Positions 1-63,941 of a stretch of DNA of 63,941 nt are shown one piece after another (position 1 is the first letter of the stretch; each line of letters opens with the position of its first letter). The stretch comes from Verrucomicrobiota bacterium (GTDB lineage Bacteria; Verrucomicrobiota; Verrucomicrobiia; Limisphaerales; PALSA-1396), in the NCBI GenBank assembly GCA_016200005.1, contig JACQFP010000017.1, positions 1 to 63,941 on the forward strand, in the 5' to 3' direction. The translations under genes were made by a program, and so were the position numbers. Below the pieces are notes generated by a model. It did not search any database. It saw only the letters and a list, made by a program, of their open reading frames with translations, and was not told where the DNA came from.

Positions 1-1494
1 CGGCGACAGCTCCAAATATGTCACCACTTCCTGCGCAAAATTGTCCGGGCTGCCCGTCGTCCCCGGTATCCCGGGTATCAGCGCGTCGGGCCGGAAATTC
101 CCCACCCCCCCCATCGGCGCCCCCGGACCGTCCTTGTGATAATTGATCACCGTCTCCTCCGTGTACATAAAATTCCCCGGACTGCTCGGCGTGGCGATGT
201 TCGCATACAAATTCGTGCTGTTCGGCATCGTCCGCTGCCCCGACAACTGCAGGTCTGCCCGGCTCACGCTAAACTCGTCGTCTCCCCACGCCCGGTTCGG
301 ATCGATCTGAAAAACCTTCACGACAAAACCCGTTGCACTGAGATTGACGGCCCCTGTCGGCGCCGCATAACTCGACGGAATGGTGACGTAGTTGGCCGTC
401 ATGAACGACCAGGTGTTGGTCACCGTTCTCACCGGCAACCCGTTGTCGCTGTAAATGAACGTAGCGGTATGCGCCGAACAGGCCGGCGCAATCGTGGCGG
501 GCATGTACGTGACCGTGGTGACCCCGCCCACCTTGTTCGTGGTGGGCGTGACCAACGCGCCGTCCACCCGCAGACTCACCGAAGTGAGTTGGGTGCTCTG
601 ATCCACCAGTTCCACTTTGATCGGCGCCTGCGGGGCCGCGTCCACCGCGTTGGGCTTGGGCGAGACCGACCGGGCGTAGAGCTTCAAAACGCTGGCCTCC
701 CGATACGCTTTGATCGCGGACGGATTGGACAGATCGTTGATCAGAATCCGGTTCGTGCCGGACAACGAGTAAAACTCAATTTCGGAAGCTTCACCCCCGT
801 TACGCCCACTCCCTTCCCACCAGAGTAAACGGACGGGGTAGAGGCCGGCTTGTTGGACCACCACCGAGAATTCCGACTCCGTGAGGAACGTCAATCCCGC
901 CGCGCTTTGGACAGCGTTTCGGCCGCCGTCGAACATCGCCACAGGCAGGGCGAAGGCATCTTTGGGATTGGTACCCACGCCGATACTCAATAGAAAACCT
1001 TCGTCGCTGTTGACCCCAAGTTGATTTGTCCCCGCCGGCAAATCCAAATACGTCAGAATTTCCGCCACATAATTGTTGTCGCTAAAATTGATCCCCGGAA
1101 TCCCCGGCGTACTATCGTCCGGCACAAAGTTACCATAATCCCTGACTGCACCCCACTCGCTCAAGTTGATGACGTTCGTAACCACATAGTTGAAACTCGA
1201 ATCAGCCGGGTTGGGCGTGGCCTCGTTTGCGTAGGGCAACGCCGTCGTCGGATCAATGTAGCCGTCGGCTAGTTCCCGCTCGGCGTTGGCCAGGCTGTTT
1301 TGGTTTCCTGGGAACCGGTTAATGAGCAGGGGAAGTTGATGAATCTTGAGCTTGAAACCCGGCAGGTTGGTGTTCACCGAACCGGTTGGGGCGGCCAAAC
1401 CGGGCGGAATGACGGTTTGCGCCGAAAGCGAAGCCAATCCGAAAATCACGAACAGGCCGAATGCCGCAAACTCAATTTTGGTTTTGGAATGCAT
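1..1494 (-). CDS. Large secreted protein with PA14-like modules, 3' end outside window
   Basis: The frame is open from an ATG at 1494 to the window edge (498 codons), so the C-terminus is missing. A Sec signal peptide (MHSKTKIEFAAFGLFVIFGL, cleavage after ..SLSAQ) shows export. After it comes a module with NSDEGFLLSIG, MFDGGR and GLYPVRLLWWEG, which resembles PA14-like carbohydrate-binding or adhesion domains, then an Ig-like stretch, and then what looks like the start of a second copy of the module (repeated phrases such as IPGIPG and EILTYLDL versus EVVTYLEL). The same module type is found in the 33653-36796 protein. Likely a cell-surface or extracellular binding protein; the PA14-like assignment is by eye. 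It lies 33 bp downstream of the pseudopilin gene on the same strand. Confidence 0.7.
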   Translation of the reverse strand, partial: MHSKTKIEFAAFGLFVIFGLASLSAQTVIPPGLAAPTGSVNTNLPGFKLKIHQLPLLINRFPGNQNSLANAERELADGYIDPTTALPYANEATPNPADSSFNYVVTNVINLSEWGAVRDYGNFVPDDSTPGIPGINFSDNNYVAEILTYLDLPAGTNQLGVNSDEGFLLSIGVGTNPKDAFALPVAMFDGGRNAVQSAAGLTFLTESEFSVVVQQAGLYPVRLLWWEGSGRNGGEASEIEFYSLSGTNRILINDLSNPSAIKAYREASVLKLYARSVSPKPNAVDAAPQAPIKVELVDQSTQLTSVSLRVDGALVTPTTNKVGGVTTVTYMPATIAPACSAHTATFIYSDNGLPVRTVTNTWSFMTANYVTIPSSYAAPTGAVNLSATGFVVKVFQIDPNRAWGDDEFSVSRADLQLSGQRTMPNSTNLYANIATPSSPGNFMYTEETVINYHKDGPGAPMGGVGNFRPDALIPGIPGTTGSPDNFAQEVVTYLELSP

Positions 1495-1527
1495 AGTGTA
1501 TTTTGTTTTAGGGTTGATGATTGTAAA

Positions 1528-2286
1528 TTACTGCTTATCCCAAAGCGCCCGTGGATCTCCCTCTCTATACTGAAAGCCAATCTGACTGGCCTTCATGGTC
1601 TCCGCGTGGCTATCTACAAATGCCACGAAGGTCCTCTTGTTGTGCCGGTTCACCACACGATAGGGGGAACTGGTATAGTACGGTTCATTGTTGGGGGTTC
1701 GGAAATACAGGTTCCAAGGCGCCTTCGTGTCCGGAATCCACTTGTCTGGCTGCCCTTCATGCGGGTTAAGAATCAGATTGGCGTCGGCGGTGGCAACCGT
1801 CAGCGCCGGCTTGGCCACCGAGGTTTCCTTGATGAGGCGATCCGGATCGTTCGGCCGGCTGGCGAAAATATACTGGCTGATATTGCGTTCGTTCAGGCCG
1901 ATGCCAAAGCCATTCGTCAGAGTCACACTGGGACAGCCGTGGACTTTGGTATTTGACCCCAACAGGGGCCGCAGCAGGTCCGGCCACCACGTATTGTCCA
2001 GATCGGGGACGATGGCGTTCGTTGGGGCGGGGATCGAGCCGAAGACCAGCGGGCAAAAAATGCCTCCGCTGTCATCGGTGTACATCTTGAATGCGATGCC
2101 AATTTGCCGCATGTTGCTCATACAGTTTATCGCTTTGGCCTTGTCTTTAGCTTTGGCCAGCGCCGGTAAAAGCAGTCCCGCTAGAATGGCAATAATCGCA
2201 ATCACCACCAGCAGTTCAATCAGCGTAAAAGTCCCGCGGCCATGCCATCCTTGGAAACGCGCTCGACAACCAAACATTGTTCGCAT
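1528..2286 (-). CDS. Type II pseudopilin-like protein (H-X9-DG family)
   Basis: 252 aa. The N-terminus has a prepilin peptidase site followed by the hydrophobic methylation helix ([20 protein letters not shown]), then [19 protein letters not shown], and near the C-terminus [12 protein letters not shown], which stands in for the usual FxDGHxE motif. This is the large pseudopilin-like family that is greatly expanded in Planctomycetes and Verrucomicrobia. The protein should be processed at the Gly before FTLIE and held in the inner membrane or periplasm as part of a type II secretion or pilus-like apparatus. It is co-directional with the LamG protein upstream (2541-4568) and the PA14-like protein downstream, so it may serve their export. 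Position within the family is certain; a specific partner is inference. Confidence 0.9.
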
Positions 2287-2328
2287 AACTCAAAAAATCA
2301 TAACCGTTCGAGTTCCTGCAAACCGACA

Positions 2329-2364
2329 AGGACGGGGCGCCAACCCAGATGAGCGCCCCGTCCT
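2329..2364. terminator. 12-bp perfect stem-loop between LamG and pseudopilin genes
   Basis: AGGACGGGGCGC (2329-2340) pairs perfectly with GCGCCCCGTCCT (2353-2364) around a 12-nt loop. It sits in the 254-bp gap between two minus-strand genes, downstream of the LamG stop. There is no T-tract directly after it on either strand, so it may be a transcript-stabilising or attenuating hairpin rather than a classic intrinsic terminator. Confidence 0.5.
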
Positions 2365-2540
2365 GTAACCCAACTCTTCCCTCCCTCGATCCACAACCCT
2401 GCGAATCGAGGCCGCGGCGCGAACTACCCAGACCCGCCACAAATCTGAACTTAAGTCGGCCGACTGATTCATTGTCAGATACCCAAGAGGGGGGCCGGAA
2501 AAATCTGCCGGCCTCCTCATTGAGTTTGTGCGTTCTCCGC

Positions 2541-4568
2541 TTATGGAGCCTGCAGCCGGTAATACTGCTGGTCGAGACCGGCTGAGTTGGTCACCTGGTA
2601 ATTCAAGCCAACGGCGGTGAGCTTGTTGGTGTCGCTTATCCAAGTAGGGGTAGTGAGGTTCGTCGCGGACCGCAAGGTCAGCCCGGCCGGGATGTTGAGT
2701 CCGGGCCACGAAAGGACAACATCCGTCCCGTTAGTGGCCAAACTTAAACTCACTGTTGGCACCGGCGCAACCATCGGAATGTTATACTTGGCCGCCAAAT
2801 AGCGTTGCACTGCGAAGGCGTCCGCCCCCGACAGGCCGGGGTTGTAGATCAGCAACTCGGCAATTTCGCCGCGCATCTTCCCCCCGAAATTTGACGTCGC
2901 ACCGATTCTGAGCGGTGTACCCTCATCCACGGCCACGAGCGTGCCAAATGTACCCTTGCCTGAGTTCGCCAAACCATTCCAGTAATGGGTCAAAATGTTC
3001 GCGCCAGTTTGCCCGACCAGCGAGTTGGTATCCATGCTAAACCCCGCAACCATGTATTTCTGGCGGGGAACCGGGTTCACCGCACTGGTGACGGTGTCAG
3101 TAGCCGGCGCGGGTGCATTGCGGGAGGCCCGGAAGATGCCACTGCCGAAACCCGTGATGTAATACGCCATCGGTCTTGACAGTCCGGTCGCCTCATCTTT
3201 AGCCCACACCGTACGGGGTCCGCTAGCGGTCATACCAAAGTCGTCAAACTTGATCACGAAAAAGGACGAAACATTGTTGTTGTTGGTGCCGAGTATGTCC
3301 GGGTTGTGCGCCACGCTCATAAAATCGGCGTCCGAATTCAGTACGGCACCGTCGAACCGCACTGTCGGCAGTCCGTTCAAAGCGCCAGCCACATACAATG
3401 GGGCTTGCGGGTCGTTTGTCTGCTCCGCGTTATTGCCGTTGCCGGATTGGTCAGCCCAGTTCGTAACAGCCCCGCTGGCGTTGGTGACGACGCCCACTCC
3501 GGCATCAAGCCATAACTGCAAACCGTTGGTCACGGTTAGCGAGGGAATGGCGCCAGTAACCGTGAGGCTCACGGGGGCAGAAACGGTCGTCTTGTCCCGG
3601 TTGTCGGAAGCGACGGCCGTGAAGGTCGCCGTGCCGGGAGTTTGAACACTGACCGTTAGCTGATATGGAGCAATCGTGGCGGAACCCAACAATTGGCCAT
3701 TAGCGTAAAATCCGACATCTTTGATTGTACCGTCAGGGTCAGCCGCCGTGGCCGTGAGGGTTACGCTGGTCGGCGCGCCAACCGTGGAGCCATCAGCGGG
3801 ACTGCTGGCCAGGCTGACCGTGGGCGGAAGATTGGTGATGCCGTATTTGGTTTCCAGATAACTGGCCACGCTGAGACGATCTGCCTCGGACAAGGCGGCG
3901 CCATAAATCAACAGTTCAGCGATGTAGCCACGCATAAACCCCGCGCCGTTGCCAATTCTCAACGACACCCCGGAAGCGCTAACCACGTCATCGTTGACCT
4001 GGGTGAAGATCGTCTGGTCACTGCGGTAAAAAGAAACGTCCGAGCCTGCCTGCTGGAATCCTATCAGGAGGTATTGGCCGGTTTGAAACACAACCTGGCA
4101 GTCCTTTACGCTGGGTCGCCGCAGCCGGGGTTTATTATTACTTTCCAAACCGAAATCATTCACGGCAAGCGGGAAGCCCCATATCGAACGTCTTCCGCCG
4201 GGGGGATCAAAATTGACGACGGCGAACAAAGCCATGTCGCCGGTGATCGCGATACTGGCGTTGGAGAGAACACTCATTTGGTTGGTACCAAAAAAACGGA
4301 GCGCTGGCTTGCCGTTGATGGCGCTGTCAACGAACAGCGGCGCGGCGGCGTCTGCCGCCGTGGCGTTATTGACGTTGGTGGATTGGTCCACCCAGTTGGT
4401 CACGCCGCCGGTGGCGTTGGTGGTGGTCGCTGCGCCGGCATCGAGCCACAGTCGCAGGTCGTTGGTCACTGTCAGCGTTTGGGCGTTCAGCGAGACGGTC
4501 AAGGCCATCATGGCTACAGACGCCAAGGCCATTACTTTGAGGTGATGAGTCATGTGATGAGTTGTCAT
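2541..4568 (-). CDS. Secreted protein with two LamG-type domains flanking an Ig-like domain
   Basis: 675 aa with a signal peptide (..MALASVAMMALTVSLNAQ). Two copies of a concanavalin A/LamG-like module are visible, about residues 30-245 and 345-600. Each starts with TLTVTN(D/G)LxLWLDAG and GAVTNWxDQS, and each ends with GYIAELLIYGAALS or GEIAELLIYNPGLS plus a KYGI/KYNI tail. Between them (about 250-340) is an Ig-like domain (PTVSLASSPADGSTVGAP ... DPDGTIKDVGFYANG). The C-terminus (..QQYYRLQAP) matches the terminal motif often seen on verrucomicrobial secreted proteins. Probably a surface glycan-binding or adhesion protein; no catalytic motif was seen. It is divergent from the AraC regulator. 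Confidence 0.85.
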   Translation of the reverse strand: MTTHHMTHHLKVMALASVAMMALTVSLNAQTLTVTNDLRLWLDAGAATTTNATGGVTNWVDQSTNVNNATAADAAAPLFVDSAINGKPALRFFGTNQMSVLSNASIAITGDMALFAVVNFDPPGGRRSIWGFPLAVNDFGLESNNKPRLRRPSVKDCQVVFQTGQYLLIGFQQAGSDVSFYRSDQTIFTQVNDDVVSASGVSLRIGNGAGFMRGYIAELLIYGAALSEADRLSVASYLETKYGITNLPPTVSLASSPADGSTVGAPTSVTLTATAADPDGTIKDVGFYANGQLLGSATIAPYQLTVSVQTPGTATFTAVASDNRDKTTVSAPVSLTVTGAIPSLTVTNGLQLWLDAGVGVVTNASGAVTNWADQSGNGNNAEQTNDPQAPLYVAGALNGLPTVRFDGAVLNSDADFMSVAHNPDILGTNNNNVSSFFVIKFDDFGMTASGPRTVWAKDEATGLSRPMAYYITGFGSGIFRASRNAPAPATDTVTSAVNPVPRQKYMVAGFSMDTNSLVGQTGANILTHYWNGLANSGKGTFGTLVAVDEGTPLRIGATSNFGGKMRGEIAELLIYNPGLSGADAFAVQRYLAAKYNIPMVAPVPTVSLSLATNGTDVVLSWPGLNIPAGLTLRSATNLTTPTWISDTNKLTAVGLNYQVTNSAGLDQQYYRLQAP

Positions 4569-4673
4569 TTTACAATGTAGGTTTGAGTTGAGTCAGCATT
4601 ATGGGCACGCTAATACTCTAAATTAATTTTGGACGAGATTGCAATGGACAGAATGACCAAGTTGTTGCACTTT

Positions 4674-4688
4674 TTGCTCAACGAGCAA
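4674..4688. promoter_or_regulatory. 15-bp palindrome in the LamG/AraC divergent promoter region
   Basis: TTGCTC-AAC-GAGCAA is a perfect 6-3-6 inverted repeat in the 277-bp gap between the divergent LamG gene and the AraC regulator. Position and symmetry suit an operator. AraC-family proteins more often bind direct half-sites, so the binding protein is unknown. Confidence 0.35.
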
Positions 4689-4845
4689 GACAGCCGAACC
4701 GGGGGAAGATGAGCACGCGTCGAGTCCAAAGCGGAGTGAATTTAGGCGAAATGGGTCACATCGCCCGGGGTGACTTCTCCATTTACAAGGTGATCGGTTC
4801 TGGTAGATTTTGCGCAACCGTTACAAGCATGGGTTTGCGCCGCCA

Positions 4846-5814
4846 ATGAAAGATCGCAGCACTTATTTCCGATACCTGCCGGTCAGTGCGGAGACCCGCG
4901 CTTGGGGCAGCTACATGCCCGATGCCGGCTATGCCCTGATTCCGGAGGGTGGCCAATATCCCCCGTGCCGACATCCGGCCGACCATCATTTTACATGGCA
5001 GCGGGGACGGGTATTGCGGTCGTACCAGTTCCTGTACATTACCCGAGGCGAGGGGTTCTTTGAATCCCAGCCCAGCGGTCCGTTGGAAATCAAGGAAGGC
5101 GATCTATTTATCCTCTTCCCGGAGGTATGGCATCGGTATCGTCCGCACCCGGACACGGGGTGGGACGAGCACTGGGTGGAGTTGGACGGGGACTACATGC
5201 GGCGACTGATGCAACGCCCGGAATTCACGCCCCAACAACCAGTGCTGCACGTGGGGCAACATGGGCAGTTGCTGCAGTTGTTCGATGACGCGGTGGAGAT
5301 TATGCGCCATGAACCGCCCGATTATCAGTTCATTTTGGGGGCGCTGGGCGTGCAGATCATTGCCCAAACCCTTTCGGCCGTGAAACGGAGACGCTTCGAA
5401 GGCCGGCCCGTTCAGGAAGTCATTCGCGAAGCCAAGCAACTGCTGGCCCACAAAGGTGCCCGGCCTATGGATCTGGATCTTTGTGCCCGCCAACTGGGCA
5501 TAAGTTATTCGTCCTTCCGCCGTCTCTTCAAGCTGGAAACGGGCTGCTCCCCCCGGCAGTTCGCCCTGTACGTCTGCTTGGAACGCGCGCGCGACCTGCT
5601 GCTCCACACAGACAAGCCCATTTACTTGATCGCGGAAGAACTGGGCTTTGAATCGGCCTCCTATTTCTCGCGCTTTTACAAGCTGAAGGCGGGCACCCAC
5701 CCGCGAGGGGTTCGCCAAGCGCGAGGCTTAGCCAATGGTCCCGACCGGCAGAAACTTTCGCTTGCTGTTTCTCCAATACTCAAAGAGTTTTCACATGGTC
5801 CCGCGATGGGTTAA
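4846..5814 (+). CDS. AraC family transcriptional regulator
   Basis: 322 aa from the ATG at 4846; a TTG 36 bp upstream is possible but less likely. The N-terminal half is a cupin-like sensor domain (YITRGEGFFESQPSGPLEIK, GDLFILFPEVWHRYRPHP, a beta-barrel with an H at the metal/ligand position). The C-terminal 100 residues carry the two AraC helix-turn-helix motifs (LDLCARQLGISYSSFRRLFK and IAEELGFESASYFSRFYK). Such regulators typically sense a sugar and activate catabolic genes. It is convergent with rhaI and overlaps that gene's stop by 4 bp, so rhamnose or a rhamnose-containing oligosaccharide is a reasonable ligand (inference). Confidence 0.9.
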   Translation: MKDRSTYFRYLPVSAETRAWGSYMPDAGYALIPEGGQYPPCRHPADHHFTWQRGRVLRSYQFLYITRGEGFFESQPSGPLEIKEGDLFILFPEVWHRYRPHPDTGWDEHWVELDGDYMRRLMQRPEFTPQQPVLHVGQHGQLLQLFDDAVEIMRHEPPDYQFILGALGVQIIAQTLSAVKRRRFEGRPVQEVIREAKQLLAHKGARPMDLDLCARQLGISYSSFRRLFKLETGCSPRQFALYVCLERARDLLLHTDKPIYLIAEELGFESASYFSRFYKLKAGTHPRGVRQARGLANGPDRQKLSLAVSPILKEFSHGPAMG

Positions 5815-7103
5815 CATCGTTCGTGCGCCTTCTCCTTGCGATAGCCGGAACGACGATATACTGCGAGCGGATCAACCGCCGCGCCGCATTGGCGACGAAC
5901 CTCGGCGAGAATGGGCGACACATCGGTCTCGTACGCGACCTTGAGCGTGCGTTCAGCCAGCACCACATCATTCGCTTCCTGGTACGCGGCCAGCGCCGCG
6001 CGATCCACCAGCAGCGCCTTCGTAAATGCGCGATGAATCTCGACGGCCGAGAGTATGAGGTCTTCAATCGGGTCTTTGAGGTTGTGCGATTGATCGATCA
6101 TGTAGGCGGGTTGAAAGCGTGGGCGGAATTTCTTCACTTGCGGATCGCGGGCGGCATCAACCAGTTCGTTGAAGATGAGAAACAGTTGGTAGGGTTTGAT
6201 CGAGCCGGCGGACAGATCATCGTCGGCGAACTTGGAGTCGTTGAAATGAAAACCACCGAGCCGGTTCGCCGCGATCAACCGCGCTACGACCTGTTCGACA
6301 TTGCAGTTCGGCAGATGATGGCCGAGATCCACGAGACACGCCGCCTTCGGTCCAAGCGCCTGCGCGATCATCAGCGACGCGCCCCAATCTTGAACCACGG
6401 TCGAGTAGAACGCGGGTTCAAACGGTTTGTGTTCCGTGAACAGCCGCCAGTTTTTTGGCAGCGCCGAGTAGATTTCACGGAGTGAATCAATGACCCGCTC
6501 CAGCGCGCGGCGCAGAGGTTGTTGGCCGGGAAAGCTGCCGCCATCAGCCAGCCACACAGTCAGGGCCTTTGATCCCAGCGCGTTCCCGATTTCAACGCAT
6601 TCAAGATGATGTTCGATGGCTTGACGGCGCACGGCGCGGTCGGTGTGAGACAGTGAGCCAAACTTGTAGGAATGCTTTTGGCCAGGTTGATCCTGGAATG
6701 TATTGGAGTTAACCGCGTCGAAGCCGAGACCGAGCTCCTTCGCTTGACGCCTGCACGCCGCCGAATCGATCGGCTTGTCCCACGGAATGTGGAGCGAAAC
6801 GCGCGGTGTGATGCCGGTGAGATCATTGACCACCGAGGCATCGAACATTCTTTCTTCAACGTTCCGCGGCTCGCCAGCGATGGGGAAGCGACCGAACCGC
6901 GTTCCGCCTTGAGAAAATCCCCACGAAGGCAAGGCCACCGTGAATCGAGCGGACTCGGTGGTTAAGCTTTTTATATCAATGCCGCGCCGGGCCAGCATTT
7001 CGCAGAGCGCACGAAAGTCTTGTTGATGCGATTTTGCCACCGTCTTGTTCGCAGTGGCAATCAGGTCAGGGGCTATTCTTTGCATGAGCAGGGAACGGAG
7101 CAT
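5811..7103 (-). CDS. rhaI: L-rhamnose isomerase, RhaI type (TIM barrel)
   Basis: 430 aa, the usual length of the Pseudomonas stutzeri-type L-rhamnose isomerase, which converts L-rhamnose to L-rhamnulose in the cytoplasm. Metal and substrate ligands can be followed by eye: E224 in FTEHKPFEP, D259 and H262 in LVDLGHHLPN, H286 in GGFHFNDSK, D294/D296 in FADDDLSAG, and D337 in YMIDQSHN. The W57-type substrate pocket is suggested by LPSWGFSQGGTRFGRF. It follows the sugar-binding lipoprotein gene after 18 bp, so the two are probably co-transcribed. No rhamnulokinase or aldolase gene is in the window. Confidence 0.9.
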   Translation of the reverse strand: MLRSLLMQRIAPDLIATANKTVAKSHQQDFRALCEMLARRGIDIKSLTTESARFTVALPSWGFSQGGTRFGRFPIAGEPRNVEERMFDASVVNDLTGITPRVSLHIPWDKPIDSAACRRQAKELGLGFDAVNSNTFQDQPGQKHSYKFGSLSHTDRAVRRQAIEHHLECVEIGNALGSKALTVWLADGGSFPGQQPLRRALERVIDSLREIYSALPKNWRLFTEHKPFEPAFYSTVVQDWGASLMIAQALGPKAACLVDLGHHLPNCNVEQVVARLIAANRLGGFHFNDSKFADDDLSAGSIKPYQLFLIFNELVDAARDPQVKKFRPRFQPAYMIDQSHNLKDPIEDLILSAVEIHRAFTKALLVDRAALAAYQEANDVVLAERTLKVAYETDVSPILAEVRRQCGAAVDPLAVYRRSGYRKEKAHERC

Positions 7104-7121
7104 GCCTGGTGCGTTACAAAA

Positions 7122-8168
7122 TCACAAGCCCAAATCATACTTGTCGATGTTTTCCTTCGTGAATCGGATCGGGTCAGCCATGATGACGGTCTTCGCGTTC
7201 TGCTTGCTGATGACAATCTTGCCATGACCGGAAATTTCCATTCCATCACTCAACGCGTGTCCATCGGCCAACGCCTTGGCCAATCGCACTGTGAGCGCGC
7301 CCAACTCCCGCGGGTCCCACAGATAGAATGACTGCAATACGCCATCCTTGATATAAGGACGCATCTTGCCAGGCGTGGAGTTGCCGGTGATGGCGACCTT
7401 GCCGATTTTTCCCGCGCGCTTCACGGCTTCGGACGCGCCGGGGACGGAGTTGGAATCGAAGGCAATAATGCCTTTCAGGTTCGGATAGGCGTTCAACAGC
7501 GTTTCGATTTTTTGTCGCGCGAAATTCTCGTCCTCCTTCGTGACTTCCGTGGCGACAAGTTTAAGCTTTGGATATTTTTCTTTGGCGCGGGCCTCGGCGT
7601 AGCGTCGCCACGTGTTGAGATTGGCGGCGTCGAGACTGGCAATCGCGATGGCCCACTTGCCTTCTTCTGCCATTTGCTGAGCCAGGTCGTCCATCAGCCG
7701 CTCACCCAAAACTTTTTCATCAACCTGATTGACGAAGAGGTCTCGCCCGCTCTCCGGCGCGTCGCTGTCCCAGGTCAACACCTTGATGCCCTGCGCCTGC
7801 GCTTTCTCGACGAAGCGGCGAATGGTCTTCGGCTGGTTCGGTGCGATGCAGATGGCGTTCACGCCTTGGCGAATCCACGTGTCGATGAATTTGTTTTGCT
7901 CCGAGCCGCTCGGTTCGGTTGGGCCGTCGTAAATCAGCGTCACGCCCAATTCATCGGCTGCCTTGCTCGCGCCGCGTTTGCAGGCGTCGAAGTAATCGAT
8001 GTTGATCAACTTCGGCAACAGGGCGATGACGACTTTGCCGTCGGACTTTTTGGGCGCGTTGCTAGAGGAAGATGGTTCCTCCGAAGCCCTTTTCTCGCCG
8101 CACCCCACCATGAGGACGGCCAAAGCGAGCGTGGAAGAAAGGAGAAACGTGCGAAGCTTCGATTGCAT
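7122..8168 (-). CDS. rhaS: Sugar ABC transporter substrate-binding lipoprotein (RhaS-like)
   Basis: 348 aa. A lipoprotein signal ends in LMVGC (lipid-modified Cys23), followed by a Ser/Pro-rich linker and a type 1 periplasmic binding fold (VVIALLPKLINIDYFDACKRG, GVTLIYDGPTEPSGSEQ, LTWDSDAP, IIAFDSNSVPGASEAVKRAG, AITGNSTPGKMRPYI, SFYLWDPRELGALTVRLA). It is closest in character to the LsrB/RhaS sugar-binding proteins. Genetic linkage to rhaI suggests L-rhamnose. Oddity: no intact ABC ATPase or permease is present nearby; only permease debris lies just upstream on the other strand (8310-8683), so the importer is probably non-functional here. Confidence 0.8.
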   Translation of the reverse strand: MQSKLRTFLLSSTLALAVLMVGCGEKRASEEPSSSSNAPKKSDGKVVIALLPKLINIDYFDACKRGASKAADELGVTLIYDGPTEPSGSEQNKFIDTWIRQGVNAICIAPNQPKTIRRFVEKAQAQGIKVLTWDSDAPESGRDLFVNQVDEKVLGERLMDDLAQQMAEEGKWAIAIASLDAANLNTWRRYAEARAKEKYPKLKLVATEVTKEDENFARQKIETLLNAYPNLKGIIAFDSNSVPGASEAVKRAGKIGKVAITGNSTPGKMRPYIKDGVLQSFYLWDPRELGALTVRLAKALADGHALSDGMEISGHGKIVISKQNAKTVIMADPIRFTKENIDKYDLGL

Positions 8169-8266
8169 GGCGTCAGTGTTTAACCGTGTTCATCGCCGGT
8201 TTCAATCCTGTTTTACTCAGAAGGGCATACTGCCCCCGTAGCGTAGGTGTCCAAACCTGCTGTATC

Positions 8267-8284
8267 GCCGATTTCCAAATCGGC
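8267..8284. repeat. 8-2-8 intergenic palindrome
   Basis: GCCGATTT-CC-AAATCGGC is a perfect inverted repeat. It lies 26 bp before the point where recognisable permease coding sequence resumes, so it may mark a deletion breakpoint. Other perfect intergenic palindromes occur at 18474, 42085 and 63275. Confidence 0.5.
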
Positions 8285-8309
8285 AGCGAGTTGAAACCCT
8301 CCGTATTTT

Positions 8310-8402
8310 CAGGAGGCTGTCACGGGCGCCATCATTATCGGCGTGATTGGACTGGACTGCGCGCTGCATCGCCGCCGCAAACTGCTGGAGGAACTCGCGT
8401 GA
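8310..8402 (+). pseudogene. C-terminal remnant of a sugar ABC permease (RhaP/RbsC-like)
   Basis: Thirty codons, AVTGAIIIGVIGLDCALHRR...LLEELA and a stop, reproduce the last transmembrane segment and basic tail typical of RbsC/RhaP-type permeases. Nothing of the preceding 280 or so residues is present. Its stop (8400-8402) overlaps the GTG start of the next remnant, as expected for two permease genes of one operon. Seen directly: the frame and the overlap. Family assignment is by eye. Confidence 0.65.
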
Positions 8403-8683
8403 AGCAATGCATTTTGCCAATGCTGCTACTGGTGGAAATCGCTTTCTTCACCGCAATCGGCGGGACAACGTTCAATTCCTCCAGCGACTTGATTAACTAC
8501 TTCAAGAGCTATTTCGCCGATCTGCTAACACAATCGACGCCGGTGTTATTGGTTGCGTTCGGAATGACGCTGGTGTTGATGACGTCGGGCCCGGTTTGGC
8601 CGACTCGCTGGTTGAGCGAAAAATGCAACAACTTGGTCATTCTGTCCGTTGCAATCCCGCCAACAAGTGATTTAGAATATTAG
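8399..8683 (+). pseudogene. N-terminal remnant of a second sugar ABC permease (RhaQ-like)
   Basis: From the GTG at 8399 the frame encodes a first membrane helix (LPMLLLVEIAFFTAIG), then DLINYFKSYFADLLTQSTP and VLLVAFGMTLVLMTSG, the standard N-terminal region of ribose/rhamnose ABC permeases. After TSG (about 8590), where IDLSVGS would be expected, the frame runs into unrelated sequence and stops at 8683. About 250 residues are lost. With the preceding remnant this documents the deletion of a rhamnose-type importer whose binding protein gene (7122-8168) survives. Confidence 0.7.
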
Positions 8684-8841
8684 CGTGCCGAAACTGACTC
8701 AACGCAAACTCACATCGCAAAATGACAGCTCATTCCATTATCCACCCCAAACTAGCGGCCATGGCGTCTGAAACCAGCGTGGCTTTGGTTCGCAACTGAC
8801 GAAATTTTAACCTATAAATCTGAACAGCCCAAACAAACAAA

Positions 8842-10575
8842 ATGAAAACTTACTCACTTCGGATCGTCGGCAGCATCGGGATGGCGGTATGCACCTTTGC
8901 GATTTTTTTCCCGCTCCCCGACACGACCGCCCAGTTCACAGTCGTCAATGCAACGGAGTCGTTGGCGAACCTGACAGGCGGCGATCCCGCCCAGTGCGAA
9001 CAGCTATTGACTGACCTAACGGGAAGTGATCCAGCTACCTTGTTGGAAGGTCTCACGGCTGCCGAGGCGGAAGAGTTGATGGAACTGGTGGCCAACTTGA
9101 CCGGCCTGGGTCAAAGCACGCCGCTAGGCTCACACAGCGTCGGCGTGGCGAAACCGAAGTTTCGCAAAATGGCGGGCGACCTGGAAAAGCTCATGCCGGA
9201 TCATCTCTGGTACGGGAATCTGGTGCCACTGATCTTCTACGCCACCGAGGAGCGGACTCCGGGCGAGGTCGTCTCGTGGTTTACCAGCCATTCTCAGCTT
9301 TCGAGTGGAATGTATCTGGCCGCCGAATCGTTTCGGTATGCGGTGGCGAAGCACAATAAAAACGGCGCAAAAAACCACGGACAGGGGGTCGTCTGGGACC
9401 ATGAAGTGAAGCGGGCGAAGGCCAGGATTGACGAACTGCTGACGGGGACTCACCGGGCTATCAACATTGCGAAGAATTGGAAGGGCGCCACCGTCAACGG
9501 TGAGCCGGGCATGCTCTTCCGTTTCACTTGGGAAGAGAATAGTCCGATCCCCTTGGGAGGCGCTCAACATGGTATTTATCTCCTGCCTTGGGACGACGGC
9601 AAGAAATATTGGTGTCTGGACAACGTTAGCCGCGACATGTACGATGGGGTCATCTTCGGGCTACTCGTCACGTTTGACCTCGTCGGCCCTGACGACCCCG
9701 TGTTACAGGCGGTCGTCCGCGACGACATCGTCGCGATGGCTGACTACTATGTGCGCCACGGCTGGTGCATTGTGTATCCGGTGGCGCCAAACACGGAACC
9801 GGTTAATCCCAATCCGCTCTTTGTTACTGAGCCTGCGGCCCGACTGCGCATGGTCCACGCGGCGCGCCATGTGGCCCGAGCGGCCGGGACGTTGGCGGAT
9901 CGGGCCAAGTGGGATGCGATTTGGGCCGAGGAATGGACAACCCAAGAGCCATTTATCGGACCGGGCTATACGGGTTCGAAGCCCCACGATACCTACTACG
10001 GTTTCAATTTTTCCCATTTGAGAAATTACGATCTCATCATGTATGAAAACGATCCGGGGGTACGTGCCGGGTTTAGGCGAGACTTCGCCATTATGGACGC
10101 AACGACGAGAGATGACGTTAATGCCCATTTCGAAGCCATTACCTACGCGATGACCGGCGAGCCGGGCCGGCTGGATTTGGCGGTAACGCATCTGGGGGAC
10201 TGGCTCACGTATCGGGACCGGTGGTACGAAACGAAAAGTAACAGCAGCCGCTGCGGGACGGACATAGAGTGTATCCCGGAGGATCAAGTCACCTACGATC
10301 AAAAGCTGCCCGATGGATCGACGGCCTCGCTCGTCGTACCCGGCTCGAGCGCTACGAAGCGATCGGCGTATCCGCTGCCTGTTGGCCAGCGCCATGGCCA
10401 GTATTTCATCTGGCTCCGCAGCCCCTACACTCTTGATCAACCCGCAAATACCCTCACAGGTCGTGCCGCAGGGCATGATTTCTTGCTGCCTTATTATATG
10501 CTCCGTTACTACACCGAGGTGACACTGCCGCCGTTTGATCCTCTGCCCTCTTACGCGGGGCCGACGATTCGGTAA
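8842..10575 (+). CDS. Exported protein of unknown function, probably alpha-helical toroid
   Basis: 577 aa with an N-terminal signal peptide (MKTYSLRIVGSIGMAVCTFA...). A short acidic region follows with repeated LTG(G/S)DP(A) phrases at about 42-85 (LTGGDPAQCEQLLTDLTGSDPATLLEGLT). The rest is Trp/Tyr-rich and helical, with DNVSRDMYDGVIFGLLVTFDLV, ARLRMVHAARHVARAAG and DTYYGFNFSHLRNYDLIMYE; the spacing of such blocks suggests an (alpha/alpha) toroid as in several glycoside hydrolases and polysaccharide lyases. I do not recognise a family. It lies alone between the permease debris and the AraA-like gene, all on the plus strand. Confidence 0.75.
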   Translation: MKTYSLRIVGSIGMAVCTFAIFFPLPDTTAQFTVVNATESLANLTGGDPAQCEQLLTDLTGSDPATLLEGLTAAEAEELMELVANLTGLGQSTPLGSHSVGVAKPKFRKMAGDLEKLMPDHLWYGNLVPLIFYATEERTPGEVVSWFTSHSQLSSGMYLAAESFRYAVAKHNKNGAKNHGQGVVWDHEVKRAKARIDELLTGTHRAINIAKNWKGATVNGEPGMLFRFTWEENSPIPLGGAQHGIYLLPWDDGKKYWCLDNVSRDMYDGVIFGLLVTFDLVGPDDPVLQAVVRDDIVAMADYYVRHGWCIVYPVAPNTEPVNPNPLFVTEPAARLRMVHAARHVARAAGTLADRAKWDAIWAEEWTTQEPFIGPGYTGSKPHDTYYGFNFSHLRNYDLIMYENDPGVRAGFRRDFAIMDATTRDDVNAHFEAITYAMTGEPGRLDLAVTHLGDWLTYRDRWYETKSNSSRCGTDIECIPEDQVTYDQKLPDGSTASLVVPGSSATKRSAYPLPVGQRHGQYFIWLRSPYTLDQPANTLTGRAAGHDFLLPYYMLRYYTEVTLPPFDPLPSYAGPTIR

Positions 10576-10658
10576 CAGGAATGGGAGTCGTTCGCCCGAG
10601 TTTTAACCTGAAAACCGGGGTCTGATCCCCCAGCAGCCGCAAAACGCGGTCCGTAACC

Positions 10659-12113
10659 ATGGTCGGAACACCGAAGACCAACCGCTTGAAAAGAGCTTTG
10701 CGGGTTGGGCTGTTCGGCATCGGCCTCGACGCCTATTGGCCACAGTTCAAAGGACTGAAAGAACGGCTCGAAGGCTACGTTCAAGTGGTCCATGAGCGGC
10801 TGAAACGTCCGGTGGTCGAGATTGTCAATCTCGGTCTGATTGACACGCCGTCGAAGGCGCTCGCAGCCGGACACCGTTTTCGGCGGGAGGACGTGGATCT
10901 GATTTTCCTCCACGTCACGACTTACGCGTTATCTTCGACGGTGCTGCCGGTCGTGCAGCGCGCCAAAGTACCGGTCATTATCCTGAATCTTCAGCCCGCG
11001 CCGGCCATTGACTACGCCGCGTTCAACCAAATGGGCGACCGCACCGCGATGACGGGTGAATGGCTGGCGCATTGCGCGGCTTGTCCGGTGCCGGAGACCG
11101 CCAACGTTTTCAACCGCGCCCGGATCGAATTCCATCAGCTCACCGGCATGTTGCAAGACGATCCGGCGTGCTGGAACCAGGTGGACGCGTGGATCAAGGC
11201 CGCGCGAGTCGCCAACGTGATGTTCCACAACCGGCTCGGCTTGATGGGCCATTACTACGGCGGCATGTTGGACATCTACTCGGACCTGACCCAGCACTGC
11301 GCGACGTTCGGCGGGCACATGGAAATCATCGAGGTGGATGAACTGGCCGCGCTCCGCCGCGAAGTCACAGCCGCGCAGATCAAGTCCCGCATCGCCGGGT
11401 TCAAAAAGGTTTTCGACGTGCAACCTGACTGCGCTGAAAACGAATTGGCGCGCGCCGCGAAGACTTCCGTTGCGTTGGATCGCCTCGTTGCAGAACACGG
11501 CCTCGGCTCGCTGGCTTACTACTACCTGGGCACGGGCAACGCTGAGAACGAAGACGCCATCAGTTCCATCATACTCGGCAATTCGCTTTTGACCGCGCGT
11601 GGAATCCCCGTCGCCGGCGAATACGAAGTGAAGAACGTTCAGGCCATGAAAATCATGGACGCGTTTGGCGTCGGCGGCTCGTTCACGGAGTATTACGCGA
11701 TGGATTTCAACGACGACGTGGTGCTCATGGGCCACGACGGGCCAGGGCACATCAAGATTGCGGAAGGGAAAACCAAAGTCCGCCCGCTCAAAGTTTATCA
11801 CGGCAAAGTCGGTCGCGGCCTGTCCGTCGAGATGTCCGTGAAACACGGCCCGGTCACGTTGCTCTCCGTGGTGCAAACCGTGGACGGCAAATTAAAATTC
11901 CTCGTGGCCGAAGGCGAATCTGTTGCTGGTCCAATTCTTGAAATTGGAAACACAAACAGCCGTTATCGCTTTTCAATCGGCGCGCGCAAATTCGTAAATG
12001 ACTGGAACGCGCACGGCCCGGCGCATCACTGCGCCGTCGGCGTTGGCCACATCGCCGACAAGATTGACAAGCTCGGTCAGTTGCTTGGTATCGAGACCGC
12101 GCGTGTCTGTTAA
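10659..12113 (+). CDS. AraA/FucI-superfamily sugar isomerase-like protein
   Basis: 484 aa, the normal length of L-arabinose isomerases. The Rossmann-like N-terminal domain (LRVGLFGIGLDAYWPQF, VDLIFLHVTTYALSSTVLP, VPVIILNLQPAPAIDY) and the later GTGNAENEDAISSIILGNSLLTARGIP, GGSFTEYYAMDFNDDVVLMGHDGPGH and SVVQTVDGKLKFLVAEGES fit the AraA-like family. The GGSFTEYY and MGHDGPGH segments stand where the Glu and His metal ligands lie. The substrate is not fixed by sequence; arabinose, fucose and rhamnose are all plausible. The rhaT gene begins 10 bp after its stop, so the pair is probably one transcript. Confidence 0.8.
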   Translation: MVGTPKTNRLKRALRVGLFGIGLDAYWPQFKGLKERLEGYVQVVHERLKRPVVEIVNLGLIDTPSKALAAGHRFRREDVDLIFLHVTTYALSSTVLPVVQRAKVPVIILNLQPAPAIDYAAFNQMGDRTAMTGEWLAHCAACPVPETANVFNRARIEFHQLTGMLQDDPACWNQVDAWIKAARVANVMFHNRLGLMGHYYGGMLDIYSDLTQHCATFGGHMEIIEVDELAALRREVTAAQIKSRIAGFKKVFDVQPDCAENELARAAKTSVALDRLVAEHGLGSLAYYYLGTGNAENEDAISSIILGNSLLTARGIPVAGEYEVKNVQAMKIMDAFGVGGSFTEYYAMDFNDDVVLMGHDGPGHIKIAEGKTKVRPLKVYHGKVGRGLSVEMSVKHGPVTLLSVVQTVDGKLKFLVAEGESVAGPILEIGNTNSRYRFSIGARKFVNDWNAHGPAHHCAVGVGHIADKIDKLGQLLGIETARVC

Positions 12114-12123
12114 ACTTCCAATT

Positions 12124-13197
12124 ATGAATCCATTCCTCGGCGTGGTTTACCACTGGATCGGCGGGCTGGCGGCCGGAAGTTTTTATCTGCCGTTTCGCGG
12201 CGTGAAAAAATGGTCGTGGGAAACCTACTGGCTCGTCAACGGCGTGTTCAGTTGGATTCTCGCGCCGCTCGTGATGGCGTCGCTGCTGGTGCCGGACGCG
12301 CTGGACATTTTGCGCCACGCGGACAGTGGCGCGCTGGGCTGGGCATATTTCTGGGGCGCGATGTGGGGCATCGGCGGGCTGACGTTCGGGCTTTCAGTGC
12401 GTTACCTCGGCATTGCGCTGGGCTACGGCATCGCGCTCGGTTTTTGCGCCGCGTTCGGCACGCTGATCCCGCCGGCCTACTTCGGTGAACTTGGAAGAAT
12501 CGCCGGCGAAACTTCCGGCCGCTTCGTCCTGCTCGGCGTGGCGGTCTGCCTCGGCGGAATTTTCGCCAGCGGCCTGGCGGGAAAATCCAAGGAGGGCGAA
12601 CTGAGCGCGGAGCAGAAAAAGGCGCACGTTGCGGAGTTCAATTTTCTCAAGGGCGTGATGGTCGCCGCGTTCGCCGGTGTGATGAGCGCGTGCATGAGCT
12701 TCGCGTTCGCCGCAGGAAAACCGATCGCGGCGGCGGCGAAGGCCAGCCTCCTTGCGCACGGACGTTCCGACGTGTGGCAGAATCTCCCGCTGCTAATCGT
12801 CATCCTGCTCGGCGGCTTCACGACGAACTTCTTCTGGTGCGTCATCCTCAACGTGAAAAACAGATCCGCGCGCGAGTACCTCGACGCCGCGACGCCGCTG
12901 CCGTTGAACTATATCCTCTCTGCGCTGGCCGGCGTCACGTGGTATCTGCAATTTTTCTTTTACGGCATGGGCACGACGAAGATGGGCAAATACGATTTCT
13001 CCAGTTGGACTTTGCACATGGTCAGCATCATCATCTTCAGCACGCTCTGGGGCGTGGTGCTGAAGGAATGGCGCGGCACGAGCAAAAAGACCCACGCGCT
13101 CATCGCCGTCGGGTTGGCGGTGTTGATTTTGTCCACGCTCATCATCGGCTACGGCAATTTTCTCAAAGCTCGCGCTAGCCGTGACCGAGTCAATTGA
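12124..13197 (+). CDS. rhaT: L-rhamnose:proton symporter RhaT
   Basis: 357 aa from the ATG at 12124; Escherichia coli RhaT has 344. About ten hydrophobic segments are evident. Family-typical phrases include MNPFLGVVYHWIGGLAAGSF, WSWETYWLVNGVFSWILAP, FFWGAMWGIGGLTFGLSVRYLGI and LGYGIALGFCAAFGTLIPP. It imports L-rhamnose across the inner membrane with a proton. It follows the AraA-like isomerase by 10 bp and converges with the sulfatase gene, whose stop is 3 bp away. With the ABC importer broken, this is the only intact rhamnose uptake system in the window. Confidence 0.93.
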   Translation: MNPFLGVVYHWIGGLAAGSFYLPFRGVKKWSWETYWLVNGVFSWILAPLVMASLLVPDALDILRHADSGALGWAYFWGAMWGIGGLTFGLSVRYLGIALGYGIALGFCAAFGTLIPPAYFGELGRIAGETSGRFVLLGVAVCLGGIFASGLAGKSKEGELSAEQKKAHVAEFNFLKGVMVAAFAGVMSACMSFAFAAGKPIAAAAKASLLAHGRSDVWQNLPLLIVILLGGFTTNFFWCVILNVKNRSAREYLDAATPLPLNYILSALAGVTWYLQFFFYGMGTTKMGKYDFSSWTLHMVSIIIFSTLWGVVLKEWRGTSKKTHALIAVGLAVLILSTLIIGYGNFLKARASRDRVN

Positions 13198-13199
13198 TG

Positions 13200-14624
13200 T
13201 CATCGGACTACATACGGCGCGGCCGGTTCATCATGGGTTTCCTCCACCCACTGGCGCAGCATCTGCCGGTGCTGCTCCAGCGCTGCCTGGTAAGTCGGAT
13301 TCTCCGCAAGGTTTTTCATTTCGCCGGGGTCTTTGTCCAAGTCAATCAACTGTTCCCGGTGTTTCCCTGAGTCATAGATGCTGTACTTGTAACGCAGCGA
13401 CCGCAGCGACCGACCGATTTCGCTCTCGACTACCAGTTGGTCGCGCCAGGATCGCGGCTTCCGGCCTTCCGCCAGCGGCCTGACGCTGCGGCCCGGAAGG
13501 CCCGACGGCAGGGCGATGCCCGCGTAATCACACAGGGTTGGGGTCAAGTTCAGTCCGTTGGAAACCAGATGTTCTTTGTCCACTAGCCCGGGCTTGGTCA
13601 CGCCTTTGAAACTGACGATGAATGGAATCCGCGTGGCCTCTTCGTAGAGAACGCATTTGTGCTCCAAGCGATGGGCCGAGTCCATGTCGCCGTGATCACT
13701 GGTGAAGACAATCAGGGTGTTCTTCTCCAGCCCCGCAGCGCGGAGAGCTTGAAGAAGTTTGCCAATTTCGGCGTCCACCCGCTCCGTCAGCCGGGCATAG
13801 GCCCAGCGATGCAATCGCCAATCCTCGTCGCCCCAGTGCCGGCGCACATAGACGCGGGAGGGCAGCTCCCGCCGCGCATTTGTTTCAATGACTTCCGCCT
13901 CTAAGGCCGGGATCTCATGATTCGACGGGAGCGGCGGACACAGCTTCCGAAAAAATTCCTCCGGGGAAATGTTGGCCGGCAACCGCATCGCCTCGGCCAA
14001 ATTCTGGGCCGAACGTCCGGCGTACACCTTTTCGCCCTGACTTCGCGCGCAGTCATTGATCGCCATCATGCAGATGTCGTGCGGGTTGATGAAGGACGCC
14101 ACCAGCAAAAAAGGCTTCTCCCGTTTGCGCCGGATGAAATCCGCGCCGTCATCCGCCAGCCCCATCCCAATCTCCTTGGAGATGTAATCGAAGCCGATTT
14201 CTTCCAGGCTCATCGGCAAGTGCACCTTGCCGCCGTAGGCCGCGTCGTAACCGGCGTTCCGGAAGAGCCGGCCCAAAGATCGCTCCAAGATCGTTGCGGG
14301 CACTTTCAACTTGGGGGCATCCTTGTTGCTGGGGACATCCTGGTTGAACCTCAGACCGATCGTGCTGGGCATGAGACCGGTCATCAGGCTGAAGCGCGAC
14401 GGCTCGCAAACCGGGTTGGCGCAATACGCCCGTTCGAACCGTGCGCCCGCCCGGGCCAGACTGTCCATCGCGGGCGTTTTCAAATACTTGTTGCCCGCGC
14501 ACCTCAACATGCCCGCATGCTGTTGGTCGGTCAAAATCAGCAGGATGTTGGGCCGCTGGCCGGACGGCATGCCGGCCGCCGCCGCCGCGTTGACTTCGCC
14601 GACCAAGCCGGCCGCTGAAATCAA
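13200..14624 (-). CDS. Exported sulfatase
   Basis: About 474 aa. The formylglycine motif C73-E-P-S-R77 followed by FSLMTG is intact, with the first metal-site strand PNILLILTDQQ (D33) and a later TSDHGDMDSAHR carrying the DHG metal ligands. It hydrolyses sulfate esters, probably on a polysaccharide, in the periplasm. The start is uncertain: a TTG at 14624 gives the frame ISAAGLVGEVNAAAAAG, and the codons just upstream (NRSSIIPFLL) extend a good signal peptide but offer no ATG. It sits 182 bp downstream of the GH106-type gene on the same strand. The substrate cannot be told from sequence. Confidence 0.9.
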   Translation of the reverse strand: MISAAGLVGEVNAAAAAGMPSGQRPNILLILTDQQHAGMLRCAGNKYLKTPAMDSLARAGARFERAYCANPVCEPSRFSLMTGLMPSTIGLRFNQDVPSNKDAPKLKVPATILERSLGRLFRNAGYDAAYGGKVHLPMSLEEIGFDYISKEIGMGLADDGADFIRRKREKPFLLVASFINPHDICMMAINDCARSQGEKVYAGRSAQNLAEAMRLPANISPEEFFRKLCPPLPSNHEIPALEAEVIETNARRELPSRVYVRRHWGDEDWRLHRWAYARLTERVDAEIGKLLQALRAAGLEKNTLIVFTSDHGDMDSAHRLEHKCVLYEEATRIPFIVSFKGVTKPGLVDKEHLVSNGLNLTPTLCDYAGIALPSGLPGRSVRPLAEGRKPRSWRDQLVVESEIGRSLRSLRYKYSIYDSGKHREQLIDLDKDPGEMKNLAENPTYQAALEQHRQMLRQWVEETHDEPAAPYVVR

Positions 14625-14806
14625 CAGAAACGGGATGATGGATGAACGATTTATTGAGTTGGATGCTGCCAGGCAGCGGCACTTTCTGTAAAGCCACGGA
14701 CAGGCGTCAAGTGCGTAACGCCATGCGTGAGTCTCCGGCCTTACGAGTTGAACTGAAAAAAGCCTTGCTGCCGTCGGTGCGCAGCAACTCGGATCGAAAG
14801 CGAAAT

Positions 14807-17800
14807 TCAGCGCGTGGAGGGCTGAGCTTCGGCCTTGATGCGCACCGGTCCCAGCAAACCGGAGTGGAGGTGCTCAGCTTCCCGCAAAATGCTCCCGTCA
14901 TGCCACCAGCGATTGAACTGTCCGGGAATGGCCGAATCGAAGATGTCCCAGCGCATCCGGTTGGCCAGAAGATTGGCGGCCACCACGACCAGTTCGTTCT
15001 TCCCGGTCGTCGCGAAGCGCGTGATGTCCACTTCATACGGCGGCCAGGCGAGGCTGCCGGCCAACTTGCCGTTGAGCCACACTTCGCCGGTGTAACAAAG
15101 TTCGCCCAGGTCCAGCTTCAGCTTGCGACCGGCGTAGGCTGCGGGTAGGCCGAAGGTCGTTCGATAGACGCCGCGCCCCGAATACCAGTCCAGCCCGAGT
15201 GCCTGCCAATCGCCCAGTTCGGCTCGCGCCGGCTGGCAACGAAACACCAGCGGCGCTTGCAGGCCATCTTCGGCACGCTCGATCCGCACGCGGAGGCTGA
15301 TGACGGAATGTGGCGCGGGCTTTTCGGGCAGCGTGAGCGGACCCGAAGCGGGCACCACGAACGGACGATTGTTCAGAAAGATTTCCCAATCGCCGCGAAT
15401 GTCCGGCCGCTCCAGCGACCGCGCGCCTGGCGGAAGAACTGCGCGATACCAGATCACCGCCGGCAACGTTTGCGGTTTTCCGCGCAAGGGCATTTCGCCC
15501 CACTTGCCGAAGGGCGGGAAAGCGAACTCGAAGGCGGGCAGCCAGTCAGTCGCCTGCGTCCGAACCTGCCACTTCCGGTCCGTCCGGATCGCCACAGTTT
15601 TTCCAGCCCCGCCGCTGATCTCGCCCTGCGCCAGCAGATAACCGCCGTCTTTTACGGTGATGGCGATGGTGTTTTTGCCGTGCTTCAACGGCAACGTCTC
15701 CAGCGTCACCGGCGTGGCGGAGTTCGTTCCTACGGCAACGAGTGCGTCGTTGATGAAACACTCGAAGGATTCATCGGCGGCGAGCGTGAGCCAGGCGCCG
15801 GACGGCTCGAACGGCACATCAAAGGTTTTTTGGAAATGAAGTTCCGGTCCGCCCAACTCGCCTTGAAAGTCCTGATGGATGTAGCGCGTGATCCAGGCCG
15901 CATCCCAAGCCGAGAGGTAACGCTCCGCGCCGCGCTGCGGGTTCAGCGTGTCCACGATTTTGATCCGCCGCCAGTCCGACTCGTTGCTCTTGCCGGGTGG
16001 GTGGCCGCGTTCGATGCGCAGATCCATGACGGGCAATTCCACCCTTGTTTCGCCGGGGTCGGGCTTCCAAACGTAATCCAGTTCCGTGGGTGCGACTTGA
16101 AAGGTCCACGGACCTTTCACCGCCAGCGGCGGGGGTGAAGCGCTCCCGCTCGGACGATCGGCTTTGCCGGCGCTCGTCGTGCCAGCGCCGTGATTGAACA
16201 CGAGGTAACTGCCTTCCCACGATTTGCGTTCGAGGCGCAGCGTTGTGTGGGTGGAGGACTGCGTTGTGGCGGACACAGCAGTGCTGTCACCCGTCGCCGG
16301 GTCCCAGCGTTCCACCGTCCCGGTCGCCGCGAATTGAATCGTCCATGCGCCCGCGCGTTTTTCTGAATTGACCAGCCAGTACACATGGCGCTCGCCAACG
16401 CGGCGATGCACGCAGCGCAGCGTCTCGCGTTCGCCGGACAGCACGCGGACATTCGGCGCCAATTCCTTTCCCAAACGCGCCAACAGTTCCGCGCCGTCGG
16501 CCCCTGGCCGGTCGCCAAAAAGTTCCCGGGAGATGCGGATGACTTCCGGATCCTCCGCTCCGTTCTCCGCGGAATGGCGCGGCGTCACGCCGACGGCGAT
16601 GACTTTCAACCCGCCGTGTGACAACTCCAAAATCCGGCGATACGCCGCGAGCGACACGGTGCGCGCCGCCGGCAACAGCAGGACACGATAGGATTCTTTC
16701 CCGATTTTCACCCGGCCATCCGGCACCGGCGCCGCCTGAAGTAAACTATCCGTGTCCACCAAGTCGCAATCAATCTGTTGTCGCAGCAGGCGGTCCACCA
16801 GTTGTTCGGTGGCGGGCCGGTTGCGCGTATTCGTGGTCGCCAGGCCCGGCACGACCGGCGTGGCGAGGCCGATAATTTCGGGTGCCACCAGCTTGGCGAG
16901 GCCGGGGATCTCGACCGGCGGACTGACCTGGAATCCGCGACTCCAAACGTCCTCCACCGGATAGAGAATCACCACGTCCGCCACGTGTTCGCCCTGCCGG
17001 CCCATGAAGGAAACCCGGCGCGTGTAATCCGCGAGGTGGCGGAAGTATTTCCAATACGGATTCTGGTAGAACCACGAGTTGGGCCAGTCATCCATCGTCG
17101 CCGGCTGATCCATCGAGTAGTGAAACAGGTGGAAGATGAAAAAGTTGACTCCATAGACGGAAAGCATGTTCACGCCGTAACGGGTCTGGTCCAGCGTGAT
17201 GGCCCAGCCGGCCCCGCCGAGCGATTCCGCCGCGGCGCGCTCCCGGCCATAGACGTGGCTGACGGAACTGAGTTGCTTTGGCTTCCACGAGCCGATGACG
17301 CGCGGGAAGGTATAGCGAAAGTCCTCGTTGTCGGTGCCGGGAATCTGCGCGTGTCGCCAGGTGCGGAAATAGTCGCCCTCGTCTCGGAGGTTGCGGAATG
17401 CCTCCAGCGTATGTCCCGTCAATTGCAGGTGATGCCGGTCGCACCAGGCGGAGATTTGCTTGAACCAGGCTTCTTCAAAAAGTTGGGTGTACACTTCAAA
17501 GTAGTCGCAACGCACTTTGATCGTTCGTGGCCCGCCGTCGAAGTAAAGGAGCGGCAGCGAGGTTGCCAGGTCGTAGCCTTTGACCCGCCGGAATCGTTCC
17601 GCCAGTAGCGGGTCCCAGGCGACCGCCGTGTTCCCGATTTCGTCGAAGAACGAACCGGGAATCGTCTTGCCGAAATCTTCGCCGAACTGTTTGGCGTATT
17701 CCTCGTAAGTGTTGTCGAGGAACTCGCGGACGGTGGCCGGGTTGAGATAATTTGGCTTGGCCCCATCGCCGTAATTGAGCCGGAAGACGCTCACGCGCCA

Positions 17801-18281
17801 TTCGCCCGGCGGCACCTCCCAGATGCCGCTGCCGTCCGATAGATTCAGCGTCGTCAGGTTGGTCAATGAAGCGGCTTCGAGGCGGTTGGTTCCCCCGCCC
17901 GCCCGCCGCGCCGCTCGGCCATTTGTCCTCGTCATAAATCCAGCTTTGGAACCCGACCTTCTTCGCGTGCTCGACGCTGGCGCGAACGCCGTTCCAGAAA
18001 CCGTCGGAGAAATACGGCGTTTCGCTTTCGTCCAATCCGGCGCGGGCGTGCATGAAGGCGCCATAGACTCCCTGCTGCACCATCTGGTCAATCTGCCAGG
18101 TGAGTTTCTCCGGCTTCAAAGTGTCGTTCCAGGACCAGAACGCCATCAGGCTGCATTCGCGCGGCGGGTCGCGGAAGTGTTCCTTGAGTGGGTCGGCGGC
18201 AGCGAACACCGGCCACGTTCCCGCCAAGACGGCGAGCCAGACGGCAGCACGCATTGTGCGACGCTCGGTTCGATCGGTCAT
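14807..18281 (-). CDS. GH106-type alpha-L-rhamnosidase-like enzyme, interrupted by a frameshift
   Basis: A single large exported glycoside hydrolase is split between two reading frames. The N-terminal part, from the ATG at 18281 (or 18254), has a signal peptide (MRAAVWLAVLAGTWPVFAAA) and then PPRECSLMAFWSWNDTLKPEKL, GVYGAFMHARAGL and WIYDEDKWPSGAAGG. The second frame continues with GIWEVPPGEWRVSVFRL, PGSFFDEIGNTAVAWDP, LTGHTLEAFRNLRDEGDYF and a C-terminal jelly-roll (GLDWYSGRGVYRTTF, LDLGELCYTGEVWLNGK). This is the GH106 plan (TIM barrel plus beta-sandwiches). The frame changes in a G-rich run at 17892-17910. A one-base indel there restores a protein of about 1158 aa, near the family size, so this is either a recent lesion or a sequencing error. 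Confidence 0.8.
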
Positions 18282-18473
18282 GGGTGACTTATGGGAACCT
18301 CCGAAAACTGCTTTTCGGAGTCGGGTTGAGGTTGGCGGTTCGGTTTTCGGTGTGGCTGGATTCATGGCGGCTCCTGCGGCGGATGTTTTCCTGACAGTTA
18401 ATCTTTTGTGGTTAATTGATTTTCGGTTATTTCTGGATTTGATCTTCGCTTTTCAGGCGGCGGTCCGTGGCAG

Positions 18474-18492
18474 TCCCGATTCGGAATCGGGA
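18474..18492. repeat. 8-3-8 intergenic palindrome
   Basis: TCCCGATT-CGG-AATCGGGA is a perfect hairpin in the 542-bp gap (18282-18823) between the divergent GH106 and GH127 genes. The rest of that gap holds only the signal-peptide remnant at 18552-18612 and presumably the promoters of both genes. Confidence 0.5.
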
Positions 18493-18551
18493 TTCGTAGC
18501 GGGCCAGGTTGTCATCAGGTTGATCAAGCCAATCGCCGCCGCCTGACACCG

Positions 18552-18612
18552 CCGCCCAAGCATCACTGCCAAAGCAAGGAATGTCGTCAACGGAATTGAT
18601 TGCGTTTTCACA
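18552..18612 (-). pseudogene. Signal-peptide remnant duplicating the start of the 24663 gene
   Basis: About 60 bp here match 24626-24685 with only a few mismatches and one indel. On the minus strand both read TTG-ACG-ACA-TTC-CTT and encode MTTFLALAVMLG. Here the frame loses similarity right after the signal peptide. This looks like the leftover 5' end of a duplicated gene, or a scar from recombination between two copies flanking the GH127-esterase-TIM barrel block. Confidence 0.55.
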
Positions 18613-18823
18613 TTATTAACTTAAGCGAAAAAAAACACGGGACTATATTGACTACCCGTTTACGTTCGTCAACGCCTTGCTTCCCCAAGCCCCCGGCTCC
18701 GACTCCTCACTTTCTTTGCCGCGGCCCGTAGGCGGGCGGGCGGTAATCTTTGAGGTGGACAAGGTCCGAGAACTTTGCGATGGAGGGATGTTTGCGGCAA
18801 CCTCGACCGAAAGAAGCACAACC

Positions 18824-20680
18824 ATGAACCAACTCGTTTTTGCTCGCGTCCGACCTCCTCGCCAATCGTGGCTGCAGCTGCTCGGTGGTTTGGCCGCCGC
18901 CTGTTGCGTGACCACGGCCAGTCTGGCTGCGGACGCCCTGACCCCGCTCAACCTGCGCGACGTTCAAGTCGGCGGCGAGATCGGACGGCGCATCACCATC
19001 ACGATCACCAACAACTTGCTGGTGCTGGACGCTGACCACGACTTTCTGGCTTCCTTCAAGGCCAAGACTAACGAAGGCGGTTACATCGGCCTCGGCAAAT
19101 TGATTGATGCCACCGTGAAGTTCGCCGCCGAAACCGGCGATCCGCGCGTGCTCGCGTTGAAGCAGCACCTCGTTGACGAGACGATCAAGGCGCAGGCACC
19201 CGATGGCTACCTCGGCCAGCTCGCGCCCGCCCAACGCGTGCGGGGATTCTGGGACATTCACGAGATGGGTTACGTGATCTGGGGTTTGCTGACGGATTAC
19301 AAGTATTTCGGCGACGAAAGGTCGCTGGCCGCCGCGCGCAAAGGGGCGGATTATCTCCTGCGCAATTGGTCCACGCTCCCGCCGGATTGGGGGCATAAGA
19401 TCGGCGTGGCCCCGTATGTGGCCGTCACTGGCCTCGAGCGCACGATGCTCGCCCTGCACCGCCAGACCGGCGCGGCGCCGTATCTCGATTTCGTCACGAA
19501 GACGCGGGCGCTGCCCGAGTGGGAACTGCCCATCGTCATCGGGCGCCGCCCCGGCATCGAAGGTCACATCTACGCCTACCTGGCGCGCTGCCTCGCGCAA
19601 CTTGAGCTTTACCGCCACCAACCCGACCACCGCCTGCTCGGCCAGACGGATCGCGCGCTCGATTTCATGCTGAACCATGACGGCCTGCAAATCACCGGCG
19701 GCGCCGGCCAGTGCGAGATTTGGACCGACGACCAGGACGGACGCGGCGATCTCGGCGAAACCTGTTCCACGGCGTATCAACTCCGCGTCTATGACAACCT
19801 GCTCCGGCTCCGCGGGGACGCGCGCCTAGGCGATCTCATCGAACGTACGATCTACAACGCGCTCTTTGCCGCGCAATCGCCCGACGGCCGCCGCCTCCGC
19901 TACTTCTCGCCGACGGAAGGCGGGCGCGTTTATTTTCCGCTGGACACCTATTGCTGCCCGTGCAACTTCCGCCGCATCGTGGCCGAGCTGCCCGCGATGG
20001 TATTTTACCGCGCTCACGACGGCCTAGCCGTGAACCTCTACACGACGGCCGAGGCGAAGTTGTCCGTCGGCAAGAACGTGCCGCTCACGATCCGGCAGGC
20101 AACCGATTACCTGAACTCAGGGCGCATCCGGCTGCAACTCGATCCCGCGCGACCGGTGAAGTTTCCGCTACAACTCCGCATCCCCGCCTGGGCGCGCGGC
20201 GCAAGCGTGACCGTCAATGGCCGGCCCGCCAAAGGCGCTGGGCAGGCAGGCAGGTTCTTTGCATTGACGCGCGAATGGAAGTCCGGCGACGAGGTCTCGC
20301 TCAACCTGCAGATGTCCTGGCGACTGGTGAAGGGCCGTCAACGCCAGGCCGGGCGCGTGGCCGTGATGCGCGGCCCGCAACTCTTCTGCCTCAATCCCGC
20401 CCAGAACCCCGCCATCGCCAAACTCGACGGCACCGAACTGGGCTACCTCGCGCTCGATCCCGCGTCGCTGACGGACCCGGTGCCGAGCGACGTCGTGCGC
20501 CCCGAGGGCCTCGGCTGTCGCGTGAAAGCCTGGAAGGCCGGCTTCGGCATCGAAAAGAAAGCCGACTTCACGCTGACGCTGACCGAGTTCCCGGACCCCG
20601 ACGGCAAGGCCACTTATTTCCGGCTCCGCGATTTCAGTGTCGCGGTGGATGACGAGTTGCTGGCCGGGAAAAGCAAGTGA
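18824..20680 (+). CDS. GH127-family beta-L-arabinofuranosidase-like enzyme (DUF1680)
   Basis: 618 aa from the ATG at 18824. The signal peptide is LLGGLAAACCVTTASLAAD. The (alpha/alpha)6 barrel shows GYIGLGKLIDATVKFAAETGD, PDGYLGQLAP, FWDIHEMGYVIWGLLTDYKYFG and GIEGHIYAYLARCLAQLE. The Zn-Cys active site characteristic of GH127 is complete: E312 and C314 in GETCSTAYQL and the C377-C378 pair in TYCCPCNFRR. Family members remove beta-L-arabinofuranose from plant glycans; related proteins act on other sugars. It is followed after 15 bp by an esterase and then a TIM-barrel protein, a probable three-gene operon. Confidence 0.85.
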   Translation: MNQLVFARVRPPRQSWLQLLGGLAAACCVTTASLAADALTPLNLRDVQVGGEIGRRITITITNNLLVLDADHDFLASFKAKTNEGGYIGLGKLIDATVKFAAETGDPRVLALKQHLVDETIKAQAPDGYLGQLAPAQRVRGFWDIHEMGYVIWGLLTDYKYFGDERSLAAARKGADYLLRNWSTLPPDWGHKIGVAPYVAVTGLERTMLALHRQTGAAPYLDFVTKTRALPEWELPIVIGRRPGIEGHIYAYLARCLAQLELYRHQPDHRLLGQTDRALDFMLNHDGLQITGGAGQCEIWTDDQDGRGDLGETCSTAYQLRVYDNLLRLRGDARLGDLIERTIYNALFAAQSPDGRRLRYFSPTEGGRVYFPLDTYCCPCNFRRIVAELPAMVFYRAHDGLAVNLYTTAEAKLSVGKNVPLTIRQATDYLNSGRIRLQLDPARPVKFPLQLRIPAWARGASVTVNGRPAKGAGQAGRFFALTREWKSGDEVSLNLQMSWRLVKGRQRQAGRVAVMRGPQLFCLNPAQNPAIAKLDGTELGYLALDPASLTDPVPSDVVRPEGLGCRVKAWKAGFGIEKKADFTLTLTEFPDPDGKATYFRLRDFSVAVDDELLAGKSK

Positions 20681-20695
20681 ACTCAAAAGCGAACC

Positions 20696-22444
20696 GTGAA
20701 CCTGAATCGTGAAACTAAGGGGTTGAGTCGGCGGGCCTTGATCAAAGGCGTCGCCGCGCTTGCCGGCGGGGTGATTGTGTCACGCGCGGCCCGCGCCGCC
20801 CAGCATGGGCCAGGCGCGTCCGGTTCACCGCCAAAGCGGCGCGTCATCGAGGCGGCGGATGACCGCGCGGTGGCCGGCACCGCAGCCGGGCTGGTGCGCG
20901 GGTATATCAGCGGCGGTATTTATACCTTCAAAGGAATCCCCTACGGAGCACCCACCGGCGGCGAGGCGCGCTTCCGGCCTCCAAGCAAACCGAAGCCGTG
21001 GAAAAAGGTTCGCAGCGCGATGGCTTACGGACCGACGTGTCCCACGACCATTCACTATCGCTATCTTTACGACACTGAAACCGCCTTTCTTCTCTCGCCG
21101 CATTACGATGCGCTCGACGAGGATTGTTTGCGGTTGAACGTGTGGACCCCGGGCCTCGGGAGCGACGGCCGCCGTCCCGTGATGGTCTGGCTGCACGGGG
21201 GCGGTTGCACGGCGTGGTCGGCCCAGTTCCTGTCGTGTTTTGATGGCGAAGATCTGAGCCGCGATAGCAACGTCGTCGTCGTGTCGGTCAATCACCGCTT
21301 GGGGCCCTTCGGATTTCTCCATCTCGCCGAGTTCGGCGGCGCGCCCTGCGCGCGCTCCGGCAACGCGGGCACGCTGGACTTGATTGCGGCGCTCGAATGG
21401 ATCCGGGACAACGTCGCGAGATTCGGAGGAAATCCCGACAACGTAACGCTGTTCGGTCAGTCGGGGGGAGGCTCGAAAATCGGCGCGCTGTTGGCGATGC
21501 CGTCGGCCAAGGGGCTTTTTCACAAGGCAATCGTCATGAGTGGCACCACGCGCGGCACCACCAGCGCGCGGAACGCGAACACGGTGGCGTCCGGGATCAT
21601 GGCCGAACTCGAACCCGAACCCGGCGCGAACGGAATCGAAAAACTGAAGAACATCCCTGCGGAACGTCTGCTCGCCGCGGCGGACGTGGCGCTCGATAAA
21701 CTTGCGCCGCCGGTCAAAACTCCCGGCGGATTCTATCCGAAATCGTGGGACCATGGCTGGGGACCGACCGTGGACGGATCGCTGCTGCCGGAGTTTCCGT
21801 TCGATGCGGAGGCGCCCGCTTGCTCGGGGCACGTCCCGCTCATGATCGGGACGGTCTTGAACGAGTGCATGCCGCCCTTCTTCAGTCGGGCCGAGGAGAA
21901 GTTGACCGAGTCGGAACTTCAGGACCGACTCGGCCCCGCCTGCGGCACGCGCACTGCCAGTTTCCTTGCCGCGTATCGGCGCGCTTATCCCGGCGTGAAG
22001 CCCATCGAGCTGTTGGCGATCATCTATTCGACTTACGTGAGGCGGACCGCGGTCTCCTGGGCGGAGCGCAAGGCGGCCCAGAAAGCAGCGCCGGCGTATC
22101 TATATTGGTTCACGTGGCACACGCCCATGCTTGACGGCCGGCCGCGCGCTTTTCACTGCCTCGATCTTCCGTTTGTGTTCAACAACACTGATCGTTGCGC
22201 GAGCATGACGGGCGGCGGCGACGATGCGCGCACGCTGGCGAAAAACATGAGCCGAGCCTTCGCGAGTTTCGCCCGCACGGGCAATCCGAATCACGGCCAA
22301 CTCCCGCGCTGGCCGGAGTTCAACGCCGCGGACGGGCTAGTGATGATTTTCGATTCGAAATGCGAGGTCAAAAAGCACCCGGATCGCGAGCTTATCCTTC
22401 TGTTCCAAGACGTGCTTCGCGCTCATCCCTCCGTGGCGATCTGA
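20696..22444 (+). CDS. Tat-exported type-B carboxylesterase
   Basis: 582 aa from a GTG 15 bp after the GH127 stop. The N-terminus has a twin-arginine signal (GLSRRALIKGVAALAGGVIV). The alpha/beta-hydrolase fold of carboxylesterase type B is clear: GIYTFKGIPYGAPTGGEARF, DEDCLRLNVWTP, oxyanion loop WLHGGG (residues 165-170), nucleophile S256 in LFGQSGGGSK, then VIMSGT and a downstream AFHCLDLPFVFNN that should carry the catalytic His. In a pectin-active cluster it may remove acyl groups from polysaccharide side chains, which is inference. Its stop is 1 bp from the next ATG. Confidence 0.88.
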   Translation: MNLNRETKGLSRRALIKGVAALAGGVIVSRAARAAQHGPGASGSPPKRRVIEAADDRAVAGTAAGLVRGYISGGIYTFKGIPYGAPTGGEARFRPPSKPKPWKKVRSAMAYGPTCPTTIHYRYLYDTETAFLLSPHYDALDEDCLRLNVWTPGLGSDGRRPVMVWLHGGGCTAWSAQFLSCFDGEDLSRDSNVVVVSVNHRLGPFGFLHLAEFGGAPCARSGNAGTLDLIAALEWIRDNVARFGGNPDNVTLFGQSGGGSKIGALLAMPSAKGLFHKAIVMSGTTRGTTSARNANTVASGIMAELEPEPGANGIEKLKNIPAERLLAAADVALDKLAPPVKTPGGFYPKSWDHGWGPTVDGSLLPEFPFDAEAPACSGHVPLMIGTVLNECMPPFFSRAEEKLTESELQDRLGPACGTRTASFLAAYRRAYPGVKPIELLAIIYSTYVRRTAVSWAERKAAQKAAPAYLYWFTWHTPMLDGRPRAFHCLDLPFVFNNTDRCASMTGGGDDARTLAKNMSRAFASFARTGNPNHGQLPRWPEFNAADGLVMIFDSKCEVKKHPDRELILLFQDVLRAHPSVAI

Positions 22445-22445
22445 T

Positions 22446-24233
22446 ATGAGAGCGTTGACCTTTTGCGCGGCGGTAGCGGCAGTAGCTTCCGTTTGCTCCG
22501 CAAAGCCGGTCACTTCCGCGGCCCCTTCCGGGTCGTTTCGGCTTGAGGCGCTGGTTGACTTCGTTGACGACGCGCTACGCGGTGGCCGCACCCTGACAGC
22601 ACGCGATATTGACGCGATGATGACCCGGTTGGCCGGGCTGGGCATCCGACGGGTGAGTTGGGCCTTTTACGCCGATGGTCGCGGCGGATATTTGAACCCA
22701 ACCGACACCACCGTGGACTACCGAGGCGGCTGGAAACACTATGACGCGACGTACCGCGAACTGGGTAATCCGCTCAAGGTCGCCGTGGAGTGCGGCCATC
22801 GTCACGGCTTGGAAGTCTATGCTTACTTCAAGCCGTACGAGAATGGTCCCGGCGTGATGTTTCCGGCCGGCTCTCCGCAGGCCAAGGAGTGGGGGTTGCT
22901 TGACTGCATCGGCGGGAAACTCGCCTGGATGGACCGGTTCGTCCGCGACCATCCGCACCTTCGCATCCAGCGGCGGGCCGACGACCTCCCGGTCACGGCG
23001 ACGAACGCTGCGGTGCGCGGCATTCGCTTGACCAAGCAAGACGCGACGCCGACGCGGCTCACTCGGGAGCACATTCAAATCTGGACGAGTCCCGACAATT
23101 TCCGCTACCGGCGGGCCGAAGTGAAATTCACCTGCCACGAAACCGTGGAAGCAGCCCCGCGCGAGGCGCGCGATCAATTTGGCAAGGTGATGACACGCAA
23201 AGGCGATCCGGTTCGCGTGCTGACGTTATCGGGCTTGGACCTGACCGATAACTACATCCTCGTCACCAGCGACTTTACCGGCGGCAAGGGTGATTTTGTC
23301 AACTCGGGCCTGGCGATCTTAACCACGCTGGACGCGCAGGGACGCGAGATTCCCGGCGTGTTCGCGTCCGGCGGCGCCGTGTGGAATCGTAATCTCGTCA
23401 ATTTCCGGGAAGGCGGTTTGATGTTTGACTACGGGTGGGGCGCCGCGCCCGTGCGACTGGATGCGCCGAATGCCGACGGGCGTTCCGGGTTTATCGCCTT
23501 TGCGCGGGGTCGGAACGAATACTTGCCGGGTGCGCTTTGCGAGACCGAGCTGGACGTGCAAAAGTTTTGGCTCGGGTGCTTGGAGGAGATCATCGCCGCG
23601 GGTGTGGACGGCGTGGATTTTCGCGAGGAGAATCACAGCACGCACACCGATTATCCGGAAGATTATGGATTCAACGCGGTCATTTTGGCCAAAGCCCGGA
23701 CCCGGCCCGGGGATTTGCTGGCAAATATCGCGGAGGTCCGAGGCGAAGCGTACACGGATTTTCTGCGCGAATGCAATCGCCGGCTGTCGCGCGCGGGAAT
23801 CGCGATGCGCTACAACCTGCAACTGGATTTTTTCCGGCCCGATCCTCCACGCGACCGACTGCTGGCGTACCCGGCAAATATCCGCTTCGACTGGCAACGC
23901 TGGGTGGACGAGGGCCTGATGGATGAAGCGATTCTTCGATTCTACAGCTTGCCGTTTTCGGCTATTTTCAACGACGCCACCGCTCAGGAAATGATCCGTG
24001 GGTGTCGCGCCCACGGAATTCCCATTACGGTGAATCGCTATGTAAGGCAGGCGGCGGACCAGCTTCCAGTCGAACTGCAGCGCATCCGAACCGACGGGCG
24101 TTTTAGCGGTTTCATTTTTTACGAAACCAACGAATACCTTGATTTCGGCGCCACCCCCGGCACCTGCCGCGTCACGTCTCCGCCTCTGTTGAAAGCACTA
24201 ACAGAAGCAATCGGCGGCACCGGCCTCCGGTAG
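22446..24233 (+). CDS. Exported TIM-barrel protein, putative glycoside hydrolase
   Basis: 595 aa with a signal peptide (MRALTFCAAVAAVASVCSA). Segments such as IDAMMTRLAGLGIRRVSWAFYADG, VECGHRHGLEVYAYFKPYENG, GVDGVDFREENHSTHTDYPEDYG and NIRFDWQRWVDEGLMDE are typical of glycoside-hydrolase-like (beta/alpha)8 barrels. VDFREENH could present the acid residue at a strand end. A beta-rich insert (about 200-330) separates the first strands from the rest. I cannot assign a GH family. It overlaps the end of an opposing truncated gene by about 60 bp. Confidence 0.75.
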   Translation: MRALTFCAAVAAVASVCSAKPVTSAAPSGSFRLEALVDFVDDALRGGRTLTARDIDAMMTRLAGLGIRRVSWAFYADGRGGYLNPTDTTVDYRGGWKHYDATYRELGNPLKVAVECGHRHGLEVYAYFKPYENGPGVMFPAGSPQAKEWGLLDCIGGKLAWMDRFVRDHPHLRIQRRADDLPVTATNAAVRGIRLTKQDATPTRLTREHIQIWTSPDNFRYRRAEVKFTCHETVEAAPREARDQFGKVMTRKGDPVRVLTLSGLDLTDNYILVTSDFTGGKGDFVNSGLAILTTLDAQGREIPGVFASGGAVWNRNLVNFREGGLMFDYGWGAAPVRLDAPNADGRSGFIAFARGRNEYLPGALCETELDVQKFWLGCLEEIIAAGVDGVDFREENHSTHTDYPEDYGFNAVILAKARTRPGDLLANIAEVRGEAYTDFLRECNRRLSRAGIAMRYNLQLDFFRPDPPRDRLLAYPANIRFDWQRWVDEGLMDEAILRFYSLPFSAIFNDATAQEMIRGCRAHGIPITVNRYVRQAADQLPVELQRIRTDGRFSGFIFYETNEYLDFGATPGTCRVTSPPLLKALTEAIGGTGLR

Positions 24234-24663
24234 AGGCGAGCCGCGCGCCTTGGATTTGCGGATACCGGTCCACCAGTCGGCGGACTTGCGCCATCCGTTG
24301 CTCGTAAACGAACGGTCGTCCCTCGCCCGTGCCGTCGGCGGAAATCTCCCAGACGAGTTGCGGAAATTCCGCAACTTCCTTGCTGAGACGATCGGCTTCC
24401 GGGTCGTCGTTGGGAATGCCGTTGCCGGCCATGACGACGTTCGGCACGCCGAGCAATTGAGCGCGCTGGGCGGGGCTGGCCTCGGCGAAAGTGGCGACGG
24501 CGTGTGGTCCCGCTTTCGTCATCTCTGGATTACCCCAGACCCAAAGCAGGTCGCGGATGGTTTTGAGTTTGGTTCGTTCCGTTGGCCGTGGCTCATGCCC
24601 CTGCGCGAAGCTGCGGCACGCGCTTCCGCCCAGCATCACTGCCAGGGCAAGGAATGTCGTCAA
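24172..24663 (-). pseudogene. 3'-truncated exported protein gene
   Basis: The TTG-started frame encodes a signal peptide (MTTFLALAVMLGGSACRSFAQ), then a well-formed region (IRDLLWVWGNPEMTKAGPH, LLGVPNVVMAGNGIPNDDPE, PQLVWEISADGTG, MAQVRRLVDRYPQIQG). It then changes abruptly to low-quality sequence (RLASTGGRCRRLLLLVLSTE) exactly where it runs over the 3' end of the plus-strand TIM-barrel gene. From memory, full-length relatives continue well past YPQIQG; this copy has lost its C-terminal part. The start region is duplicated at 18552-18612. Confidence 0.6.
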
Positions 24664-24748
24664 CGGAATTGATTGCGCTTTCGTTTTATCGTGTGCGCCG
24701 CGCGATCCCGGTCACGAGGATTTCCCCGCGCGCCGCTTGCAGACTTTG

Positions 24749-27088
24749 TCAGCCGGGCGGCCGGGCTGTTTCCTTCAGTGTCTGCCTGCCGCTGCGCAAC
24801 GGTTTCGTTTCGCCGGAAGGCAGGATGGCCATCGCGTTGACGCCTTTGGGAATTTCCGTTTCGAGACGAAATGTTGCGCCGTCTTTGCGCCAGCGGCTTA
24901 CGACCCGACCGCGCGGCGTTTGGAGCGTCGCCTCGGCGTTGGCCAAAGCCCCAGGGTTCGGAGCGATGAGGATTTTCTGCCAGCCGACGCTCCCGGGTTG
25001 CTGCCGGATGCCGCCGATGTAGCCGTAAAACCATTCCATCACGTGTCCCAACATGCAGTGATTGAGCGATTGGCGGCCGTCCATCATGGCGTCCCACGTT
25101 TCCGGTAACGAGGTCAGCCCCTTGCTCAGGATGCCGCCGTAACTGCCCGTGCCGTCGCGGGAGTAAACGCGGTGCAGAATATCCGAGCGTCCGGCCTCCG
25201 CCAGCGCGCGGAGGAAATAGACGTGGCCAACGTCGCCCGGCGTCTGCTGCCAGCCACGTTTTTCCAGGTCCGCGATGATGTCCTGCACCAGCACCGCGCG
25301 ATCGGCCTGCGGGACGAGATCGGCGCACAAGGCCATCGAGTTGGCGCACTGCGGACTGCCGTTGTGGCGAAGTTTGCGCGTGACCGGGTCCTGAAAGTGC
25401 CGCTGGAAATCCGCCGTGATGCGTGTGTGCAATTCGCGATACTTCTTCGCGTCCTCCGTTTGCCCCAACGCCTCCGCCGCGCGCGAAACCGTCAGGGCGC
25501 AAAGCCCCCAGGTGGCCGTGGCGGACAACTCCGTCGGCGTGAAGCGAGAGGGACCGGGCCGCTGGCCGTGACCGTAATCATACCAGTCGCCGAGCCCGCC
25601 GGGCGCGAGGCCGTCCTTGGCCTCGGTCTGGATGTAGTCGGTGAAGCGGCGCATCATGTCGAAATTGTCGCGCAGGATTTGGAGGTCACCGAACCATTCG
25701 TAGTGATGCCACGGCACCATCACCGCGGCAGCGCCCCATTCGACGGTCCAGTTGTCCGCGCCCGGAAACCGCCCTGCCGGATAGCTCGGTGCCACGGTCA
25801 GCACGCGTCCGCTTGGCTCCTGCGCGTCGCGGATGTCATGCGCGATCTTGCTGTACCAGTCCCGGCCTTCGTAGCGATACAGGAAAGTCGGCGCCAGCAG
25901 ATACGAACATTCCAGCCAGCCGAGCTTTTCGCGATGCGGACAATCGGTCATCACCCAGTTCATGTTGGCGCGCACGGCCGCATCAATGAGTTCGTGCGTG
26001 CGGTTGTACAGGTCGCTGGAGCTGTGGAACGTGCCGACTTGAGGCAGCGCCGCACGAACCGGCACCAGTTCCATCCGGCGAACGACAGGGAGATTTTGCG
26101 GGTTTGAACGCCCTTTCGGCACCGCGCCGGTGACTTCGACAAACTGCATGCCGAGGTAAAACGAAACCCATTGATGCGTCAACGGCTGTCCATCGGTGAC
26201 GACATCGCAGCCCACGACGTAGCCGCCGAACAGGCGGTCCTTGTCGTTCTTATGCTCGCCGCAGCGGAATTGAACGCGGTCGCCGGATTGGCCTCCTTCC
26301 AACTCGACCCGCAACTGCGCAGCCACGTTTTTCGGAAAGCTGTAGAGCAACACGCCCGGTGACGGCTCCTTCACCGAGACCGGCGCGTGCCGCCCGAACT
26401 TTCCGATACCCGGGAAGAACTGGCGCTCCAGTTTGCCGGCGGGCGCAGTCGCGAGGCGCGCAGCCTGCCACTCGCGGTCATTGAAGCCGGCGCGATCCCA
26501 GCCCGCCTGCCGGCGGCGGGCATCAAAGTCCTCACCGGCGAAAATGTGAGAGAACGCGACCGGACCTTCGGCGGTGCGCCAAGTGGTGTCGCTGCCGATG
26601 TGTTCGGTTGAGCCGCCTTTCGGCTGCAGCATGATCTCCGCGCACAGTAGAAGCGGATCTTCCGCTTTTCGCTGGGGGCCTTTCTTGTTGTAGCGGCCTG
26701 CTGGCGGGTTGGGATTGTGCCAGAACGAATTGTTCAGCATCACGCCCACGCAGTTCGTGCCGCGAACCAGCGACATCGTGATGTCGAAGTCGCGATAGTA
26801 AATCGTTTTCTCGTACTGCGACCAAGGCTGGTTAATGCCGGTTTCCGCCAGCCGCCGGCCATTGAGCGAGATGTCGTAATCGCCCAGGCCGATGATCCGG
26901 ATGGTGGCGTGTTCGGGCCTGGCCGTGACGACGAACTCTTTCCGAAAGAGCGGCAGCGCGGCGTTGGTCGCGGTGCTTGACGGTGGCGCTATCCAGCGGG
27001 CCTCCTGAAATTGCGCGGTTGCCGCGGAAACCACAGTGAACAGGGCGAGCGTGGTTGCCCAGTTGGTCGGGATTGTTTTCGTTTTCAC
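24749..27088 (-). CDS. GH78 alpha-L-rhamnosidase
   Basis: 779 aa from a GTG at 27088, with a signal peptide (..TLALFTVVSAATAQ). The beta-sandwich N-domains (ARWIAPP, FRKEFVV, GDYDISLNGRRL, YRDFDITMSLVRGTNCVGVMLNN) lead into an (alpha/alpha)6 barrel with the GH78 landmarks TDCPHREKLGWLECS (general acid region), WGAAAVMVPWHHYEWFGD, GGLGDWYDYG and SLNHCMLGHVMEWFYGYIGGI (catalytic base region). It releases terminal alpha-L-rhamnose from glycans such as rhamnogalacturonan. With the GH106-type enzyme it gives the island two potential rhamnosidases. The gene is on the minus strand with its own upstream gap of 186 bp. Confidence 0.92.
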   Translation of the reverse strand: MKTKTIPTNWATTLALFTVVSAATAQFQEARWIAPPSSTATNAALPLFRKEFVVTARPEHATIRIIGLGDYDISLNGRRLAETGINQPWSQYEKTIYYRDFDITMSLVRGTNCVGVMLNNSFWHNPNPPAGRYNKKGPQRKAEDPLLLCAEIMLQPKGGSTEHIGSDTTWRTAEGPVAFSHIFAGEDFDARRRQAGWDRAGFNDREWQAARLATAPAGKLERQFFPGIGKFGRHAPVSVKEPSPGVLLYSFPKNVAAQLRVELEGGQSGDRVQFRCGEHKNDKDRLFGGYVVGCDVVTDGQPLTHQWVSFYLGMQFVEVTGAVPKGRSNPQNLPVVRRMELVPVRAALPQVGTFHSSSDLYNRTHELIDAAVRANMNWVMTDCPHREKLGWLECSYLLAPTFLYRYEGRDWYSKIAHDIRDAQEPSGRVLTVAPSYPAGRFPGADNWTVEWGAAAVMVPWHHYEWFGDLQILRDNFDMMRRFTDYIQTEAKDGLAPGGLGDWYDYGHGQRPGPSRFTPTELSATATWGLCALTVSRAAEALGQTEDAKKYRELHTRITADFQRHFQDPVTRKLRHNGSPQCANSMALCADLVPQADRAVLVQDIIADLEKRGWQQTPGDVGHVYFLRALAEAGRSDILHRVYSRDGTGSYGGILSKGLTSLPETWDAMMDGRQSLNHCMLGHVMEWFYGYIGGIRQQPGSVGWQKILIAPNPGALANAEATLQTPRGRVVSRWRKDGATFRLETEIPKGVNAMAILPSGETKPLRSGRQTLKETARPPG

Positions 27089-27274
27089 GGCTCACATTTT
27101 CGAGATTCGCGGACCCGATGTTCTGGTGGCTTATGGGACCTGCCCGGGTGGGTCAACGTGACGGTCCACTTTTCGACCAACCGCTGCAGCGAGCACCAGC
27201 GTCAATGCGACGGGCAGCGTGAAATGCATTCTTCCTTTGCCCGGGACTTTTGCGCGCTGTTGAGTCACTTCGAT

Positions 27275-28213
27275 TCATACACCGATCACTTTCGCAAAAT
27301 CAAAATCCGCCAGCTTGCCCTCTAAGAAAAAGATTGTCCCGTGAATGGCCGCCGCTTCGCCCGGCTCCAAGTCCTTGAACTTCGGGTCGGCGTGCATGCA
27401 AGGGTGGTAGGGGTTACCAATCATCGAGAGTGTGTCCTTGTGCCAGGTCATGCCCACCCAGCGCTCGGCCAGATTCGAGCGCGTGACCATGACCGGCCAG
27501 TCCGCCACCCGCTTGCCTTTGGTGCGCCAACCTACGCGGTAAGGATTGTTGCCCGGCGGCAGCTCGCGCGCCTGGTTCAGTGTGACCCAGCCGGCGACTG
27601 GTACGTGGACGAACTTGTTGTCGCGCGTGAAATCCGCGAGCTCTTTGATGCCGCGCAGATACGCGCAGGTTTGCAAAGTGATGTCTTTCAAGGGTTGGGC
27701 GGTGCCATTCTTGAGGTGCAACTCCAGCGCCACCCTGGTGTCGTTCTGCTTCGTCACGCTGCCGCCGAAACTGACACCGTTGGGCAGGGTCCGCTCGAAA
27801 GCGATTCCGTTGGTCACTTTCTGCCACTGCACCCTGGGCAATTCCGCGTACACGGTGGGTGCGTCCGGACTGACGTGGCTGAGGAAGAGCAGCGTCTTGC
27901 CGATGAAGATCGCCTCGGGAAAATCCAGCCAGAAGTAATCCTGGCTGGGCCACGCCGGGCTGATCCACGCGATCTGTTCCCACGGGTAGTGCGGCCGCCA
28001 TTCCCCCGGGAAGATGCGAATGCCTTTGGCCTGGGTTTCGTAAGTGTCGCCGGGCTTGCTGCTGTTGGCCGCATTCGCTTTTGGCGAACGGTTCGTGGTT
28101 TGGCTGAAAGCCGGGAGGCCACCCGCCAGCGAGAAAAGGCTCGCGGTGGCCCCGGCTGATTTCAGAAACCGGCGACGGGAAATCGCCTCGGTTGTTTGGT
28201 CACTTTGTTTCAT
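27275..28213 (-). CDS. Tat-exported protein of unknown function, copy 1
   Basis: 312 aa. A clear twin-arginine signal (ISRRRFLKSAGATASLFSLA) precedes a beta-rich domain: KGIRIFPGEWRPHYPWEQIA, WISPAWPSQDYFWLDFPEAIF, SFGGSVTKQNDTRVALELHL, YLRGIKELADFTRDNKFVHV and a conserved tail NPYHPCMHADPKF. A paralogue lies at 41098-42018 and the first 60 or so codons are duplicated at 39213-39542. I do not recognise the family; the acidic and aromatic surface motifs would suit a sugar epimerase- or galactose mutarotase-like sandwich, but that is a guess. It is 93 bp downstream of the 28307-30055 gene. Confidence 0.8.
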   Translation of the reverse strand: MKQSDQTTEAISRRRFLKSAGATASLFSLAGGLPAFSQTTNRSPKANAANSSKPGDTYETQAKGIRIFPGEWRPHYPWEQIAWISPAWPSQDYFWLDFPEAIFIGKTLLFLSHVSPDAPTVYAELPRVQWQKVTNGIAFERTLPNGVSFGGSVTKQNDTRVALELHLKNGTAQPLKDITLQTCAYLRGIKELADFTRDNKFVHVPVAGWVTLNQARELPPGNNPYRVGWRTKGKRVADWPVMVTRSNLAERWVGMTWHKDTLSMIGNPYHPCMHADPKFKDLEPGEAAAIHGTIFFLEGKLADFDFAKVIGV

Positions 28214-28306
28214 ATCGTTTTTTAAAGTTGCGTTTCATTCAAATGGTGGCGCTTCTTTCCGACGGGCCGCCAGCTTCATAAAATGATTCTGAAGAAAACT
28301 TGTCCA

Positions 28307-30055
28307 CTACTCCAGTCGGAATCGCACATCCTGGAAGGGGATGTCGTTTTCATCGGTGATCCTCAGGGAGAATTCCCATTTGCCGCGCAAGTTCAAAGAC
28401 GTAACTGACAATTGCGACTTACCTTTGGGCAGCGTGAACGCGATGCGCTTCTCGAACTGGTGCTTGTCGAGGTAAAGCATTCCCTTGCCGCGCGGCGGGT
28501 AATCGCTCGCGTCGAAAATGACCTGATCGCCGAGCTTGATGAGGATGCCGTCGCTCCAACCGGTGTGCAGAAACGCGCTTCGCTCCGACGGACTATGCAC
28601 AAACGAAACAAAGTGCGCGGCGGCGTTGTCCGTGTTTCGAAAGCCGAAGACGTCTTTCATGCACTGGGTGACGCCGCGCGCGTCGAGATTGTCGTAAGCG
28701 AACCAACGGACCAGGCCGTCCCGTCCGTGGTAGGCGGTGCGCGGATTGATCGGCTTTTGCAGCGATTCCACCGCGGCAAATTGTGGCTGCGTGTGCGGGT
28801 TGCCGACCCGACCCAGCACCCACCACCGGCCGGGCGTGCCGAACGCGTCGCAAAGTTCCTCGCCGGAAATTCGCCCGCGATCAAACCGCCGGACTTTGTT
28901 CAACACTGGTTGGAGCGGCGAGGATTTGAGTTCGGGTTTGTCCCTCAGTAGTTGATGCCAATCGCGCAAGTCAATGTCCGGCCGCTTCAAGTCTTGTTTC
29001 GTCAGCCCGTATTTTTTCTCCAACTCGGGCGTGTGAACATACCAGGACGGCAGGCCGGAGAACGACCAGACGTAGCGTTTGGAAGCGGCGCGCAGAATGG
29101 CCATCTGCTGACGCAACTCTGCGATCTCCTGTTTCCACTGCTGCATCGGGTAATCCTTGCCGCCAGTTTCGATCATGTGCGTTGGCCATACGCCGGGAGC
29201 AATGGTGCAACGTCGTCGCCAATAGTCAGCGGTCCTGGCGTCGGTCAGGTTGGGCATGCCGGGGTCTTCAAACCGGGTGGTCGCCAGCGCGGTGACCGGG
29301 TCGTGCAAACAGTAAGTGTATTCGGTGCCGAGATGGTAACCGCCCGGAGCATCGCGATCAGCCATCGCTTTGAGCATGCCCAGCATGTAGGCGCGCCCAA
29401 TGGGCCGGCCCCGCATATAACCTGGCAGGATGATTACCGGCGCGGCGGGAAAAGCGTCCAGCAATGCAGCGGCGCATTCGTAACCCTGTCGGCCGGCCGC
29501 AGCCAACAAGTCGCCGACGGTGTAATTGGTGTAGGTGTAAATCTTGTGGTCAATCGAGTAACGCAGATAGGGATACTCGACATCCACGCACACGCCGCGA
29601 AAGCCCAACTGCTTGGCCACCGTGCCGAGGGTGGAAAACTCCGCAGCCATTTTCCGCGTGTAAGGCTCGGAAAGGAGCGTTGCGGCTGAAGGCCATTCCC
29701 CGCTGTCCGAGAAGTAAACCGTCAGAAAGTTCTCCGTCACGCCGGCCTTGCGCAGCGCCTCCAAATTCGCGCGCGCCGCCTCAAGCCAGGCTTTGTCTTT
29801 CGGCTCTGTTCCTCCGGCTCCGAGAAACCGCTGGGCGCAATCCTCCCAACTTCCAATCGTGAAGAAGAAACCGTCGTAGATTTTCTTGATGTCGGCGGCG
29901 TGGTCGTTGAAATACGGGTTCGGCTGGGTGGAGTAACAGATTGTCGTCGGCGCGGCTCCGCCGCGGGCGGGTGAAGCAAGGACAAAACCGGTGGCGAAAA
30001 CAGTCAGCCAACTGGCTGAATTCTCAATCAATCGCATCGTTATCATTCTTATCAT
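28307..30055 (-). CDS. Exported TIM-barrel protein, putative glycoside hydrolase
   Basis: About 582 aa; three in-frame ATGs (30055, 30046, 30037) precede the signal peptide ending ..LASPARGGA. Motifs include TTICYSTQPNPYFNDHAADI, GFRGVCVDVEYPYLRYSID, PVIILPGYMRGRPIGRAYML, LGTEYTYCLHDP and KRYVWSFSGLPSWY. The VCVDVEYPYL and GTEYTY strands could offer the acid pair of a retaining hydrolase. I cannot name a GH family. The start of a second copy of this gene (APATICYSAQPNAYFNDHAA) is preserved in the chimeric remnant at 39213-39542. Confidence 0.75.
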   Translation of the reverse strand: MIRMITMRLIENSASWLTVFATGFVLASPARGGAAPTTICYSTQPNPYFNDHAADIKKIYDGFFFTIGSWEDCAQRFLGAGGTEPKDKAWLEAARANLEALRKAGVTENFLTVYFSDSGEWPSAATLLSEPYTRKMAAEFSTLGTVAKQLGFRGVCVDVEYPYLRYSIDHKIYTYTNYTVGDLLAAAGRQGYECAAALLDAFPAAPVIILPGYMRGRPIGRAYMLGMLKAMADRDAPGGYHLGTEYTYCLHDPVTALATTRFEDPGMPNLTDARTADYWRRRCTIAPGVWPTHMIETGGKDYPMQQWKQEIAELRQQMAILRAASKRYVWSFSGLPSWYVHTPELEKKYGLTKQDLKRPDIDLRDWHQLLRDKPELKSSPLQPVLNKVRRFDRGRISGEELCDAFGTPGRWWVLGRVGNPHTQPQFAAVESLQKPINPRTAYHGRDGLVRWFAYDNLDARGVTQCMKDVFGFRNTDNAAAHFVSFVHSPSERSAFLHTGWSDGILIKLGDQVIFDASDYPPRGKGMLYLDKHQFEKRIAFTLPKGKSQLSVTSLNLRGKWEFSLRITDENDIPFQDVRFRLE

Positions 30056-30097
30056 TCTCCGCTGGACTGGTTGGTTCAGCGGGTGTGGTTCGGGCCA

Positions 30098-32458
30098 TCA
30101 TTTGGCTTTCACGGTGGCGGTGCCCTCGTCACGAACGGGGATCGCGACGCGCTCGAATCGGTTATTGTGCAGCACGACATCCGAGGCGCCCGCGCCAATC
30201 TCGATTCCAAGCGGTCCCTCTTTGACCGTGTTGCCCTCAATCAGCGAGTCACCGATGACGTTGACCTGGGTCGCCGACGCCGGGCCGGAATATCCGCCGC
30301 GCAGTGCGATGCGCGCGCGGTTCTCAAGCCGGTTGTTCCGAATAATCGTCCCCAGCGAGGACAGCACGGGTATCCCTTCTCCCCGATCCACGCTGGTGAT
30401 AAGCCCGATCAGCGCCAGGCAGACGTTGCCATCGGACGGCCCCTGGTCATAGACAAAACCATCGTCCACCCGGTTGTTGAGGAACTGCGCGAAGTAGATG
30501 GGCGACGCCGGCTGGTAATCCCCCTTCTCCTTTGGGGGCACAGCCGACCCTCGCATCCCGCCAGCGCCCCAGAAGCCCCCGGCACGCAGGCTGTGGTTGC
30601 CGTCAATGACAACGTTGTAGGCCGGGCCCCAGAGTTGCACGCCCACGCTGGCGTCTTGCGCGTCGTTGTCATAGACAATGATGTCGCGCGGCAGGGTTGC
30701 CACCGAGAATACGCTGGTCGCGTCCGGCAGAATATCCCAAGGGCGATCCATGGCGGCCTGATCGGTTTCGCTAGTGACGACCGTGCGGCACTGGCCGATT
30801 CCTCTGCCATGCACAATCAGGCATTAGAGGCCGGCCAGTTCCCCGGGTTTCCAACTCGCGCCCGCAAAGGAGAGTTTCTCCGGCTCAATCCGGCTGGCAT
30901 AACCCAGCCATTTGCCACGAATGTTGTTGTTGTCAAACGTGAGGGCCTCGCGCTCGCAGCCGTAGATGTTGCGATAGCGGTTTCCGCCAGCGTAGATGCG
31001 GGCCAAATCCCAGCCGCCCCGGTTAAAGCCGCCGCTCGTACCCTCCAGGTCACGCGCCTCGATCAGATTGTTTTCGAAGATGACATTCTGGCCGCCGTGA
31101 ATGCCATACCAACCACTCCGGCCCGTACCCAGCACGTTGCCAGTGATCCGACTAAACCGGGTGCGCCGCAGCGACAGCGGCATGCCCCAACTGACGATAT
31201 CGGAGTCGGTGATCTCCAAACGGTCGCCCGCGAGCGAAATCGTCTCGCCACCCCAGTCGCCCGTGGACTCCCGCCGCTTGTCGTTCGGATAGACACGGGA
31301 GGCGAAGCGCAAATGGCGGATATTGCAGCGCCGGATGAACACTTCACCCGCCTGACGCATCCGGTTGCCCGACATTCCGCCCAGCGGATTATTTTGCTTC
31401 GCCCCTTCGGGATCGAACGGCGCGACAATCCCGTGCAGCGGCATTTGAAAAATCAACGAAAGGTCTTCGAGGCCGAACTGCCGCTCGCCGGTGATCACCG
31501 CCGGAATGTCCGGCATGTCCTTGAACGTAGTGGCTTTGGGCCAGTAAAGCCACACGGCTTCGCGCCCCGCGCCGCGCAGCACCGTTTTGGGCGGGACGGA
31601 AAGCATTTCGCGCAACCGATAGACGCCAGGCGGAAAGAAAACGACCCCGCCACCGCCGGCCTGGGCTTTGGCCAGCGCCGCCTGAATGATGGGCGTGTCG
31701 TCCGCCGAACCGTCGCCTTGTGCGCCCAAGGCTTTCACGTCCAGAATGGTCTGCGGCCAGAGCGCCGCTCGCGCGACCTTGAGGGGCAAGGATTCGCCCC
31801 AGCCCGCTTCGCCACCTTGGCCGTTGTGCAGCCAAACGCGGTAGTCGCCTTCGGGCAGGGCCGACGGCAGGCGGAACTTCAACCGATAAGGGTTGGCGAG
31901 CGAAACCTCCGCCGAATAACTGCGGTTGTCCTTCACCAGCACGACGCGAGTTCCTTTGACCTGCCAGTCGGAAACCAGGTTTTTGCCGACGACCGATAAT
32001 TCCGAGCCGGGTTGTGCGCTTTCATCGGACAACCATTCCGGTCGGGCGCGGTTGAGGAAAACCGGGCGGCTCCAACTGGAACCATTGCCGATCCACACGA
32101 CGAAAACCCCAGCCCGCCAATTCTCCGGTATGACCGCCGTGACACTTTGTGGCGTGACATTCAGGAGCGTGAGCGCCGACGCGTTGTCCGGCCCTTTGAC
32201 CGACTTGGATTCGTGAGGAACCCGCGTGGCCTTTGGGTCAGCCAGCCGCACGCCCACAACTCTGGTCGTCCCCGCCTTGAATGTACCGCCGAAGAGCATG
32301 ACGGACTGGCCCGGCGCAACGGAATCGGAAGTCCAGAAAACGGTCGGCGGTTCCGCGGTTCCGATCTCGCCATCGCTTCGCGCCCAAGCTGTCGAACACA
32401 GGAGAAAACCGGCGGTGAGCAAACGGGAGGTTGTCAAACGAGAGAAACAGGAACGCAT
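30098..32458 (-). CDS. Exported right-handed beta-helix protein (pectate lyase-like) with internal TAA stop
   Basis: One reading frame from the ATG at 32458 (an ATG at 32482 is also possible; AAAAGGA precedes 32458) to the stop at 30098 is interrupted only by a TAA at 30824-30826. The frame continues without shift after the stop (CLIVHGRGIGQCRTVV). The signal peptide is LLTAGFLLCSTAWA. Two Ig/TIG-like domains (about 40-230) precede the classic pectate-lyase-3 start DVKALGAQGDGSADDTPIIQ with VVFFPPGVYRL, and parallel beta-helix rungs run on both sides of the stop (RITGNVLGTG, VIFENNLIEA, then NVVIDGNHS, IIRNNRLENRA, LIEGNTV). Likely substrate: pectin-type polymers. The truncated product would lack the last rungs. 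Confidence 0.8.
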
Positions 32459-32522
32459 GGTCGAGATTCCTTTTCGGTGCATTGCGGCGACAAAACGTTA
32501 CAACGTCAGTCCCCTCCCAATC

Positions 32523-33350
32523 TTACTTCGGTGCAGTAGTTCGTTCCGCGACCCAAGCGATGTCAAGGTTACCAACTTGAGTTTGGCCAAAGTTGAATGT
32601 AGTGGCGTACGTGGTTGTCATTGAACGCCCGAGTGTGCGCCCGTCCTTCCATTTCTTGATTTCGGAGTGCCCATCGGCAAAACTGAATCCACAACCGCCC
32701 CCGTGATACGTGGCGGGACCATCCTGCCACCTCCAGGCGGGGCTGCTTGGGTTACCCATGACCACCGCGAACGCCGCATCATTCACGCTGTCTGGATTTT
32801 CGTCGATAATCACCCATAATAGGGAGGGCGGCGGAACAGTCATGTCTGAAGTTTTCCCGTAGATTCGCCAGGGTGGTGAACTCGAGTGGCCGTCATTCCA
32901 TGTCCTAAACATCTGGCTCATGGAAATGCTGCGTACCCGAGGTAAGCCCTTTTTTCCAGAACTCCGGCTTTGGTCGGCGGGGCATTTGTAAACGCCTGTG
33001 TTTCTTACATAAGGTCCCAACAGACCTTGCTTCAATAAATCAACATTAGTGTTATCGGTGTTAGGGGGAGTGCCATCGTAATTGAGCCCACCTCCCACCC
33101 AATCAAAGGCATTCGCGACTTTGCCTTGATAGTCATCGGCGTACATCAACCAACCGATGAGAAGCTGTCTGCCGTTGTTCATACAACTCAAGGCTTGGGC
33201 TTTGGTTTTTGCCCTGCTCAGCACTGGCAACAGCAATCCCGCCAGGATGGCAATGATGGCGATCACCACCAGAAGTTCGATCAACGTGAAAGCACGAGCG
33301 CGGGCAGAACGCGACGAAATCTTAAATGCAGGGTCGTTAAGTTTTTGCAT
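32523..33350 (-). CDS. Type II pseudopilin-like protein (H-X9-DG family)
   Basis: 275 aa from the ATG at 33350 (another at 33371). Prepilin-type N-terminus [20 protein letters not shown], then [30 protein letters not shown] and the C-terminal [19 protein letters not shown] carrying the family DGH motif. It resembles the 1528-2286 protein in plan but only weakly in the variable region. It lies 302 bp downstream of the very large CBM-bearing gene on the same strand, as the other pseudopilin lies beside LamG/PA14 proteins. The gap 33351-33652 shows no gene. Confidence 0.9.
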
Positions 33351-33652
33351 AAAAACCAAATTACAACGCATTTACTGGGTTCTTGTTTAAGCCAACAGGT
33401 AAATCGTTTTGTGACAATATACCTTTTTACGCATTTCTCGTCGTCGGTTTCGCCGCAGATAACAGGCAAAATGCATTGTGAAGCGCTGGTGACTGGAATG
33501 AATCGAGTATGATGCCCGCCACTCGAGAAAATTTGTAGTCACTTCGCCTTTAGAAAAGTGCGCATCGCGGCTTCCCGCGCCGGAGAGGCCCATCTGCTTC
33601 AAATTTGCAATTGTCCTCATCCTCAATGTTTAATCGAAGCGCTGCCACCGAA

Positions 33653-36600
33653 TCATTGCGCCCGAACTCGATAGAATCGTTTGCTGGTGGCATTGGCCGG
33701 AGCGCTGAAGGTATGGGTGCTTCCGTCTCCAGCAAACCCCGTCACCCCCTGTGTCCAACTGTCTGCGATCGCATCCTTGTAATCCACATAGTAAGTGTAG
33801 CCAAAAAGAGTGGGGTACGAGAATGTGACATTCGTGCCAGCCACTTGCGGGTTGAGGATGAGTTGGCTCGTTAACGGCAAGACCGGGCGATCCAGATAGG
33901 CCTTCACTGAAGCTCCACTGGCCGCATTGATCAACGTTGACACTCCGGTGGTGCGATCAACTGAGTACCATTCGATATCGCAAGGTCCGGCGTCTTGGAA
34001 GAAAATCAACCGGAAAGGATAAACGCCATTGGCCTGGACCATAAAATCAAACTCTGTCGTAGCGGTTCCATTGTCAAAGTTAGGTGTTTCAAAAATACCC
34101 AACGTCAAAAAGGCGCCGGCGCGGCTGAAATACGGGCCGGCCGAGAGTTTGAAGCCATCGTTCCTGCGCACACCAAACCGATGCAGTCCAGCGGACAATT
34201 CGAGGTTCGCGGTCACGGCCATAGCGATATGCCTACGAGCGCCGGGACCGATGCAAGGGAACGGGCCGTCACCGGGGAACGAGCCTCGGTCCGCGGAGTC
34301 ATTGCTGTAATTGATGACCAGAGTTTCCGAGAAGATGCCGACCGGATCGCAACCGGTCGCGTTATTCACATAGGGCTGGCCAGTAGCCACATCATTCAGC
34401 AGGTAGCCGACCTGGTCTTCCGCCCGAGTCGCGTTGTTCAGGAAAAGGAAGTCCTGTGCTTCCTCATGATAGTGGATTGCGACATTGAATCCGTTGGTCA
34501 GACCAGAACCGGGCGCCGTGGCCCATGCGGCAAGCAGCACCGGCAGATTGGCCACCCTAAACGACCAGGTGTTGGTGAATAGTCGCGTGCCATCGCCGAA
34601 GACCAGGCGGTTGGTGTGCAGTGAATTAAGGGTCAACTGGCTTGGCGGCTGATACGTAATCGACGCCCCGGCTGCGTTGCTGCTGATGATAGCCGAGCCA
34701 GTCACATCGACGGCGTCGAATTGGTAGTTGATCGTGTTAGTTACAACCGCCGTGTCGCGATTTACAATCCCGATCACGATTAGCGCATCTGGCAACCCGT
34801 TGGTTGAATTCGGCGCAGGCGACGTGAAGCCCACAACGGGCGGATTCGTGACTGCGCTGACGAGGGGCACGAGGACAAGATAATTCTCCTGGAGATCCAA
34901 ACTGGCGTCCGGAGCGGTCAACCGCAGAGTTTGGACGCCAGACAAGTTGACCACGAGATTGCTGCCGAAGGCATCTCTCAGCCGTGCGTAAGTGTGAGCA
35001 CCACCACTGTTTGGGACCGGGAACGTGCCCAAGAAAGCTGTGGTCTGATTGGGCTGGGTGCGATCTCCCGTGACGAGGTCTAATCGGACTGACTGCGCCA
35101 CTGTGCTGGCGAAACGCAAATAAACATCATATTTTCCAGTTGGGAAGGTCCGTGTATAGTTCTGCCATTCACCTTGCTCTACGGAAGCAACATCATAATC
35201 GTTGGCGCTGGCAGCAGTAAACTTGGCGCGCGCGGTGTCAGCACTCAACGCCGTGTCCACCGCGTCTGACCCGCGATAAGCGCCCAGGGTTGAAGGAGTG
35301 ACATCGTGGAAATCCACCTCCGGCGTGCCGACGGCGTTTGCATAACCGTTGGGCGCGGGGTTGTCCATGAAGTTGCCGTTATTGGTGTTGTAATCTTCCG
35401 CTTCGATGACCAACGCGCTTGGCTCAGTGAAGGTGTCGAACAACAGGGGAAAACTAACTAATTGGCCAGCGGAGTCCTGTACTGTAATTCGTCCGGAGTA
35501 AACCGTGTTATTCACCAAACCATTATAGGTCGCGGTAACATTGGACGTACCGCCCCCAGTGACGATCAGGCCGCCGCCGACATTGACTCCATTCAAAATG
35601 AGGTTGACACCCGAGGAGGCAATGGTGTTGGACCCAAACGATGTCGCGGTGAAGGTAACATTGCTGCTGATGGGCCAGAACAGGTTCCCTTGGGAAGGAG
35701 AATTTGGGGAAACGTCAGTGATGGAAGGCGGGAGACCTCCCGAGCCGGGCGGAAAAACCGCCGCGAATTTATAAGCTAAAAAGTCGATATCGACGCAGCC
35801 GCTTTGCGCAGTTTGTGTCATGCCCATTTCGATGTGGTTGGGCCCTCCGCCACCGGCTTGCCCCGACGCACTGGCTGCGGTCACATGGAAGATTTGGGCA
35901 TTTACAGATCCGTTTGTGTAAACGAAGAGCACATGGGTGCCTAGGGCTGAGGGGTCCCTCTGCACTACAATCCAGAATTCATTCCAATCCGTCGGGTCAA
36001 GCGGTAGGAACTGCGCTGGCGATTCATTGAAGTCGATGTTGTTATTCGGCGCAGTTCCATTGAGTCCGTTTACCATAAGGCCCTGGAAGTTGGCTTTCGG
36101 AACTGCAGTAAGGCCACCGAGCGTGTCGTTGCTCGTAACCAAAGAAAAGCCGAGCTTTCCTATCGCCGCTTGATGAGGGTTGAAAAAGCCATTGGAGTCA
36201 TCGGCAATCAAGTAACCATCCCCACCGGCAGGATAGGGTTGAGGACCGCTCCCGCTCTCGCCGTTGGGATAAAGAGGATCCAATGGCTGAGTCGTCTTGG
36301 CCGGGGTGGGAACTCGAGCGCGAAAAGTAATCGTGAACCCATCATCCAGGAAGGTATCCGGGGCACCTTCATCCGTCATGTCGTGGACGAATGCGATCTT
36401 GCGATTACTTGGCCCTCCCAAACTACATCCGTCGCATCCATTATTGGTTAAAGTAGAATACTGAGGCGGGTTGCCCGTGTCCTGAATCCGCAGATAGGTC
36501 ACGTTACTTCCTGGATAGGTCAGGTCACCTTCAATGTAGGTCCCCACGCCCCCCGGCTTGTTGGTGGTGGCAATTGTTGGGCCAAGGGGGGACCCATCCC

Positions 36601-36796
36601 ATTCACTCGTGCCAATGCTTCGGTTCCAAGTTCCATCCAGAGAATCGAAGACTCCAGTCCCGAAGGCTGCAGCATCGCCAGTCAGAGTATAAGTCCAACC
36701 GCCGGGTGGAGCGGGATAAGCAAGACCGGCTTTAACGGACTGGCTGGTGATCGTAAGGCCGAGGAGAATCAAAGAGTGGTAGAATATTCTTTTCAT
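33653..36796 (-). CDS. Very large secreted protein with CBM6-like and PA14-like modules
   Basis: 1047 aa from the ATG at 36796 (MKRIFYHSLILLGLTITSQS signal peptide; an ATG at 36859 would add an odd N-terminal extension). The first about 350 residues form a LamG-like sandwich (GDGYLIADDSNGFFNPHQAAIGKLG, FWIVVQRDPSALGTHVLFVYTNGS). An Ig-like domain follows, then a CBM6-like domain (ALVIEAEDYNTNNGNFMDNP ... GEWQNYTRTFPTGKYDVYLRF ... GVQTLRLTAPD), another Ig-like region and a PA14-like module (GLHRFGVRRNDGFKLSAG, GVYPFRLIFFQDAGPCDIEWY) that matches the module of the 1-1494 protein. The C-terminus is ..SKRFYRVRAQ. Probably a surface glycan-binding protein. Confidence 0.82.
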   Translation of the reverse strand: MKRIFYHSLILLGLTITSQSVKAGLAYPAPPGGWTYTLTGDAAAFGTGVFDSLDGTWNRSIGTSEWDGSPLGPTIATTNKPGGVGTYIEGDLTYPGSNVTYLRIQDTGNPPQYSTLTNNGCDGCSLGGPSNRKIAFVHDMTDEGAPDTFLDDGFTITFRARVPTPAKTTQPLDPLYPNGESGSGPQPYPAGGDGYLIADDSNGFFNPHQAAIGKLGFSLVTSNDTLGGLTAVPKANFQGLMVNGLNGTAPNNNIDFNESPAQFLPLDPTDWNEFWIVVQRDPSALGTHVLFVYTNGSVNAQIFHVTAASASGQAGGGGPNHIEMGMTQTAQSGCVDIDFLAYKFAAVFPPGSGGLPPSITDVSPNSPSQGNLFWPISSNVTFTATSFGSNTIASSGVNLILNGVNVGGGLIVTGGGTSNVTATYNGLVNNTVYSGRITVQDSAGQLVSFPLLFDTFTEPSALVIEAEDYNTNNGNFMDNPAPNGYANAVGTPEVDFHDVTPSTLGAYRGSDAVDTALSADTARAKFTAASANDYDVASVEQGEWQNYTRTFPTGKYDVYLRFASTVAQSVRLDLVTGDRTQPNQTTAFLGTFPVPNSGGAHTYARLRDAFGSNLVVNLSGVQTLRLTAPDASLDLQENYLVLVPLVSAVTNPPVVGFTSPAPNSTNGLPDALIVIGIVNRDTAVVTNTINYQFDAVDVTGSAIISSNAAGASITYQPPSQLTLNSLHTNRLVFGDGTRLFTNTWSFRVANLPVLLAAWATAPGSGLTNGFNVAIHYHEEAQDFLFLNNATRAEDQVGYLLNDVATGQPYVNNATGCDPVGIFSETLVINYSNDSADRGSFPGDGPFPCIGPGARRHIAMAVTANLELSAGLHRFGVRRNDGFKLSAGPYFSRAGAFLTLGIFETPNFDNGTATTEFDFMVQANGVYPFRLIFFQDAGPCDIEWYSVDRTTGVSTLINAASGASVKAYLDRPVLPLTSQLILNPQVAGTNVTFSYPTLFGYTYYVDYKDAIADSWTQGVTGFAGDGSTHTFSAPANATSKRFYRVRAQ

Positions 36797-37129
36797 AAGT
36801 TTTGCGCGGATGATACTGAAACCAATCACAACCAGCAATTGAAGGAGGCGATTTTTCATACAATTTACGCTGTTAGGGTTAATGGTTAGGTAGTAAATGC
36901 ACCAAGCATGCCGTCCCGCGAATCACAGAAAAAACGTGGATTAACCGAATGCACAAACTGGTCATACCACTTTTATCGTCGGCTCAGTCAGTATTGTCAA
37001 TAAAGAATCTTCGAAAGAAAATCGTCCACGAAAAACTCTCTTTGGCGTCGAACGTGATTCGAAGCTGGAAAACGAAAGAATTGCCAACGGTTCGGCTGAC
37101 ATGTAAACAAGCGCTGTTCCGTTACCAAG
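36797..37129. other. Divergent intergenic region upstream of the GntR regulator
   Basis: A 333-bp AT-richer stretch between the CBM protein gene (minus) and the FadR-type regulator (plus). It must hold both promoters. No gene, repeat or strong hairpin was seen. Confidence 0.5.
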
Positions 37130-37861
37130 ATGAAACACGTGCAGGCATCCAGCTCAAGAACCAAAGCCGGCCAACGGCGGCGGCCAGTGATTGAAAAAGT
37201 CTGCGCCGATTTAACCAAACGCATCCAGGAGGCGATCAGGAAAGGACAGGTGTGGCTGCCGACCGAGCGAGAACTGGCCGTAAAGCTGGGCGTGAGTCGA
37301 ACCGTCCTGCGCGAAGCCACGAAGCGGCTGGAATCGCAAGGGCTCCTTCAGATCGAGCATGGGAGAGGGTTGAGAGTGGTGGATCATCTGCACAATCCGC
37401 TGACAAAGTCTATTTCCTTGCGTCTGCCTGATCGGCTCACACGTCTCGAACAACTTGCGGAAGTGAGGCTTTTTTTGGAACCGGAAATTGCCCGTCTGGC
37501 CGCGCTCCGCCTCAAGCCAGAGGACTTGGCTGCGTTGAAAGCAAATCAGGAGGGCCTCAGGAAGGCGACAACGACGGAAGAGGCGGTGACGTTTGATGCG
37601 GGTTTTCATCAGGTCCTGGTACGGTCTGCGGGCAACCAGATTCTGCGGTTGCTCTTGGAGGCCTTGGCAGATTCGAGCCGGGAGAGCAGGATTGCCACAG
37701 GACCATGCTTCGGCGACGAGGGGGCCCATATGCAGCATGAGAAGATCGTGGCCGCATTGGAGCGAAGGGATGCCGACGGGAGCGCGGAAGCCATGCGTGA
37801 ACATATTCACCATGTGCTGCGCGATTTGGAGCAGTTGCGCCGCATGCAGGCTGTAGGTTAA
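37130..37861 (+). CDS. GntR/FadR-family transcriptional regulator
   Basis: 243 aa. The N-terminal winged helix (residues about 20-85) contains VWLPTERELAVKLGVSRTVLREATKRLESQGLLQI, the GntR signature. The C-terminal FCD domain shows LEQLAEVRLFLEPEIARLAALR, TFDAGFHQVLVRSAGN, MQHEKIVAALERRD and MREHIHHVL, whose His and Asp residues usually bind a metal and a carboxylate or sugar-acid ligand. FadR-type regulators near pectin genes often respond to uronates; with the oligogalacturonate-lyase-like gene directly downstream on the opposite strand (38065-39216) this is a reasonable but unproven guess. Confidence 0.9.
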   Translation: MKHVQASSSRTKAGQRRRPVIEKVCADLTKRIQEAIRKGQVWLPTERELAVKLGVSRTVLREATKRLESQGLLQIEHGRGLRVVDHLHNPLTKSISLRLPDRLTRLEQLAEVRLFLEPEIARLAALRLKPEDLAALKANQEGLRKATTTEEAVTFDAGFHQVLVRSAGNQILRLLLEALADSSRESRIATGPCFGDEGAHMQHEKIVAALERRDADGSAEAMREHIHHVLRDLEQLRRMQAVG

Positions 37862-38064
37862 TTAGCCCGACTTTCGCAAGCCTTGAGTCGGTAGGGGCGC
37901 GACCCAAGGAGCGCGAACTTCAGTCCGCAAAAGGGCACGCATTTTTGCAGCGTGAGAAAAATTTCATTCATCATGGCCAGCCATCGTGTGTCACACGGCA
38001 AATTGGATCGCAACGAGCAACGGCTGGCTCGATGAAGTCTCGCTCGATTATCGCGTATGCCTTT

Positions 38065-39216
38065 TTACTTGATCCAGTTGAGCGGAGGCAATTCGTTCAG
38101 GTCGATGATGGCGATGGTTTCGTGGGTGTGGCCAGTGTGAAATTGCACGTAGCGTCCGAGCCGATCGAAGGAAGCGTGGGCATGGACCGTGCGGACCGTG
38201 TCACGAATGCCGGTGGCCAACAGGCGCGTGTTGCCCGTGGCGGTTTCCATCAGCCAAAGTCGTCCCTGCATATCGTCGAGTACGAGGAGTCTTCCATCGG
38301 GTCGGGCGGCAGTGTGCCAGTAGTGTCCTTCGCGCACCATGCGCGCGGTGCCATCTTTCTTGACCAGCATGACGCCCAGTTTGTCGTTGATCATGGTCAT
38401 GTCGCCGGTGTCTTTCACCCACGACTCGTGCGTGACCCATTCCTTGAGCGGCGTGAACCAGGTTTTGGGGTCGGTGCGAACGTAAAACGGACGATTGCCG
38501 CTGCCATCCTCGTTGACAATCCAGGAACGTTGCGGCGCGTAGCCGCTAGAATCCCAAGCGTAAAAGATGAGCGGATCAGTAGGACTGTGCTGCACGTGGC
38601 CGATGCGGAAGCCTTGCGTGACCACAGTGCGATACTCGCCGGTCTCGGTGTTCATCAGTCCGATCTCCCAGTTGGCGTCATCACGTTGTTTGCCGAGCGC
38701 GAGCCATTTGCCGTCGCCGCTGAGCGTGGGCTGCTGGAAGCCGCCGACATGTGGCTCCGGGATTTCGCCTACCTTGCGCGTGGTGACATCGAGGATGTCC
38801 AGTGCGATCACCTCCGCGCCGCGCAGGTGGTAGAGTCGGCGGGCGTTCGTGTGATCGAGGCAGCCGGTGCCGGCGTTTACCTGCGGATCGTCAGTGAGCT
38901 GCACGAGGCGGCCGGTCTCGACCTCGGCACGGAAAAGCTGCCAGGAGCCGGTGCGGTTCGAGAGGAAGATCAGGTAGCGATTGTCAGCAGTGAAATTGGA
39001 GAAATGGTAATAGAGATTGTTGGCAGCATTGGTGCCTTTGGTGAGTTCCCACACGCGGACACCCGTGACTGGATCAAGGCAGGCTTCGCGTTCGACCCCC
39101 CAATCCTTGCCGGCTTTCTCGTGAAGCGCAGGCGATGCAGCGATGGCGAGGTTTAAGCAGGCCGCTGTCAAACAGAGCCTGACCTTGGGATTTTGTGTCA
39201 TGGTGCTGCGCCTCAT
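38065..39216 (-). CDS. Exported PL22-like oligogalacturonate lyase / PD40 beta-propeller
   Basis: 383 aa from the ATG at 39216, chosen because GGAG lies 6 bp upstream. After a signal peptide come beta-propeller blades: LYYHFSNFTADNRYLIFLSNRTG, WQLFRAEVETGRLVQLTDD, GCLDHTNARRLYHLRG, PTLSGDGKWLALG, HVQHSPTDPLIFYAWDSSG, HESWVKDTGDMTMIND and RTVHAHASFDRLGRYVQFHT. This arrangement, with several His at blade centres, is that of oligogalacturonate lyases (family PL22), which split short pectin fragments by beta-elimination. TolB-like non-enzymatic propellers are the alternative. It overlaps the chimeric remnant upstream by 4 bp. Confidence 0.75.
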   Translation of the reverse strand: MRRSTMTQNPKVRLCLTAACLNLAIAASPALHEKAGKDWGVEREACLDPVTGVRVWELTKGTNAANNLYYHFSNFTADNRYLIFLSNRTGSWQLFRAEVETGRLVQLTDDPQVNAGTGCLDHTNARRLYHLRGAEVIALDILDVTTRKVGEIPEPHVGGFQQPTLSGDGKWLALGKQRDDANWEIGLMNTETGEYRTVVTQGFRIGHVQHSPTDPLIFYAWDSSGYAPQRSWIVNEDGSGNRPFYVRTDPKTWFTPLKEWVTHESWVKDTGDMTMINDKLGVMLVKKDGTARMVREGHYWHTAARPDGRLLVLDDMQGRLWLMETATGNTRLLATGIRDTVRTVHAHASFDRLGRYVQFHTGHTHETIAIIDLNELPPLNWIK

Positions 39217-39542
39217 TGGTGACTCCTTTTGATCTCGGCAGCGTGATCGTTGAAATAGGCGTTCGGCTGCGCGGAGTAACAGATCGTGGCCGGAGCGGCG
39301 CGAAGCGCGACTGCGGTGCAGAGAAGAAAAACACTGCCAAAGACGCGGATGCCCTTAGCGTGGGTTTCGTAAGTGTCGCCACCTTTGCCGCCAACGGCCG
39401 GATTCGCTTTCGGCGGACGGTTCGTGGTTTGGCTAAAAGCTGGGAAGCCACACGCCAGCGAGAAAAGGCTCGCGGTGGTGCTGGCTGATTTCAGAAACCG
39501 GCGACGGGAAATCGCCTCGGTCGTTTGGTCACTTTGTTTCAT
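39213..39542 (-). pseudogene. Chimeric remnant: Tat protein N-terminus fused to TIM-barrel protein N-terminus
   Basis: The first part (ISRRRFLKSASTTASLFSLA ... GDTYETHAKGIRVF) is nearly identical to residues 1-68 of the 27275-28213 protein, and the DNA similarity extends upstream past the start. It then switches to VFLLCTAVALRAAPATICYS and QPNAYFNDHAAEIKR, which matches the signal peptide and first residues of the 28307-30055 protein, and stops after SHQ. A deletion has joined the starts of two genes. The order (Tat gene first) is the reverse of the intact locus at 27-30 kb. Nothing functional is expected beyond a Tat signal with a short tail. Confidence 0.75.
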
Positions 39543-39728
39543 ATCGTGTTGTGAAGTTGCGTTCTGTTCGACATGCTACGCTGCTTTCCAACATGCCGCC
39601 AGCCTCATCACCACCGAGTGTTGCGGCGGATGAATACGGCGGATCGTCAGAATAAAAGCCGCTTTCGATTCGGCGCGCGTGCCTCGACATTGGTTTAGCA
39701 AATACCCCGCAGCTTGGTGCGGGAATAC

Positions 39729-41069
39729 TTAAGTTGGAATCAACGAACGTCTAAATTGCCTGTACAAATAAAGCCCATAGATCTCAACGATGACGAACGA
39801 GATGGTGTCGAGCCAAGCTGCGATATTGAACTGTGCGAGTTTCCCGGCCACGATAAATGGCGTGACAAAGTTAAGGTAGTTAACCGGGAGCAACACAATA
39901 AAGGCCAGCAAGCATTTTTCGCGAAAGGATTTCTTGAACCAAGCCACACCAATATCGCCGCGCCGATAGAAATAATACAAGGGCAGGGCAATGACGAGCA
40001 GAACCGTTTGGATGGTCCGCTGCGAGGCGAACGTTTCAACGCCCAACCACGTGCAGGCAATTCTTAAGCTCCCAGCCAGGCTTTCCTGCAATCCGTAGAG
40101 AACGGCAAAATACAAGGCCGTTGCGTAAATGAGGAACTGGCCGAACTTTCCCCCTTCGTCAATAAACTCCGGACCCGGGGGAATATCGCTCTCTTGCAAT
40201 TCATTTTCGGTCAACCGGCTATAAAACCAAAACAGCAAGCCGCCGATAATAAATCCACTGGAATACTCCCATAAGCTCCAGCCGGGAAGGTGCTTGAGTT
40301 CGAGAATATTCCGGCCAATGGGATGCCAGACCGCCGCCCCCGATAAACCAAGTCCAAAAATGACCATCACGCTGATGGCACGTTTTACGAAACCCCGGTC
40401 CTTGATCTCAAAATAGACATAGAGCAAAACCGGAATCACGGCCAAAGCCGTGGCGAGATTGCCGCGCATGGACAGATAACCGCGCCGCGAAATACCGGTC
40501 AGGAAGATTTCCTGATAATATTCGGGTGCGAGGACCGGGATGAGCAGTTCCGCAATATATCCGCCAATGTATCTCCCGGAGATAAACAGGATGACGCCGG
40601 CGGCCAGGTGCTTCAGGGTGTATTTGAATTTCGTAAAAAAGTAACCTCCAAAAATGAGCGAGGGAACACCAGCCCAGGAAAGCCCGACAATGAACAGCCA
40701 GAAATACCCCCGCCACCAGGGAACGCCGACATCGAATCCCGCTCCACGAGCGTTTTCCGCGGCATCGGATACGACGTGTCCAGGGTAAAGCCCTGGAATT
40801 CCGGCTTGCCCAACAAACGTGCCCCAGCCGGTGCGCATGATCCCGAAGACATAAACGGCGATGGCAAAAATGATCAAATTAAATTTTTTCCGCGGCGAGT
40901 AATGGATGGATAGGAACAAAAGAAAAAGCAAAATAACCACGGAAGGATCGGAAGTGCCGTTGCCTCGAATCTGCCAGGCAAACCCCCAAAGCAGCGCCCC
41001 CATCAGAATGGTTAAAAACCTATTCTCTTTTGGGTTGAAAGCGGATGGTTGTGTTTGAGTGGTAGTCAT
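39729..41069 (-). CDS. Polytopic membrane protein of unknown function
   Basis: 446 aa from the ATG at 41069. About twelve hydrophobic segments are visible (for example FLTILMGALLWGFAWQIRG, VVILLFLLFLSIHYS, LIIFAIAVYVFGIMRTGWGT, GYFWLFIVGLSWAGVPSLIF, GGLLFWFYSRL, QTVLLVIALPLYYFY and LLAFIVLLPVNYLNFV). Polar or charged residues lie near the ends of several helices (WQIRGNGT, FISGRYIGG, SMRGNLATA). I recognise no family; a transporter or sensor for a cluster sugar is possible. It lies 28 bp downstream of the Tat-exported protein gene on the same strand, so the two may be co-expressed. Confidence 0.8.
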   Translation of the reverse strand: MTTTQTQPSAFNPKENRFLTILMGALLWGFAWQIRGNGTSDPSVVILLFLLFLSIHYSPRKKFNLIIFAIAVYVFGIMRTGWGTFVGQAGIPGLYPGHVVSDAAENARGAGFDVGVPWWRGYFWLFIVGLSWAGVPSLIFGGYFFTKFKYTLKHLAAGVILFISGRYIGGYIAELLIPVLAPEYYQEIFLTGISRRGYLSMRGNLATALAVIPVLLYVYFEIKDRGFVKRAISVMVIFGLGLSGAAVWHPIGRNILELKHLPGWSLWEYSSGFIIGGLLFWFYSRLTENELQESDIPPGPEFIDEGGKFGQFLIYATALYFAVLYGLQESLAGSLRIACTWLGVETFASQRTIQTVLLVIALPLYYFYRRGDIGVAWFKKSFREKCLLAFIVLLPVNYLNFVTPFIVAGKLAQFNIAAWLDTISFVIVEIYGLYLYRQFRRSLIPT

Positions 41070-41097
41070 TGGAAAACATTCCGGTTGACGTCCGCGC

Positions 41098-42018
41098 TCA
41101 TCCGCGGGGGTCCCCACTCTTTTTCAAGAACGCGCTGAAGTCGTCCAAGGTTCCCTCGAAAAAGATGATTTCTCCGTGAATCGAAGCCTTTGCTCCGGGG
41201 ACCAGGTCGGGGAATTTCGGATCCGAGTGCATGCAGGGATGCCGCGGGTTGCAGACCAACGAGAAACCGTCCTTGAGCCAGGTGAAAGCGACCAGCCGTT
41301 TGCTCTCGTTCGAGACGGTCGCCATTATGGACCAGTCCGCCAGCGCCCGTCCCGTCCGCCAGCCCAGCCGGTACCGGCCCGCCTCCACTTTGGCCTCGTT
41401 CGCCTTGGGATACGATTGCCAGCCGAGGTCGGGCAGATGGACAAATTTGTTCTCGTTGGTGAAATCCGCAAATTCCTTGATCGTGCGCAGATACAGACAA
41501 GTTTGCAGCTTGATGTCGGTCAGGGGTTCTTGGCTGCCGTTCTCAATGTGGAGTTCCAGCCCAACCGTCGTATCGAACTTGCGCACCACGCTCCCGCCAA
41601 AACTGACGCCTTTCGGCAGACGTCGTTCAAAGGCCAGGCCGTTGGAAATCTCCTGCCAGGGCACCGCCGGCAAATCCGGGAAGACACCGGGGAACTTTGG
41701 ATTCACATGGCTCAGAAAAAGCAGCCCCTGGTTGGAGAAAATCTCTTCGGGGAAATCCAGCCAAAGATACTCCTGGCTGGGCCAGGCCGGGCTGATCCAC
41801 GCGATCTGTTCCCAGCGGTAATGGGGCCGCCACTCACCCGGCAGAATCCGAATACCCTTGGCGTGGGTTTCGTAGGTGTCTTTGACCTTCTGTGCACCAG
41901 CCGCAGGTTGACAGCAAACCGGAAGGCTGCCGCCGATGGCGACGAATGCAGTGGTGAGGCCGGCTGATTTCAAAAACGCGCGGCGTGTGAGGTTTTCTGG
42001 ATTTGCATTGGTTTTCAT
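41098..42018 (-). CDS. Tat-exported protein of unknown function, copy 2
   Basis: 306 aa from the ATG at 42018, preceding a twin-arginine signal (NLTRRAFLKSAGLTTAFVAI). It is a full-length paralogue of the 27275-28213 protein: shared blocks include DTYETHAKGIRILPGEWRPH, WISPAWPSQEYLWLDFPEEIF, VSFGGSVVRKFDT, ADFTNENKFVHLPDLGW and NPRHPCMHSDPKFPDLVPG. The conserved His-Pro-Cys-Met-His tail and the EWRPHY(P/R)WEQIAW block are candidate functional sites. The gene precedes the polytopic membrane protein gene by 28 bp. Confidence 0.82.
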   Translation of the reverse strand: MKTNANPENLTRRAFLKSAGLTTAFVAIGGSLPVCCQPAAGAQKVKDTYETHAKGIRILPGEWRPHYRWEQIAWISPAWPSQEYLWLDFPEEIFSNQGLLFLSHVNPKFPGVFPDLPAVPWQEISNGLAFERRLPKGVSFGGSVVRKFDTTVGLELHIENGSQEPLTDIKLQTCLYLRTIKEFADFTNENKFVHLPDLGWQSYPKANEAKVEAGRYRLGWRTGRALADWSIMATVSNESKRLVAFTWLKDGFSLVCNPRHPCMHSDPKFPDLVPGAKASIHGEIIFFEGTLDDFSAFLKKSGDPRG

Positions 42019-42521
42019 AAAGCCGTTTGTGCTTCGGCAATCTGGAATTCCCTCAAATGGCGAAGATTTGGAGCGAACTGGAGCGCCGGTTTGCAACCGG
42101 CTCTGGATGTTCCGCCCGCCAGAAACGGGTGGATACCGTCGCCAGTTGCAGCGAAACCTGACGACAGTCAATAGGTGGCTCAATCATGTTCAATGGGCGG
42201 CACGAATTTCACGTAGTTTTGTTGTTCACGGCAAGAGAAAAATACTGGGGCTCCGCTTGTAACACGGAGGACATCGCGCTCTGGGGAAGGCATACGAGGA
42301 GTGATGAAAGATGATTGACTTTCCAAAGATCAACCGGCATCTACTCTCCGGCTTTGCAGCCGAAGCCGGACGAATTGGACGACTGGTCGGCGTTGTGGAA
42401 AAAGGCTCGTCACCTCGTCAGACCTTGCTCGGCTGACGGTTTGGCAGATGGAAGCCGATGACCCAGTGGCGCAGCGATTAAATGCTTGGTAGATGATCGA
42501 GCAAATACTAAAACTACAACT
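42019..42521. other. Non-coding gap between divergent genes
   Basis: About 500 bp between the Tat-exported protein (minus) and the CE4 deacetylase (plus). Apart from the palindrome at 42085-42101 I see no gene or repeat. Confidence 0.5.
42085..42101. repeat. 7-3-7 intergenic palindrome
   Basis: GCCGGTT-TGC-AACCGGC is a perfect inverted repeat 67 bp upstream of the 42018 start codon. It resembles short hairpin repeats scattered between genes in this window. Confidence 0.5.
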
Positions 42522-43697
42522 GTGAGCCATCCTCTCAAATTACTTCGCCCCTGGCTGGCAGCGCTGACCGGTTTGCTGGCGATTATCCCCGCGCCGTTTG
42601 CATTGGCGCTCGAACCGATTCCCGACAAGCTCGTCGTGCTCACGTTCGATGATTCCGTGGCTTCGCAGTATTCGGTCGTCCGTCCGCTGCTCAAGCGGTA
42701 CAAGTTTTCCGCCACGTTTTTCATCACCGAGGGTTTTACGTTCCCGACGAACAAGACGGATTACCTGACCTGGGAGCAGATCGCCGAGTTGCACAAGGAT
42801 GGTTTTGAAATCGGCAATCACACTCGCGACCACGCCAGCGCGACCGCGAAAAATTTTGAGCGACTGCCTGAGCAAATCGAGGCCATCAACGCCCGTTGCC
42901 GGGAGCACGGCATTCCGCGTCCGACGAGTTTCGGATATCCGGGGAACAAGATCGATCCCGGCGCGCTGCCCATCCTCAAAAAACTCGGATTCCGCTTTGC
43001 CCGTCGCGGTGGGGCGCCGGAGTATCCGTACGAAGGCGGGCGCGGCTTCGCCTATGAACCGGGGGTTGACCATCCATTGTTGATTCCTTCGGCGGGTGAC
43101 GCGCGGCCTTACTGGACACTTGAGGATTTCCAGCGCGCGGCGCAACAGGCAAAGCATGGCAAGATCGCCGTGCTTCAGTTCCACGGCGTGCCGGACAACG
43201 AACATCCCTGGGTCAACACTCCGCCTGAACTGTTTGCCCAATACATGAAATATCTTCACGAGAATGGCTACCAAGCGATCGCGCTGCGCGACCTGGCCCG
43301 GTACGTGGACGCCGATAACGCACCCGCCGATTCCTTCGCCATCATCGAGAAGCGCAAAGCCGCGCGCCCCGAAACGCTGGTCAAAGGCGAAGTGCTCGAC
43401 GCAGATACTGGCCGTCCCGTGGCGGCTCACATTCACGTTCAGGATGAACACGGGGCATGGCATCGGCCTTTCACCACCGCGAACCCAGACCCCGCTGCCC
43501 GAAACGAAAAAGGAAACCCGGGCGGCACAAATGCCCCGGCGATGCCCCCGACGCTCTCGGCCGAAACGTTCGCCGTTTTCCTGGTGCCGGGCCGCTACAC
43601 CGTCACGGTCGAGCGCGGCAAAGAATATCAGCCTCTCAAGCGCGAAATAGTGGTGGGCAAAGAGGCGCTCGAATTGAAATTGCCGCTGCGCCACTGA
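42522..43697 (+). CDS. Exported CE4 polysaccharide deacetylase with C-terminal beta-sandwich
   Basis: 391 aa from a GTG at 42522 (a TTG at 42486 is possible). The signal peptide is LAALTGLLAIIPAPFALALE. The NodB fold has motif 1 LVVLTFDDS (D43-D44), motif 2 GNHTRDHAS with the metal His pair H100/H104, motif 3 SFGYPGNKIDP, and LQFHGVPD at motif 5. These are the residues of metal-dependent N- or O-deacetylases. Residues from about 295 (VKGEVLDADTGRPVAAHIHV ... GRYTVTVERGKEYQPL) form a carboxypeptidase-regulatory-like sandwich. Substrate is open: peptidoglycan, chitin or acetylated pectin. Confidence 0.88.
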   Translation: MSHPLKLLRPWLAALTGLLAIIPAPFALALEPIPDKLVVLTFDDSVASQYSVVRPLLKRYKFSATFFITEGFTFPTNKTDYLTWEQIAELHKDGFEIGNHTRDHASATAKNFERLPEQIEAINARCREHGIPRPTSFGYPGNKIDPGALPILKKLGFRFARRGGAPEYPYEGGRGFAYEPGVDHPLLIPSAGDARPYWTLEDFQRAAQQAKHGKIAVLQFHGVPDNEHPWVNTPPELFAQYMKYLHENGYQAIALRDLARYVDADNAPADSFAIIEKRKAARPETLVKGEVLDADTGRPVAAHIHVQDEHGAWHRPFTTANPDPAARNEKGNPGGTNAPAMPPTLSAETFAVFLVPGRYTVTVERGKEYQPLKREIVVGKEALELKLPLRH

Positions 43698-43950
43698 ACC
43701 GGCCTGGCCTGACTGGGTTGGTATTCGGGCGACAGACATGTTCACCGCACGGTAGCGGAATTGCCAAATCTCCTGCTGGCCGAAGACCTGAACGTCGCCT
43801 TCATGCTAACAAAAGCCGTTCCGTTCGAGCACGCCATATAGCAAGACTTCTCCGTCCTAGCTTGGAAGCGAGACGATTTCGAGTCTAGGTGGCGCGATGT
43901 CCACACGCAGCTCGGTTGAATCCGAAGTATCAGATGCCTTCCGGGAGACC

Positions 43951-44517
43951 TCAGCGTAGTCGCCGCCAAACAGAAAACCATTTCGCAACCACGCCATCCG
44001 ATTCCAGCGGCGGGAGCGTCACGCGGCGGAAGCCGCGTTCGCAATGGACGAGGACGCACTCGTGGTCGCGGAGATTGCGGAGCTTGTGCGGCTTGATTTT
44101 GTGTTCCTCGGTTTCGGAATAATTCACGTTGCGCTTGCCGGCGCTGAATCCCCATGAGCGTTTCACGACGCGCTTCTTGCCGATAAAGTCGGCGGCGCGG
44201 AAAATCAAACGGTTGCGCAGGTTTAAGGTGAGCACTTTTGCTTTGTCGTTGCCCAATGGTGGCACAAGCGAAGTCGTGCTCTGCGCTGCTGCGACTACTG
44301 TTGCACCCGCCTCGCGGATCACGTCCACGCAATTGTAATCGCTTGTTCCATCCTCACTGGCCGTCATGAATCGCTGCGCTTCGTCGGCCCAGAGGATGAG
44401 CAGATTGTTTTGGGCGCGGTCGGCCTTCGCTTTGTCGAAGCGACGCAACGCGTGATTGTAGTAAAGCACGGCCTCGTCGAACTCCTCGTCGAAGTTGGGC
44501 TGTTCGTTGTTCGACAT
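43951..44517 (-). CDS. Truncated type IV coupling protein (TraD/TrwB-like) C-terminal fragment
   Basis: 188 aa. From about residue 19 it reads like the C-terminal motor part of a conjugative coupling ATPase: YNHALRRFDKAKADR, NNLLILWADEAQRFMTASED (Walker B with DEAQ), DVIREAGATVVAAAQSTTSL, LTLNLRNRLIFRAADFIGKK and RSWGFSAGKRNVNYSETEEH. Walker A and the membrane anchor are absent; the first 18 residues (MSNNEQPNFDEEFDEAVL) may come from another gene joined by deletion. A complete coupling protein pumps the relaxase-DNA complex into the type IV channel. It follows the TraL-like gene by 5 bp on the same strand. Confidence 0.7.
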   Translation of the reverse strand: MSNNEQPNFDEEFDEAVLYYNHALRRFDKAKADRAQNNLLILWADEAQRFMTASEDGTSDYNCVDVIREAGATVVAAAQSTTSLVPPLGNDKAKVLTLNLRNRLIFRAADFIGKKRVVKRSWGFSAGKRNVNYSETEEHKIKPHKLRNLRDHECVLVHCERGFRRVTLPPLESDGVVAKWFSVWRRLR

Positions 44518-44522
44518 GGGGA

Positions 44523-45215
44523 TTACTTCGCCGGCAATAGCAGGTCAGCGACGGATTCAATCTCGCCGTAGAGCTTCCGCTGCCAGGTTTGGAGTCGTTG
44601 ACGGTCCAGCAAGCCGAAGGAGGGATGCTTGGTCGCCGCCGTGATCGTCAAATTCCCCCCGTTGAGTGCTTCAACCAGCCAATCCTGCAAACGAGACATG
44701 GCGATTTCCCGTCCACCGAGTTTGTCTTTGAGTTGCAAGCGCACTTCAGAGGACTCGAACAAAGCGAAGCTGTCGCTGTGCGCGGCGTTGCGAATCACGA
44801 CATAGTTGCACTTCTTGCCGAACTGGTCGGCGAGGCGCTGCACTTGGTCCACGCTGTCCGATTCGTGGTTCACCGGCACGACGAGCGTGAGCGTCGCGCC
44901 CATTGCGGACAACACGGCGGGCAGGTCAATCTCGGCAAAATAGTCAATGAATAGGTCGGTGGACGCCGCACGGCAGTCCATTACGACCAAGTTCGCCTTT
45001 TCCAGCGCGGAGAAGATGCCGTCGAGTTCACGGCGGTGGTCCAAGTCAAGAAATCGCGTGTCCGGGTGAAACCGCTTCAACGTCGAGTTTTCGTTGTCGG
45101 AATCAATTGCGACGTGAGCGATGCCCTTGTCTTTGAAGAACTGGACGAAGTTGACAGCGAAGAAGCTTTTGCCGACACCGCCTTTGCCATTGAGAATGAG
45201 GTCGAGACGTTTCAT
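44523..45215 (-). CDS. ParA/MinD-type P-loop ATPase, TraL-like
   Basis: 230 aa. The Walker A motif with signature Lys is at residues 11-17 (KGGVGKS) directly after strand 1 (MKRLDLILNG). HVAIDSDNENSTLKRF (A') and ANLVVMDCRAASTD (Walker B position) follow. Size, architecture and position after a TraK-like gene match TraL of IncP-type conjugation regions. It overlaps the upstream TraK-like gene by ATGA (45212-45215). The C-terminus IESVADLLLP resembles IADLLLP in the related protein at 61869-62690. Confidence 0.78.
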   Translation of the reverse strand: MKRLDLILNGKGGVGKSFFAVNFVQFFKDKGIAHVAIDSDNENSTLKRFHPDTRFLDLDHRRELDGIFSALEKANLVVMDCRAASTDLFIDYFAEIDLPAVLSAMGATLTLVVPVNHESDSVDQVQRLADQFGKKCNYVVIRNAAHSDSFALFESSEVRLQLKDKLGGREIAMSRLQDWLVEALNGGNLTITAATKHPSFGLLDRQRLQTWQRKLYGEIESVADLLLPAK

Positions 45216-45643
45216 GTGCTTTGAGGTTTGAGCATCCGAACTTGGGCGATGCGTGGGCCACGCGTGCGAGCTGGCGGCGCTTCGTCGCCATTGGAGTTGG
45301 AGGACGGTTCTGCCGCTGCGTTGGCTTCGCTGATTGGCATTGGGTGCGAGGCCGTTTCAACCCCATTCGCCGGCGTGGAAGCAGGCGGACGCTTTCGGCC
45401 TGGGCGTTTGCGTGGCCGGACGGTTTCTCCAAGCACCTGATGACAAAAAACGGCAATGGCCGTCTTGCTGATTGGCAGACAATGTTGCGTGAGCAGGTCA
45501 GCGATGGAGCGATACGACGCGCGCCTCTGTCGCAATTCCGCGATGACATCCCTCGCCGGGAGCAAATCCTGGAACTTCTGTGGACGGCGGGGCGTAAATT
45601 CTTCGACCGCCTTGCGAAAGGTGGTTGGATCAAACGTGGACAT
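45212..45643 (-). CDS. TraK-like small DNA-binding protein, copy 1
   Basis: 143 aa from the ATG at 45643. The N-terminal 80 residues are helical and basic (FRKAVEEFTPRRPQKFQDLL, VIAELRQRRASYRSIADLLTQ) with a helix-turn-helix-like ending (LPISKTAIAVFCHQVLG). The tail is Pro/Ala-rich and basic (RPRKRPGRKRPPASTPANG). This layout matches TraK, which wraps oriT in IncP-type plasmids. The upstream DNA (45691-45975) is unusually repetitive, as expected for its binding region. Identification rests on layout and gene order rather than strong sequence identity. Confidence 0.6.
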   Translation of the reverse strand: MSTFDPTTFRKAVEEFTPRRPQKFQDLLPARDVIAELRQRRASYRSIADLLTQHCLPISKTAIAVFCHQVLGETVRPRKRPGRKRPPASTPANGVETASHPMPISEANAAAEPSSNSNGDEAPPARTRGPRIAQVRMLKPQST

Positions 45644-45690
45644 AAACTGGAATGATTCGGATGTGAACCGGGAAACCGGTAAGCGTTGAG

Positions 45691-45975
45691 ACGGACACGA
45701 CGATGCTGCGACGTGGATGGCTCTCTGCCTGTCGAGGTTCGTGGACAATTCCGGTCAGTGATGAGGTTGCGGACGTGGACAGTTCGAGCCTGCGGACTGT
45801 CTGCGGATAGCGTCCGTTCCGGGGGAATGCCTGTTTGCGAGGCGTTGAGGCCGTTGCGAGTTCGCGGATGCGGACTGTTTGCTGCCGCGCTTGTTGGCGT
45901 GGACCGAACACGGATACGCACTGTTCGTGGACACGGACGGGTTGAGTCCGCGCCCTGTATTGGGCCTGTCCGCGT
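45691..45975. repeat. Cluster of (A/G)YGGAY hexamers upstream of the TraK-like gene
   Basis: In this part of a 673-bp gene-free gap (45644-46316), hexamers of the form GCGGAC, GTGGAC, GCGGAT, GTGGAT, ACGGAC or ACGGAT recur at about 45691, 45713, 45741, 45769, 45775, 45792, 45803, 45864, 45870, 45899, 45910, 45927 and 45933, plus reverse copies at 45946 and 45968. Longer repeats TGCGGACTGT (45791, 45869) and TTCGTGGACA (45738, 45924) are included. Candidate oriT or operator region. The remainder of the gap shows no gene. Confidence 0.5.
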
Positions 45976-46316
45976 TCGCGGAATTGCCGCGCTTGCGGCC
46001 ATGAATCACTGACATTGCGCGGCTGTTCTGCGCCTTCACCGCGACTGCTTCGCGGACGCAGAAACCTTAGCGAGCTAAGGAGTAAGGCTTGTCCTGTCTT
46101 AAACATGATGACAAACACACTGTTTCTTTTGCTCCAACAACTCGTCGCGCCAGTTCTTCAGTTGCGTGGCGACAGTTTCAATGCGGGTGGTCTGTTCAAT
46201 CGCGCCCACTTCGATGCGCCCGGCGTAGTGAGCAGCTAACATCCGCCAACTCCGCTCTCCATTCCAAGCGAATGCACTCCGCGGAAGGAAACTGCTTTTG
46301 CCCAGTCTCCATTTGC

Positions 46317-47558
46317 TTATTCGAGCAACAAGAGAATGCACATACCCACAATTGTCGTCAGAATGGTGACCGGAATACCGTACCGGGCGTAGTCCCAAAA
46401 GCCGAATTGCACGTGCTTGCGTGCCGATTCGATAACGATGATGTTGGCGACAGAGCCAAGGATCGTGAGGTTGCCTGCGAACGTCGTAGCCAGAGCCATG
46501 ACTTTCCACATCAATTCAGGATGGGTGAAATTGTTCATCCATTTCGCTGCCAAAAGGACGAATGGAACGTTCGAAAAAACGTTCGAGCCAAGTGCCGAAA
46601 ACCACGCGAAGTTCCAACTCTGACTTGCCGCAGAAGATCCAAAGACGCCGTGAATGTGCTGATAAATTTGGTCGGGCAGCCCTGTACTGTCCAGTGATTC
46701 CACCACGACGAATAACCCGGCGAAGAAAACCAATAAATGCCAGTCCACGAGCTTCAGTACTTCGTGGGTGTCGCGTCGGCCCAACACCATCAACACTGCT
46801 CCCCCAGCCAGCGCGGTCCACGACAGATTGAGACCTGCAATGAAACTCGCGAACACGAGCACGAGGACAGTGCATGTCAACAGCAGGAGTGAGCGATCCA
46901 CTTTGGCTGGTTCAGCCTCCGGGCGGTGAAGCATAGCGCGGCCCAGGATTTTGCGAAAACCGATCCGCAGAATGACGTACTCGACCAACAGCCCGACGAC
47001 AGCGGTCGGCAAAAGCGATACGGAGAACCGTAGAAAAGGGATGTCGGAGAGATGGCCAATGATCATATTCTGGGGATTTCCAACAAGCGTCGCCACGCTG
47101 CCGATATTGACACTCTTTGCCAGAGCCAACAAATAAGGCGGCAGGGGCAGGTTGCCACGACCGATGACTGTCACAACGAGCGGTGTGAGCATGAGGCAAA
47201 CAGCGTCATTGACAAGCAACGCCGATAGAATTCCTGAAGCCAAGAGCAGATATAACAGCAGGGATTGCGGTGTCTTGGCGTGATGCAAAATCCAGTGCGC
47301 GGCCCAATCGAAGAATCCCGCCAGAAACAAATACGCGGAGATAAGCATCATTCCTAGCAGCAACACCAGCGTATCATAGTCCACATAGCGATAAGCCTGC
47401 TGAGGAGTTACGACTCCGCAAGCAACCATCAGCACCGTGCCCAACAGGGCTGCCGCCGGCCGGTTCAGCGGTAATATCTTCAGACTCCGCCCGCTGATGA
47501 GCAGATACGTGATGCAAAAGATGATGATGGCCAGGACTTCTTTCTCGGCTGCTTTCAC
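46317..47558 (-). CDS. Ion-transporter-superfamily permease (ArsB/NhaD/CitMHS type)
   Basis: 413 aa with 10-12 hydrophobic segments. Typical motifs of the IT superfamily are present: [98 protein letters not shown] and [19 protein letters not shown]. The two NxxN hairpins (GNPQN, GSVAN) are the substrate and ion-binding signatures. The substrate may be Na+/H+ exchange, arsenite or a dicarboxylate. The adjacent upstream NhaR-type regulator (73 bp gap, same strand) favours Na+/H+ antiport. Confidence 0.85.
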
Positions 47559-47631
47559 AAATGTTTAACCGGTTTCTCCGTTGCCCGGCGGTCGTGCCGG
47601 TTTCTCGCGATTCCACCAATGAGCCAATCTG

Positions 47632-48534
47632 TCAGCCTGACAGCGGCATTTTCGCTCGTGATGTAATTGCCAACACTGCCGGATGCGTGAGCTTGCGCTC
47701 CGGCGTGATCGCATAGAATTGTTGCTTGCATTCATCCGTTCGCCCGATGGTGCGAAAACCGAAGCGTGCGACGATTTCCTTCACGACAATCGTCGGTACT
47801 GTCATGAACCCCAAGCCGTGTAGTGCGAGCACATTCACCAAGGCTGGGTCGTAGAATTCTCCGACCAGACGCGGGCGAACGCCCACGCCATGAAACCACT
47901 TTTCCAGCGAACGCCGCAATCCTGTGTTCGACATCGGCAATAGTGCGGGCGCTCCATTCAACGACTTCGGAAAACCGCGCCGGAGTTTCGCGGCCAGTTG
48001 TGGCACTGCGCAGAAGGTCACGCCGGATTCGCCCAGAAAATGGTTGAAGACATTCGTGGTGACTCCGCTGGAGGCTGGTTCGTCCGCCAGCACAAGGTCG
48101 AGCCGATATGAAGCCAATTCCACGAGCATGTCGGACACGCTGGTTTCCCAGCAGGAGACCTGCACCGGCTGCGGAAGGCGAAAAACAGGCTCGATGATGT
48201 GGTAAGCAACCAGTTTCGGCAGCGCATCGGCGACTCCGAGATTCACCCGCAACGGGCGCGATGTGGGCCGCTGTTTAACCGCGCTCAACAAGTCCTGTCC
48301 GAGTGAAAAAATTTCCTCCGCATAGCTCAATACCTGTTGGCCTGCATCCGTGAGGGCAAGATTGCGACCGGCCCGTCGAAACAATTTTCCACCGAGCATC
48401 CCTTCGAGTGCCTGAATCTGCGCGCTGATGGTGGGTTGCGAGACGTGGAGCTTGGCTGCGGCCTTGGTCAGGCCTCCTTCTTTCGCGACGGTCCAGAAGT
48501 AACGCAAGTGGTGATAATTCAGAAATTCCACCAT
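47632..48534 (-). CDS. nhaR: LysR-family regulator, NhaR type
   Basis: 300 aa, the standard LysR length. The N-terminal helix-turn-helix is LNYHHLRYFWTVAKEGGLTK with AAAKLHVSQPTISAQIQALE and FRRAGRNLALTDAGQQVL. The effector domain has VNLGVADALPKLVAYHIIEP, PVQVSCWETSVSDMLVELAS and LDLVLADEPA, and GLGFMTVPTIVVKEIV near the end, all close to NhaR, the Na+-responsive activator of Na+/H+ antiporter genes. It is directly upstream of, and co-directional with, the ion-transporter-superfamily permease, supporting a regulator-transporter pair. Confidence 0.88.
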   Translation of the reverse strand: MVEFLNYHHLRYFWTVAKEGGLTKAAAKLHVSQPTISAQIQALEGMLGGKLFRRAGRNLALTDAGQQVLSYAEEIFSLGQDLLSAVKQRPTSRPLRVNLGVADALPKLVAYHIIEPVFRLPQPVQVSCWETSVSDMLVELASYRLDLVLADEPASSGVTTNVFNHFLGESGVTFCAVPQLAAKLRRGFPKSLNGAPALLPMSNTGLRRSLEKWFHGVGVRPRLVGEFYDPALVNVLALHGLGFMTVPTIVVKEIVARFGFRTIGRTDECKQQFYAITPERKLTHPAVLAITSRAKMPLSG

Positions 48535-48665
48535 TCACGTTCTTTCACTTAAACCTAAAAGTCCAATCGAGAAATCGTATTGGTCTAAGCCTCGTTCGAG
48601 CGAGAAGTTTGGAGCGATGGAAAACGTGTCCCCGGAAACAGGGGACTAACGAAGCGAACGAAACT

Positions 48666-48884
48666 ATGAAACACATCAAGCGCATTGTGGTAATCGTCGT
48701 GGGCGGGACAGTGCTGGCTATCGGCGTCGCGTTCATCGTGTTGCCCGGCCCGGCGTTCATCGTGATTCCGTTCGGGTTGGCGATTCTTGCGGTTGAATTT
48801 GCATGGGCGCGGCGATGGCTGCACAAAGCCCGCGAACTGCTCCAAAGAAGGGGCGGAGCCGTTGAGCAAAAGGAGGTCGCATGA
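48666..48884 (+). CDS. Small PGPGW-type membrane protein
   Basis: 72 aa from the ATG at 48666. Two hydrophobic stretches (IVVIVVGGTVLAIGVAFIVL and FIVIPFGLAILAVEFAWA) surround LPGPAF, a variant of the LPGPGW motif that names this family of small predicted membrane proteins. The basic tail is WARRWLHKARELLQRRG. Function unknown. Its stop overlaps the next start: the strong Shine-Dalgarno AGGAGGT (48871-48877) lies inside its last codons and serves the HPF-like gene. Confidence 0.8.
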   Translation: MKHIKRIVVIVVGGTVLAIGVAFIVLPGPAFIVIPFGLAILAVEFAWARRWLHKARELLQRRGGAVEQKEVA

Positions 48885-49261
48885 TGACGTCGAACTCCAT
48901 GAAAATTCAGTTCCACATTCGCGGTCTCAATATCAACGCCGGTTCACGCCGTTGGCTGGAGCAATCCCTCGGACGATTGCAGAGCCTCATTTCGATCACG
49001 GCCGCTGCGGTGGTGCTGGAACATCGGCGGGACGAAGCCCCGCCTTTCCGCTCGTTCGTTTCGTTGGCCGTGCCCGGACCGGACATCCACGCCGAAGCCC
49101 ACGACCACACGGCGGAAGCGGCCTGGCTCAAAGTCACCGCAGACCTGCGCCAGCAAATTGTGGAGCGCAAAGGCAGTCAACAACTCCGGCGCAAGGGCCG
49201 TCGCCAGCATCCGTTAACGGCCAGTCCCTGGTGCGGTGCGCCGGTCGCTGGCCGGGCTTGA
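48884..49261 (+). CDS. HPF/RaiA-like ribosome-associated protein
   Basis: 125 aa from the ATG at 48884, 6 bp after AGGAGGT; the ATG at 48881 would be too close. The N-terminal 95 residues have the S30AE pattern: MKIQFHIRGLNINAGSRRWLEQ, LQSLISITAAAVVLEHRRD, FRSFVSLAVPGPDIHAEAHD and AEAAWLKVTADLRQQIVERK. Such proteins bind the 30S subunit and silence ribosomes under stress. The last 25 residues (HPLTASPWCGAPVAGRA) look unlike the family and may be a read-on tail. Its start is coupled to the PGPGW gene by overlap. Confidence 0.78.
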   Translation: MTSNSMKIQFHIRGLNINAGSRRWLEQSLGRLQSLISITAAAVVLEHRRDEAPPFRSFVSLAVPGPDIHAEAHDHTAEAAWLKVTADLRQQIVERKGSQQLRRKGRRQHPLTASPWCGAPVAGRA

Positions 49262-49311
49262 GGCCCGGTTAATCGTCGCGGCAAGAACAAACAAACGAGA
49301 AAGGTCAAAAC

Positions 49312-49635
49312 ATGAAGAACGGAACGAAAAAGAACGGAACGAACGGCAGAACCGATGACAAGCCCGGACCGAAGCGGATTCATTTTGAATTCACTTCGCC
49401 GACCGCCGAATCAGTTGCCATCGCCGGCACGTTTAATGAGTGGAAGCCGAGCGCAACTCCGATGATCGCTCTGGGCGAAGGCCGCTGGGCGAAGGACTTG
49501 GCCTTACCGCCCGGCGACTACGAGTATTGCCTGGTGGTGGACGGCCAATGGACGCCCGATCCGCAAGTTACGGAGACCGTGCCCAATCCATTCGGCGGCG
49601 TGAACTCGGTTCGCAAGGTGGGCAACGGCGTCTGA
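49312..49635 (+). CDS. CBM48/AMPK-type glycogen-binding domain protein
   Basis: 107 aa, essentially one carbohydrate-binding module 48. A basic leader (KNGTKKNGTNGRTDDKPGPK) is followed by IHFEFTSPTAESVAIAGTFN-EW, RWAKDLALPPGDYEYCLVVDG-QW and TPDPQVTETVPNPFGGVNSV, the signature of the AMPK-beta/isoamylase N-terminal domain. Stand-alone versions are common in bacteria and probably bind glycogen or another alpha-glucan; no enzyme is attached. It sits in a plus-strand series with the PGPGW, HPF-like and CNNM genes. Confidence 0.88.
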   Translation: MKNGTKKNGTNGRTDDKPGPKRIHFEFTSPTAESVAIAGTFNEWKPSATPMIALGEGRWAKDLALPPGDYEYCLVVDGQWTPDPQVTETVPNPFGGVNSVRKVGNGV

Positions 49636-49731
49636 TTGCCGCAGACCACGCAGATTACCTGGGAAGGTTTGCGAGCTTCGCGTCGCCAGCGGTAGTTAGA
49701 TTCGTCTGCGGCTGGACGGCAAAGGTCACAC

Positions 49732-51159
49732 ATGAACACCAACGAAATTCCGATGACGATCTTGCAACTGGCCGCCGTGCCGTTGTTGGTGCTGCTCAAT
49801 GGCTTTTTCGTCGCGGCGGAGTTCGCCTTGGTCAAAATCCGCGATACCCAACTCGAAACCCTCGTGTCAAAAGGACATCGTCGGGCGAAGGTGGCGCGGC
49901 GCATTGTGCGAAATCTCGACGCGGCCCTCAGCTCCACTCAACTTGGCATCACGCTCGCCAGCCTGGGCCTCGGCTGGGTGGGCAAACCGGTGTTCGCGTC
50001 CCTGTTAGCGCCGGTGTTGAAATACTTCAACGTTGATCCGGCGCAAGCGGACTGGCTTGCCTTCGCGGTCGGCTTCACAATTATCACCTTCCTGCACATT
50101 GTCGTGGGGGAACTCGCGCCCAAATAGTTGGCCATTCAAAAGCCACTAGCGACCTCCCTGTGGGTCGCGACACCGCTGCAATGGTTTTACAAACTCTTTT
50201 ATCCCGTCATCTGGCTTCTCAACCACGCTGCGTTCTGGCTGCTGCGCCGCTGCGGGCTTCAACCAGTCAGCGAAACTGAGTTGGTCCACTCCGAGGAGGA
50301 AATCCGCCTGATCATCGGCCAATCGCGACGCCACACCAACGGCCCGACACTGGGACAGGACATCGCGCTGAATGCCTTCGGGCTGCGGCTGCGGCACGCG
50401 CGGGAAGTGATGCGTCCACGCCACGAAATTGTCGGGTTGGATACAGAAGCCACCGTGGCCGAGTGTTTGGCCTTGGCTCAGCAAACACGTTATTCGCGCT
50501 TTCCGCTGTGTGAAGGCGGCGATTTGGACAAGACGCTCGGCGTAATCAACTCCAAGGACATCGTCGCCTTGCGGCACGAGGCCAAATCTGGCCGTGACCT
50601 GGTCAAGGTTGCCCGCAAGATCATCTTCGTCCCGGAAACTGCCCGATTGGAAAAACTGTTGAGCCTCTTTCTTCAACGCAAACAGCACTTCGCGATCGTC
50701 GTGGACGAATACGGCGGCACACTTGGGCTGGTGACTCTGGAAAACGTTCTGGAGGAACTGGTCGGACCGATTGAAGATGAATTCGATCAGGAAGAACCGC
50801 TCATCCGACGAATGGGCGAGGACACTTGGGAACTGAACGGATCGTTGCCCACGCACAAATTGGGTGAGTTGATCGGCACACAATTGGACGCCACCGGCGA
50901 CGTAAGCACTGTGTCAGGATTGATGACGCGGCACTTGGGCCGATTTTCACGAGTCGGCGACTCCGTGACGTTTGGCACATGGGAATTGCGGGTCGAAGAA
51001 ATGACCGGGACTCGGGTAGTGCGATTCAACCTAACCCGGCGGGCCGAGACTGATGAACCCACTCTCTCCGAAACCGTCACGCTCGTCGCCGAGCCGACCG
51101 ATCTAGGCCCAACGAAGCCTGGCGCTGGGCAACGCCAATTGCTTTCGACCCGAAAGTGA
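49732..51159 (+). CDS. CNNM/HlyC-CorC family membrane protein with in-frame TAG
   Basis: A single frame of 476 codons is interrupted by one TAG at 50125-50127. The first part has the DUF21 transmembrane domain (LLVLLNGFFVAAEFALVKIR, STQLGITLASLGLGWVGKP, FTIITFLHIVVGELAPK). After the stop it continues in frame with LAIQKPLATSLWVATPL, the CBS pair (REVMRPRHEIVGLDTEATVA, FAIVVDEYGGTLGLVTLENV) and the CorC/HlyC C-terminal domain (EDTWELNGSLPTHKLGEL). Family members read GELAPKS at the stop, so TCG (Ser) to TAG is the likely change. These proteins are linked to Mg2+/Co2+ transport. As it stands the gene is broken; restart at 50128 would lack the membrane anchor. Confidence 0.85.
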
Positions 51160-51336
51160 ATTTGTGGGGCATCCGCCTCGCAGGACGCGCCGGTCTGCGA
51201 TTGGCCATCGGGCCGCACACTAAATATGGATTGGAAGCGGCGGTTCTGAATCTTTCGCGAGCGCGGGCTTGACCAACTTCTCACTTCCTTCATATCGTCA
51301 GCGCGTCAGTATCGGAAACCGATAACATGCGAAGAC

Positions 51337-51636
51337 ATGATTGACCGCGATTTCATGCGGGGTTTTGCGAAGCTCTACACGCTCTGGCGGGCATCCAAGG
51401 GCGAGGTTTACGGCCTGGAAATCATGCAGGAGATGCGCGGCCTCGGTTTCAATCTGAGTCCCGGAACGCTTTATCCCACCTTGCGTGCGTTGCTGGAAGA
51501 AAAAGATGTGAAGGTGACGAATCGCATTGTGAACGGAAAGGTCCGCAAATGTTACCGCGCCACGGCGAAGGGCCGGAAGGAAGTCGAGGAAGTCATCGAA
51601 CGGTTGTCGTTTCTAATGCGGAAAGTGTTTCGCTGA
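51337..51636 (+). CDS. PadR-family transcriptional regulator
   Basis: 99 aa. Winged-helix core: LYTLWRASKGEVYGLEIMQE with MRGLGFNLSPGTLYPTLRAL and VNGKVRKCYRATAKGRKEVE, which are the PadR helix-turn-helix and wing. The C-terminal dimerisation helix is short, as in PadR subfamily 2. It is followed after 3 bp by the TolC-like gene, so it is probably the repressor of the metal or drug efflux operon that follows. Confidence 0.88.
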   Translation: MIDRDFMRGFAKLYTLWRASKGEVYGLEIMQEMRGLGFNLSPGTLYPTLRALLEEKDVKVTNRIVNGKVRKCYRATAKGRKEVEEVIERLSFLMRKVFR

Positions 51637-51639
51637 ACT

Positions 51640-53076
51640 ATGGGCAGACTCGCAAATCGAACCAGTATTGCCACACTGACGCTCCTGTTGGCGTTGGCGT
51701 CTGGCTGTGTTCACTACAAGCCGAAGCCGCTCGCGCCGACTCAGTTCATCAGTAATCTCGAATCACGCACGCTCACCGATGGAGGCTTGCGAGCGTTCAT
51801 CGAGACGAATGCACCGGAGGCCGCGAAGGATTGGCCGCGCCGGTCGTGGGATTTGTCCACGCTCACGCTGGTTGCGTTTTACTTTCATCCAAGCCTCGAC
51901 GTGGCGCGGGCAAACGTCGGCGTGGCGGAGGCGGGCGTCATCACGGCGGGTGGGCGGCCCAATCCGGCCTTGTCATGGTCGCCGCAATACAGCGCCAATT
52001 CTCCCGGCGGTGTCTCGCCGTGGACGCTTGGATTCAATCTCGACATCCCGATTGAGACGGCAGGCAAACGCGGGTATCGCATCGCGCACGCGAAACAACT
52101 CACCGAAGCGGCGCGGCTGAAAATCGCCGAGACGGGTTGGAAGGTGCGGAGCGCCGTTCGCGCGGCGCTCTTGGAACACTTGCTGACGCGACGTGACATC
52201 GAATTGCTGCACACCGAAATCACCGCCCGCTCGAACGTGGTTCAATTGATGGAGCGGCGGTTTGCCGTCGGCGAAGTGTCGCGCACGGAAGTGGACGCGG
52301 CGCGGACGCAACTGGTGCAAACGCGCGTGGCCCTGCGGGCGGCGGAGGGGCGCGTGCAGGAAAGCCGCGTCGCTATTGCCACGGCGCTCGGCGTCACGCC
52401 ATCCGCTGTTGAGAGCGCGAGCTTCGACTGGCCCGACTTGGAGAAGTTGCCAGGTGAGCAATCTCTCTCTGTCGAAACCGTTCAGACGGCTGGGCTGCTC
52501 AATCGCCTTGACGTGCGCGGCGCTCTCGCGGACTACGCGGCAACCGAGCGGGCGTTGCAACTCGAAATCGCCAGGCAATATCCCGACGTGCATTTGCAGC
52601 CCGGTTACACATTTGACCGGGGCGAGAATAGATTCGCGTTCGGCCTGTCGGTCGAGTTGCCGGTGCTCAACCAGAACCAAGGCCCGATTGCCGAAGCGAC
52701 GGCGCGCCGCGAGAAAGCCGCCGCCGATTTTCTCGCCTTGCAGGCGCAAATCATCGGTGAGCTTCACAAGGCCCGCGCTCAATTCCAGGCGGCGCTGGCC
52801 GAGTTGAAGGAAGTCGAAACTTCTTTGACCGAACTTCAAGACCGCACGGAGAAGCTCACGCGACGCGCCGTGGAACTTGGCGAAGCCGACCGGCTGGCGC
52901 TGGCGAGTGTGCAACTGCAACGACTCCTCGTGGCGCGGGCGCGGCTCAATGCGCTGCGCCGGGCGCAGACGGCGCTCGGTGCGCTTGAAGACGCAGTGCA
53001 ACGTCCACTCGCGCCAGCGACCGCACTGCCCGCAGTTCCACTCATGCAGCATCGCGAAGCTAAGGAATCGAAATGA
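51640..53076 (+). CDS. TolC/CzcC-like outer membrane efflux lipoprotein
   Basis: 478 aa. Lipobox LLLALASGC (Cys near residue 23). Two related halves of long helices are visible, the TolC repeat: SLDVARANVGVAEAGVITAG with PNPALSWSPQYS and GFNLDIPIETAGKRGYRIAH, then LDVRGALADYAATERALQLE with YPDVHLQPGYTFDRGENRF and VELPVLNQNQGPIAEATARR. This is the outer-membrane duct of a tripartite exporter; CzcC is the closest type. Its stop overlaps the start of the membrane fusion protein by ATGA (53073-53076). Confidence 0.9.
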   Translation: MGRLANRTSIATLTLLLALASGCVHYKPKPLAPTQFISNLESRTLTDGGLRAFIETNAPEAAKDWPRRSWDLSTLTLVAFYFHPSLDVARANVGVAEAGVITAGGRPNPALSWSPQYSANSPGGVSPWTLGFNLDIPIETAGKRGYRIAHAKQLTEAARLKIAETGWKVRSAVRAALLEHLLTRRDIELLHTEITARSNVVQLMERRFAVGEVSRTEVDAARTQLVQTRVALRAAEGRVQESRVAIATALGVTPSAVESASFDWPDLEKLPGEQSLSVETVQTAGLLNRLDVRGALADYAATERALQLEIARQYPDVHLQPGYTFDRGENRFAFGLSVELPVLNQNQGPIAEATARREKAAADFLALQAQIIGELHKARAQFQAALAELKEVETSLTELQDRTEKLTRRAVELGEADRLALASVQLQRLLVARARLNALRRAQTALGALEDAVQRPLAPATALPAVPLMQHREAKESK

Positions 53077-54107
53077 AGAAACCTATCAAGTGGCTCATCG
53101 GGATCGTAGCCGTGGTTGGCATCGTTGGCGGCCTGACCTTCGCCTTCGTCGAAGGTCGTAAAGAAATGGCGCGCGAGCGTGAGCGAGAAAAACCAGTAAA
53201 GACTCCACCGCGCACCAGCCGGACGCCCGGCGGCGAAGCCGTCATCAAGCTCGATGCCGAAACCCGCCAGCGCGTCACGATTGCCGTTGCGCCGCTGGCG
53301 GCGGCCACGCACGCGCCGGAAGTAAAGGCGTTCGGCAGTGTGCTTGATCCCGCGCCCCTGCTGGCGCTGCACGGCGAACTCGTCGCCGCCGAAGTCGCGC
53401 TGACCAATTCCACCGCGCAATACCAGCGCACCAAGGCGCTGTTCGAGGACGACCAGAACGCCTCGCGTCGCGCGCTTGATGCCGCGGAGGCGCAGCAACG
53501 CACCGATTCCGCCCGGCTGCTCAACGCCCAGCAACGCTGGACGCTCGCCACGGGAGACGCCGCCGCGAAGATGAATTCAGCCGAACGCGACCAGTTCGTG
53601 ACGAAACTCGTGAACCGCGAACTCGCGCTCATTCGTGTCGAAGTTCCTCCCGGCGACAAGTTGGTTTCGCCAACCGGCGGTCGCGTCACGTTGCAGGGCG
53701 ATGAAGACCAGTCCATCACCGTTCGCTCGGTTTACTCCGCTCCCACCGTGGACGAGAAGACGCGCGGTCAAGCTTCCCTGCTCGTCGTGGAACAGCCCGG
53801 CCCGCGTCTGCGTCCCGGCGCAGTGGCGACCGCGTTCTTCAAGTTGCCCGGCGACGAGGCGAGCGGCGTGATGTTGCCTTCGCGCGCGGTGGTCCGCGCG
53901 GCGGGACTGGCGTGGGCTTACGTGCAAACGGCAGAGAATGAATTCACGCGCCGCGAAGTTTCCACCAGCGCGCCGATGCCGGACGGCTGGTTCGTGACCA
54001 AGAACTTCAAACCCGGCGAGCAAGTCGTCGTGACCGGCGCGCAGACGTTGCTTTCCGAAGAATTCAAATCGCAAATCAGCGTGGGCGACGAAGCGGAGAA
54101 ACAGTAA
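53073..54107 (+). CDS. CzcB/HlyD-type membrane fusion protein
   Basis: 344 aa. One N-terminal membrane helix (WLIGIVAVVGIVGGLTFAFV) and a basic linker precede the adaptor domains: KLDAETRQRVTIAVAPLAA, a helical hairpin (LVAAEVALTNSTAQYQRTKA to LLNAQQRWTLATGD), LVSPTGGRVTLQGDEDQSIT and the C-terminal barrel (AVVRAAGLAWAYVQTAENEF, FKPGEQVVVTGAQTLLSEEF). The lipoyl half-motifs are weaker than usual. It links the RND pump to the outer membrane channel. Stop and start overlap with the next gene in TAATG. Confidence 0.88.
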   Translation: MKKPIKWLIGIVAVVGIVGGLTFAFVEGRKEMAREREREKPVKTPPRTSRTPGGEAVIKLDAETRQRVTIAVAPLAAATHAPEVKAFGSVLDPAPLLALHGELVAAEVALTNSTAQYQRTKALFEDDQNASRRALDAAEAQQRTDSARLLNAQQRWTLATGDAAAKMNSAERDQFVTKLVNRELALIRVEVPPGDKLVSPTGGRVTLQGDEDQSITVRSVYSAPTVDEKTRGQASLLVVEQPGPRLRPGAVATAFFKLPGDEASGVMLPSRAVVRAAGLAWAYVQTAENEFTRREVSTSAPMPDGWFVTKNFKPGEQVVVTGAQTLLSEEFKSQISVGDEAEKQ

Positions 54108-54727
54108 TGAAATCGGCAACAAAGACAGGATTGGGTTTTCGCAACCGGGGAGCCATTGGAGTCGCGTTGCTCGGTCCGGCGACCGTCGTTACCGTCATCT
54201 CAACCCCGGTGATTGCTGAGAGCACATGGTTAGACCCTGCCGTGGACCTGTTGGCTTGGGGCGTGTTCATTCTAGGATTGTTTTTCAGGATTTGGGGCAC
54301 GCTGTATGTCGGAGCGCGCAAACTCCACACCTTGGTCAGCGAAGGCCCGTATTCGATTTGCCGGAATCCGTTGTATGTGGGTTCTTTTTTGGTCGCGGTT
54401 TCAGCCGGGCTATTTCTCAAGAGCCTGATATTCGCTGCCGCGTTGGGATTCGCAATGGCCGCCTACGTCTGGGCCACCGTTCCCGCCGAAGAAAGACAAC
54501 TGCGCGAAACGCTTGGGCCAGCCTACGACGAGTATTGCAAAAATGTGCCTCGCTACTGGCCGCGCTTCTCCCTGTTTCATACACCCGAAACTGTTGAGGT
54601 GAAAGTCAAAGGACTGCGTATGGAACTCAAACGGGTTCTGGTCTGGATTTGGCTTCCGTTTCTTGGCGAGCTCATCGCCCATTTGCGCGTCGAGCCGTGG
54701 TGGCCGCATTTGTTTCATCTTCCATAG
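54107..54727 (+). CDS. Isoprenylcysteine/phospholipid methyltransferase-like membrane protein
   Basis: 206 aa, embedded between the fusion-protein and RND-pump genes. Hydrophobic segments and the ICMT/PEMT-like signature are clear: GPYSICRNPLYVGSFLVAVS (the RNPLY motif of the cofactor site), then YVWATVPAEERQLRETLG-PAYDEYCKNVPRYWP with the EE and Y...Y..VPR pattern. Members methylate isoprenyl-cysteine or lipid head groups using S-adenosylmethionine; proteins of this type are often next to heavy-metal efflux genes with unknown roles. It begins at the A of the TAATG overlap. Confidence 0.85.
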   Translation: MKSATKTGLGFRNRGAIGVALLGPATVVTVISTPVIAESTWLDPAVDLLAWGVFILGLFFRIWGTLYVGARKLHTLVSEGPYSICRNPLYVGSFLVAVSAGLFLKSLIFAAALGFAMAAYVWATVPAEERQLRETLGPAYDEYCKNVPRYWPRFSLFHTPETVEVKVKGLRMELKRVLVWIWLPFLGELIAHLRVEPWWPHLFHLP

Positions 54728-54746
54728 CCAATCCCTGGATTCACTC

Positions 54747-57700
54747 ATGCTCAACGCCATCGTTCGCTTCTCTCTCCGGTTTCGCGGCGTCGTCATTGCG
54801 CTGGCGTGCGCGCTTGTGGCCTACGGGCTTTACGTGACGACGCGCGCCAAGCTCGACGTGTTCCCGGATTTCCTGCCGCCGCAGGTCGTCATTCAAGCCG
54901 AAGCGCCCGGTCTCTCCGCTGAAGAAGTCGAGCAGCTCGTCACGCGCCCGGTTGAGAACGCCATCAACGGCGTCGGCGATCTCGACGCGCTACGCTCGCA
55001 ATCCATCCAGGGTCTCTCGGTCGTCACCGCCATTTTCCGCGACGGCACGGACATTTACCGGGCGCGGCAACTCGTCGCCGAACGCCTCGCCGAAATCAGC
55101 GGCAAACTCCCGTCCGGCCTGCCGCCGCCCCGCATGTCCCCGCTGACTTCCTCGACGAGCATGGTGCTGGCGTTCGGTCTGACTTCAACCAACCGTTCGC
55201 TGATGGAGCTTCGCACGTTCGCCGACGCGGTGTTGCAGCCGCGCCTGCTCGGCGTGCCGGGCGTGGCGAAGGTGTCCGTGTTCGGCGGCGAAGTGCGGCA
55301 ATTGCAAATCCAGGTGAACCCCGAGCGTCTGCGCGCGTTCAATCTCTCGCTTGACGACATCGTGAGCGCGGCCCGGAACGCGACGGGCAAACGCGGCGCG
55401 GGCTTTGTGGAAGACGAGAACCAGCGCATCACACTGCGCAGTGAGGGCGCGCTCCTGACGGCGCAACAACTCGGCGAAGTCGTCTTCGCGCATCACGCGG
55501 GGCGCAGCTTGCGGTTCAAGGACGTGGCGACGGTGACAGAAGGGCCAGAACCGCCCATCGGCGCGGCGTCCATCATGGGCAAGCCTGGCATTCAACTCGT
55601 GGTGTCCAGCCAACTCGGTGCGAACACGATGGAAGTGACAAAACAACTCGAACGTGCGCTGGACGAACTCAAACCCGCGATGGCCGCGCAGAAAATCACC
55701 TTGCACGAACGGCTGTTCCGCCCCGCGAACTTCATTGAGACGGCCATCCGCAATGTGCGCTTCTCGCTCCTGCTCGGCGGCGTGCTTGTGGCCGTGGTGC
55801 TGTTTCTGTTTCTCGCCAACTTCCGCACGGCGGCAATTTCGTTCACAGCAATTCCGCTATCGTTGCTTGGCGCGGTCATCGTCCTCGACAAGCTCGGCAT
55901 CTCGCTGAACACGCTCACACTCGGCGGGCTGGCCATTGCCATCGGCGAGGTTGTGGACGACGCCATCATTGATGTGGAAAACATCCTGCGCCGCCTGCGC
56001 GAAAACGCCGCGAGTGCCGCGCCCAAGCCAGTATTTCAAGTCGTGCTCGATGCGTCCCTCGAAGTCCGCACCGCCGTCGTTTACGCCACGTTTATCGTCG
56101 CGCTGGTGTTCGTGCCGGTGCTCGCGATGGGCGGCATCCAGGGCAAACTCTTTTCGCCCCTGGGCCTCGCTTACATTCTGGCCATCATGATTTCGCTGGT
56201 CGTCGCGCTCACCCTGACGCCCGCGATGGCCTTCGCTTTCTTCCACAAGAAGCTGCCGAGTCGCGGCGAGCCGGGCTACATGCTCAAGCTCAAAAGCGGT
56301 TATCGCAATCTGGTCGCGCGCATCATGGCTTACCCACGTCGCGTCATCGCGGGGGTCACAGTGATGAGTCTGCTGGCCGTGGCAGCGCTGCCGTTCTTCG
56401 GCGGTGCGTTTCTGCCAGAACTGCGCGAGGGCCATTTCATCGTCCACATGAGCGCCGTGCCGGGAACGTCGTTGCCGGAATCGCTGCGCCTCGGCGCGGC
56501 GGTCACAGCGGAACTGCTCAAGAACCCGCACATCCGCTCTGTGGCGCAGCGCGTGGGCCGCGCGGAACTCGCGGACGACACCTGGGGATCGCACTACAGC
56601 GAGTTCAATGTGGACTTGAAGCCGCTCTCCGGCGAGGAAGGCGAGTTCGTGCAGTCGGAGATTCGTGATGCGCTCCTGAAATTCCCCGGCGTCTATTTCG
56701 CCATAAAACCGTTCCTCACCGAGCGCATCGAAGAAACGATTTCCGGCACAACCGCCGAAGTCGTCATCAAACTTTTCGGTGAAGACCTCGATCAACTTGA
56801 CGCCACGGCGCAGCAAGTCGCCCGCATCGTCGGCGGCGTTGAAGGCGCGGCGGATGTGCAGGTCGAATCACCGCCCGGCGCGCCACAACAAGTCATCAAG
56901 CTTCGGCCAGACAAATTGCGCGAGTTTGGGTTTGCGCCCGTGACTGTGCTCAACGCGATTGAAACGGCCTATCAGGGCACAGTCGTCGGCCAGACTTACG
57001 AAGGCAATCGCAGCTTTGATGTCACCGTGCTTCTCGACGCGAAATTCCGCAAGCGACCGGAAAATGTCGGTGCGCTGCTGCTCCGCAACGCCGACGGTGC
57101 GCTCGTGCCCGCCACCGCCGTCGCCGACATTTACATGGGCACGGGCCGTTACCTCATCACGCACGAAGGCGCGCGGCGTCGGCAAGGCGTGACTTGCAAC
57201 GTGCGCGGACGCGACGTGGACTCATTCGTCGCCGAAGTGCGCGACAAAGTTGCCGCCGCGTTGCCGAAAAGCGTCTATGCCGAATTCACCGGCGTGGCCG
57301 AAGCCAAAGCAGCGGCGCAACGCGACATCTTGGTTTACTCGCTGCTGCCGGCGTCGGGGTCGTGCTGCTCTTGGGCATTGCGTTTCACAACCCGCGCAAC
57401 CTGTTCCTCGTGCTGGCGAATCTGCCGTTCGCGCTCGTCGGCGGAGTGCTGGCGATTTTCTTCACCGGCGGCTGGCTCACGGTCGGATCGCTGGTCGGAC
57501 TCGTGACATTGTTCGGCATCAGCACGCGCAACTCGATCATGCTCGTCTCGCACTTCGAGCATCTCGTCATGCAGGAAGGCTGTACGTGGAATCTCGACAC
57601 CGCCTTGCGCGGTGCAGCGGAACGCTTCGTCCCCATTGTGATGACCGCGCTCGTGACCGCGCTCGGCCTCGCACCGATTGCCGCCAGTTGGGGCGAACCC

Positions 57701-57841
57701 GGCCAGGAAATCGAATCGCCAATGGCCATTGTCATTCTCGCGGGCCTCGTCACTTCCACTGTGCTGAATCTGCTCGTCCTGCCAACGCTGGCGGTGCGGT
57801 TTGGGCGTTTTGAACGAAGCGAGACCAGAACTTTGATTTGA
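54747..57841 (+). CDS. CzcA-like heavy-metal RND efflux pump, frameshifted near the C-terminus
   Basis: From the ATG at 54747 the first frame covers about 870 residues of an HME-type RND pump: FRGVVIALACALVAYGLYVT, KLDVFPDFLPPQVVIQAEAP, GLSAEEVEQLVTRPVENAIN, TLGGLAIAIGEVVDDAIIDV-ENI in TM4, and FGGAFLPELREGHFIVHMSA. Near 57338-57348 the homologous sequence moves to another frame (LAAAGVGVVLLLGIAFHNPR, then VTLFGISTRNSIMLVSHFEH, TALVTALGLAPIAA) that ends at 57841. Adding back 7 bp would give about 1033 aa, the usual family size. Without TM8-TM12 the pump should be inactive. CzcA-type pumps export divalent or monovalent heavy metals. Confidence 0.85.
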
Positions 57842-57930
57842 GCGGGCGCGCGGTTTCGGTTAAAAAGATTTGACCGAGTTCGCCGAAAATTTTAACGCGA
57901 GTTGAATTTGAAAAGTTTTGCCCAAGTTGA

Positions 57931-58083
57931 ATGGAGTTATTGCCATCGTCGCGACGGCCTGCGTGGGTCAAAGCGAAAGTTCCGCAAAAACACATTTACG
58001 TGGAATACGAACCTGCGAAAATAGAGGAAGAAGCCCTTCAGAAGGCTGTGGAACGAGCCGGGTTCACGGCCGTTGAGGTCTAA
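57931..58083 (+). pseudogene. Partial HMA (heavy-metal-associated) domain
   Basis: The frame from the ATG at 57931 gives 50 aa. From residue 12 it matches the second half of a CopZ/HMA domain: AWVKAKVPQKHIYVEYEPA, KIEEEALQKAVERAGFTAVE-V. The metal-binding CxxC loop that should precede it is absent, so only half of a metallochaperone remains. Its stop TAA (58081-58083) is the target-site duplication of the adjoining IS5-family element; before that insertion the stop overlapped the merR start in TAATG. Confidence 0.6.
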
Positions 58084-59045
58084 GAGCCTGTCTGAAAAAT
58101 GATGAAGCGCATGGAATCAAGCGAGTCTGCGGAGCATGACGCGGATCATGGCGACGAAAATCCAGCCGGTGGCGCTGGCTTCGGATTGTTCGTAGTCGCG
58201 CACCAGTCGCCGGTGCTGCATCAGCCAGCCGAAGGTGCGTTCGACCACCCAGCGTTTGGGCAACACCTTGAACCCGCTCACGTCGTCGCTGCGTTTGATG
58301 ACTTCGACTTCGAGTTTGGGTCGCTGGGTTTTGACCCAGGCGGCGAAGTCTGCTCCGGTGTAGCCGCCATCCACCCAGAGTTTGCGCAGCCAGGTGAAGT
58401 GTGGCAGTACGGGTTCGAGCAGTGCCATCGCTCCGGCGCGTTCCGGCGTGTTCGCCGGTTGCACGGCCGCGCCCAGCACCAGTCCCAGCGTGTCCACCAA
58501 CAGGAATCGTTTGCGGCCCTTGGTCTTTTTGCCCGCGTCGTAGCCGACCGTGCCACCGTGCGGGTTGGAGCGTACGGTCTGGCTGTCGAGCACGGCGGCG
58601 GTGGGGCGGGCGCGTTTGTCCTCGGCCTTGCGCGCCCAGGCGCGGAGTTGGGTGTTGAGTTTGCCCAACAGTCCATTGCGACTCCACTGATGGAAGTAAT
58701 GATAGACCGTTTTCCACGGTGGAAAGGTTTGCGGGAGCAGCCGCCACGGACAACCTGCCTTGGCGAGGTAGCAGATGGCGTCGCAAACGGCCCGCAACGA
58801 GGTGCGGGGCCGGCCACGCTTTTTTGCGGCGGGCAGGAGGATTTCCAGGAGTTCCCATTGGGCGTCGGTGAGGTCGGTTTGGTAGGAGGCGATTTTCATC
58901 GCCCCAATGGCGCTACCGCGAAAATGAGCCGCACATCCGCACGGCCCATGTCAAGTCATCCCTGCAATTTCACACAACTTTTTTCATCCGCTGTCGCTCA
59001 AACCAAAAACTCAAATCACAACAAATCGCTTTCTCAGACAGACTC
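58084..59045. mobile_element. Complete IS5-family insertion sequence (962 bp)
   Basis: Terminal inverted repeats GAGCCTGTCTGAAAAA (left, 58084-58099) and GAGTCTGTCTGAGAAA (reverse complement of the right end, 59030-59045) match at 14 of 16 positions. The element is flanked by a 3-bp direct repeat TAA (58081-58083 and 59046-59048), the type of target duplication made by this family. It carries one transposase gene in an intact frame, so it may still be mobile. It separates the HMA fragment from merR. Confidence 0.92.
58117..58899 (-). CDS. IS5-family DDE transposase
   Basis: 260 aa in a single uninterrupted frame. N-terminal DUF4096-type helix-turn-helix (TDLTDAQWELLEILLPAAKK, AICYLAKAGCPWRLLPQTFP, VYHYFHQWSRNGLLGKL). 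The RNase H-like core has the first Asp in AAVLDSQTVRS, the second in LWVDGGYTGADF, and the Glu in WVVERTFGWLMQHRRLVRDY, all in family context (GYDAGKKTKGRKR, RSDDVSGFKVLPKRW). It catalyses excision and insertion of the surrounding element. No programmed frameshift is needed. Confidence 0.95.
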   Translation of the reverse strand: MKIASYQTDLTDAQWELLEILLPAAKKRGRPRTSLRAVCDAICYLAKAGCPWRLLPQTFPPWKTVYHYFHQWSRNGLLGKLNTQLRAWARKAEDKRARPTAAVLDSQTVRSNPHGGTVGYDAGKKTKGRKRFLLVDTLGLVLGAAVQPANTPERAGAMALLEPVLPHFTWLRKLWVDGGYTGADFAAWVKTQRPKLEVEVIKRSDDVSGFKVLPKRWVVERTFGWLMQHRRLVRDYEQSEASATGWIFVAMIRVMLRRLA

Positions 59046-59047
59046 TA

Positions 59048-59545
59048 ATGCAAACGAAACCGCCGAGCTATCTCATTGGCCAACTCGCAAAGGCTGCGGC
59101 CGTAAAGACGGACACCGTTCGCTTTTACGAAAAGTCCGGTCTGCTCCCGCGCACCGAACGCACTGCGGCGGCTTACCGGGTTTACGACAAGACGGCGCTC
59201 AAACGATTGCTCTTTATCAAGCAGGCGCAGTCGCTCGGATTCTCGCTAGACGAAATCAAGCGCATCCTCAGCCTGCGCGGACAAGGCACAGAGACGTGCC
59301 GCTGTGTCATCGGCATCGCCGAAGCCACCCTGTCTGAAACCGGACAGAAGCTGCGGGAGTTGCAGGAATTTCATGACCGGCTCAAGCACGCGCTGGCCGC
59401 CTGGAAACAAAGCGCGGCCCGCCGACGCAAATGCCCCGCCGAGTTTTGTGACCTCATCGAAGGAAGCGCCAGCAAAGTCACGCCGGCACAGCGTCCTACG
59501 CTTCCCAAGCAACCATCGCCAGGATTGTGCAAACGGTTTTCTTGA
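59048..59545 (+). CDS. MerR-family metal-responsive regulator
   Basis: 165 aa. Winged helix YLIGQLAKAAAVKTDTVRFY with EKSGLLPRTERTAAAYRVYD is the MerR signature; then LKRLLFIKQAQSLGFSLDEI and a coiled dimerisation helix. Cysteines C84 and C86 (TETCRCVIG) and C129 and C134 (RKCPAEFCDLIEG) are placed like metal ligands in Zn/Cd/Hg/Pb-type members. The start ATG shares its A with the TAA target duplication of the IS5-family element, so its former upstream promoter or coupled translation has been replaced by IS sequence. Confidence 0.9.
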   Translation: MQTKPPSYLIGQLAKAAAVKTDTVRFYEKSGLLPRTERTAAAYRVYDKTALKRLLFIKQAQSLGFSLDEIKRILSLRGQGTETCRCVIGIAEATLSETGQKLRELQEFHDRLKHALAAWKQSAARRRKCPAEFCDLIEGSASKVTPAQRPTLPKQPSPGLCKRFS

Positions 59546-59549
59546 CCTT

Positions 59550-60038
59550 ATGTCAGACTGCTGCTGAATCAAACCTCCTGCAAAGGCTGGAACGAACAAC
59601 TGCCCGGAATGTGGTCAGACCGGCAAGTCCGTCGAGACCAAAACGCTGAAACAAATGGTGCAGCCATGGTATTTGGAACTCGTCAACAAACCGGGCTTTT
59701 TCTTCTGCCGCTCGGCGGATTGCGACGTGGTTTATTTCCATCCTGATGGCGACTGTTTACGCAAGCCCGATGTGCGCGTGCGGGTGGGACTCAAGGAAAC
59801 CGAAGACCCCGTGCCCATCTGCTACTGCTTCGGCTTCACCGAAGCGATGGCGGTCGGGGAAATTCGCGATACGGGCAAATGCACTATCGCTCAACGCATC
59901 ACCGCCGAAATCAAAGCAGGGAATTGCGCGTGTGAAATCCGCAATCCCCAAGGCTCATGCTGCTTGGGCAACGTCAATGCCGCCGTCAAAAAGGTGATGA
60001 AGGTGATGGCTGCGAAAACGTCGGGGGCACTCACCTAG
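59550..60038 (+). pseudogene. CopZ-like (2Fe-2S)/Zn copper chaperone domain with in-frame TGA
   Basis: The frame starts 4 bp after merR: MSDCC, then TGA (59565-59567), then in the same frame IKPPAKAGTNNCPECGQTGK, VETKTLKQMVQPWYLELVNK, FFFCRSADCDVVYFHPDGD, VPICYCFGFTEAMAVGEIRD and CACEIRNPQGSCCLGNVNAA. The CPECG, CRSADC, CYC and CC sets are those of the N-terminal domain of archaeal-type CopZ, which binds zinc and a 2Fe-2S cluster. From memory, relatives begin MSDCC followed by a small residue, so TCA (Ser) to TGA is plausible. An internal ATG at 59655 would lose CPECG. Confidence 0.7.
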
Positions 60039-60229
60039 AGTTGAAGGTCAATTGCTCGGTGGCAGTTTTGTTTGCAGCGCAGGCCTCGCGCGGCTTCTGG
60101 ATGACGACATTGTAAGCGTTAATCTTCTGCTGTAAGGTTGTGGGCTTGGCGACTGCGCAGCATGAGTCGCGCGTGCGAAGATGTATCAGCTACACTAAAT
60201 GCGAGAACAGTCCGTGTAGTGTCCGTTGC

Positions 60230-61024
60230 GTGGTCACGGCCAAGACGCAATACAACCTGGCAAACGCGCGGGAATACTTTGAAGAACATCTCTGCGTCGG
60301 GGATTACTACGATGAAGGCCAGCGGGTGTCCGGTGAATGGTTTGGCCTCGGTGCGCAACGTCTCGGTTTAGCCGGCAGAATCCGCGCGGATGATTTTCTC
60401 CGGCTGTGCGAGAACGAGCATCCGTCTTCCGGCGAGACGCTGACTCAACGGTTGAATACGACGCGGATGGAAGGTGGCGAGAACGCGGCCAATCGCCGGA
60501 TATTCTTCGACTTCACTTTCTCTCCGCCGAAGTCGGTTTCCATCGCGGGATTCCTGGGCAACGACGAACGGATTCTTGAAGCCCATGCGCGAGCCGTGCG
60601 GACGGCATTGAAAGAATTTGAGTCGTTTGCAGCGACTCGCATCCGCGTCGGTGGAGCACAGAGCGACCGGCTCACGGGCAACTTCGCCGCCGCCTTGTTC
60701 ACGCACGATACGTCGCGCGCGCTCGATCCGCATTTGCACACGCACTGCATCGTATTCAACGCCACTTTTGACGCGGTTGAGAATCGCTGGAAGGCGCTGC
60801 AAAACTACGAACTGTTGCGCGCCAGAAAGTTTGCCGAGAACGCCTACTATCACGAATTCGCCCGTGAGTTGCGGAGTTTCGGCTATCGAATTCGCAACCT
60901 GCCGCGCGGCGATTTTCAAATGGAGGGTGTTCCCGAAGAACTCTGCCAACGCTTTTCTGCGTGCCTCGAAAACCGGACAGACAAAGCGCCGCCCCAACAC
61001 CTATACGGTGAGGCACTCAACTGA
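60230..61024 (+). CDS. MobF (TrwC-like) relaxase, N-terminal fragment
   Basis: 264 aa from a GTG at 60230. It has the TrwC relaxase domain pattern: YNLANAREYFEEHLCVGDYY (candidate catalytic Tyr), IFFDFTFSPPKSVSIAGFLG and the three-histidine metal site H168/H170/H172 in ALDPHLHTHCIVFNATF, then KFAENAYYHEFARELRSFGY. Full MobF relaxases have about 900-1000 residues with a C-terminal helicase; here the frame ends right after the relaxase domain, inside one arm of an inverted repeat. The upstream gap 60039-60229 holds no gene. The domain could still nick DNA but not unwind it. Confidence 0.8.
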   Translation: MVTAKTQYNLANAREYFEEHLCVGDYYDEGQRVSGEWFGLGAQRLGLAGRIRADDFLRLCENEHPSSGETLTQRLNTTRMEGGENAANRRIFFDFTFSPPKSVSIAGFLGNDERILEAHARAVRTALKEFESFAATRIRVGGAQSDRLTGNFAAALFTHDTSRALDPHLHTHCIVFNATFDAVENRWKALQNYELLRARKFAENAYYHEFARELRSFGYRIRNLPRGDFQMEGVPEELCQRFSACLENRTDKAPPQHLYGEALN

Positions 61025-61105
61025 TGTTCCAGAAACGCCGCTCCACACTCCACACGTTTTCAATTTGGTTCCGCTCCGTTTTCTGGAACATCAGTTCAGT
61101 GCTCA
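61009..61105. repeat. Long inverted repeat at the relaxase 3' end
   Basis: Arms of 29 nt (61009-61037 and 61077-61105) are inverted copies with two small indels and about one mismatch; the core AACTGATGTTCCAGA is perfect. The 39-bp spacer is unstructured. The relaxase stop TGA (61022-61024) is inside the left arm. Could be a terminator-like hairpin, a relaxase-binding oriT hairpin, or the end of a small inserted element. Confidence 0.7.
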
Positions 61106-61200
61106 GAGACGCGAGTCCGCCACGTACCCATCACTGCCAAATCCTCACGAAACCACATCCGCTCAAAACGCTTGCGGCTCAATTTTGAGCCAATGGTTTT

Positions 61201-61256
61201 GCATCCTATGTGGATGCTTAAAGGTGTGACGCCTCACCCCTACGCGAAAACGTAGG
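61201..61256. other. Two small hairpins in the oriT-like region
   Basis: GCATCC-tatgt-GGATGC (61201-61217) and CCTACG-cgaaaa-CGTAGG (61239-61256), with GGTG/CACC pairing between them. Together with the flanking inverted repeat and hexamer arrays they fill the gap between the relaxase and TraK-like genes, the usual place and look of an origin of transfer. No nic consensus was recognised. Confidence 0.45.
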
Positions 61257-61291
61257 ATTTTTGGCTACGCGCCGGGCACACGAAACATCGT

Positions 61292-61379
61292 GTTGAAAAG
61301 CGTTGAAGGGCGTTGACAGATTCAACGTCACTCAACAGATTTCAATGGCGCGATTCAACGCGCTTCAATGCCTTTCAAC
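61292..61379. repeat. Three triplets of a hexamer at 10-bp period
   Basis: GTTGA(A/C) starts at 61292, 61302 and 61312. The reverse-complement form (T/C)TCAA(C/T) starts at 61321, 61331 and 61341 and again at 61354, 61364 and 61374. Each triplet has exact 10-bp spacing, so all sites of a triplet face the same side of the helix. The first two triplets form an inverted pair. Located about 100 bp upstream of the TraK-like gene; a likely multi-site binding region of that protein. Confidence 0.8.
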
Positions 61380-61479
61380 AAGGCAGCCTGGCCGCTGGCC
61401 TTAACTCTCCCGCAATTCTGTTTAACCCGCCCACTACTCGCTAACGCGGAGAGCGCCGTGCGTCATACGCTGTTGGTTG

Positions 61480-61872
61480 ATGAATTCGGAAACCGTGAAT
61501 GACGCCCTGCCGGTGAAGCGAAAACGATCCGGAGGCGGACGAGCCTTTCATAGTCGGCTCGAACCGTTCGTGGATTTCATCCGTGAACAGCGTCAGCGAC
61601 GCAGGACGTGGAAGGAAATCGCCGAGCTGCTCCGCGCAGAGAAGGGTTGTGTCATCAGTGCCCAGGGTGTCCATCAGTTCTGGCGTCGTTACACCCAGCG
61701 CCAGAACCGGCCGCATTGGGAACGCGAGACGGACAATGCCGCACCAACCAATTCGTCCGGTTCAGCGAACGAACCACCGCGAAGAATTGTGACCGCCTCC
61801 ACTCCGGCAGAGCGCGCATTCCGGCGACCGAATCCCAGCGACATTAAACTCAACGATCCCACCAAAGTATGA
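61480..61872 (+). CDS. TraK-like small DNA-binding protein, copy 2
   Basis: 130 aa from the ATG at 61480. Basic N-terminus (LPVKRKRSGGGRAFHSRLEP), then a helical segment FVDFIREQRQRRRTWKEIAE-LL and SAQGVHQFWRRYTQRQNRP, which reads as a helix-turn-helix, then a Pro/Ser-rich tail. In plan it parallels the 45212-45643 protein. It overlaps the next gene by ATGA (61869-61872), the same coupling as in the first module. The role proposed is oriT binding in relaxosome assembly; the hexamer array lies just upstream. Confidence 0.6.
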   Translation: MNSETVNDALPVKRKRSGGGRAFHSRLEPFVDFIREQRQRRRTWKEIAELLRAEKGCVISAQGVHQFWRRYTQRQNRPHWERETDNAAPTNSSGSANEPPRRIVTASTPAERAFRRPNPSDIKLNDPTKV

Positions 61873-62690
61873 ACATCACTCGACGCATCCACTTGAACCC
61901 TCAATCCAAAGGCAATCTCGGCAAAAGTTTTGAAGCCGAATTCCGCACCGCCTGGCTCGACCGGCTCGGCATCCCGTGGAACGGCTCAGACCTCGACGAC
62001 CGCCACCACACGTTTGCCAGTCGGCATCCCGGCGCAGTTCAGTCGTATCAACTCGGCAATGAGCACGAGAGCAAGACAGCGTTGCTTAAACTGTTTCGAC
62101 GGGTGCTCAAAGACGCTGCGCCCGTCCACGTCATTGACACCCGTGCCCAGGCCGATGCGCTCATCCTCGGCGCGATGGACGAACTGCAAGTCCTCGACAT
62201 TTGTGCCGACCATGGTGTGCGGCTGACGTTCTTTCTGTTTCCCACTGACGATACCGAGAGCATGACCAACGCTGGGCGACTCTTTCTCTACGCCGGCGAC
62301 CGCGTGGATTACGTGATCGTTCACAATCCGGCCAAGGCGCGCGGCGATTTGTTCAAAGGCTCGCAACTGGAAAGCCAACTGATTGAGTATGGGGCGAAGG
62401 CCATCACGTTGCCGACCATCACTCCAACAACTTTGCTCGCGGCGGAAAAGGCTGAATCAGTGGTCAAACGTGGCTTGAGTTTTGCCGAGCTATCCGACCC
62501 GGACGCGAAATACTTGGAACGCCTGCTGGCAGGAGAAATCCAATGGGCGATGCAGCGAATGTTTCGGCAGTATGACGCGATTGCCGATCTGTTGCTGCCG
62601 ACCGAATTAGCTTCGCGGGAAAAGCCTGTTGCGAGAGCGAACGAAAGTCCAAAAGCAGAGCCGCAACCACAACTCAACTTCGAGGAATGA
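61869..62690 (+). CDS. TraL-like P-loop protein with altered Walker A
   Basis: 273 aa. The strand-loop at residues 3-21 (ITRRIHLNPQSKGNLGKS) aligns with the ParA-type N-terminus, but the loop reads KGNLGKS instead of KGGVGKS. Further blocks fit the same fold: APVHVIDTRAQADALILGAM, GVRLTFFLFPTDDTESMTNA, VDYVIVHNPAKARGDLF. The C-terminus IADLLLPTE resembles that of the first-module ATPase (44523-45215), supporting common descent. The Asn change may alter ATP binding. GAGGAA at its stop is the ribosome-binding site of the next gene. Confidence 0.7.
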   Translation: MNITRRIHLNPQSKGNLGKSFEAEFRTAWLDRLGIPWNGSDLDDRHHTFASRHPGAVQSYQLGNEHESKTALLKLFRRVLKDAAPVHVIDTRAQADALILGAMDELQVLDICADHGVRLTFFLFPTDDTESMTNAGRLFLYAGDRVDYVIVHNPAKARGDLFKGSQLESQLIEYGAKAITLPTITPTTLLAAEKAESVVKRGLSFAELSDPDAKYLERLLAGEIQWAMQRMFRQYDAIADLLLPTELASREKPVARANESPKAEPQPQLNFEE

Positions 62691-62693
62691 CGT

Positions 62694-63266
62694 ATGGACC
62701 GGACTGAATTTGATATTCTGTGCGAGGGAGCAAGCGCGGAAGAAACCCGGCTCTTGTCGAAACTGCTGGCCGAATGGTGCGATGGCGATGAACGCTCGTT
62801 CCCCGTTCATCTCGCCCTGCTCACAAGGGCGCAATGGCGGGCGGCTGCCAGCGTGCCCCGGTCAGTTGACCAGTCACGGGAAATCTTGGAGCGGACATTC
62901 AGCGAGCATCGGCAACACATCATTGGTCTCGTGAAAAGCTTCGAGGAAGCGACCGAAGCGAAGTTGCAAGCCTTGGAAAAATCTCAGACCGCGCAAGCAC
63001 GGCAGGCTGGCGAGTCCGTGGAAACATTGCGCTCGCAACTGGCCGAAGTCAGAGCCGTGGCAAAATTGATGGAAGGCGACTTGCGGACTGGTGCGGAAGA
63101 ATGGCATCGGGCGCATCAGCAGTTCGAGACGGAACGCCGCAAACTCGACACTGCCTTGGGGGCGATGAACCAATACTGGGACATTCAGCAATTGGTTTTC
63201 ACAGGATTGTTGTTACTGGCCGCGTGCGGCATCGGCCTTTTGATTGGTCATTTTGTCTGGCGCTGA
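62694..63266 (+). CDS. TraM-like coiled-coil protein with C-terminal membrane anchor
   Basis: 190 aa, preceded by a clear ribosome-binding site (GAGGAA, 6 bp before the ATG). The N-terminal part is MDRTEFDILCEGASAEETRL with LSKLLAEWCDG. The middle (about 60-150) is a long charged helix or coiled coil (VKSFEEATEAKLQALEKSQT, ETLRSQLAEVRAVAKLMEGD). A single membrane helix ends the protein (LVFTGLLLLAACGIGLLIGH). In gene order it takes the place of TraM in IncP-like traKLM sets. Sequence alone does not prove that identity. Confidence 0.65.
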   Translation: MDRTEFDILCEGASAEETRLLSKLLAEWCDGDERSFPVHLALLTRAQWRAAASVPRSVDQSREILERTFSEHRQHIIGLVKSFEEATEAKLQALEKSQTAQARQAGESVETLRSQLAEVRAVAKLMEGDLRTGAEEWHRAHQQFETERRKLDTALGAMNQYWDIQQLVFTGLLLLAACGIGLLIGHFVWR

Positions 63267-63274
63267 CTTCACCG

Positions 63275-63291
63275 TTCCGGCATCGCCGGAA
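63275..63291. terminator. 7-3-7 palindrome just after the TraM-like gene
   Basis: TTCCGGC-ATC-GCCGGAA is a perfect hairpin 9 bp after the stop codon of the last gene of the plus-strand module. No T-tract follows, so it is terminator-like rather than a proven terminator. Confidence 0.4.
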
Positions 63292-63941
63292 ACCCACCGG
63301 AACCAGCGCGCGCTCCGCACCGTGATCGCACCCCGCCGCCCGTGCGTTCACTCTGCTCCGCGCGCGTTCGTTCCGGTTTGAGAATCACGCAGTCGCGTAG
63401 CGCTTCCGTTGGAAGCTTGGCGCCGGTCTCTCCGCTTTTTCCGCCATTCCGCCAGACGCTTCATGGCGGGACCGCTCCGTTTCCCGGCAGCCAACATCCC
63501 ATCACTACGTTCCCGAACGTAACCGCCACTGACTTGGTTGGCTCGGGAAATTTGGACAGCGCACGCCCCCCTTCACCATGAGTAAAACAGGCATTAGCCG
63601 TTTGCCACGGATGTCCGGCAATCCCCGAGTCCTTCCTCTGGAGCGACTTAGTTTTTCGCGCATTTCTAAGTATTCGGCTCACGCCATCGGTTTCCAAACA
63701 GCCGTTGACACCTGTTCATGTCACTGTGGTGAACTTGGGTAAACCCAAGCAAAGGCGGCCAGTGCTTATTTGGGTGGTCACGACTCGGAGTGCTAATTTC
63801 CTAGGAATTTGTCGGACTTAGAATTGGGTTGCTGTGGCGGAGCCTTCTGGTGCCGTTCTGCGCCTGAGCAAAATTATTGTTACTCAACGCCACACCGTTT
63901 CCCTGCACTCTCGCAAGCGGTTCTTGACCGTTTTTCTCCCC
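63292..63941. other. Gene-free right end
   Basis: About 650 bp without a convincing gene. Short frames exist (for example from an ATG near 63579, about 54 codons) but lack a ribosome-binding site, recognisable motifs or codon-pattern support. The next gene of the element presumably starts beyond the window. Confidence 0.5.

Follow-up and report, generated by a model that had tools for sequence, protein, structure and literature searches.

Phased triplet repeats beside a MobF-type oriT core in Verrucomicrobiota: a likely cis-acting site of the TraK-like protein encoded downstream

Between a MobF relaxase gene and a traK-like gene of a Verrucomicrobiota bacterium lies a stretch of DNA (61009-61479) with inverted and evenly spaced short repeats, which raises the question of what this stretch is and which protein its repeats serve. 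The window, i.e. the whole 63,941-nucleotide stretch that was analyzed, is contig C17 of a draft genome of 6.54 Mb in 87 contigs (hereafter, L, C and G numbers denote loci, contigs and genomes). A previous sequence-only reading proposed a new type of oriT combining a MobF relaxase with an IncP-like gene order. Here, a comparative analysis of related loci was combined with analysis of the flanking genes (Table 1). We consider it probable, with good confidence, that 61009-61479 forms the side of a MobF-type oriT that faces traK, and that its phased triplets are a cis-acting site which the downstream-encoded TraK-like protein would bind and bend or wrap.

Table 1. Features of the oriT region and the adjoining genes in the window
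Feature	Position	Strand	Evidence and remarks
N-terminal MobF relaxase fragment (ORF 60140-61024)	60178-60957	+	TrwC E 9e-72; alignment with TrwC, L009 and L023
7-bp overlap GCTTTTC, junction of relaxase fragment and oriT hairpin (loop side)	60951-60957		end of one homology versus start of the other
Remnant of HP1: apical mini-stem TTTTC/GAAAA and right arm AACCGGACAGACAAAGCGCC (60971-60990); basal left arm lost	60953-60990	+	28-locus alignment, family covariation
Conserved block CACCTATACGG (family form AACCTAGACGG), candidate nic region	60998-61008	+	28-locus alignment
IR2, 23-nt arms 61013-61035 and 61080-61102, 96%	61013-61102		repeat search; similar repeat likewise placed in relatives, as judged by eye
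Small hairpin GCATCC/GGATGC	61201-61217		sequence
Small hairpin CCTACG/CGTAGG	61239-61256		sequence
Array triplet 1, GTTGA, 10-bp steps	61292-61317	+	sequence, lag test, site map
Array triplet 2, TCAAC/T, 10-bp steps, inverted versus triplet 1	61321-61346	-	sequence, lag test, site map
Array triplet 3, TCAAC/T, 10-bp steps, 13 bp after triplet 2	61354-61379	-	sequence, lag test, site map
TraK/StbA-like protein, 130 aa, predicted three-helix (HTH-like) domain; likely binder of the array	61480-61872	+	ATG 61480, TTG 61477 possible; model and alignments
TraL/StbB-like protein, 273 aa, ParA-like loop KGNLGKS	61869-62690	+	loop and homology chain
TraM/StbC-position protein, 190 aa, C-terminal hydrophobic stretch	62694-63266	+	ORF translation, comparison with relatives

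All nine hexamers described previously as three triplets with 10-bp spacing are present in the window: GTTGAA, GTTGAA and GTTGAC starting at 61292, 61302 and 61312; TTCAAC, CTCAAC and TTCAAT at 61321, 61331 and 61341; and TTCAAC, TTCAAT and TTCAAC at 61354, 61364 and 61374. The same-orientation triplets 2 and 3 additionally form a 33-bp period (10+10+13) that was absent from the previous description. The regularity was assessed by 4-mer autocorrelation in the 400 bp before the window traK against 300 dinucleotide-preserving shuffles. At lag 10, 15 shared 4-mers were observed versus 1.8 expected (z 7.8, with 0/300 shuffles as high), and lag 33 reached z 5.7 (1/300 shuffles). With at most one mismatch, the triplet pattern has four sites in the whole 6.54-Mb genome, namely the three window triplets and one stray, and a backwards control pattern has two.

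The presence of such an array upstream of homologous TraK-like genes, which the sequence-only reading had named as its check, was then examined in related loci. A scan with the TraL alignment produced 43 loci, all from Verrucomicrobia where a group is named, or 44 with the window; 37 of them were testable, having a traK match and at least 250 bp upstream, while L044, L067 and L068 were too short and L069, L071, L074 and L075 had no TraK match. Lag-10 z was above 3 before the traK-like gene in 32 of the 37 loci (window included) and in none of 36 control stretches from the traL coding sequence; the lowest values belonged to L052 (-0.7), L062 (-0.1), L059 (1.5), L061 (2.7), and L042 and L056 (both 3.0). 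Outside this pattern, a distant TraK-like match, L027, lacked an array by the lag test, the sister subgroup represented by L013 showed lags of 34, 11, 17 and 28 instead of 10, and L023, also without the 10-bp lag, showed weaker ones of 17, 57, 45 and 11. A 10-bp spacing of GAA-type words (z 4.8 and 5.5) was seen in L025, which belongs to another family of the class; by eye, these words form triplets. In L052, the traK frame is broken and the array is missing, a single case in which the array may go where traK goes.

The layout is largely common to the relatives: a head triplet is followed by an inverted triplet and then by further sites. In the site maps, these further sites follow at offsets of 12-14 bp or, as if a site had been skipped, of 23-24 bp. 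The repeat words fall into class A (GTTGA), class B (GCGAC) and class C (GCGGC), with other words in single loci. Measured by pentamer starts, the inversion step amounts to 9-10 bp for class A and to 14 bp for the other two classes; a 56-bp gap occurs in several class-B loci, and the array of four class-A loci is limited to 2+2 sites. The number of sites (4-11) and the distance to traK differ between loci. In the window, the array lies about 100-190 bp before the traK start, a position that would also suit a mere operator for autoregulation of traKLM. That the array is nothing more than this is improbable, since site number and distance to traK vary, and since L034, with 11 sites at 10- and 13-bp spacing over some 120 bp, exceeds the need of an operator.

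The array follows an oriT core that is common to 28 loci (the window and 27 others) and consists of the hairpin HP1, having the family form GGCGCTTTGACTGGCCGG...CCGGCCAGACAAATCGCC, the AACCTAGACGG block, and a second inverted repeat, IR2, which begins with GCACTCA in the family. Eight loci with a TraK match (L037, L038, L043, L044, L047, L050, L052 and L067) gave no core block match, and L042, L049, L051 and L068, all of which also have a TraK match, were dropped from the core alignment as giving chance-like block matches only. Pairing of HP1 is conserved across the 28 loci: 93.6% of cells are paired and 11 of 21 pairs show two-sided change, each value being attained by 0/500 shuffles, in a count that takes in the window row with its non-homologous left arm. 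No slid register attains the observed values for pairing or two-sided change; of the five measures, one did not exceed the shuffles, namely the count of further pair types (183/500). The common core and this covariation support the proposal that the stretch is an oriT. Both small hairpins noted previously are present as well, and the reported 29-nt inverted repeat exists as IR2, although with computed arms of 23 nt at 96% identity that can be extended to about 27-29 nt only by eye and with a bulge.

In MobF oriTs, the hairpin lies on the 5' side of nic. Because of this architecture, the AACCTAGACGG block, located 3' of the hairpin, is taken as the candidate nic region, and the nic position would fall within it by analogy. 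Further matches to the oriT hairpin arm were seen in related genomes, at G039:C247 7633-7673 and 8151-8213 and at G001:C211 13805-13843 and C40 1287-1326; two of them lie some 500 bp apart on one contig, and these matches may be orphan or tandem oriT sites.

On the other side of the core, the homology of the flanking gene to MobF relaxases, as recognized previously, is real, but the gene is not intact, and a role as the working relaxase of this oriT is not supported. The window ORF keeps the HUH His motif and the N-terminal tyrosines but has neither the final part of the relaxase domain nor the helicase, being cut at aa 274, and it runs co-directionally with traK; a complete relaxase is thus ruled out. 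Longer MobF copies with an AAA_30 helicase occur in L009 and L023. Homology to the longer MobF genes (C13 of the same genome and G041) ends at 60957, and homology to the oriT regions of relatives begins at 60951, so that the left basal arm of the window HP1 is replaced by the relaxase fragment. In 14 relatives, the contig that bears traK also carries a relaxase match (E<1e-10); the relaxase gene is upstream of and divergent from traK in 10 of them, upstream and co-directional in two (L035, L039), and downstream in two (L047, L050). One relaxase search rested on two of its three queries, the third having been reduced to 6 residues by a frame slip. The window has no divergent relaxase gene at this usual place. 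As a fragment of another MobF gene sits in the hairpin instead, this oriT has probably suffered damage in the window, unless the contig is a chimera at the junction.

We rate it just short of even that the junction is a draft assembly error and that the true left side is a divergent relaxase gene half-seen at the end of contig C80. The end of this contig, which comes from the same genome, truncates the 5' part of an L009-type relaxase gene (76% identity), the junction contains the 7-bp overlap, and no match spanning it was found in 57 related genomes; yet a microhomology-mediated rearrangement in the cell would look alike. In either case, the damage does not touch the array or traKLM, and the part of the window after the array (61415-63425) is 92.8% identical to L009. 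RND-type efflux genes of the OEP, HlyD and AcrB families lie beside the transfer region in L009 (3096-8786), and similar ORFs were recognized by eye in the window (51640-57841), which suggests metal-resistance cargo adjoining the transfer region.

The three genes after the array follow the order traK-traL-traM. Among five proteins scanned around the array, curated Pfam cut-offs were reached only by the relaxase and by the product of a MerR gene further upstream, and NCBIfam cut-offs by the relaxase only; the window TraK-like protein had no Pfam or NCBIfam match. For TraL, a chain of homology could be followed: the window protein is related to an L025 protein (E 5e-28) and to TraL of the L013 sister subgroup (E 6e-10), and the latter matches 825 plasmid records, including pRK2013 (E 4e-10), with many among the matches listed annotated as TraL. 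Directly compared by hhalign, window TraL and RP4 TraL gave 10.5%. The TraK family reached a probability of 49% (E 1.7e-4) against a profile of 16 IncP-type TraK proteins and 0.8% against R388 StbA alone. No match was found by tblastn of window TraL and TraK, or with TraK of the sister subgroup, in the plasmid collection, and no significant direct match of the window-family proteins to R388 StbA or StbB was found. The kinship to IncP TraK that goes with the IncP-like TraK/TraL order proposed earlier is weak; taken together, the weak profile match, the gene order and the TraL chain are suggestive of it.

The AlphaFold model of TraK (mean pLDDT 72.5, pTM 0.45) predicts helices at 23-39, 44-55 and 61-76. 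Foldseek returned no match with E below 3 for this model, and VIA-align listed a mixture of small helical domains with a best Z of 6.8, including many DNA-binding ones. A sequence search identified the StbA entry 7pc1, which did not appear among the matches listed by either program, and neither TraK alignment yielded a significant match in PDB profile searches. The window TraK is present in 5 of 58 relatives and in 7 of 387 genomes of the phylum, with its own genome counted in both cases and the other six matches in the phylum being weak. Sister systems with a MobF relaxase, a TraK-like protein, a ParA-like TraL and a TraM-position protein were observed in L023 (C13 of the same genome, 6148-12213) and in L013 (G041), the latter also having a TrwB-like coupling protein.

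Which protein recognizes the array is suggested by a comparison of the repeat words with the third helix of the predicted three-helix domain in 33 aligned TraK proteins, a set that leaves out L039, L044, L045 and L066 as near-copies or short and L052, L067 and L068 as fragments. This helix reads QGxHQF in class A (with one QVVHQF and one QGVHGF), APYLF in class B (with one APYLY) and APYRF or APYHF in class C. The site-map motif classes were assigned manually, with knowledge of the TraK groups, and the helix-word rule uses the best-scoring pentamer only; by this rule, helix class and pentamer agree in 30 of the 31 proteins having a class helix, the exception being L050, where the class word GTTGA ranks second. 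A single base separates the class-B word from the class-C word (TTGTCGC versus TTGCCGC), and the helices of the two classes differ by L versus R or H. In L057, L070 and L073, a class-A helix is combined with a tail resembling the B/C tail, and the class-A word is kept. L051, with another helix, has another word, AATGG. L049 has the helix FGVYRY, and its best pentamer, TTCAA, counts as class A by the rule, the next ones (CGTTC and GTTCA) being not class A; this locus does not fit the rule cleanly, which slightly lowers our confidence in the main reading.

The repeat word differs along with the recognition helix of TraK, and therefore the TraK-like protein probably binds the array; the pairing of helix and word looks like a code of protein-DNA specificity. 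In a TraK tree built without the helix columns, four changes of motif class suffice and only one independent B/C pair remains, so that the statistical independence of the match is small and helix and motif could be co-inherited by linkage. Accordingly, the proposal that the array is a TraK site gains from the joint variation of word and helix and is held back by the small number of independent changes. A bolder idea, which we offer tentatively, is an evolvable recognition code, in which changes of the TraK helix (QGxHQF, APYLF, APY[RH]F) would be accompanied by a new word (TCAAC, TTGTCGC, TTGCCGC) at every one of the 4-11 phased sites while the oriT core stays recognizably the same, so that elements sharing a host would remain distinct in relaxosome or segregation identity. 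Elements of two or three classes occur together in four draft genomes, with the reservation that metagenome drafts can be mixed: JAJXXW (L048 in class A, L061 in B, L054 in C), PLIU01 (L037, L040, L045 and L046 in A, L060 in B), PLHK01 (L076 in B, L064 in C) and JANXWY (L038 in A, L062 in C).

Short direct repeats near the operon of a mobile element could also be replication iterons, an explanation that we reject as very improbable: the inverted triplets, the words varying with the TraK helix and the linkage to the oriT core do not fit it, and no Rep-like family was found among the five proteins scanned around the array.

The closest known counterpart is R388 (IncW, MOBF), in which a MobF relaxase (TrwC) is divergent across oriT from an operon, stbABC, for a DNA-binding, a ParA-like and a third protein, and in which helically phased repeats lie between nic and the first gene of the operon. 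Most relatives of the window locus with a relaxase on the contig (10 of 14) have a like arrangement, with the TraK-like protein as the probable DNA binder. The published account of R388 (PMC3098194) describes two sets of five 9-bp repeats, 2 nt apart, bound by StbA in the stb promoter region. Used as a positive control in the lag test (with mononucleotide shuffles), R388 gave 33, 11, 44 and 22 bp; its period is 11 bp, whereas the window has triplets at 10 bp with 13 bp between them and an inverted head triplet. Because R388 has the same MobF/oriT/StbABC layout with 11-bp repeats, calling the present system an unusual hybrid was too strong.

The IncP plasmids (RP4/pRK2013, pKJK5) share the order TraK-TraL-TraM with the window; their relaxase is a MOBP TraI with TraJ, whereas the window fragment and the L009 and L023 relaxases are of the TrwC/MobF type. 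According to the same account (PMC3098194), StbA is linked to RP4 TraK after seven PSI-BLAST rounds, and RP4-type TraK is reported to bind at oriT, at a site between nic and traK. Sixteen IncP-type plasmids picked for variety were compared (a 17th, pCMS1, had too little upstream sequence), and 8 of the 16 have phased arrays before traK, with lag-10 z of at least 5 in six and lag-11 z above 5 in two. Phasing was weak in four (Nitrosomonas eutropha 3.0, Nitrosospira 3.1, pMCR3 2.7, and Novosphingobium with lag-11 3.4) and was not detected by the lag test in pRK2013, pXAM48, pALTS31 and pYS1; the RP4-type pRK2013 gave z of 2.2 and 0.6 in two tests, i.e. no clear phasing, which counts against the main reading, and pKJK5 has an 11-bp array. 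Strong 10-bp arrays (lag-10 z 6.5-18.9) precede the traK-like genes of Azospirillum p3, Xanthomonas pE, Synechocystis B12, Pseudomonas viciae and Sphingomonas pDS5. These five plasmids differ from the window family in having other words and, by eye, 10-bp runs without triplets at 13-bp offsets, and their relaxase, where annotated, is TraI/MobA(P). By locus, strong 10-bp arrays with varied words were observed at IncP-type traK genes in L033 (2709-3064) and upstream of traK in L079, L080, L082 and L088; such arrays are perhaps general for TraK sites.

The eight IncP-type plasmids rule out that phased arrays are unique to MobF systems. Since R388 and IncP-type plasmids show them, helically phased sites upstream of TraK/StbA genes are not confined to this family, and a MobF relaxase beside such an operon is already known. 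As far as could be seen, what is new is the family itself, its arrangement of sites in triplets and the way in which helix and word differ in step; an open-access literature search of limited depth found no paper on such oriT sites in Verrucomicrobiota, on this layout or helix-word match, or on phasing in the five plasmids above.

In the proposed mechanism, each pentamer would hold one HTH unit of the TraK-like protein, the 10-bp steps would set three units on one face of the DNA, and the 13-bp steps together with the inverted head triplet would set the DNA path. With the 13-bp steps, the spacing would average 11 bp per site, the value of R388. Once filled, the array would form a compact nucleoprotein beside the hairpin and nic region; wrapping of DNA by TraK is what we infer from this geometry. 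By analogy, its role would most likely resemble that of R388 StbA and the stbDRs, i.e. handling or positioning of the element with the ParA-like TraL/StbB and tuning of transfer, and the array may perhaps also regulate its own traKLM operon. In R388, deletion of stbA leads to plasmid loss and a 50-fold rise in transfer, deletion of stbB abolishes transfer, and stabilization by StbA acts via the stbDRs, as described in PMC3098194. These findings, and a ParA-like protein encoded next to the TraK-like one, give some room to a possible, less favored account, compatible with the main reading, in which the array is mainly a centromere-like segregation site having little to do with transfer; its close linkage to the oriT core in the 28 aligned loci speaks against so small a part in transfer.

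To our knowledge, the organization of DNA next to nic by TraK/StbA-type proteins has been little worked out beyond R388 and RP4. The family comprises more than 30 natural arrays that largely agree in layout, use several words and each adjoin the gene of their own protein. They provide a ready comparison set for dissecting the contributions of the 10-bp step, the 13-bp step and the recognition helix, and for asking whether co-resident elements are kept apart by array identity. In addition, the combination of hairpin, AACCTAGACGG block and phased array offers a marker for oriT in uncultured Verrucomicrobiota.
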